Below, one piece after another: positions 1 to 20,512 of a stretch of 20,512 nucleotides of DNA (positions are counted from its first letter, which is position 1; every line of letters starts with the position of its first letter). The position numbers and the translations under genes are program-made. The notes under the pieces were generated by a model, which was not told the origin of the DNA, did not search any database, and saw only the letters and a list, made by a program, of their open reading frames with translations. Source of the stretch: a virus; the IMG/VR virus record IMGVR_UViG_3300025586_000032, positions 1 through 20,512 of that record; one strand, written 5' to 3'.

Positions 1-268
1 GGCTTTGGCCTATGGCGTTTTTCTTGTTTCTGCCGGTCTGTTGGATTAAATGGAGGGGTAAAGAGCCAAGGGGACCCGCAATCAGATTGACCGCATTCCA
101 AAAGGCTGAATAAGTGAGCGCGGTGTCTTCGTCAACGTGTTCACCGGATAGCGATTGAGATCCGGCCAAATTCCACAGGCTCGGATTCCAAGCTTTTTCA
201 TTTGTAAGCGATAAATTAAAGAGGATTTTTTTGATTTGCCCAAAGATCGTCAAACGCAGCCCACCCAT
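1..268 (-). CDS. Phage portal protein, N-terminal part (runs off the left edge)
   Basis: This reading frame is open from ATG at 268 to the window edge and gives about 89 residues. The portal is the dodecameric ring at the capsid vertex through which DNA is packaged and to which the terminase docks. The segment around residues 45-75 contains HVDEDTALTYSAFWNAVNLI followed by AGPLGSLPLHL, the typical N-terminal signature of HK97/lambda-type portals (ALT.SAFW..V.LIA...ASLPLHLY). A TAG lies five codons upstream of the ATG in frame, so this is the only ATG start; its ribosome site is weak. Its place downstream of TerL is the usual late-gene order, but here four small genes separate the two. The remainder of the protein is outside the window. 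The family call is strong; the exact start is moderately sure. Confidence 0.88.
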   Translation of the reverse strand, partial: MGGLRLTIFGQIKKILFNLSLTNEKAWNPSLWNLAGSQSLSGEHVDEDTALTYSAFWNAVNLIAGPLGSLPLHLIQQTGRNKKNAIGQS

Positions 269-352
269 TTTTGAAGGTTGCTATCAGGCTACATTATAGA
301 AAGACGAAATAGGAATTTGCAAGTAAAAAATGCTTTAGAAATCAAATAGTTA

Positions 353-392
353 GAACTGATATGAAAATTTATGAACTGATATGAAAATTTAT
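353..392. repeat. Perfect tandem duplication of a 20-bp unit
   Basis: Bases 353-372 and 373-392 are identical (unit GAACTGATATGAAAATTTAT) and a further GAA follows. The second copy contains the stop codon (389-391) of the GIY-YIG gene. The repeat lies just upstream of the portal gene. It looks like a slippage or insertion scar at the 3' end of a mobile gene; function unknown. Confidence 0.9.
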
Positions 393-769
393 GAAATCCT
401 TACGGACTGCCAATATCGCTTTAACGATTCACTCTTTTTAGCTCTTGTTTCATCTGAATCGCGGCGTCCCAGGGAATTCTTATTCCCCAGTTTCGCCAGA
501 CTGTTTTTCACCCTTTCTTTACAACTTACTTCTTCTCTGGATGAGCAATAATAGATTGGCTCAAATATAAAGTTATCCGTGCCATATTTTCGCATTGCGC
601 GGTAGAGTGCCATTTCCAAACCACCCCTTGCGTTGTTGATATGCTCTCTTTTTCGCCGTTTAATCGTATGTATAGTTTGGCCAATATAAATTTTCCCATT
701 TATAAGATTCGTTATCTTATAAACAATAAAATTCCCTTCTTTTTCAGGTGTTTTATCTGACATAATCAT
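389..769 (-). CDS. GIY-YIG endonuclease-like protein, internally shortened
   Basis: The N-terminus reads IVYKITNLINGKIYIGQT at about residues 15-32, the GIY-YIG nuclease signature, followed by RRKREHIN with the conserved Arg and His. The C-terminal 35 residues (GRRDSDETRAKKSESLK) resemble the NUMOD3 DNA-binding element of mobile endonucleases. Between them, the usual YWI...YN...GG stretch after the catalytic Glu region is missing: SCKER near residue 85 runs almost straight into the NUMOD3-like part. I read this as an internal deletion; I tried the other two frames at this point and they close at once, so it is not a simple frameshift. It may be inactive. It sits between the terminase and portal genes, a common site for freestanding homing endonucleases. 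The start may be ATG 769 or ATG 763 (MSDKT); neither has a clear ribosome site. Confidence 0.8.
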   Translation of the reverse strand: MIMSDKTPEKEGNFIVYKITNLINGKIYIGQTIHTIKRRKREHINNARGGLEMALYRAMRKYGTDNFIFEPIYYCSSREEVSCKERVKNSLAKLGNKNSLGRRDSDETRAKKSESLKRYWQSVRIS

Positions 770-774
770 ATGCT

Positions 775-803
775 ATTATTGACTTTTTTGATTAACATGT
801 CAA
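775..803 (-). promoter_or_regulatory. Sigma-70-like promoter for the GIY-YIG gene
   Basis: On the minus strand a consensus -35 (TTGACA, 803-798) is followed after 17 bp by AATAAT (780-775), a 5/6 match to the -10 box. The -35 overlaps the stop codon of the upstream HTH gene. The predicted start, about 768, falls on the first ATG of the GIY-YIG gene (769), so the message could be nearly leaderless. Confidence 0.65.
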
Positions 804-1051
804 GCCTTTTTTAATTTACTCGCTATATTTTTAGGAGCTGATAAAATAGAATCTCTTGTAATACGAATGACACCAATTATTTTTTTGGCCTCAAGATGCC
901 CATGCTCAATCCATAAACGAATACACCTATCAGTCACATCAAAATAACTTGCTACCTCATCTACCCGGAATAGGCTTTTCTGTGGCAATAAAGGATCATC
1001 AACTATATTCACTTTTTCCTCTATTTTCGCCTCATCTTCAGAGTTTTCCAT
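800..1051 (-). CDS. Small MerR/excisionase-type HTH protein (paralogue of the 1484-1834 gene)
   Basis: This 83-residue protein has a single recognisable unit, about residues 27-72: SLFRVDEVASYFDVTDRCIR followed by LWIEHGHLEAKKI and IRITRDSI. This is the pattern of the HTH_17/excisionase-like winged helix, in which a short HTH precedes a wing carrying the hydrophobic IRI motif. Such proteins bind DNA as excisionases or small transcription factors. The N-terminal 25 residues are acidic and the last 12 are Lys-rich. The block RLW.EHGHL is shared with the product of 1484-1834, so the two probably arose by duplication. The ribosome site GGGAG lies 8 bases before the ATG. It starts 4 bp after the preceding gene's stop, in one transcription unit. 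Its target is unknown. Confidence 0.72.
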   Translation of the reverse strand: MENSEDEAKIEEKVNIVDDPLLPQKSLFRVDEVASYFDVTDRCIRLWIEHGHLEAKKIIGVIRITRDSILSAPKNIASKLKKA

Positions 1052-1055
1052 GTAT

Positions 1056-1472
1056 TTACTCCCTTATCCATTCATTACCGTTCCATTTCTTGCCGTGAAG
1101 TCGCTGCATCACGAAGGCGAGCCATAGTTGTTCATAGGTCTCAAATTCTGGATTTTCTCCCTTGAGCCATTCCGTAAATTGTCGATGCAAATATGAAATT
1201 GATTCCCCATAGTTTTTATTTATCTGGGGTCTTACCATCTCCTGTAATTGGTCTTGCCTGGGTAGCCATATAATAACTGCGTCTTCTGGTAAATCGACAA
1301 CATCAACGAAAATATGTATCTCATCACATAGGAGTTCTATTCCAGAATCTTCATACCAACATTGACTGCCAGATATTAATTTAAAAAAATCCCCGTCTGA
1401 TTTACTTTGCACCCACCTATCTTGAATCTCCAGGCAATTACACATCTTGACGTATTCTTTTGATTGATCCAT
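1056..1472 (-). CDS. Hypothetical phage protein, 138 aa
   Basis: I do not recognise a catalytic domain. The protein is acidic and rich in Trp, Tyr and aromatic residues. The start contains KMCNCLEIQDRWVQSKSDGD, and a block IWLPRQDQLQEMV lies near residue 68. The C-terminal third has an amphipathic part ending in YEQLWLAFVMQRLHGKKW. No membrane segment or signal peptide is seen. A GGGGGAT ribosome site lies 7 bases before the ATG. It is sandwiched between two paralogous HTH genes with gaps of only 4 and 11 bp, suggesting one cassette. The compact, Trp-containing layout resembles small cytoplasmic phage accessory proteins, but no function can be assigned. Confidence 0.6.
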   Translation of the reverse strand: MDQSKEYVKMCNCLEIQDRWVQSKSDGDFFKLISGSQCWYEDSGIELLCDEIHIFVDVVDLPEDAVIIWLPRQDQLQEMVRPQINKNYGESISYLHRQFTEWLKGENPEFETYEQLWLAFVMQRLHGKKWNGNEWIRE

Positions 1473-1483
1473 ATTATATCCCC

Positions 1484-1834
1484 CTATCCCATAGGTCCGA
1501 CAATAAGCGGGCCGTGTTTGACTCTCAACATAGACGCTCTGGACACCCGAATAAACCCCACATCATTCGTCCCGGTCAAATGTCCATGCTCAAACCATAA
1601 CCGGGCGCATCGTTCGTCAACTCCCAAAAACTGCGCCGCTTCGTCAACGGAAAAGTATGGCCGGTCTTCAAGGCCAGAGTTGTCCTTTTCAGGTTCCTTC
1701 GGTACTGGTATAACATCAAGCAACTTCACGGTTTCGGATGGTCCGGGTGGTCCGGTAGAGTCAAACGCATCTTTTGCTTTCTCAATCGTGTTTTTTGCCC
1801 TTTTCTTGTTCTTTGAGCCTCTTGGTCTTGCCAT
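1484..1834 (-). CDS. Small HTH protein with basic N-terminus (paralogue of the 800-1051 gene)
   Basis: This 116-residue protein has a basic, disordered-looking start (MARPRGSKNKKRAK), a Pro-rich linker, and a C-terminal HTH from about residue 65: PYFSVDEAAQFLGVDERCAR, then LWFEHGHLTGTNDV and IRVSRASML. The same unit occurs in the 83-aa protein encoded at 800-1051. It belongs to the excisionase/MerR-like HTH group and should bind DNA. The start is supported by AAAGGAGGGACCA before the ATG. It follows the TerL stop by 62 bp. Its codon use is richer in G and C than that of the 83-aa paralogue, so the two copies do not look like a very recent duplication. Confidence 0.72.
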   Translation of the reverse strand: MARPRGSKNKKRAKNTIEKAKDAFDSTGPPGPSETVKLLDVIPVPKEPEKDNSGLEDRPYFSVDEAAQFLGVDERCARLWFEHGHLTGTNDVGFIRVSRASMLRVKHGPLIVGPMG

Positions 1835-1896
1835 TGGTCCCTCCTTTTAAGATTGGTTTTTTCTACGCAATTATTTTATTAAATAATCTCATCTTA

Positions 1897-3771
1897 TTAC
1901 ATTGCCATCCTGGCAACGATCTCCGAAGTCGACAACCCTTCATAAATTGATTTTCCAGGTCCCCCTCCTCTTAAAATTCCATCTAAGCCCAAAAGTAAGC
2001 CTACAATTCCATCTATTTTGCCCTGAGAAGTTGCTTTATTCGGAGATTTACCTCCGCCTGTTGGGTTTATTTTGACAGAAACGTTGTCCGCCATCCATCT
2101 CAGAATTTTATTGCCCCCATGATTCAATTTCCTCATAAGTAATAAGGTCTCCAGCCTTTGACATGGCATATTCATTGACACCCAGCCCATACCAACTGCC
2201 GCAACCATCGGATCTTTTTCAGTCCCCCCCAACTCCTCATCAAGTTTCCGTGCAAACGTGTATCCCTGGAATCCCCGGTCGATACCGATCCGCTGAATGT
2301 TGAACTTTTTGCTATCCTCCACGATATAGGCACGAATCACGTCCTCATCTATCGCGTCGCCCTCTGTAGTAAATAAACATCCCTGTTTTTTCCAGCCCTG
2401 ATATTGCTCCCTATATTTGTTTTTCGTGTCATAGAGGCGTGCCTCCGGGCACCATGTGCGAATCAGGACATCTATCAAGTCGGGATCATCTTCATCCGGG
2501 AATAACTGCACCCAAACTGTTAAGTCGCTTACCGATGATAAATCTATCCCCCCAAATGACATCCGACCTAAACAGGATTCTTCTGTAACTGGTCTGATAT
2601 TATTTTGATCCCATAATGCCAAATCTAACCATCTATTTTCTTGTTGAGTCCAGATATTTAGGCGTTTCGTTAAGAAGTTGTTTTGAGCAGACGGCATCTG
2701 CTTTGCAATTCGGCATTTATCCCGCATGTCCTCAATTTTGGTCATGTATCCCTGTATCGGGTGGCCGTCTTTGTCAATCCCAAATCGTTTACCACTTTCT
2801 GTAATTCCGACAATCCCCGGCGCCGCCTTTACCCAAGTGTCTTCATCAGTCCAGTCATCCTCATATTGTTCATTTCCCTGGAGGTCGTCTTTCTTTTCCT
2901 TCAGATTCGGCCAATCCTTCTTAGTGTCAAGGGTATAGATAATCCCAAAAAATGAGTCATCCTGGATTGTACCTTTCAAGATTTGGGTTAAATATTCCCG
3001 GGTCTCGTAGCAAATCCCGGTTTGGTTAAAACCCGCTGTTGTGATTATCAAAATCATTGGTTGTGACCTTGCACCTATCGAATCGGCCAGAAGATCATGA
3101 ACCTCTCTTGTCGGGTGAGCGTGTAATTCGTCAAGGCTGGCAAAGTGAGTGTCAAGACCATCAAGAGATTTAGCATCGCTTGACAGCGGTTCACACTTTG
3201 AGTTAGTGCCTAAAATAGAAAGGTTGTGTTTAAAATATGTGATATACTTTGCGAAGTCTGATTTTTTTGTAAGATTCTGGATATTGGTCCATACAAGTTT
3301 GGCCTGATCTCTGGTAACTGCAGCAGAATATATCTCAGCGCCTTCCTCTCCATCAGCTATAAAGAAATAAGACGCAAGACCTCCAGCGTATGTCGTTTTA
3401 CTGGCCTTTCGTGCGACCTCTATGTAAGCCTTCCTGAAGCGCCGCGACCTATCTTCTTGATACCACCCCATCAAACACCATGTGATAAAGGTAAAGTGCG
3501 GCGATAAAATGAACTCTTTCCCTTGATATTCCTTACCTTTCCATAATTTCAAATAAGAAAAGAATTTTACTGCAAGACCTGCTTTTTCACGATCAAAATA
3601 TAAACCTCTTTCATTGCGCGTTTTCCATGTCTTATGCTTCTTTGGTTTCTCATCATAGTGACGATTCACCGCCATTTTTACAAATCGACACGAAAGGATC
3701 TTCCCAGATCGAACGCCTTTAATATATACATCAACTATTTTTTCTATTGCCTTTATTTCTGATGGGTCCAT
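1897..3771 (-). CDS. terL: Terminase large subunit (TerL), HK97/Terminase_1 type
   Basis: This 624-residue protein is the ATP-driven motor and headful or end-cutting nuclease that packages phage DNA through the portal. The ATPase half has a Walker A-like element at about 119-127 (VARKASKTT), Walker B with catalytic Glu at 206-217 (THFASLDELHAH), and the coupling motif IITTAG near 242-247. The nuclease half shows the RNase H-like acidic residues: D410 in FGGIDLSS, D498 in GIDRG, and the late Asp in KIDGIVGLLLG near 587. Length and order are normal for the family. The Walker A is atypical (RKASKTT rather than RKNGKST), which is known in this family. The ATG directly follows the TerS stop (TAAATG), implying translational coupling. 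Confidence 0.97.
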   Translation of the reverse strand: MDPSEIKAIEKIVDVYIKGVRSGKILSCRFVKMAVNRHYDEKPKKHKTWKTRNERGLYFDREKAGLAVKFFSYLKLWKGKEYQGKEFILSPHFTFITWCLMGWYQEDRSRRFRKAYIEVARKASKTTYAGGLASYFFIADGEEGAEIYSAAVTRDQAKLVWTNIQNLTKKSDFAKYITYFKHNLSILGTNSKCEPLSSDAKSLDGLDTHFASLDELHAHPTREVHDLLADSIGARSQPMILIITTAGFNQTGICYETREYLTQILKGTIQDDSFFGIIYTLDTKKDWPNLKEKKDDLQGNEQYEDDWTDEDTWVKAAPGIVGITESGKRFGIDKDGHPIQGYMTKIEDMRDKCRIAKQMPSAQNNFLTKRLNIWTQQENRWLDLALWDQNNIRPVTEESCLGRMSFGGIDLSSVSDLTVWVQLFPDEDDPDLIDVLIRTWCPEARLYDTKNKYREQYQGWKKQGCLFTTEGDAIDEDVIRAYIVEDSKKFNIQRIGIDRGFQGYTFARKLDEELGGTEKDPMVAAVGMGWVSMNMPCQRLETLLLMRKLNHGGNKILRWMADNVSVKINPTGGGKSPNKATSQGKIDGIVGLLLGLDGILRGGGPGKSIYEGLSTSEIVARMAM

Positions 3772-4245
3772 TTATTTTCTTGTCTGCCTTAAGAACTCAT
3801 CCGCTGCATCGAGTTGTTTCGGCTTCTCAACCTTCAGGCTGGCCCTGCTCGATGGACTAAGCCCAAGCAACACCGCCGCCTGCATCATACGCTGGTAGGC
3901 TTCCCTGGCTACTCTCAAGTATGGATTAAGGCCAGGAGTACCGTCTGTCTTCTTATAGACCATGCCCATCTTCTGAACTTCCTTGGTCGCCTTCCCCCAC
4001 TGGCTGAACGAATCGCAGTACCCGGCAAACACCGCCATGTCAAGCTCGGTCATTAATCCGACCGATTGCAGGATGTCCCCGCACCGCTTCCACTCCTTTC
4101 GCGCTTCCTTGTCTAAGTGATCCGGGATGTCCGGCATACTCTCCGGGGGTTGGGGCTCCTGGTCGCGGGGTTTCTTGTGGGTGTGTTTCGTGCCACCTCG
4201 AAGATTTACGATTTTACTGGGAATTGCCTTCCTACCCTTGGCCAT
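3772..4245 (-). CDS. terS: Terminase small subunit (TerS), P27 family
   Basis: This 157-residue protein recognises the phage DNA and hands it to TerL. It has the P27 family layout: a basic N-terminus (MAKGRKAIPSKIVNLRGGT), a Pro-rich stretch, then IPDHLDKEARKEWKRCGDIL, GLMTELDMAVFAGYCDSF and a Gly/Asn-Pro element (GLNPYLRVAREAYQRM) with a late LLGLSPSSRASL. The ribosome site AAAGGAGGTAAATC is near-perfect and fixes the start. A consensus promoter lies just upstream (4265-4293). It is immediately followed by TerL with no gap. The neighbour pair makes the call firm. Confidence 0.95.
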   Translation of the reverse strand: MAKGRKAIPSKIVNLRGGTKHTHKKPRDQEPQPPESMPDIPDHLDKEARKEWKRCGDILQSVGLMTELDMAVFAGYCDSFSQWGKATKEVQKMGMVYKKTDGTPGLNPYLRVAREAYQRMMQAAVLLGLSPSSRASLKVEKPKQLDAADEFLRQTRK

Positions 4246-4264
4246 GATTTACCTCCTTTAGTTT

Positions 4265-4293
4265 ATGTTACTCTGATTTAAATAGAATGTCAA
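4265..4293 (-). promoter_or_regulatory. Sigma-70-like promoter for the terminase genes
   Basis: On the minus strand TTGACA (4293-4288) is followed after 17 bp by TAACAT (4270-4265), a 4/6 match to the -10 box. The expected start near 4258 would leave a short leader holding the strong ribosome site of TerS. It may drive TerS, TerL and the genes down to 800. Confidence 0.65.
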
Positions 4294-4374
4294 GTACCCT
4301 TCGATTACTGAATGGTATTCGGAAGATTAATGGGAATTATTTTAACTTATTTGTGCTTATCGTGTCGATTTCTC

Positions 4375-4403
4375 TTGACTTCAAATATCACATATGTTAG
4401 GGT
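4375..4403 (+). promoter_or_regulatory. Possible promoter for the plus-strand SLOG gene
   Basis: TTGACT (4375-4380) lies 17 bp before TAGGGT (4398-4403), a poor -10 with 3 of 6 matches. If used, the transcript would start at about the ATG (4411). The gene is the only one on this strand, so it needs its own promoter, but this assignment is weak. Confidence 0.35.
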
Positions 4404-4410
4404 TTTTATT

Positions 4411-4761
4411 ATGAAAATAGCAATTACAGGTTCACGGAAATTTACAGATTACAACCGCTTTTGCCAAGTGTTAGACAGTTTAGCGCCCACGGAATTTGTA
4501 TCGGGAGGCGCTAAAGGTGCTGACACCCTGGCTGAACGATATGCAGATGAACATAACTTACCCAAAAAGATATTCCTTCCAAAATTCAAAACCGACAAAG
4601 CTACCCCCTACCATCCCCGGTGGTACCATATCAGGAACCGCTCCATTGTGGATTATTCGGATATAGTGGTGGCCTTCTGGGATGGTGTTAGCGGGGGGAC
4701 AAAAAATACCATCGATTATGCCAATAAGGTAAATAAGCGCATCCTGATTATTCACTTTTAG
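4411..4761 (+). CDS. Stand-alone SLOG-fold protein (YspA/DUF2493-like)
   Basis: From ATG 4411 the product has 116 residues. It opens with MKIAITGSRKF, then FVSGGAKGADTLAERYAD, YHPRWYHIRNRSIVDYSD and VAFWDGVSGGTKNTIDYA. These are the marks of the SLOG superfamily, a Rossmann-like fold binding nucleotides or nucleotide-derived ligands, as in YspA-like proteins and related to DprA and LOG. I start at 4411 rather than the longer frame from 4312 because the homologous part begins exactly at MKIAITGSR. It is the only plus-strand gene and converges on the next minus-strand gene with a 14-bp overlap of stop ends, so it looks like an independently acquired moron. Its domain resembles residues 106-218 of the fusion protein encoded at 5112-6080. 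Ligand unknown. Confidence 0.85.
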   Translation: MKIAITGSRKFTDYNRFCQVLDSLAPTEFVSGGAKGADTLAERYADEHNLPKKIFLPKFKTDKATPYHPRWYHIRNRSIVDYSDIVVAFWDGVSGGTKNTIDYANKVNKRILIIHF

Positions 4762-5131
4762 CCTCCCAGCCTTCCACAGTATCGGCCTTCCATTCGTTTA
4801 ACTTTGGTGACTGGGGTTTTCCATACTTTTCAGGGTTCATCTTCTCCAGTAACCATTTAGCTCCAGATGCCCCGCCTTCCGCCGATAATCGCTGCAAGGC
4901 AATTACCTCAGCATGTGCTAAACTTGAACGGATCCCTTCAAACAAATCTTGATAAATATCCTTGTTGTTTGCTTCATAGGAAACCGCTGCTTTTTCCTGC
5001 CATTCAATAGCCTTTCTCTCGGTAATACCGCACGCCGCCGATGCAAGGATAAAATCAGCACCTACGCGCATGTACCCTGTGATTTGGTCAATGATATCAC
5101 TGTTTGGGTCTTCATCGCTGTATTTTTCCAT
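4748..5131 (-). CDS. Terminase-small-subunit-like or HTH DNA-binding protein, 127 aa
   Basis: The protein starting MEKYSDEDPN has a helical N-terminal part with GADFILASAACGITERKAIE, like the HTH of many terminase small subunits, followed by a long helical region and the motif AKWLLEKMNPEKYGK. That A.WLLER..PE.YG ending is common in TerS-like proteins that sit near TerL. I choose ATG 5131 over the longer frame from 5206 because a run of G (AGGGGGG) lies just upstream as ribosome site and the longer version would overlap the preceding gene by 95 bp; at 5131 the overlap is 20 bp. A separate P27-type TerS is present at 3772-4245, so this would be a second DNA-recognition protein or a regulator. 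Moderately sure of the family, unsure of the role. Confidence 0.65.
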   Translation of the reverse strand: MEKYSDEDPNSDIIDQITGYMRVGADFILASAACGITERKAIEWQEKAAVSYEANNKDIYQDLFEGIRSSLAHAEVIALQRLSAEGGASGAKWLLEKMNPEKYGKPQSPKLNEWKADTVEGWEAKSE

Positions 5132-6080
5132 GTACCCCCCTGTGGCAATTATCGCATAACGTTTGGCCGTTGCTGACATCCAGGGCCAATACGCTATTCT
5201 CGGCATAAGGTATTAAGTGATGAACGCATAGGCCTTCCGTTATGTTACAAAAAACGCATCTTGATTTATCCCGCTCCAGAACAGCTTTTAGGAAACGCTT
5301 ATACTCTGGGCTTCTCCTAACATCTTCAGGTAATGATTTTTCATACTGATCCTCAAGTAGGTTTATGGTAAAATCCTTTGTGTCCACCTTTTCTATACCC
5401 GCAATTTCCAATTTATCGCCTTCTGTCTTATAATAAGTGAATGGAATGCCCATTTTCTTAGCCAGCGCCATTTCATTGACTGTGCCCTGGCTAATTCCAT
5501 CATGTAGAAAGATTGCATATTCGCTGTCTTCAAGGACAGCTACAGACCGCCAATGGAATTGACCTTTTAAGCGATGGTGCTGTAAGTGGTGGAGCTTCAG
5601 GGCCAGGCCGTTACCCTTTGATAGCCGCCGGACATAATCACATACGCCGCCAGGTTCACCGTGTGTGACAACCGTGTCTGGGGTGTGTTTTTCAAATTCC
5701 GCCAAAATAACAGTCTTGCATTGCTGGAGAGTGAGAGACCTTGACCCATGAAAAGATATGCGGGTGTGCCTTGTGATGTGAACCACTGGGATACCACGAC
5801 TCTCTGCCCTCACAACTTCGCCCTTAATCCCTTTTGATGCTTCCCACCCGTCGAGACATAAAATACGTAACTCATCACACGCATCCACCATCTTTATTCC
5901 ATGTGATAGCCAGTAGCCTTCTTTAGTTTTTCTGGTTTTGAAATGCTCTGAATACAAAAGCGGGGAATAAAACGGGATACCCTTATTGAATAATCGTTCA
6001 CTGTACTCTATGGCCTTCCGTCTCCGGTAATTCCTGATAGATTCATCGTTATCCCAGAATGGCGCCGCTATATAAATCAC
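5112..6080 (-). CDS. Three-domain fusion: DUF1937/deoxyribosyltransferase-like, SLOG-like, HNH
   Basis: This 322-residue protein has three parts. Residues 1-102 (MIYIAAPFWD, FYSPLLYSEHF, GIKGEVVRAESRGIPV) resemble the DUF1937/nucleoside 2-deoxyribosyltransferase-like fold; the Glu in GEVVRAE near 88 is where the catalytic Glu of such enzymes lies. Residues 106-218 (ISFHGSRSL, VVTHGEPGGVCDYV, FHWRSVAVLEDSEYAIFLHD) look SLOG-like and match the stand-alone protein encoded at 4411-4761. Residues 256-320 form an HNH nuclease-type zinc module: CVFC, VHHLIPY, then LCDNCHRGVHG. A good ribosome site (AAAGGATCC) fixes the start. A link of nucleotide-processing or -sensing to DNA cleavage is inference. 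The fusion could also reflect an HNH element joined by insertion. Confidence 0.8.
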   Translation of the reverse strand: MIYIAAPFWDNDESIRNYRRRKAIEYSERLFNKGIPFYSPLLYSEHFKTRKTKEGYWLSHGIKMVDACDELRILCLDGWEASKGIKGEVVRAESRGIPVVHITRHTRISFHGSRSLTLQQCKTVILAEFEKHTPDTVVTHGEPGGVCDYVRRLSKGNGLALKLHHLQHHRLKGQFHWRSVAVLEDSEYAIFLHDGISQGTVNEMALAKKMGIPFTYYKTEGDKLEIAGIEKVDTKDFTINLLEDQYEKSLPEDVRRSPEYKRFLKAVLERDKSRCVFCNITEGLCVHHLIPYAENSVLALDVSNGQTLCDNCHRGVHGKIQR

Positions 6081-6419
6081 GTTTGGATCCTTTCAGTGTC
6101 CGATTGGGTTCCGTCCCAGGGTTGGCCCCAGGTTGGTTCGGTTTCCATTTATGGTTGCCTCTTTGACTTTCTTCGTTATGACTTTGACCATTTTGTTCTA
6201 ATTCTCCGTTTTAGGGTTTTTCCCAAAAAGTCGGGTATACGTTTGCCCCTAACCACGCGGTTGGCTAACGGTTCGGTTTTACCATTTTACCCTACCCCAG
6301 TTAGCCTGAACCTACACCAAACAATGGCAGTTGACCTAATTCGTTATTGTTTGACTTCCAACCATTACATTGCCTACAAGCGCACTGAACGTTGGAATAT
6401 AAATGTGGCCCTTGTATCG
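6081..6419. other. Gene-free stretch with scattered GGTT and TTGAC motifs
   Basis: No convincing gene is seen on either strand over these 339 bp. GGTT recurs at 6107, 6120, 6131, 6135, 6140, 6153, 6259, 6270 and 6275. A loose direct repeat (TTGAC, then TTCGTTAT, then TTTGAC) occurs at 6163-6188 and 6331-6355. GGCTAAC (6263-6269) and GTTAGCC (6300-6306) could pair. It is upstream of the fusion gene and may be its control region or decayed DNA. Confidence 0.4.
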
Positions 6420-6650
6420 CTATACTTCGCAAATAGCTCTCGCTTGAATCTCTTGAGTGCTTCGTACTCTTTTCAATTCAATCACAAAGTCGATAAATCT
6501 TTTAGTGTCCTCAAAACAGCACTTTTTACAGACCGTCCGTCCGTCTTCCAACTGCCATCCATCTGGTGGTCCGTCATCATAACCAATTGGCGTTCCGCAA
6601 TCTGCACAAGTTTGAATGTCAACAATATCGGCAAGGTTAATTTTTATCAT
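6420..6650 (-). CDS. Small zinc-finger protein, 76 aa
   Basis: The protein begins MIKINLADIV and carries one treble-clef-like zinc site: CADCG at about 15-19 and CKKC near 41-44, spaced by GWQLEDGRTV. The C-terminal 30 residues form a basic helix. No catalytic residues are visible; zinc-dependent DNA or protein binding is the natural guess. The ribosome site (GGAGGGGAGA) lies inside the 53-bp repeat at 6650-6702, which is a copy of the end of the 73-aa gene, so this gene was probably directly downstream of that gene before the intervening gene inserted. Confidence 0.65.
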   Translation of the reverse strand: MIKINLADIVDIQTCADCGTPIGYDDGPPDGWQLEDGRTVCKKCCFEDTKRFIDFVIELKRVRSTQEIQARAICEV

Positions 6651-6702
6651 TCTCCCCTCCTCACATCTTCAGTCCATCTTTGATTAATTGCAGGGCTTGG
6701 GG
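6650..6702. repeat. 53-bp perfect direct repeat, copy 1
   Basis: Identical to 7263-7315. It is a stranded copy of the last 13 or so codons, stop and downstream ribosome site of the 73-aa gene, and it now directly precedes the 76-aa zinc-finger gene, giving it its ribosome site. Confidence 0.97.
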
Positions 6703-6734
6703 TTCTTCTCTGTCTGTTCCCTATCCAAACATCC

Positions 6735-7259
6735 TTAACTGATCTCCTTTTCCAGATTGTGTTTATGAAGATACTTACTACATATCTGATGTATATTTTG
6801 TCGTGAACATCCAAAGTCTTTAGAAATTTCGGCATATGTAGAGCCAGAGCGCCTCATGTCTAAGATTTGTCGATGTTTCTTTATTAATTCACATTCCCTA
6901 ATAATTTTATTTAAAACATTTTTGATATATTTTCTCTTCACTTTATTGCTGTTGTGAGATCCATGCTGTCCTCTACGATATATTCCAGCATTGTGTTCAC
7001 ATTGTAATTTAGCATATTGCTCTGAACGGCATGATTGGCACCATCTAACATTACGCTCCATTTTTTTTAGGATAAAAACCTTTCCACACGATTCACACTT
7101 TTTTGTTTTTTCTGGCAATGGCAACAAGTCGCCATTTTTAGCCATACGACCGCGCTTAAATCTTTGATAATGCAGGTTACAATATCCTAAAGTTTTGTTT
7201 GGCCAAATAGGATTTTTACAACCTATTATTTTGCATTCTGTATTATCAAATCCGTACAT
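6735..7259 (-). CDS. Mobile zinc-finger and HTH protein (homing-endonuclease-associated type)
   Basis: From ATG 7259 the product has 174 residues. It opens with a zinc element typical of HNH homing proteins (CKIIGCKNPIWP, then GYCNLHYQRFKRG), continues with a second one (CESCGKVF, then CQSCRSEQYAKLQC), a basic middle region, and a C-terminal HTH (YAEISKDFGCSRQNIHQI). I see no HNH catalytic triplet, so it may be a DNA-binding relic of a nuclease or act with another protein. The longer GTG start at 7277 is rejected because it would lie within the ribosome site; GGAGGGGAGAAAC precedes ATG 7259. The gene is flanked by 53-bp direct repeats, which marks it as an insertion. Confidence 0.75.
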   Translation of the reverse strand: MYGFDNTECKIIGCKNPIWPNKTLGYCNLHYQRFKRGRMAKNGDLLPLPEKTKKCESCGKVFILKKMERNVRWCQSCRSEQYAKLQCEHNAGIYRRGQHGSHNSNKVKRKYIKNVLNKIIRECELIKKHRQILDMRRSGSTYAEISKDFGCSRQNIHQICSKYLHKHNLEKEIS

Positions 7260-7262
7260 TGT

Positions 7263-7315
7263 TTCTCCCCTCCTCACATCTTCAGTCCATCTTTGATTAA
7301 TTGCAGGGCTTGGGG
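7263..7315. repeat. 53-bp perfect direct repeat, copy 2
   Basis: Identical to 6650-6702. Here it encodes the in-frame C-terminus of the 73-aa protein, its TGA stop (7274-7276), and the GGAGG ribosome site of the mobile zinc-finger gene. This is likely the original location of the upstream part. Confidence 0.97.
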
Positions 7316-7495
7316 GTTACTGAATCCTGCTTTCACCAGCTCGCTGTATTGCGCCCACTTCAACTGTGCGCTAACCTTCGCCATTTCCTTCATTGGCTCC
7401 AATACCTTTTTCAGATCCTCAACCCCTTTCTTCATATCCTCTGGGGTCTTCTTTTCATTATGATCGAACTTGATTGTGAATGGCCGGTCTGTCAT
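7274..7495 (-). CDS. Small phage protein, 73 aa, unknown
   Basis: A helical, Lys-rich protein beginning MTDRPFTIKFDHNEKKTPED with a predicted coiled-coil-like middle (LKKVLEPMKEMAKVSAQLK) and an ending YSELVKAGFSNPQALQLIKD, a pattern common in small phage proteins of unknown function. Its ATG overlaps the stop of the preceding gene (ATGA). Its last 13 codons are duplicated at 6650-6702. No catalytic residues or membrane segments are seen. Confidence 0.65.
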   Translation of the reverse strand: MTDRPFTIKFDHNEKKTPEDMKKGVEDLKKVLEPMKEMAKVSAQLKWAQYSELVKAGFSNPQALQLIKDGLKM

Positions 7496-7842
7496 GTGTT
7501 CTCCTTTCCTATCTCGATTAATCGTTCATTATCCTTAGGCCAATAATATATAGGCAATCCAAATCCCGCCGCCGCCTCCATTTCCTTTACCGCACCAGGG
7601 CTTTTATTCCATCCCGGTATTAAAACAACCATATCAGCAGCCCGGCGCATTAGCTCAATGTCGCCTTTGATCCAAAACTCGTAATCTTGAGCGAACATAT
7701 TGGCTGAATTACTATGTGGAACAAATGGCATAAATCCCATTATTGCAAGTTCCTGGCCTATTTTACAAGCCACCCTTATATTCATAAACTCTCTCTTAAC
7801 CGTGCTCGCCGTGTATGGTCCCGCTACGTAGGCTATTTTCAT
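7492..7842 (-). CDS. DUF4406-like (nucleoside deoxyribosyltransferase-fold) protein
   Basis: This 116-residue protein starts MKIAYVAGPYTASTVKREFM, then FVPHSNSANMFAQDYEFWI, MRRAADMVVLIPGWNKSPGA and KEMEAAAGFGLPIYYWP. The YVAGPY start, the GW..S.GA..E...A...G.P ending and the length fit DUF4406, a family related to nucleoside 2-deoxyribosyltransferases. The Glu in KEMEAA corresponds to the position of the catalytic Glu in that fold. Known members of the fold act on the base-sugar bond of (deoxy)nucleosides or nucleotides; activity here is unproven. It follows the 739-aa modification-type fusion directly (1-bp gap) and overlaps the next gene by ATGA, so it could feed or trim nucleotides for that enzyme. 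Confidence 0.75.
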   Translation of the reverse strand: MKIAYVAGPYTASTVKREFMNIRVACKIGQELAIMGFMPFVPHSNSANMFAQDYEFWIKGDIELMRRAADMVVLIPGWNKSPGAVKEMEAAAGFGLPIYYWPKDNERLIEIGKENT

Positions 7843-7843
7843 T

Positions 7844-10063
7844 TTACAATCTCCCCATCGGCGGATAATTGTCTTTTATTGTCTTCATGTCACCCTTGAA
7901 AAACACTAATATTTTCTGTTCACGTTTCGGGAACTTCCTATAATCAAGTGTGCGTTTTGCGTGTGCTAATCTTGTAAACTCACATTCAAGATAAACAATT
8001 TTATTATATATATGCAATCCCTGTTCTTTAAAAAACAGCTCATGTTCTGCCTCACATCCATAATATGCTCCGGTTTTGTCTCGACTGTCACCTGTCATAA
8101 TAACAAAAAAGCAGTTATCGTTTAGTTTAGATATTGCTCTTTTGTATCCTTTAAATAACGTGTCCCTGAACTCATCATATGTCGGTATGTTGTTTAATTC
8201 ACCTTCAGGTATAATGTTTTCGTAATCAACGTATTTTTCAACTTTATAGTAGGGTGGGCAAGAAAAACATAAATCAAACATACCGTCTGGCTCATACGTT
8301 GAGCTATCACTCTTTATCCAATTTGCACTATGAAGGTCTTGACATATCGCGTTATTAGCATCACACTGATTTTGTCTGATCTCGCTTGCAATATAGTCAA
8401 ACTTATAGCTACCAGTAACAAACCCGAACTGTACGCCCCCACCAAATGGATTATATACACGCTTGCCACCTACTGGCATAAAAAAACGCAATATAACCTC
8501 ACAAGCCACCGGATCAAGTACCGATGCGTTACCGTTAAACGACTTGCCTTTTTTCGTTTTCACTTTTCCGTTCTCTATGACTCTTTTAGTGAGAACTACA
8601 TTGGAATACCCATTACTCCCCTGCCAGCATCCATCACGGGACGCAAACTTTGGATTTGGTATGTTGTGCTTTTCGCCAGCAGCCTCGATTTTTGCGTTCC
8701 ATTCCTTTTTCATCTTGAGCCAATCTGAGCGAGTGGTCGTCCATGCGTTTGTCATGGTTGCATGTGCAAGGCGTTTCATCCTTACATCTTCTAATTTGCC
8801 ATAAACCATATACTCGAACCCACTTAATTTTAGATATGTCTTGAACCCAATGGCTTCAAAGACTTTGGGACATTCAAGGTCATGTTTTGTGCTTACAGTC
8901 ATTATCATAGGGTAGCCGAAAGTGTTTTGATCAATTATTTTGTTGACCATTTGGCTATAAATATCCTTGTCTTTCCTGTCCAGTTCCATAGCTGACTGTA
9001 AAAGGCAAAATTCTTTGGCCTCATGGTTGACCTGGAATGTGAAAAACCCGCTGAACTCATCGTTGATTTTCAGTATAATAGCTGAATGGATTTGCATATT
9101 TTTTCTTGCTGCCCTGTATGCAACCTTGTCTCTGATTGCTAAACCGGCTACAAGTTCTTCATACCCTGATCCTATGACGCTTTTGGCGTATTCAAATTCA
9201 ATTTTATTTGTAAACATATCAATCTGTGCCCTGGAAGATGGGTCGTATTTAATTTTAAACATATCCCCCTGTTTCTTATTCATTTTGTACCCTCCAATCC
9301 AAATGTTTTTAAAATCAACTCCACATTGATCTGAACACGTATTACATGGCCCTAAATATGCCGAATGTGTTGAAATGCTTACAGTTGACCCTCCGCCAAG
9401 GTTTTTGTGTTTACACGTTATTATATCACCTGAAACAACACGATGATCAGACTTTGGGATTCTAAGCGGGTTGTTGATAATGTCTGTATTCTCAAATATA
9501 TTATCCTGAATGTGTTTTAATTCACGGCCTTTATCTGTATTCCCAAATTTTGCAGAAACCACTCTCAATACAGAATTTACGCCTAATTCCTTAAGCCATT
9601 TAAACGTACTTACTCTATACTCTATTTCATCTTCAGTGTCTATAGGACTCGTTGAGGTATTAACCACTGCACCGCTTTTCCTGAGTGCTTTAGCGTGATT
9701 ATCAGACATGGGGATCCAATGTTTGGTAACAACCACCGGGATCTTAAACTTTCCCAACCATTCACAAATCTTAATAGTGTAATCCCAATCATACGAAGGA
9801 TCTCCCATCGTTCCTATTCTGAACCACGGCGACTTATGACGTATAACAACCCTTTCAATGTTTTCCCAACTGTATTCACTTCGTACAATAGATTTAGAAA
9901 AATCCATTCCATATAAGAATGCCATCTTCGAAGCGTAGCATAACCCGTAACACCCGCCATTGGGGTATTTTTTCATTCCCAAACTACACCCCTTTACCGT
10001 GTCAACATCCAAAACGCCTTTACGGTTTGTGGTGGCTGTTAGAACTGGTAGGTATTGCCGCAT
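7844..10063 (-). CDS. Three-domain fusion: radical-SAM-like, GNAT-like, DNA methyltransferase
   Basis: From ATG 10063 the product has 739 residues; it overlaps the upstream stop by ATGA, so the TTG at 10066 is not needed. Residues about 25-250 have Cys at GCSLGM and GGCYGLCYA and a further set CNTCSDQCG near 240-247, with barrel-like strands (FRIGTMGDPSYDW, PVVVTKHW); this recalls radical-SAM-like phage proteins with iron-sulfur sites. Residues about 285-425 look GNAT-like, ending in KVFEAIGFKTYL. Residues about 430-726 are a DNA methyltransferase: YNPFGGGVQFGFV (AdoMet binding, motif I) then CFSCPPYY (motif IV), with VIMTGDSRDKTGAYYG. The set suggests modification of bases beyond simple methylation. 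The methyltransferase call is strong, GNAT good, radical-SAM moderate. Confidence 0.8.
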   Translation of the reverse strand: MRQYLPVLTATTNRKGVLDVDTVKGCSLGMKKYPNGGCYGLCYASKMAFLYGMDFSKSIVRSEYSWENIERVVIRHKSPWFRIGTMGDPSYDWDYTIKICEWLGKFKIPVVVTKHWIPMSDNHAKALRKSGAVVNTSTSPIDTEDEIEYRVSTFKWLKELGVNSVLRVVSAKFGNTDKGRELKHIQDNIFENTDIINNPLRIPKSDHRVVSGDIITCKHKNLGGGSTVSISTHSAYLGPCNTCSDQCGVDFKNIWIGGYKMNKKQGDMFKIKYDPSSRAQIDMFTNKIEFEYAKSVIGSGYEELVAGLAIRDKVAYRAARKNMQIHSAIILKINDEFSGFFTFQVNHEAKEFCLLQSAMELDRKDKDIYSQMVNKIIDQNTFGYPMIMTVSTKHDLECPKVFEAIGFKTYLKLSGFEYMVYGKLEDVRMKRLAHATMTNAWTTTRSDWLKMKKEWNAKIEAAGEKHNIPNPKFASRDGCWQGSNGYSNVVLTKRVIENGKVKTKKGKSFNGNASVLDPVACEVILRFFMPVGGKRVYNPFGGGVQFGFVTGSYKFDYIASEIRQNQCDANNAICQDLHSANWIKSDSSTYEPDGMFDLCFSCPPYYKVEKYVDYENIIPEGELNNIPTYDEFRDTLFKGYKRAISKLNDNCFFVIMTGDSRDKTGAYYGCEAEHELFFKEQGLHIYNKIVYLECEFTRLAHAKRTLDYRKFPKREQKILVFFKGDMKTIKDNYPPMGRL

Positions 10064-10359
10064 CAATCCGCTTTCCCATCCTTCAGAAACGGTTTCCCGA
10101 ACTCATGTCCGCAGGCTTGGCAAATATAAATCTCCATCTTAATCAACTGGTCTTTCCCGGTTGGGTTCTTTGGCGATAACGCCGGGAAGGTTCTAAGTCG
10201 GTAAGCCATATTAAATAATTCTCCGCGCCCACACGCCTTACACTTCGTTTCCAGGGTATCCGCTTCATTAAGATTGACTTGTTGTGGTTGTCCTCTGCCT
10301 TGCATAATTGCCTCCTTTCTGCGTTGTTCAAAAGTTCCTCTATTCTTTGCCTCTCCCAT
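10063..10359 (-). CDS. Zinc-ribbon protein, 98 aa
   Basis: The start MGEAKNRGTFEQRRKEAI is a form often seen in small phage proteins. A zinc ribbon follows: CKACGRGE near residue 41 and CQACGHEF near residue 82, separated by about 40 residues. It probably binds nucleic acid or a partner protein. I choose ATG 10359 over a longer frame from 10395 because AAAGGAGAATAAA precedes it. Its stop overlaps the ATG of the 739-aa fusion (ATGA), so the two are translated together. Confidence 0.7.
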   Translation of the reverse strand: MGEAKNRGTFEQRRKEAIMQGRGQPQQVNLNEADTLETKCKACGRGELFNMAYRLRTFPALSPKNPTGKDQLIKMEIYICQACGHEFGKPFLKDGKAD

Positions 10360-10376
10360 TTTATTCTCCTTTCGTT

Positions 10377-10589
10377 TTATTGCGTTTTCTTCCATTGTCC
10401 AGTAGGAAGCAAGGTATGATATTTGATGCGTTCTTTTTCGACAATTACAGCAAGGCTTAGGGCATCAAGTGCCTCTGTATAGGTAAGGACTCCATCCGTA
10501 GACTCTTCATTTTCTTGTAGGAATGTATCCAAAAACTCAATCGCTTTTGATCTGCGAGTAACCCTTATTTGTCTTTCTTCATTATCCAT
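10377..10589 (-). CDS. Small helical protein, 70 aa, unknown
   Basis: The protein begins MDNEERQIRVTRRSKAIEFL and is helical and charged, with TYTEALDALSLAVIVEKERI in the middle. No motif is recognised. The start is supported by AAAGGAGCCC upstream and overlaps the preceding gene by 8 bp. It may be a small regulator or a partner of the nearby Cys-rich protein. Confidence 0.6.
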   Translation of the reverse strand: MDNEERQIRVTRRSKAIEFLDTFLQENEESTDGVLTYTEALDALSLAVIVEKERIKYHTLLPTGQWKKTQ

Positions 10590-11109
10590 TTTTATAGGGC
10601 TCCTTTCCTTCGAGGGAAATATTGGTAGTGGCCGTCTCCGTTTCCATTTTGATGGTTACGGTTTGCTGCTGACTTCCAACCGGTTGTTCAGCCTTTCTTT
10701 TGAAATATTGGCAGTGACCATCTCGATTGATATCCCGACATCGAGCAGGTAATATGTCTCCCGTCACAAAGTCTCTTTTCATAAGAGTCTCACCGCATCT
10801 CGGCGGATAAAGGTCTGACCCTGATTTATGAATGCAATCACAACAGTATGTCAAATGCCTATCTCTATCAACCAGGTTATCAAGTCCTTTCCAGTAGGCA
10901 TCAGCATCCTCTCTGAAAGTTTTCAGACCGGCCTTTTTAGATATCCCTCTTATCTGGCCTTCGTAGTGCTTGCAAACATTATCAATTATATCGCCATGCT
11001 CTTCCCATTTCACCCACTGGCCTTGAGGATCTTCATAAACCGTATATGGTTGATTTTTCAATTCTATTCCTTGTGATGCCGCACATCCGTGGATACTATA
11101 TCGTTTCAT
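10582..11109 (-). CDS. Cys-rich phage protein, 175 aa
   Basis: The N-terminal half (MKRYSIHGCAASQGIE and a Trp-rich KWEEHGDI region) is not recognised. The middle carries a Cys cluster: CCDCIHKSGSDLYPPRCGE, LPARCRDINRDGHCQYF. This C.DC...C...C..R...C..F layout is common in small phage proteins and probably binds zinc. The C-terminal 35 residues are Gln/Thr-rich and look disordered. The ATG overlaps the stop of the HNH gene (ATGA), which supports joint translation. A role in nucleic-acid binding is only a guess. Confidence 0.65.
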   Translation of the reverse strand: MKRYSIHGCAASQGIELKNQPYTVYEDPQGQWVKWEEHGDIIDNVCKHYEGQIRGISKKAGLKTFREDADAYWKGLDNLVDRDRHLTYCCDCIHKSGSDLYPPRCGETLMKRDFVTGDILPARCRDINRDGHCQYFKRKAEQPVGSQQQTVTIKMETETATTNISLEGKEPYKNG

Positions 11110-11543
11110 CTACCGAACCTCCCTCCTTTGTGAATGGCCTCGTGACAGGCTACGCAAAGACTTTGATGGTTGCTTGGATCGTTATTGAGCTCATCACCAT
11201 CGATATGATGTACCAAAACGGCAGGCACGATTCTGGGGAAATGTTCGGTCGCCATCCCATTATCTTCAAATTGTGGCCCATATATTACGGAAACAAACCC
11301 CTTCAAACATCGTTCACACAAGGGATCTCGCGCGAGTTTCGCGGCCCGTATCCTTCTCCAAACCGTACTGTGTATAAACTGCCTGCCTGGTTCCTGATCC
11401 CTGGCCTTATCATACCGCCTAATCTGTTTCTTGACATAAGGTTCACACTCTGAACAGTGGCGCTCATTGCCTGTTAGCAGATTCGGGCACGAACCCCGGC
11501 GCGAACCATACCCAGGGCAGGGGCGTTTCGGCTTCATAGGCAT
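11106..11543 (-). CDS. HNH endonuclease
   Basis: This 145-residue protein begins with a zinc knuckle (CPGYGSRRGSCPN, then CSECEPY) and continues with WRRIRAAKLARDPLCERCLK and the HNH core: VHHIDGDELNNDPSNHQSLC followed by ACHEAIHKGG. The His-His, Asn and His residues of the beta-beta-alpha-metal fold are all present, so it should be active. Phage HNH proteins of this size often assist terminase cutting, but usually lie beside terS; here it is 7 kb away in a nest of small genes. The ATG shares a base with the stop of a 27-aa membrane peptide gene (TAATG), indicating coupling. A second ATG two codons on is an alternative start. Confidence 0.9.
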   Translation of the reverse strand: MPMKPKRPCPGYGSRRGSCPNLLTGNERHCSECEPYVKKQIRRYDKARDQEPGRQFIHSTVWRRIRAAKLARDPLCERCLKGFVSVIYGPQFEDNGMATEHFPRIVPAVLVHHIDGDELNNDPSNHQSLCVACHEAIHKGGRFGR

Positions 11544-11626
11544 TAGAGCACCATGCAGAGGATGATTACACCCGTCAATGCCAGGAATAGAATCGCCGAT
11601 TTGCCTGCTTCAGTTAATATGTTCAT
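11543..11626 (-). CDS. 27-aa membrane peptide
   Basis: The peptide starts MNILTEAGKSAILFLALTGV and ends in IILCMVL. About 17 residues form one hydrophobic helix. The ribosome site AAAGGAGAAAC lies 5 bases before the ATG, which overlaps the previous gene's stop (ATGA); the TAA overlaps the HNH start (TAATG). Such coupling on both sides argues that it is real. A role in the host membrane is likely but unknown. Confidence 0.6.
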   Translation of the reverse strand: MNILTEAGKSAILFLALTGVIILCMVL

Positions 11627-11769
11627 GTTTCTCCTTTCTGCAATTCTGCCAGGATCTTCTTTAACAATTTGTTGGTTGTGGATATCCTGTGATCAATACA
11701 AAGTACCGTGATAAAGAATATCACCATAACTATCGGCAATATTACACCCGCTATTGCTGCTATTTCCAT
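11623..11769 (-). CDS. 48-aa single-pass membrane protein
   Basis: The protein starts MEIAAIAGVILPIVMVIFFI and has one strong membrane segment (about residues 4-24), followed by a basic, helical tail (RISTTNKLLKKILAELQKGE) that would face the cytoplasm or periplasm. A strong ribosome site (AAAGGAGAAACAAC) precedes the ATG, and its stop overlaps the next gene's ATG. Together with the 27-aa peptide it forms a coupled pair. A holin-type or Rz-like role is possible, yet the size and the lack of a lysis neighbour do not settle it. Confidence 0.65.
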   Translation of the reverse strand: MEIAAIAGVILPIVMVIFFITVLCIDHRISTTNKLLKKILAELQKGET

Positions 11770-11802
11770 GTTGTTTCTCCTTTCGTGGTTGGTGGTTTTG
11801 TT

Positions 11803-12014
11803 TTACCTTGCCATGCCGTGCCTTGCCGTGCCTTGCCTCACCGGACCCTGCCGGACCCTACCCCACCGGATCAGCCATGCCACACCTTGCCAGACCATGC
11901 CGCACCCCGCGCCACCGTACCCCGCCATATCGGCCTTGCCACACCTTACCTAACCTTGCCCTACCTCACCATGCCTCACCAAACCGGGCCTGACCCGACC
12001 CCGCCTCATCAGCC
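11803..12014. repeat. Degenerate pentamer array A (NNRCC)
   Basis: About 42 five-base units with a free first two bases, purine at base 3 and CC at 4-5 (for example TTGCC ATGCC GTGCC). The phase is reset by the 9-mers GGATCAGCC (11868-11876), ATATCGGCC (11927-11935) and TCATCAGCC (12006-12014), that is, a unit with ATC followed by a four-base unit. On the transcript the pattern is GGYNN. It lies between the 185-aa gene and a small membrane protein gene and gives long false open frames on both strands. Confidence 0.92.
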
Positions 12015-12018
12015 ACGT

Positions 12019-12576
12019 CTATTCATTAACGGCATTCTTATATTCCACATCAGCAACAAGCTTGACCTTCTTCTTTTTCTTGGCCGTCACAACTGCCTGG
12101 ACTTCATCAATCGCCTTGAAAACAGGCTTTAGCTCTGAATATTCTCGATGTCTTTTCTTCCATCCGGCAAGTTCATTCAACGCCTTATCAATAACCTGTT
12201 CTCTATAATCAGCCGAATTGACAACCGCACTTAATGAGATATATCCCCGGTCTTTTGACGCTTCAACAACCTGGATGTTGTGAAACATCTTGATCGTTTT
12301 ATTTTCCTTGTTTCCGTTGTCAATGATTTCGACCTCAATATGGTTCATGAGTTGCCGGGCTTGATGCATTCGATATTTTGCCCCCGCTTCAGAATTATCC
12401 CACTCAAAATAATCGTGTATGACAGATCTTTTCTTTTTGGCCTTATCCACGACTATGGAGGGAGTTAAAACACCCTCTTTTTTTTCAATCTCGGATAAAC
12501 ATTCACCGTATGCCTGGACCTTTTTTTCGCTGAATGGCGCACCTGGAGCCGCCACATAAATCGTTGTTATTTCCAT
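12019..12576 (-). CDS. Phage protein of unknown function, 185 aa
   Basis: The middle carries LTPSIVVDKAKKKRSVIHDY followed by FEWDNSEAGAKYRMHQARQL, a pattern found in a widespread phage family of unknown function. The rest is Lys-rich and helical, with a basic tail (AKKKKKVKL). No catalytic set is visible. A strong run of G (AGGGGGACAAT) precedes the ATG. Pentamer arrays lie on both sides of the gene. Its usual neighbours in phages, from memory, are recombination or replication genes; here the next gene upstream is the 228-aa protein, which is consistent. No function is assigned. Confidence 0.65.
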   Translation of the reverse strand: MEITTIYVAAPGAPFSEKKVQAYGECLSEIEKKEGVLTPSIVVDKAKKKRSVIHDYFEWDNSEAGAKYRMHQARQLMNHIEVEIIDNGNKENKTIKMFHNIQVVEASKDRGYISLSAVVNSADYREQVIDKALNELAGWKKRHREYSELKPVFKAIDEVQAVVTAKKKKKVKLVADVEYKNAVNE

Positions 12577-12604
12577 ATTGTCCCCCTTGTTTAGTTGGTT
12601 TATA

Positions 12605-12985
12605 TTGCCTTACCTCGCCATGCCGTACCCCGCCGCGCCGCACAGCGCCCCGCCTCATCAGCCTTGCCCAACCAAACCTCACCGCACCGCACCTCGCCTT
12701 ACCAAACCCCGCACCGCCTTGCCTCACCAGATCAGCCTCACCTTACCAAACCTTACCCCGCCATATCCTGCCACACCGCGCCTCACCTCTTCAGCCGTGC
12801 CTTGCCCAACCAAACCGGACCTGACCCCGCCTCGCCTGACCCTGCCTCGCCATATCAGCCCTACCGCACCGCGCCCCACCTCACCAAACCAAACCTCACC
12901 TCGCCGCACCCCGCCATACCTCGCCCCGCCTTACCACGCCAAACCCCACCTTGCCCCACCGTGCCGGGCCTCACCCAACCCCGTC
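12605..12985. repeat. Degenerate pentamer array B (NNRCC)
   Basis: About 77 five-base units of the same type as array A. The phase-resetting 9-mers are TCATCAGCC (12655-12663), AGATCAGCC (12729-12737), TCTTCAGCC (12788-12796) and ATATCAGCC (12852-12860). One further ATATC unit (12763) is not followed by a four-base unit. Copies of the 9-mer lie 74, 59 and 64 bp apart. It lies between the 228-aa and 185-aa genes and is separated from the former by a probable terminator. Confidence 0.93.
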
Positions 12986-12987
12986 TC

Positions 12988-13019
12988 AAAAAAGGGGCCA
13001 GCTCTCACCAACCCCTCTT
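12988..13019 (-). terminator. Probable intrinsic terminator after the 228-aa gene
   Basis: On the minus strand AGGGG (13016-13012) can pair with CCCCT (12997-12993), with extra G-U and A-U pairs possible, and the arm is followed by six T (12993-12988). It ends just before array B begins. The loop is about 14 bases, so the stem is modest. Confidence 0.5.
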
Positions 13020-13022
13020 CAA

Positions 13023-13709
13023 TTACCTTCTCAACATAAACATACCGTTCGACCCGCCCTTCTCGGGCCGCCATTCGGCAACACCAACCGCAAATCCAGA
13101 CGTGTCGATCAAATTGCAAACCTGTTCAGGGGTCAATGCCCTGGGGTTACATTCAACCATCAAATCCGCACTCCAATCTCGCAATTCACCCCTAAAACGC
13201 AAATCCACAACCCCGCCCCTTGCCAGCCTAACCGTATCCTGGCGAATTATGATCTTATCATATTTGATTTCAACCATGCCGCCGGCATCTTCCTTGACAA
13301 AGAAAGCCCCCTTTGCTAACGTCATAGGTATTCCATCAACATTCCTGCAGGCGGAGACAGCCGCTTTCTTGAATCCGCTTGCAGGAAATCCCAAAGGAAT
13401 ATCCTTAAAGTATTTTTTCACGTCATCCCCAACCTGAACGTCATCAGAATGGAGCTTGTCAATCAAACCCTCACGGCTGGCACCGTTCATGAAATAAAGG
13501 GACTGAACAAAGTCGGCAATCGGATCTTTGGCCGCCTTCCCCTTGTTCGCCTTACCCTTCTGTTTATCAAGGATTTCGCCTTTCACTTTGTCGCTGAACA
13601 TATGAACAATCATCGGGGATGTCCCCACGATAGGAACTTTTATTATTTTCCTTTCCATTTCAGGAACTTCAATACCCAATACATTGTCTTTCACTTTTGC
13701 TTTTGCCAT
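13023..13709 (-). CDS. Phage protein with faint Cas7/RAMP-like motifs, 228 aa
   Basis: I start at ATG 13709 (MAKAKVKDNV), preceded by GGGGAG; a longer frame from 13754 would add a basic stretch without a ribosome site. Three blocks stand out: VPIVGTSPMIVHMFSDK near 25-41, LGFPASGFKKAAVSACR near 106-122, and VGVAEWRPEKGGSNGMFML near 208-226. The second is reminiscent of the IPGSSLKGALR block of Cas7/Csm3-type RAMP proteins, and the last is a glycine-rich strand-turn. This is by eye only and may be chance; no CRISPR array or other cas gene is present. In many phages proteins with this start occur near recombination genes, so a single-strand-annealing or RNA/DNA-binding role is possible. Confidence 0.55.
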   Translation of the reverse strand: MAKAKVKDNVLGIEVPEMERKIIKVPIVGTSPMIVHMFSDKVKGEILDKQKGKANKGKAAKDPIADFVQSLYFMNGASREGLIDKLHSDDVQVGDDVKKYFKDIPLGFPASGFKKAAVSACRNVDGIPMTLAKGAFFVKEDAGGMVEIKYDKIIIRQDTVRLARGGVVDLRFRGELRDWSADLMVECNPRALTPEQVCNLIDTSGFAVGVAEWRPEKGGSNGMFMLRR

Positions 13710-13737
13710 GTCTTTTTCTCCCCTTCTCTTGAAAGAT

Positions 13738-13791
13738 TTACGCCGGAACCGCAATCAACAATATTCCAATAATCAATAATACCTTTTTCAT
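13738..13791 (-). CDS. 17-aa hydrophobic peptide (candidate)
   Basis: The frame gives MKKVLLIIGILLIAVPA, a basic start and a hydrophobic run like a signal-peptide core. GGGAGGCAAC precedes the ATG, which overlaps the stop of the previous gene (ATGA). The size makes it uncertain; it could be a translated leader peptide rather than a protein. Confidence 0.4.
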   Translation of the reverse strand: MKKVLLIIGILLIAVPA

Positions 13792-13979
13792 GTTGCCTCC
13801 CTTGTGTTTTGCTCTTTATTGAGCCGATCCATTTCTCCTAAAAACGCTATATTCCACGCCGTCACCCATTCTTCTCTTGATATCCCTGGCACTGCACCTT
13901 CTTTTTCATTAGCGAATCGTTCTGCAAATGGGATTAGTGCATTCCGTGCTTCTTCATAGCTATTTTTCAATTCACTCAT
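13788..13979 (-). CDS. Small helical protein, 63 aa, unknown
   Basis: A 63-residue helical protein beginning MSELKNSYEEARNALIPFAE with a Trp-containing middle (REEWVTAWNIAFLGEMDRL). No motif is recognised. GGAGGGATGCCTG precedes the ATG, and the gene overlaps the previous one by 8 bp, so it belongs to the same small-gene operon. Confidence 0.6.
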   Translation of the reverse strand: MSELKNSYEEARNALIPFAERFANEKEGAVPGISREEWVTAWNIAFLGEMDRLNKEQNTREAT

Positions 13980-14220
13980 CAGGCATCCCTCCAGTACAGA
14001 TTATAGGATCAAGAAACATCCCATTAGAACAAAATTGGTGGTAAATCTGATAATCGTCCTGCTTAGTATCCCGCAGGCCCTTATCATTCTCGTTATAGGC
14101 CTCTGCCTTGCTAAAATTGATGCACTCAGGGACGCACCTCTTATTGATTAGAGGACAGAACCACGTTGGCCCTTTTTCATTAATCGCCTTGACTTTGGCT
14201 TCAGCTTCCTTTTTCGTCAT
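13972..14220 (-). CDS. Cys-rich small protein, 82 aa
   Basis: The product begins MTKKEAEAKVKAINEK and contains WFCPLINKRCVPECINF with further Cys at HQFCSNGMF and IICTGGMP. The cysteines could hold a zinc or iron-sulfur site. ATG 14220 is chosen over a GTG at 14235 because it overlaps the stop of the preceding membrane gene (ATGA) and has GGAGGAAGAGGAT as ribosome site. The family is familiar in phages, but no role is known to me. Confidence 0.6.
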   Translation of the reverse strand: MTKKEAEAKVKAINEKGPTWFCPLINKRCVPECINFSKAEAYNENDKGLRDTKQDDYQIYHQFCSNGMFLDPIICTGGMPDE

Positions 14221-14351
14221 ATCCTCTTCCTCCACGCCCGCCAGGTCTCAGGCAGGTCTATCAGCAGGCCCCAACCAAGCCCCACCACAAACGCCGCTAC
14301 TGCTACGCAACACCAGATTGCCCACGTTGGTGTTTCCATTAGCTCATTCAT
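14217..14351 (-). CDS. 44-aa single-pass membrane protein
   Basis: The product starts MNELMETPTWAIWCCVAVAA and continues FVVGLGWGLLIDLPETWRAW with a basic end (RKRI). It has one membrane segment at about residues 9-31, and the positive tail would stay in the cytoplasm. It overlaps the frameshifted tail of the AP2-HNH gene at its start by 8 bp and the next ATG at its end (ATGA). The ribosome site AAGGA is 9 bases away, a little far. Real gene likely; function unknown. Confidence 0.55.
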   Translation of the reverse strand: MNELMETPTWAIWCCVAVAAFVVGLGWGLLIDLPETWRAWRKRI

Positions 14352-14481
14352 CTGACATTCCTTCTCCCCCAATATCGGGAATAGTTTGTGCTGTGTGTAA
14401 ATAGCAATAAGCGTCTGTATGGTCGTTACATCCCGGCCAATTGTACTTGACTTCAGCTTGCCATCTGGCCGTTACAGCATC
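14344..14481 (-). other. -1 frame continuation of the AP2-HNH gene
   Basis: After the A_AAA_AAG site the -1 frame stays open for 45 codons (DAVTARWQAEVKYNWPGC, then HTDAYCYLHTAQ) to TGA at 14346-14344. The first part completes the AP2 pattern (HLGYFK...DAVTAR..AE.KY) broken off in the 0 frame. Either ribosomes shift here, or the gene carries a one-base deletion. Cys- and His-containing residues follow the AP2 end. Confidence 0.7.
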
Positions 14482-14909
14482 TTTTTTTCTTTGAAATAGC
14501 CGAGATGTTTCTGTTTATCAACTGCCATTATCATAGCAACCCATTTCTCATTCTGTTTATGCCAGGAAACCCCAGTCACTCCGCTCTTATTGTTCCGATG
14601 TCTTCCACAATTCCTCAAATTGCATTGATGTGACACATGGCGAAGATTAGACCATTTGTCATCGCCTTCAACTCTATTGATATGATCAACGTCATGCTCT
14701 GGGAAGTAACTCTCCATGTAAAGCCATGCTAAGCGGGAGGCACGATAAACTTTATAATCAATCCCGATTTGCCGGTAACCACGATTGTTTAGACTCCCAG
14801 CTACATCTCCCGTTTCACATCCATGTCCTGAAACCTTCCAAATAAAAATACCTGTATCTGGGTTATAATCCAGAAGCTCTTTGAGTCTTTCTTGTGTTAA
14901 GTTTTCCAT
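14472..14909 (-). CDS. AP2-HNH homing endonuclease (0-frame product, 145 aa)
   Basis: The protein starts MENLTQERLKELLDYNPDTG and holds the HNH core DVDHINRVEGDDKWSNLRHV with CNLRNCGRHRNNKSG, then the AP2-type DNA-binding start GVTGVSWHKQNEKWVAMIMA and KHLGYFKEKK. HNH-AP2 proteins are freestanding homing endonucleases of phages. In the 0 frame the AP2 domain is cut short by a stop six residues after FKEK; the missing end is in the -1 frame (14344-14481). ATG 14909 has GGGGGTGAAG in front; the longer frame from 14990 is rejected since it covers the leader hairpins. Whether the shift is programmed or a mutation is open. Confidence 0.85.
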   Translation of the reverse strand: MENLTQERLKELLDYNPDTGIFIWKVSGHGCETGDVAGSLNNRGYRQIGIDYKVYRASRLAWLYMESYFPEHDVDHINRVEGDDKWSNLRHVSHQCNLRNCGRHRNNKSGVTGVSWHKQNEKWVAMIMAVDKQKHLGYFKEKKML

Positions 14910-14931
14910 AACTTCACCCCCAAAAGAAAAA

Positions 14932-15017
14932 GGCCCCAACCGGCTGTCATGAGAAAAACTTTCGTCTTCTTCACCGGAAGGGGCCTGCAAAATCTTAGGT
15001 TAGCTTTTCTCATGACA
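14932..15017 (-). promoter_or_regulatory. Leader with two interleaved inverted repeats (attenuator-like)
   Basis: On the minus strand TGTCATGAGAAAA (15017-15005) pairs perfectly, 13 bp, with TTTTCTCATGACA (14957-14945). GGCCCC..CCGG (14985-14974) pairs with CCGG..GGGGCC (14943-14932), and the second arm is followed by TTTTTC, as in an intrinsic terminator. The arms interleave, so the two stems compete or form a pseudoknot. The promoter at 15023-15051 would start transcription at the first arm. Confidence 0.6.
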
Positions 15018-15022
15018 TTATC

Positions 15023-15051
15023 TTTGTACATTTTCCTTTTTGGTTTGTCAA
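15023..15051 (-). promoter_or_regulatory. Sigma-70-like promoter upstream of the AP2-HNH leader
   Basis: On the minus strand TTGACA (15051-15046) is followed after 17 bp by TACAAA (15028-15023), 4/6 to the -10 consensus. The -35 overlaps the stop of the 43-aa gene. The start would be about 15016, at the first arm of the interleaved hairpins. Confidence 0.6.
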
Positions 15052-15179
15052 GCACTTTTCCTTACCTCCCACCCTTCCTCATCCATCGACTGCCAGACCT
15101 TCATCATTTCCTTTACCTGCTCCTTCAACGCTATGATCTCATCCCGCAGCTTTTCCTTCTTTGTCAGTTTAGATTTCAT
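15048..15179 (-). CDS. Small coiled-coil protein, 43 aa
   Basis: From ATG 15179 the product is MKSKLTKKEKLRDEIIALKE followed by QVKEMMKVWQSMDEEGWEV. Leu, Ile and Val recur at heptad-like spacing, so a short coiled coil is likely. ATG 15179 is chosen over the frame from 15278 because AGAGGATTT precedes it, and the longer version would translate an AT-rich repeat region. No further motif is seen. It may be a small dimer, perhaps a regulator of the operator-like repeats just upstream. Confidence 0.55.
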   Translation of the reverse strand: MKSKLTKKEKLRDEIIALKEQVKEMMKVWQSMDEEGWEVRKSA

Positions 15180-15197
15180 AAATCCTCTTTTAATTTT

Positions 15198-15298
15198 ACT
15201 GTAAGTAACACTGTAAGTTTTCAATAGTCTAAAAATATATATACATATATATAAAAGAAAATTTCGATCATACATCAAGGGATATTATCACTGTAAGT
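15198..15298. promoter_or_regulatory. Three ACTGTAAGT repeats and an AT-rich tract
   Basis: ACTGTAAGT occurs at 15198-15206, 15210-15218 and 15290-15298, the first two 12 bp apart and the third flanking a run of alternating A and T (15231-15255). This gene-free leader sits between the 86-aa and 43-aa genes. It could be an operator overlapping a promoter, or an origin-like site. Confidence 0.45.
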
Positions 15299-15311
15299 TT
15301 AACCATAATCA

Positions 15312-15572
15312 TCACATAATCCGTGGACACTTAACCTTGTAGCATTCCGTGTCTTGACATTTTACGTGCCATTCACAGGCCGCCGGGTGAATCATTCGTG
15401 GCTGGCCATTGTACGGACACCGGATCGGGTTGTAATTTTTCTTCTTATTGACAAATTCTACAATCAAATCATTTACAATTTTTTGAGCAACTGGCTGGAA
15501 CAGTGGCGGTTTTATTTTCTTGTCCTTGTCCCGTGGAATTGCTGGCTGGTTTGTGAATTTTTTAAGTTTCAT
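15312..15572 (-). CDS. Cys-rich small protein, 86 aa
   Basis: The start is MKLKKFTNQPAIPRDKDKKI and the C-terminal 36 residues hold RCPYNGQPRMIHPAACEWHV with CQDTECYKVKC. The six Cys and two His in that part fit a zinc-binding site. The N-terminal half is basic. The ATG overlaps the stop of the 240-aa gene (ATGA), so it is co-translated with it. Probably nucleic-acid or protein binding; no family name is certain. Confidence 0.62.
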   Translation of the reverse strand: MKLKKFTNQPAIPRDKDKKIKPPLFQPVAQKIVNDLIVEFVNKKKNYNPIRCPYNGQPRMIHPAACEWHVKCQDTECYKVKCPRIM

Positions 15573-16291
15573 ATGTCCGCCTTGGCTATCACCATTTTTT
15601 GTTCTAAATACTGTATGAATTTTTCTTTTTGTTCTCTTGTTATGTCCTTAACTGTCTTAACTTTATACGGTTTTAATAATCTTTTCCAATCAGGTTTTAT
15701 GATTTTTAATTCTTTTTTCAATGCTATCATTTTTGTGAGCAAATCTTTATCTTCCACTTGTCTACCGAGTATTAATCCTGCTTTTTCAAGATGATCAAAC
15801 CTGAAAGTCAAAAAGCTCTGATTGCTTCTTTTATTTAAACCTCTAACCACAGAAGGGCATTTTATTACAAGGCGATGTAAAAGACCAACTGTATTAAATG
15901 CAATCCAATCGAGTATTTCACCATTCTTATCATCATAATATCCATACACGAAAATACCTGCATTCAACTTGAATAGTTCACTCTTTATATTTGTTGCATG
16001 ATTCCATTCGGTAATCGTTACATCTTGGTATTTCATAAATTTTTCACGCCTAAAACGTTCCTGTATTATAAATTCTATATCAGCCTTGAACCACTTGACT
16101 CTTACTTTAACTATTCTATCAATTGCCATTTCTCCATCAAGTATTTTTTCTTTGTTTCCCATCGAAAGACTTGTTGATTTAAATGTCAACTGATCCTTAT
16201 CAACATTAAACAACATTGGATATATTTGAGACTGTGACGCAGTATGAGCTAAGTCTGAAAATAATTGATTTTTATTACTGTATGGGGTCAT
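15569..16291 (-). CDS. Possible PD-(D/E)XK-type nuclease or similar, 240 aa
   Basis: I do not firmly recognise this protein. It begins MTPYSNKNQLFSDLAHTASQ and has MAIDRIVKVRVKWF at about 55-68, then ADIEFIIQERFRREKFMKYQ at 70-89, followed by DVTITEWNH and NAGIFVYGYYDDKNGE. Acidic residues D58, D71 and E78 with nearby Arg recall the spaced acidic set of PD-(D/E)XK nucleases, and the block QERFR...F..Y.DVTI is shared, to my memory, with phage proteins of this kind. It overlaps the methyltransferase gene by 17 bp, so a restriction-modification-like pair is worth testing. The C-terminal 70 residues are basic and helical. The start ATG has GAGG upstream. Confidence 0.45.
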   Translation of the reverse strand: MTPYSNKNQLFSDLAHTASQSQIYPMLFNVDKDQLTFKSTSLSMGNKEKILDGEMAIDRIVKVRVKWFKADIEFIIQERFRREKFMKYQDVTITEWNHATNIKSELFKLNAGIFVYGYYDDKNGEILDWIAFNTVGLLHRLVIKCPSVVRGLNKRSNQSFLTFRFDHLEKAGLILGRQVEDKDLLTKMIALKKELKIIKPDWKRLLKPYKVKTVKDITREQKEKFIQYLEQKMVIAKADI

Positions 16292-17447
16292 TTCTCACCG
16301 CCTCTATGTGAGATACGCTTTCCCATCTCTCAATAATATCAGCACAAAAAGAAGTTGAAATCTCACCACCAATGCAAGCCAGGTCCATCTTTTCACACGC
16401 CAATAACGTTTGGCCACTACCAAGAAAAGGGTCAATAATCGTATCATTTTCCTCTGTGAATTTATCAAAAAGCAATCCCAAAAATTCAAAAGGTTTTCGT
16501 CCCTTGTGTGAGGTTTCTTGTGTTTCAGATGTTTTAATGGCACATGAAATAACATCTTGAGAATTGCGATACACCGATTTATCAGAAAACAAAGCAGTGT
16601 ATATCCAATTTCCAAAACCTACGGCCCCCCGTGTCATACCGTTTGTAATTACACCGGCTATGCTCCACACATACGGCATATTTGTAACCATCATGAAATC
16701 CTTTATTGAAACAATACCTGGCGTTACTGCAACCACTTCAGCATATTCCGACAAATAGTCATGGCTCCAATTGAAATTATTATCCCATTTCGCAGCTTTT
16801 GCATTATATGGAGGGTCTGCGAATGCGAATGCGCATTTACTTAACTGGCTTGTGAATGGATCTTGTGACGTGTCCCCACAGTATAACCTATGCCTCCCCA
16901 AATTCCACCATTCTCCCTCTTTAGGGTTTTTCTTGGTTGTCTTGTGTAACTTTCCATCTATTCCTGAAACAACCTCAATTATTCGGTTTTTTTCTTGCTT
17001 CGATTCCTCCTTCTTCTTTTTCTTGGCTACCTTATAAAGCCCTGAACTTGTCAATTCTTTCTTCTTTCCTTTTGTCTCCACAATATATGCCTCAAAAGTC
17101 TCTTCCGGGATAGAAGCTATCTCTTGCCAGCGTGAAGATTGCGATTTTGTTATACCAAGGTCTGAGAGTTTGGGGGGCTCTTTAAAACTGGTAACATCGT
17201 GCGACCGGTTTTTGACTGGCCTACCGCCTTCATGTTTCGCTTGTTCTGGTATAATCTCCCCGGCCCTACGCTCCGCCCGAATCTTTATCTCCGCACACTG
17301 GTTTTGCATCTCAAGGGACTCGCCAGCCTGCTTTGCGTACATTCGCAATGCCTCGGCCTTATCTCTAATCTCTTTCACTTCGTCAATGTTTGTAGCCAAC
17401 ACCAATTCATTTCGTGCTTTATTGAAATGTACCAAATTCATTTCCAT
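16275..17447 (-). CDS. DNA methyltransferase (N4-cytosine or N6-adenine), with ParB-like N-terminus
   Basis: This 390-residue protein has an N-terminal helical part (DEVKEIRDKAEALRMYAKQA, IKIRAERRAGEIIP) like phage ParB-type proteins fused to methyltransferases, a Lys-rich linker, and a methyltransferase with WNLGRHRLYCGDTS, ADPPYNAKAAKWD (motif IV at 211-214), KGRKPFEFLGLLF, and IIDPFLGSGQTLLACE (motif I, about 337-352). Motif IV before motif I marks the beta class, which methylates the amino group of adenine (N6) or cytosine (N4). The target is unknown. The start has AAAAGGAGATAAAAT before it. The next gene overlaps it by 17 bp. Phages use such enzymes to avoid restriction or to mark their own DNA. 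Confidence 0.9.
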   Translation of the reverse strand: MEMNLVHFNKARNELVLATNIDEVKEIRDKAEALRMYAKQAGESLEMQNQCAEIKIRAERRAGEIIPEQAKHEGGRPVKNRSHDVTSFKEPPKLSDLGITKSQSSRWQEIASIPEETFEAYIVETKGKKKELTSSGLYKVAKKKKKEESKQEKNRIIEVVSGIDGKLHKTTKKNPKEGEWWNLGRHRLYCGDTSQDPFTSQLSKCAFAFADPPYNAKAAKWDNNFNWSHDYLSEYAEVVAVTPGIVSIKDFMMVTNMPYVWSIAGVITNGMTRGAVGFGNWIYTALFSDKSVYRNSQDVISCAIKTSETQETSHKGRKPFEFLGLLFDKFTEENDTIIDPFLGSGQTLLACEKMDLACIGGEISTSFCADIIERWESVSHIEAVRNDPIQ

Positions 17448-17818
17448 ATTTTATCTCCTTTTGCAACCGATCCACATTAAATCCACTAATACCCAACAAT
17501 TTTTTCTGAAATTCATCTAAATCTCAAGTTGCTTCCCCCTAAATCCCACATAACTATTTAATCCTGTTTACGAATCCCGCCTTTTTCCGCTTGCAACTTG
17601 CAACGCAACTTTTTTACATTGACATACCCTCAAAAAAAGTCCTAAAAAGTGGAGCGTGCCAAATATCGAATATTAATAAATCTGGGCGGTATCTATACAT
17701 TTTTGAGTCCGGTTGCATACAAAATCGGGAAAAAGCACGTAACTAATTGATTGTATAATGTTTTCACGGAAAATCTCCAAAGCAACTTGAAAATTGTGGC
17801 TGAACCAAATCATGACAA
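17448..17818. other. Gene-free control region or possible origin
   Basis: No gene was found in these 371 bp. GCAACTTG (or its complement) occurs at 17525-17532 (minus), 17593-17600 and 17782-17789, and TTGCAAC appears at 17461-17467, 17591-17597 and 17598-17604. TATAAT occurs on the plus strand near 17754. The stretch follows the replication gene and precedes the methyltransferase gene. It could hold a promoter, operator sites or replication origin. Confidence 0.4.
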
Positions 17819-20512
17819 TTACAAATCATTGAAAAAATCCGGACGCTCTTTTTGAATGTACGAGACGAACCGAATCAACCGCACAGTTGGCGAATATCCT
17901 CGCGCAGTGTCTATCAGGTGCAACTTGACGAGTGGTTGAAGGTCCCGAAAGATAGTGGTTCGCTCCACGTCAAACTTCTCAATAAACTGCCGCTGAGTGA
18001 TTTTTATTTTCCCGCCGGCGGGTATTTTTGAGAGCTCTTCGAGCATATCTTTTATCCTCTGAGCCCTATCCGGATTCAACTCACAATGTTTCTTAATCCC
18101 ATCCTCAACTTCCGCTAAATCCTGCACGCCATGGGTTTCCTGATACCGCTGGGAGTACACATCCAACCGGCAATTGTCCGCAGAGTAAATGTCTTGTAGG
18201 AAATCAGCCACATACTCAATATGCTGGGCGCTCACTGTAATCGTCTGGAAATTATCGTCACTCGCCAGATCCAGCACCGCAAACGCAGTTACCAAACGGC
18301 AGAATGTTTTCCGAAAATCCTCGGGATACACGATCGGCAGGTCCACACCCTGCCCAAACTTCGAAGCCAAATCAAGGGCTGCGTATCTGATTTTATCACC
18401 CACATCGTCAGAGATATAAATCTGCTCAGGCTTTAAATTCCACGCATAATGAATCAGGCTCCGGAAATTCTTGCGGCTCACAACTTTAGGACCCTCCGAT
18501 TTTTGTGGCGCATAGATTTTCATTTTATCCTCAATGTCATATCCTGCCACAAACATAGCCAAGTCAATCCGACGGATCATCATTTGTGGAAAAATATCAC
18601 TAAGCGCCTGGCAACCGTACAAGAACGAATCCATGGATCTCTGGTTAGCATATCGATCCTCGGCCCGGGGATTACAAGAGAACAAACATCGGGTCATACT
18701 TTCGAACGTTCGGCTTTCCACCCGGGCGATTTTCAAGATTCCCGTATCCAATGCCTCAGCCATGGTTTTCAACTCGAATTCCTTTAAGTCCTGGGCCTCG
18801 TCAATGATCAATGCCTGCCTGGACATTTTAAGCAACGCTCCTGCCTTAATCCTCCATCCACGCCGTTCATCATACTGCATAGCGTATGTAATCCCTGTCC
18901 GGGAACTTGTCATGCCACTTACTCGCGTTCCTACACCTGCATACCCAAAGAGCGAATCACAAGTTTGCGATTTTCCTGTACCCGTATCCCCTATTATAAT
19001 TGATGAAATCCACCCACGAATTCGGCCGTCCCCCGGGAAATCAATCCACTGTGGCGATACCATAGTCAATAAGGTTCCCAAGTGAATATCCTCACGCTCA
19101 TAAATCCGGGTCACGTTCTGGGACAGGTCCTGGATCATCTCGATCGGAGAAAGGGCTTGGAGTTCAGTTAAATGGTCTCGACAATTATTGAGATCAAATG
19201 CCTGCCAATCCTCTTCCTGCGGTTCGATTTGATCAATCAACATCGTGGGCCGTTGATTTCGTGGGTGAGAGTGAATAAACCCAGTCGCCTGGTACTGGCC
19301 AATTGGCACCATGGCCCCGCCCATGACATACACGGGTTTCTCAACAAGCTCGTTCTTCTCGGACGGTATACCGCCCTCTAATACCTGGTGAGCGTATACC
19401 TCTCGGAGTGTAGCCCTATTCTCATCCTGCACACAAACTGCCGGCCGCTGGCCTTTATCACACACGTAATCACGCAGGGCACCCTTCATTTGAGCGTCGG
19501 TCGCCGCTACACTCGATAATTGAATCCGGCCGCCCGTAGAAATTTGAATCGGCTCATCACACACCCAATCCCAATCCTCGCGCCCATGGCAGTTTGACTG
19601 TTCCTGGCGGATACAGAACGTCACCTCCACCTCAGTAGGTGCATGGTACGCCTCGGAATTCTCCCCGAACACGTACAACGGGACGCTCACGCGCTTGCCG
19701 ACATATTTATCATTATCAATCTGGTCGAACGATCCGAGCTGGATAGCTTCCGGTAGGACAGTTGTGGGAATTTTGTACTGGTAAGAGTTTGTACTCTTGA
19801 TTAAATCAAGAACCTGCTGGCCCGTCCCCCCGGCCTTTGTAATAAAATCGGTGAAATCCTTCTGGTTCTTATCAGTATCTTTTTCAAACAGCCATATCAC
19901 TTTGAGCGATAACACGTCCCCGGCAAGTACCGCCTTCTTAAATGTCGGCAGCACAATATTCTTCATGGCCTTCCGGCCTTCTTGATCGCAGTCCCACACG
20001 AAAACTACGTGGTGGCCATGGAAATGTGAGACCCACTCCCGCAGGAAAGCGTTTGTCCCGTTAGTTGGAGATACCGCTGTCAGTCCGGTCTCCTGCTCAC
20101 ATAACTGGCTATCGAATTCCCCTTCGGAACATAGTATGGTTGACCCGGGATCAGCATCCACGAGCCTATCAAGGCCCCACAACCGGGCCATACCATACCC
20201 CGAATGGTTAAAAGTTTTCGGCTTCTTTTTGGAATTGTGATACCGGATGTTTACGAGATTCTTATTCTCGTCTCGCACAGGAAAAGTATTACGCTCTTTT
20301 TTGAGATCCCAACCGACTTCGTATTTTAAAATAGATTCGTCAGACAACCCTCGCTTAGTGTTTAAATATTTCCGGACCTCCTCCGTGATACTGGCTTGGA
20401 ATTTTGCCACGTTCTCTTCTTTCGGCGGCGGATATGATTTGAGCCGGACTCCTGTTTTTTTTGCGTAGTGATAGAGAACAAATTTGAAATCACCTGTGGA
20501 ACCGGGGAGGAA
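17819..20512 (-). CDS. TOPRIM primase plus MCM-like AAA+ helicase fusion (5' end outside the window)
   Basis: The frame is open to the window edge, so the GTG at 20410 is not the start; the extra 34 residues include LPGSTGDFKFVLYHYAKKTG, which fits the end of a zinc-binding primase domain. In residues counted from that GTG, a TOPRIM domain lies at about 90-150 (CSEGEFDSQL with catalytic Glu, VFVWDCDQEG with the DxD). An AAA+ core follows: Walker A GDTGTGKS (474-481), Walker B ALIIDEAQD (533-541), sensor FSCNPR near 577-582 and MIRRID with likely Arg finger. This is the order of MCM-type helicases. A winged helix lies near 810-850 (TQRQFIEKFDVERTTIFRDL). It should prime and unwind phage DNA at the fork. 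Confidence 0.88.
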   Translation of the reverse strand, partial: FLPGSTGDFKFVLYHYAKKTGVRLKSYPPPKEENVAKFQASITEEVRKYLNTKRGLSDESILKYEVGWDLKKERNTFPVRDENKNLVNIRYHNSKKKPKTFNHSGYGMARLWGLDRLVDADPGSTILCSEGEFDSQLCEQETGLTAVSPTNGTNAFLREWVSHFHGHHVVFVWDCDQEGRKAMKNIVLPTFKKAVLAGDVLSLKVIWLFEKDTDKNQKDFTDFITKAGGTGQQVLDLIKSTNSYQYKIPTTVLPEAIQLGSFDQIDNDKYVGKRVSVPLYVFGENSEAYHAPTEVEVTFCIRQEQSNCHGREDWDWVCDEPIQISTGGRIQLSSVAATDAQMKGALRDYVCDKGQRPAVCVQDENRATLREVYAHQVLEGGIPSEKNELVEKPVYVMGGAMVPIGQYQATGFIHSHPRNQRPTMLIDQIEPQEEDWQAFDLNNCRDHLTELQALSPIEMIQDLSQNVTRIYEREDIHLGTLLTMVSPQWIDFPGDGRIRGWISSIIIGDTGTGKSQTCDSLFGYAGVGTRVSGMTSSRTGITYAMQYDERRGWRIKAGALLKMSRQALIIDEAQDLKEFELKTMAEALDTGILKIARVESRTFESMTRCLFSCNPRAEDRYANQRSMDSFLYGCQALSDIFPQMMIRRIDLAMFVAGYDIEDKMKIYAPQKSEGPKVVSRKNFRSLIHYAWNLKPEQIYISDDVGDKIRYAALDLASKFGQGVDLPIVYPEDFRKTFCRLVTAFAVLDLASDDNFQTITVSAQHIEYVADFLQDIYSADNCRLDVYSQRYQETHGVQDLAEVEDGIKKHCELNPDRAQRIKDMLEELSKIPAGGKIKITQRQFIEKFDVERTTIFRDLQPLVKLHLIDTARGYSPTVRLIRFVSYIQKERPDFFNDL

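Follow-up and report, generated by a model that had tools for sequence, protein, structure and literature searches.

A widespread phage module of radical-SAM-like, GNAT-fold and amino-methyltransferase domains as a candidate DNA hypermodification system

What does a virus do with a single protein that seems to combine a radical-SAM-like, a GNAT-like, and a methyltransferase part? The question was raised by a gene of a 20.5-kb virus record, which was analyzed over its whole length and is called the window below. An earlier note, made from the DNA alone, had read the gene product as a candidate DNA hypermodification enzyme. The ORF is a real gene and was found on the minus strand at the position claimed in that note (Table 1). 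Its ATG, which is preceded by a TTG at 10066, shares one base with the TGA of an upstream zinc-ribbon gene (TGATG), and a DUF1937/DUF4406-type gene begins 1 bp past its stop codon. The motifs quoted in the note (GGCYGLCYA, CNTCSDQCG, FEAIGFKTY, FGGGVQFGFV, and SCPPYY) were all found in the protein. They are not due to chance, since the cysteine sets are kept in relatives and none of 68 proteins composed of a GNAT-fold and a methyltransferase part (GNAT-MTases) departs from NPFGGG or CPPYY. Searches of Pfam, NCBIfam, and PDB sequences with the whole protein gave nothing usable, and the C-terminal third matched PHROG DNA methyltransferases. Structure prediction, fold search, and relatives confirmed the proposed trio of domains, and in other phages the radical-SAM and GNAT-MTase parts were found to be kept together in more than 100 distinct loci.

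Table 1. Features of the three-domain gene and its product in the window.
Feature	Position	Strand	Basis or remark
Three-domain gene	7844..10063	minus	739 aa counted from ATG at 10063
Type I radical-SAM-like domain, residues 2-255	9302..10063	minus	AlphaFold model, PDB fold matches, own ORF in many phages
N-terminal Cys motif C27-x11-C39-x3-C43	9938..9988	minus	kept in 55-56/56 relatives; putative [4Fe-4S] ligands
GTMGDP segment	9797..9814	minus	putative counterpart of radical-SAM GGE motif
C-terminal Cys set C241-x2-C244-x3-C248	9323..9346	minus	invariant in 56/56; putative role
GNAT-fold domain, residues about 286-423	8798..9211	minus	secondary structure; fold shared with viral GNAT proteins
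GNAT pyrophosphate-binding loop position	8960..8986	minus	conserved glycine absent among 68 relatives
Amino-methyltransferase-type domain	7847..8587	minus	PHROG 498/12517; PF01555 in 57/68 relatives; fold
Motif I NPFGGGVQFG, remodelled SAM pocket	8423..8452	minus	NPFGGGVQ[FM]G in all GNAT-MTases shown
Motif IV SCPPYY, amino-MTase catalytic motif	8246..8263	minus	CPPYY invariant in 68

The N-terminal domain was modelled by AlphaFold with a pLDDT of 93.1 and a pTM of 0.90. When the model was compared with the PDB, radical-SAM enzymes came first (AprD4, EpeE, HydE, PFL-AE), with a modest best E-value of 6.6e-4 and TM-scores mostly between 0.37 and 0.48; such values below 0.5 speak for membership in the same superfamily, not for close kinship. 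The partial TIM barrel of the radical SAM superfamily (PF04055) is present in the model, at these moderate TM-scores. A set of 56 relatives, 31-64% identical to the N-domain of the window protein, showed a fully conserved C-x11-C-x3-C motif, which differs from the canonical CxxxCxxC. This motif and the C-terminal C-x2-C-x3-C are the likely cluster ligands, and the latter set (C241, C244, C248) might form a second metal or cluster site. R83, G85, P90, and W94 are invariant in the 56 relatives, and we propose the GTMGDP segment as the counterpart of the GGE motif. A weak DUF5131 match was obtained with only 3 of the 56 N-domains. Fold and conserved cysteine sets agree with the N-terminal radical-SAM-like domain claimed earlier, but the canonical spacing is absent.

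The middle part of the protein has a GNAT fold, matching GNAT proteins in BFVD with TM-scores of up to 0.73 by target length, and Tyr104 in alignment numbering, which corresponds to residue 370 of the window protein, does not vary among the 68 GNAT-MTases. The acyl-CoA pyrophosphate loop Q/R-x-x-G-x-G/A is degenerate in all 68. Because no glycine of the loop is conserved across these members, simple acyl transfer from CoA by this domain appears doubtful, and because of the same degeneration the domain could be a structural or DNA-binding part. The earlier note had postulated an acyl-transfer fold and had named the lack of an acyl-CoA site as an argument against its own reading; the fold was found but the loop was not, so that this counterargument applies in part. 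An intact loop (KGNGLA) is present in a tandem second GNAT-(MTase) paralogue at one locus (L024:5254-5871), which matched Acetyltransf_1 weakly, below the Pfam cut-off, and the diaminobutyrate acetyltransferase EctA model with an E-value of 3.8e-9, below the model cut-off. A search for relatives of this paralogue found none.

Elp3 of the Elongator tRNA modification system, in which a radical SAM domain is likewise followed by a GNAT domain, carries out acyl-radical chemistry on the wobble uridine of tRNA. The identical domain order, the GNAT fold, the existence of a paralogue whose CoA loop is intact, and the coupling of a radical SAM protein with the GNAT-MTase in every judgeable locus (see below) would fit an analogous chemistry on DNA: the GNAT domain would hold an acyl donor, the radical-SAM domain would generate a radical on the acyl carbon, which would then add to the base, and the MTase domain would serve base flipping and site choice. 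This would be a specific form of the explanation that we favor below. The curated Elp3 model TIGR01211, however, was matched neither by the window protein (E ≤ 1) nor by its radical-SAM relatives at the loci L007 and L050 (E ≤ 0.1), and membership in the Elp3 family was therefore rejected. Moreover, the CoA loop is lost across the 68 proteins, and Elp3-like chemistry on DNA is rather unlikely. The protein also differs from Elp3 in its additional MTase domain, and there is no sign of an RNA substrate. No Elp3 sequences above the cut-off were found in host assemblies.

The earlier note had also drawn a parallel to Mom of phage Mu, a GNAT-fold protein that acts in phage DNA modification and makes N6-carbamoylmethyladenine. 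If the GNAT domain were a Mom relative forming this base, the other domains would be accessory. Its position next to an adenine-type MTase would suit this idea, and in some phages Mom-family genes also adjoin a DNA methylase gene. Comparison with 12 Mom-family proteins, however, revealed no detectable sequence-profile similarity (hhalign probability 0.4%, 13 columns), so that kinship with Mom was rejected; Mu Mom also acts without a radical SAM or MTase domain and is not known to need radical SAM chemistry. Formation of the Mom base by this protein is thus extremely unlikely.

The C-terminal methyltransferase claimed earlier was clearly recovered. PF01555 (N6_N4_Mtase) was matched by 57 of the 68 relatives (best E-value 4.3e-6), with the window protein itself below Pfam reporting, and profile match, fold matches, and a [DNS]PP[YF]-type motif, in the family-level form [ST]CPPYY, identify an N6/N4 amino-DNA methyltransferase. 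The same phage encodes a second, separate N6_N4-type DNA methyltransferase (window 16275-17447; PF01555, E-value 2.1e-14). Similar MTases, about 30% identical and with the CPPY motif, are the phage ParB-fused amino-DNA-methyltransferases such as Listeria B054 gp77 and Enterococcus phiFL3A gp36. These carry ParB instead of GNAT and have no radical-SAM partner, and motif I of the plain ParB-MTases reads DPFAGGSVRG whereas the window protein has NPFGGGVQFG. In a third clade, motif I is mostly D-[PCT]-F-[AS]-G-D-[TS]-x-F-G and the next gene usually encodes an S-adenosylmethionine decarboxylase (PF02675). The Arg of the plain ParB-MTases is replaced by Phe or Met both in the GNAT-MTases and in the decarboxylase-paired clade, and these two group together in a tree with a support of 0.905. 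This branch of the MTase family has presumably departed from the use of SAM as a plain methyl donor; the remodelled motif I casts doubt on methyl transfer from SAM to DNA by the C-terminal domain. A SAM decarboxylase was looked for near the GNAT-MTases, and none was found.

The decarboxylase-paired clade was considered separately. At the loci L234, L235, and L247-L326, a ParB-fused DNA MTase is followed directly by the S-adenosylmethionine decarboxylase in most cases. Among unique relatives, which are not independent of one another, the Asp of motif I (GD[TS]xFG) goes together with the decarboxylase: 51 have both, 21 neither, and 5 the Asp alone, while no decarboxylase occurs with a clear non-Asp motif I and one decarboxylase locus has an unreadable motif. 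For phage P2559S, the gene product has been demonstrated to be a true AdoMet decarboxylase (PMC9992855). This pattern predicts that the decarboxylase-paired ParB-MTases would aminopropylate phage DNA from decarboxylated SAM, a second testable prediction from the same MTase family. In Mycobacterium phage Vincenzo (L238:1406-2275) an MTase relative adjoins a PLP-dependent enzyme, and in Pseudanabaena phage Pam4 (L244:1012-3501) one lies within a single ORF annotated as PLP-dependent enzyme; perhaps this enzyme is another SAM- or group-tailoring partner. Wider counts of PLP-enzyme neighbors were discarded as an artefact of a ParB-like stretch in one query, only Vincenzo and Pam4 being real.

To describe the gene neighborhood, 221 loci were collapsed to 125 distinct ones, 116 of which contain a GNAT-MTase; L023 and L024 are truncated at contig ends and lie outside the 114 judged loci. 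A radical-SAM partner was present in 114 of these 114 loci: 47 have it fused to the GNAT-MTase, 17 have it as the directly adjacent 5′ gene, and in 50 it follows directly on the 3′ side (39 type I and 11 type II). These numbers include split ORFs at L173 (counted as fused) and at L003 and L219 (counted as 5′ adjacent), the other type I partners being fused in 46 and 5′ in 15 loci. In many phages the type I protein is encoded by its own gene adjoining the GNAT-MTase gene. Where it is missing, the ORF directly after the GNAT-MTase encodes a different radical SAM protein (type II) with a CxxxCxxC motif, which matches PF04055 above the curated cut-off. Type I and type II profiles were colinear over 226 columns with a probability of only 5%, and the type I model matched one type II ORF at 24 bits. 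The type II gene is split at L076 and lacks the cluster region at L085, a MAG locus, and in view of these two cases some phages may do without the radical-SAM partner. In the GNAT-MTase tree, approximate counts gave nine changes for nine type II tips, which are scattered like random labels, and four changes for the fused or split state as against 14-20 in shuffles. The type II partners look like separate replacements of type I in all nine placed tips.

The radical-SAM protein is the one constant partner of the GNAT-MTase, the next commonest neighbor occurring in 16 of about 120 loci. The module of radical-SAM, GNAT-fold, and MTase parts is well supported, because all judgeable loci are coupled, the partner was repeatedly replaced, and no other neighbor is conserved. 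The tight unit with the DUF4406 and zinc-ribbon genes proposed in the earlier note was not confirmed. These genes abut the three-domain gene in the window, but relatives of the two genes near the module were found only in one near-identical phage contig, apart from one weak DUF4406 match, and both were rejected as members of the unit. The coupling also bears on the idea that the protein is an ordinary N6-adenine or N4-cytosine methyltransferase, in which the GNAT fold is a DNA-binding or structural stand-in for ParB and the radical SAM part does a separate job. The intact catalytic CPPYY, the lost acyl-CoA loop, and the several relatives that are plain ParB-MTases are in line with this simple explanation. 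It does not account for a radical SAM protein that is retained in all judgeable loci through fusion and repeated replacement, nor for the GNAT-less MTase relatives (L234-L326), which have neither type of radical SAM nearby, nor for the remodelled motif I, and we regard plain methylation as quite unlikely.

One IMG/VR scan yielded 151 stretches encoding the protein. It is also present on six contigs from genome assemblies, whose assignments are Desulfobacterales, Smithella, Desulfobacula, Spirochaetes, Massilibacteroides, and an unnamed bacterium. The named groups are mostly anaerobes, which would suit an oxygen-sensitive radical-SAM enzyme, with the caveat that viral contigs can be mis-binned. 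Neither the radical-SAM part nor the GNAT part had a match among 50,697 phage records even at an E-value of 0.01, and only the MTase part found distant relatives; no isolated phage in this set has the first two domains, and the nearest isolated-phage relatives are ParB-DNA-MTases. Literature searches for the radical-SAM/GNAT/MTase architecture found none.

DNA is the presumed substrate, because the kin are ParB-DNA-MTases and because type I loci lie beside genes for TAGT, ParB, and PAPS reductase. Type I radical SAM genes without a GNAT-MTase were found beside a TAGT DNA glycosyltransferase (L211, L218), beside ParB and PAPS reductase (L215), and beside ParB and another radical SAM protein (L216). 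The type I protein may thus serve several DNA-modification systems. Near the GNAT-MTase itself, TAGT occurs at two loci (L135, L143), and TAGT and PAPS neighbors are few. An enzyme modifying tRNA or rRNA, which would alter host translation or counter tRNA cleavage, is very unlikely in view of the ParB-fused DNA methylases as closest MTase relatives and the TAGT DNA glycosyltransferase among the neighbors, even though RNA modification makes use of all three domain types and a tRNA methyltransferase came first when the GNAT-MTase part was compared with the PDB; such matches are generic.

Our best reading is that the module is probably a phage DNA-base hypermodification enzyme adding a group larger than methyl to an exocyclic amine. 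From the earlier proposal DNA hypermodification is kept, but simple CoA acyl transfer and the unit with DUF4406 and zinc ribbon are not. The C-terminal domain, derived from ParB-type amino-DNA-methyltransferases, would bind DNA and act on the exocyclic amine of a base (N6 of adenine or N4 of cytosine), the radical-SAM domain would supply a radical step, and the GNAT-fold domain would position or tailor the added group. In one scheme, the radical-SAM and GNAT parts would make or finish a donor, SAM-derived or modified, from which the MTase domain would transfer the group; in the other, the MTase domain would methylate first, and the radical-SAM domain would then functionalize the methyl carbon. 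Both schemes fit the evidence. The larger-than-methyl product would shield phage DNA from host nucleases.

Modification of phage DNA by means of a SAM analogue together with a tailoring enzyme has a characterized precedent in CmoA/CmoX/CmoY (PMC12783734). By analogy with this system, the remodelled pocket suggests that a non-methyl group is transferred or tailored. In both cases a phage DNA MTase homologue would work with dedicated enzymes that supply a SAM analogue or carry out tailoring afterwards, often with ParB nearby, but CmoX is a cytosine-C5 enzyme that uses carboxy-SAM and is followed by an ATP-dependent ligase, in a pathway without radical SAM or GNAT (PMC12783734). The module further resembles the thymidine hypermodification pathways in joining radical SAM proteins and acetyltransferases in the decoration of phage DNA bases; it differs from them in being anchored on an amino-MTase, and genes of the 5-hydroxymethyluridine type were not recognized in the window. 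These pathways start from 5-hydroxymethyluridine and employ radical-SAM isomerases and acetyltransferases on 5-hmdU.

The window has some further features. Arrays of degenerate pentanucleotides, in which CC recurs every 5 bp and the GC content reaches 62% (11806-12005 and 12608-12980), flank a gene at 12019-12576, the longest chain comprising 25 units at 12859-12980; L020 and L042 likewise contain GGNNN arrays. DUF4406/nucleoside-deoxyribosyltransferase-like genes are located at 5112-6080 and 7492-7842, one of them carrying an HNH region at its C terminus; a SLOG/DprA-like gene lies at 4312-4761. A role of these genes in nucleotide signalling or counter-defence is possible.

Many new DNA bases come from phages. 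Radical chemistry carried out on DNA through an amino-methyltransferase scaffold has not been described in the literature searched. It is a tentative but serious possibility that this family, with more than 100 loci and no cultured member, makes a base not yet described by means of radical chemistry, a GNAT fold, and an amino-MTase scaffold that no longer uses ordinary SAM as methyl donor. The module is compact, being encoded as one fused protein or two overlapping genes, and is common in uncultured phages.

Follow-up and report, generated by a model that had tools for sequence, protein, structure and literature searches.

In class 1 CRISPR-Cas systems, proteins assemble along the guide RNA as a helical filament, with base pairing to the target interrupted periodically. 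TIGR-Tas also achieves RNA-guided DNA recognition with tandem short guide elements, but its protein family and its array layout differ from those of the locus we describe here. Closest to this locus is VIPR (Viral Interference Programmable Repeat), an RNA-guided system described only recently, in a 2026 preprint (PMC13142463), for which an origin before CRISPR has been proposed. According to that account, a RAMP-like protein, Vipr, works with vrRNAs of 9 to 16 YNNGG units, the NN of each unit pairs with DNA with a 1-nt skip, and competing phages are repressed. Expression of vrRNAs and their binding by Vipr are known for other VIPRs, accessory vap genes are DNA-binding in some types, and arrays have been reported that are interspersed with hammerheads or are staggered and overlapping (PMC13142463). 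The type II systems of SUSP1 and P. fulva have single vrRNAs of about 100 nt, each with an invariant structured 3′ tail (PMC13142463).

The locus we analysed is almost certainly a phage-encoded VIPR system, whose arrays would be transcribed as guide RNAs, processed at the 9-mers that separate them and directed at targets. The original prediction, made from the sequence, recognized two long pentamer arrays and knew of no described function for them, a statement now outdated since VIPR vrRNAs have the same make-up as these arrays. As in described VIPR systems, most of which are carried by viruses or proviruses, a small RAMP-fold Vipr adjoins tandem GGY/NN pentamers, an accessory gene is present and the whole is borne by a phage. 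Unlike those of the type II systems in SUSP1 and P. fulva, the guides here stand head to tail with only a 9-mer and its −1 slip between them. The boundaries and array ends that we tested have no stable fold, a structured 3′ tail like that of the SUSP1 vrRNAs is absent, and we have not filed the locus as type II. The RAMP fold is also common to Vipr and the Csm3/Cas7 backbone of type III, class 1 CRISPR-Cas. In contrast to CRISPR-Cas, there are no CRISPR-type direct repeats in the DNA analysed; no cas families emerged from Pfam/PADLOC scans of Vipr and the accessory protein or from Pfam scans of the other genes tested; and a pentamer code with proposed 1-nt target gaps stands in place of a contiguous spacer.

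The locus and its arrays

The stretch of DNA we analysed, called the window throughout, is 20,512 nt of IMG/VR virus record IMGVR_UViG_3300025586_000032. Its minus strand carries nearly all the genes, and it also holds terminase and primase/helicase genes. The repeat reads NNRCC on the plus strand, which is GGYNN on the minus strand. Array 2 adjoins the 3′ side of a gene for a 228-aa protein, which we call vipr, and array 1 comes after a gene for a 185-aa protein. The features are as follows:

11803-12014, minus: GGYNN array 1, guides S6-S8; 40 units, 39 of them perfect, three 4-nt insertions; three 9-mer boundaries
11868-11876, minus: boundary 9-mer GGCTGATCC
11927-11935, minus: boundary 9-mer GGCCGATAT
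12006-12014, minus: boundary 9-mer GGCTGATGA, 5′ end of array 1
12019-12576, minus: vap-like accessory gene, 185 aa, between the arrays; winged-helix-like N-terminal part, long C-terminal helices
12577-12604, minus: leader of the accessory gene, rich in A and C, with its ribosome-binding site, read from sequence, directly past the last GGY unit
12605-12980, minus: GGYNN array 2, guides S1a/S1b-S5; 72 units, 69 of them perfect, four insertions; four 9-mer boundaries
12655-12663, minus: boundary 9-mer GGCTGATGA
12729-12737, minus: boundary 9-mer GGCTGATCT
12788-12796, minus: boundary 9-mer GGCTGAAGA
12852-12860, minus: boundary 9-mer GGCTGATAT
12916-12925, minus: GGCGAGGTAT in the window, 9-mer GGCTGATAT in sibling contig L134, where this boundary splits a 25-unit stretch into two guides
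12989-13020, minus: stem-loop of 14 bp with a U-run, after the vipr stop codon and before array 2 (first guide)
13023-13709, minus: vipr, 228 aa, RAMP/Cas7-like; 243 aa if translation began at the TTG at 13754

Across the 112 units, column entropies are 0, 0, 0.99 (C/T), 1.85 and 1.95 bits: GG is fixed, the third base is an even choice of C or T, and NN is near-random. Units stay in phase for up to 15 and 25 in a row, whereas 500 dinucleotide shuffles of the array DNA never exceed 5. The window contains no GGYNN runs on the plus strand and no runs of the reversed pattern. These entropies confirm the original prediction of two nearly free bases and three fixed ones, the third fixed base being a C/T choice. 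Its copy numbers, 42 and 77, come close to the 40 and 72 units we count, and the 9-mers were found where it had them, breaking the arrays at 59-79 bp spacing into a two-level structure. That both arrays are broken at this spacing holds except for the first 25 units of array 2, where the window record has no 9-mer.

On the gene strand the 9-mer is GGCTGATNN, with variants GGCCGATAT and GGCTGAAGA, and successive copies are 64, 59 and 74 bp apart in array 2 and 79 and 59 bp apart in array 1. Leaving aside the contig edge, L134 and the window share about 9.1 kb that differ only by one extra 9-mer in L134; once this is counted, the segments of the window are about 10-16 units long. The stem-loop before the first guide has a minimum free energy of −20.2 kcal/mol (z −3.8), and none of 200 shuffles was equally stable. 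We infer that it is a terminator or the leader of the guide precursor. The leader at 12577-12604 had no stable fold in a folding test.

Vipr, its accessory protein and their relatives

The 228-aa protein belongs to phrog_4652 and the 185-aa protein to phrog_15946, both of unknown function in annotation. A profile of the Vipr family (79 homologs) matched one solved chain, PDB 36pp_D, the 'SUSP1 Vipr protein', with E 7.8e-43, and a profile of the window's own clade matched it with E 2.3e-11. Pairwise similarity between the single 228-aa protein and SUSP1 Vipr is weak (E 9e-4), and the identity of Vipr therefore rests on profiles, fold and context. Its AlphaFold (AF2) model, with pLDDT 94.8, finds its best structural matches among Csm3/Cas7 RAMP chains (Foldseek E 5e-6, VIA Z 10.8). 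The AF2 model of the 185-aa protein is nearly as confident (pLDDT 92.5) and has weak winged-helix/MarR-type matches only, at Z 5 to 7; we found no strong PDB relative of this fold. We take it to be the accessory (Vap) protein of the system; it is probably DNA-binding.

A scan of IMG/VR for ten exact repeat units returned at least 120 stretches. Among the 120 matches listed, most have a free NN, and the preference for C or T differs between phages. Profile iteration from the 228-aa protein found a Vipr homolog in 85 of these 120 loci, or 86 with the window included. Every one of the 155 arrays at these Vipr-encoding loci and in the window lies on the Vipr strand, and most start 5-15 bp past the stop codon. 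About 35 of the 120 listed loci have no Vipr homolog, several of them being short fragments and some plain microsatellites. Among 132 loci, most of them found by protein, there is an array within 3 kb in 108 and none on the opposite strand; a homolog of the 185-aa protein is encoded on the same strand at 119 of the 132. The period-5 signal is thus present in related phages beside homologous genes, always on the same strand, which bears out the view that the pattern is under selection and tied to its two neighbouring genes. Locus and relatives together show VIPR to be widespread in uncultured phages.

Cultured phages have it too. Gordonia phages UmaThurman, ODay, Pipp and Ecliptus and Mycobacterium phages Quico, Pippy, ByChance, Saal, Donkeykong, Gorge, Brocalys and Philus (loci L129, L133 and L281-L290) have vipr under the label 'hypothetical protein' and, next to it, GGYNN arrays punctuated by 9-mers. 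The arrays are unannotated or inside predicted small ORFs, and whole guide segments vary between siblings. VIPR becomes testable here in standard laboratory strains. Pseudomonas phage LESphi2 (L132) looks different: at 3131-3640 its GGYNN units form separate tracts, G-GGCTG closes each tract and non-repeat sequence comes next, with vipr as the neighbouring hypothetical gene. These tracts are more like the tailed vrRNAs described in PMC13142463.

Register slips and the proposed targeting code

We measured slips at all loci as the distance from the last GGY of one run to the first GGY of the next, leaving out in-phase gaps (multiples of 5). Where one quarter would be expected, 339 of the 411 out-of-phase gaps equal 4 modulo 5 (4, 9, 14, and so on to 39), a bias with a log10 p of about −131 if gaps are treated as independent. 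The arrays therefore slip by −1 nt. The usual form of the slip is GGCA and then GGCNN (GGCAGGCNN), which the window writes as GGCTGATNN and others as GGCGTTCAN or GGCACCGCA; clades other than the window's use GGCAGGC, GGCGTTC or GGCACCG at slips.

Segments bounded by slips are mostly 8-14 units long. In the best of the guide-target matches listed, pairing stays within one segment and ends before the constant AG unit. In the genus Cheoctovirus (cultured mycobacteriophages), siblings differ by whole segments, gained or absent precisely where the slips lie: Brocalys and Pippy have two fewer than Donkeykong, and ByChance has one fewer than Saal and Gorge. In Gordonia, the phages Pipp and UmaThurman have vipr in common and different guides. 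Since pairing lies within segments, segments come and go at slips and L134 differs by a single extra 9-mer, we take the slips to separate guides. A general rule probably holds for tail-less VIPR arrays: one 4-nt unit, a −1 slip within a clade-specific 9-mer, marks where a guide stops and its successor begins, and phages gain, lose and exchange guides as whole segments between slips. If the rule is true, guide boundaries can be read from sequence alone: tandem guides can be cut out and decoded without RNA data, and how phages choose and renew their guides becomes testable. The −1 slip, the modularity of segments and the evidence from siblings are what our analysis adds; the 'staggered arrays' described in PMC13142463 (fig. 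S18) may have this same layout. In bounded guides from 91 loci, the NN that comes directly after a slip varies less than the others do (3.43 vs about 3.9 bits), with AT, GA, AA and GT favoured, and may mark a special position at the guide end.

Bounded guides also allowed us to look at the code, by comparing 199 of them from relatives with other loci. Allowing two mismatches or fewer, 17 of the 199 guides found matches with a skip of 1, and 3, 5 and 4 with skips of 0, 2 and 3; 30 shuffles of unit order gave 7.5 ± 1.9 at skip 1, with a maximum of 11. At one mismatch or fewer the count was 4, against a shuffle mean of 0.17. The targets that stand out most clearly are read in frame, and the skipped base falls on the wobble position. 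Guides from L239 and L146 match IEKADGGYA in genes that L021 and L107 have for Sak4-like annealing proteins, guides from L136 and L174 match a conserved EDMVR-GM-GTAD motif in the vipr genes of other phages (EDMVRIGMGTAD), and a single large gene of L235 holds candidate matches to two guides from L240. These sequence comparisons support a 1-nt skip code in the window's clade, as in the VIPR already described, with some guides apparently matching the vipr genes of rivals. The candidate matches agree with the warfare between phages, and the targeting of VIPR by VIPR, reported in PMC13142463, and they lie outside the SUSP1 and P. fulva clades on which experiments were done there.

We read nine guides from the window, with S1a and S1b divided by the extra 9-mer of L134. 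As NN strings they read:

S1a: TG GA CC AC GG AA GG TT GT AA GG TG
S1b: AT GG GC GA GA TT TT GA GG GC GC AG TG
S2: AT GA AG CA GA GG CA CC TT TG AA AC TG
S3: GA GA GC GT AG AT GG AA TT AA GA TG
S4: CT GA AA GG GG TT AA GA GC GC GA TT TG AA TG
S5: GA GG GC GC GC GG AC AT GA AA AA
S6: GA GG CG CA CC TT GA AT GA AG AA TA AA GT AA CG
S7: AT GG AC GG GG GC AT CT AA GT AT TG
S8: CC GG AG CC AG CC GA AA AC AA AC AT AA AA

Cores of 16 or 18 bases from S1a, S2, S4, S6 and S7 were scanned against IMG/VR, giving 4, 10, 3 (2 independent), 0 and 3 (1 independent) exact matches, respectively; this is chance level and yields no confident target. In-frame matches of S2 to a major head protein (20/20, over its first ten units), of S4 to an exonuclease and of S7 to a tail-type protein were rejected, as the numbers fit chance. 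Actinophage guides gave nothing significant against the loci compared, which included about 0.4 Mb of actinophage DNA. Sense/antisense codon bias of the NN strings gave a guide variance of 0.40 vs 0.28 ± 0.015 in shuffles, a hint only, as composition between phages confounds it. Wider family alignments are too divergent for degenerate-pattern searches.

How might the parts work together? The arrays would be transcribed with the operon to give guide RNA (vrRNA) precursors. Vipr subunits, with their RAMP/Cas7 fold, would line the RNA, probably one to each GGYNN unit, gripping the GGY and leaving the NN exposed. These NN pairs would read the double-stranded DNA of a rival phage as NNxNNxNN and so on, the skipped base usually being a codon wobble position, and the bound complex would repress the target gene. 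Each 9-mer, by holding one 4-nt unit, would shift the register by −1 nt, and each stretch between slips, of about 8-14 units, would be one guide with its own target. Of the functions first proposed for the GGY-containing transcript, a protein lattice is the mechanism we judge best; the pattern can be accounted for without G-quadruplexes.

Alternative readings and other features of the window

One alternative explanation is a GGC/GGT-type pentamer that was expanded by slippage and has since decayed as a degenerate microsatellite with no function, and some matches to the pattern, such as L116 and L117, are indeed exact repeats with no Vipr nearby. Yet an invariant GGY beside a near-random NN is the opposite of decay. 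Moreover, strand and neighbour genes are fixed for all 155 arrays at the listed loci and in the window, 339 of 411 slips are 4 modulo 5, and the NN strings match phage genes through the skip code more often than shuffles do. We dropped the plain microsatellite, and with it the idea of Rho sites, because strand and neighbour genes are fixed, and we give it next to no credence. Hardly more credible is a structural RNA that does without base-pair targeting, whether it forms two-layer G-quadruplexes or R-loops or acts as a decoy for an RNA-binding protein. GG every 5 nt could form two-layer quadruplexes, and a RAMP-fold protein is encoded alongside, but quadruplexes need neither C/T after each GG, nor a constant 5-nt pitch, nor a −1 slip, and they leave the matches between NN strings and phage genes unexplained.

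A closer alternative accepts VIPR guides and reinterprets the 9-mers, as internal kinks in longer vrRNAs or as self-cleaving sites such as hammerheads. Arrays of both the hammerhead-interspersed and the staggered overlapping kind are reported in PMC13142463, and GGCTGATGA resembles the CUGAUGA core. CUGANGA, however, fits only 3 of the 7 9-mers (the two copies of GGCTGATGA and one GGCTGAAGA), and no GAAA follows inside the arrays. A search of Rfam for known RNA families, the hammerhead included, returned nothing relevant, with no hammerhead match up to E 1; the boundaries tested have no stable fold, and other clades have GGCAGGC, GGCGTTC or GGCACCG in the same place. Both pairing and the gain and loss of segments respect the boundaries. 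We consider this alternative unlikely and keep the 9-mers as separators between guides.

Three features of the window lie away from the arrays. The gene at 7844-10066 (minus) encodes 740 aa, and the C-terminal part of the protein resembles methyltransferases (phrog_498, phrog_12517); its cysteine-containing N-terminal part has no Pfam or NCBIfam match. An exact 53-bp direct repeat (6650-6702 and 7263-7315) flanks a 180-aa reading frame with CxxC pairs (6735-7277, minus), possibly a mobile gene insertion. At 353-395, a 20-bp unit, GAACTGATATGAAAATTTAT, is repeated in 2.2 copies with zero mismatches.
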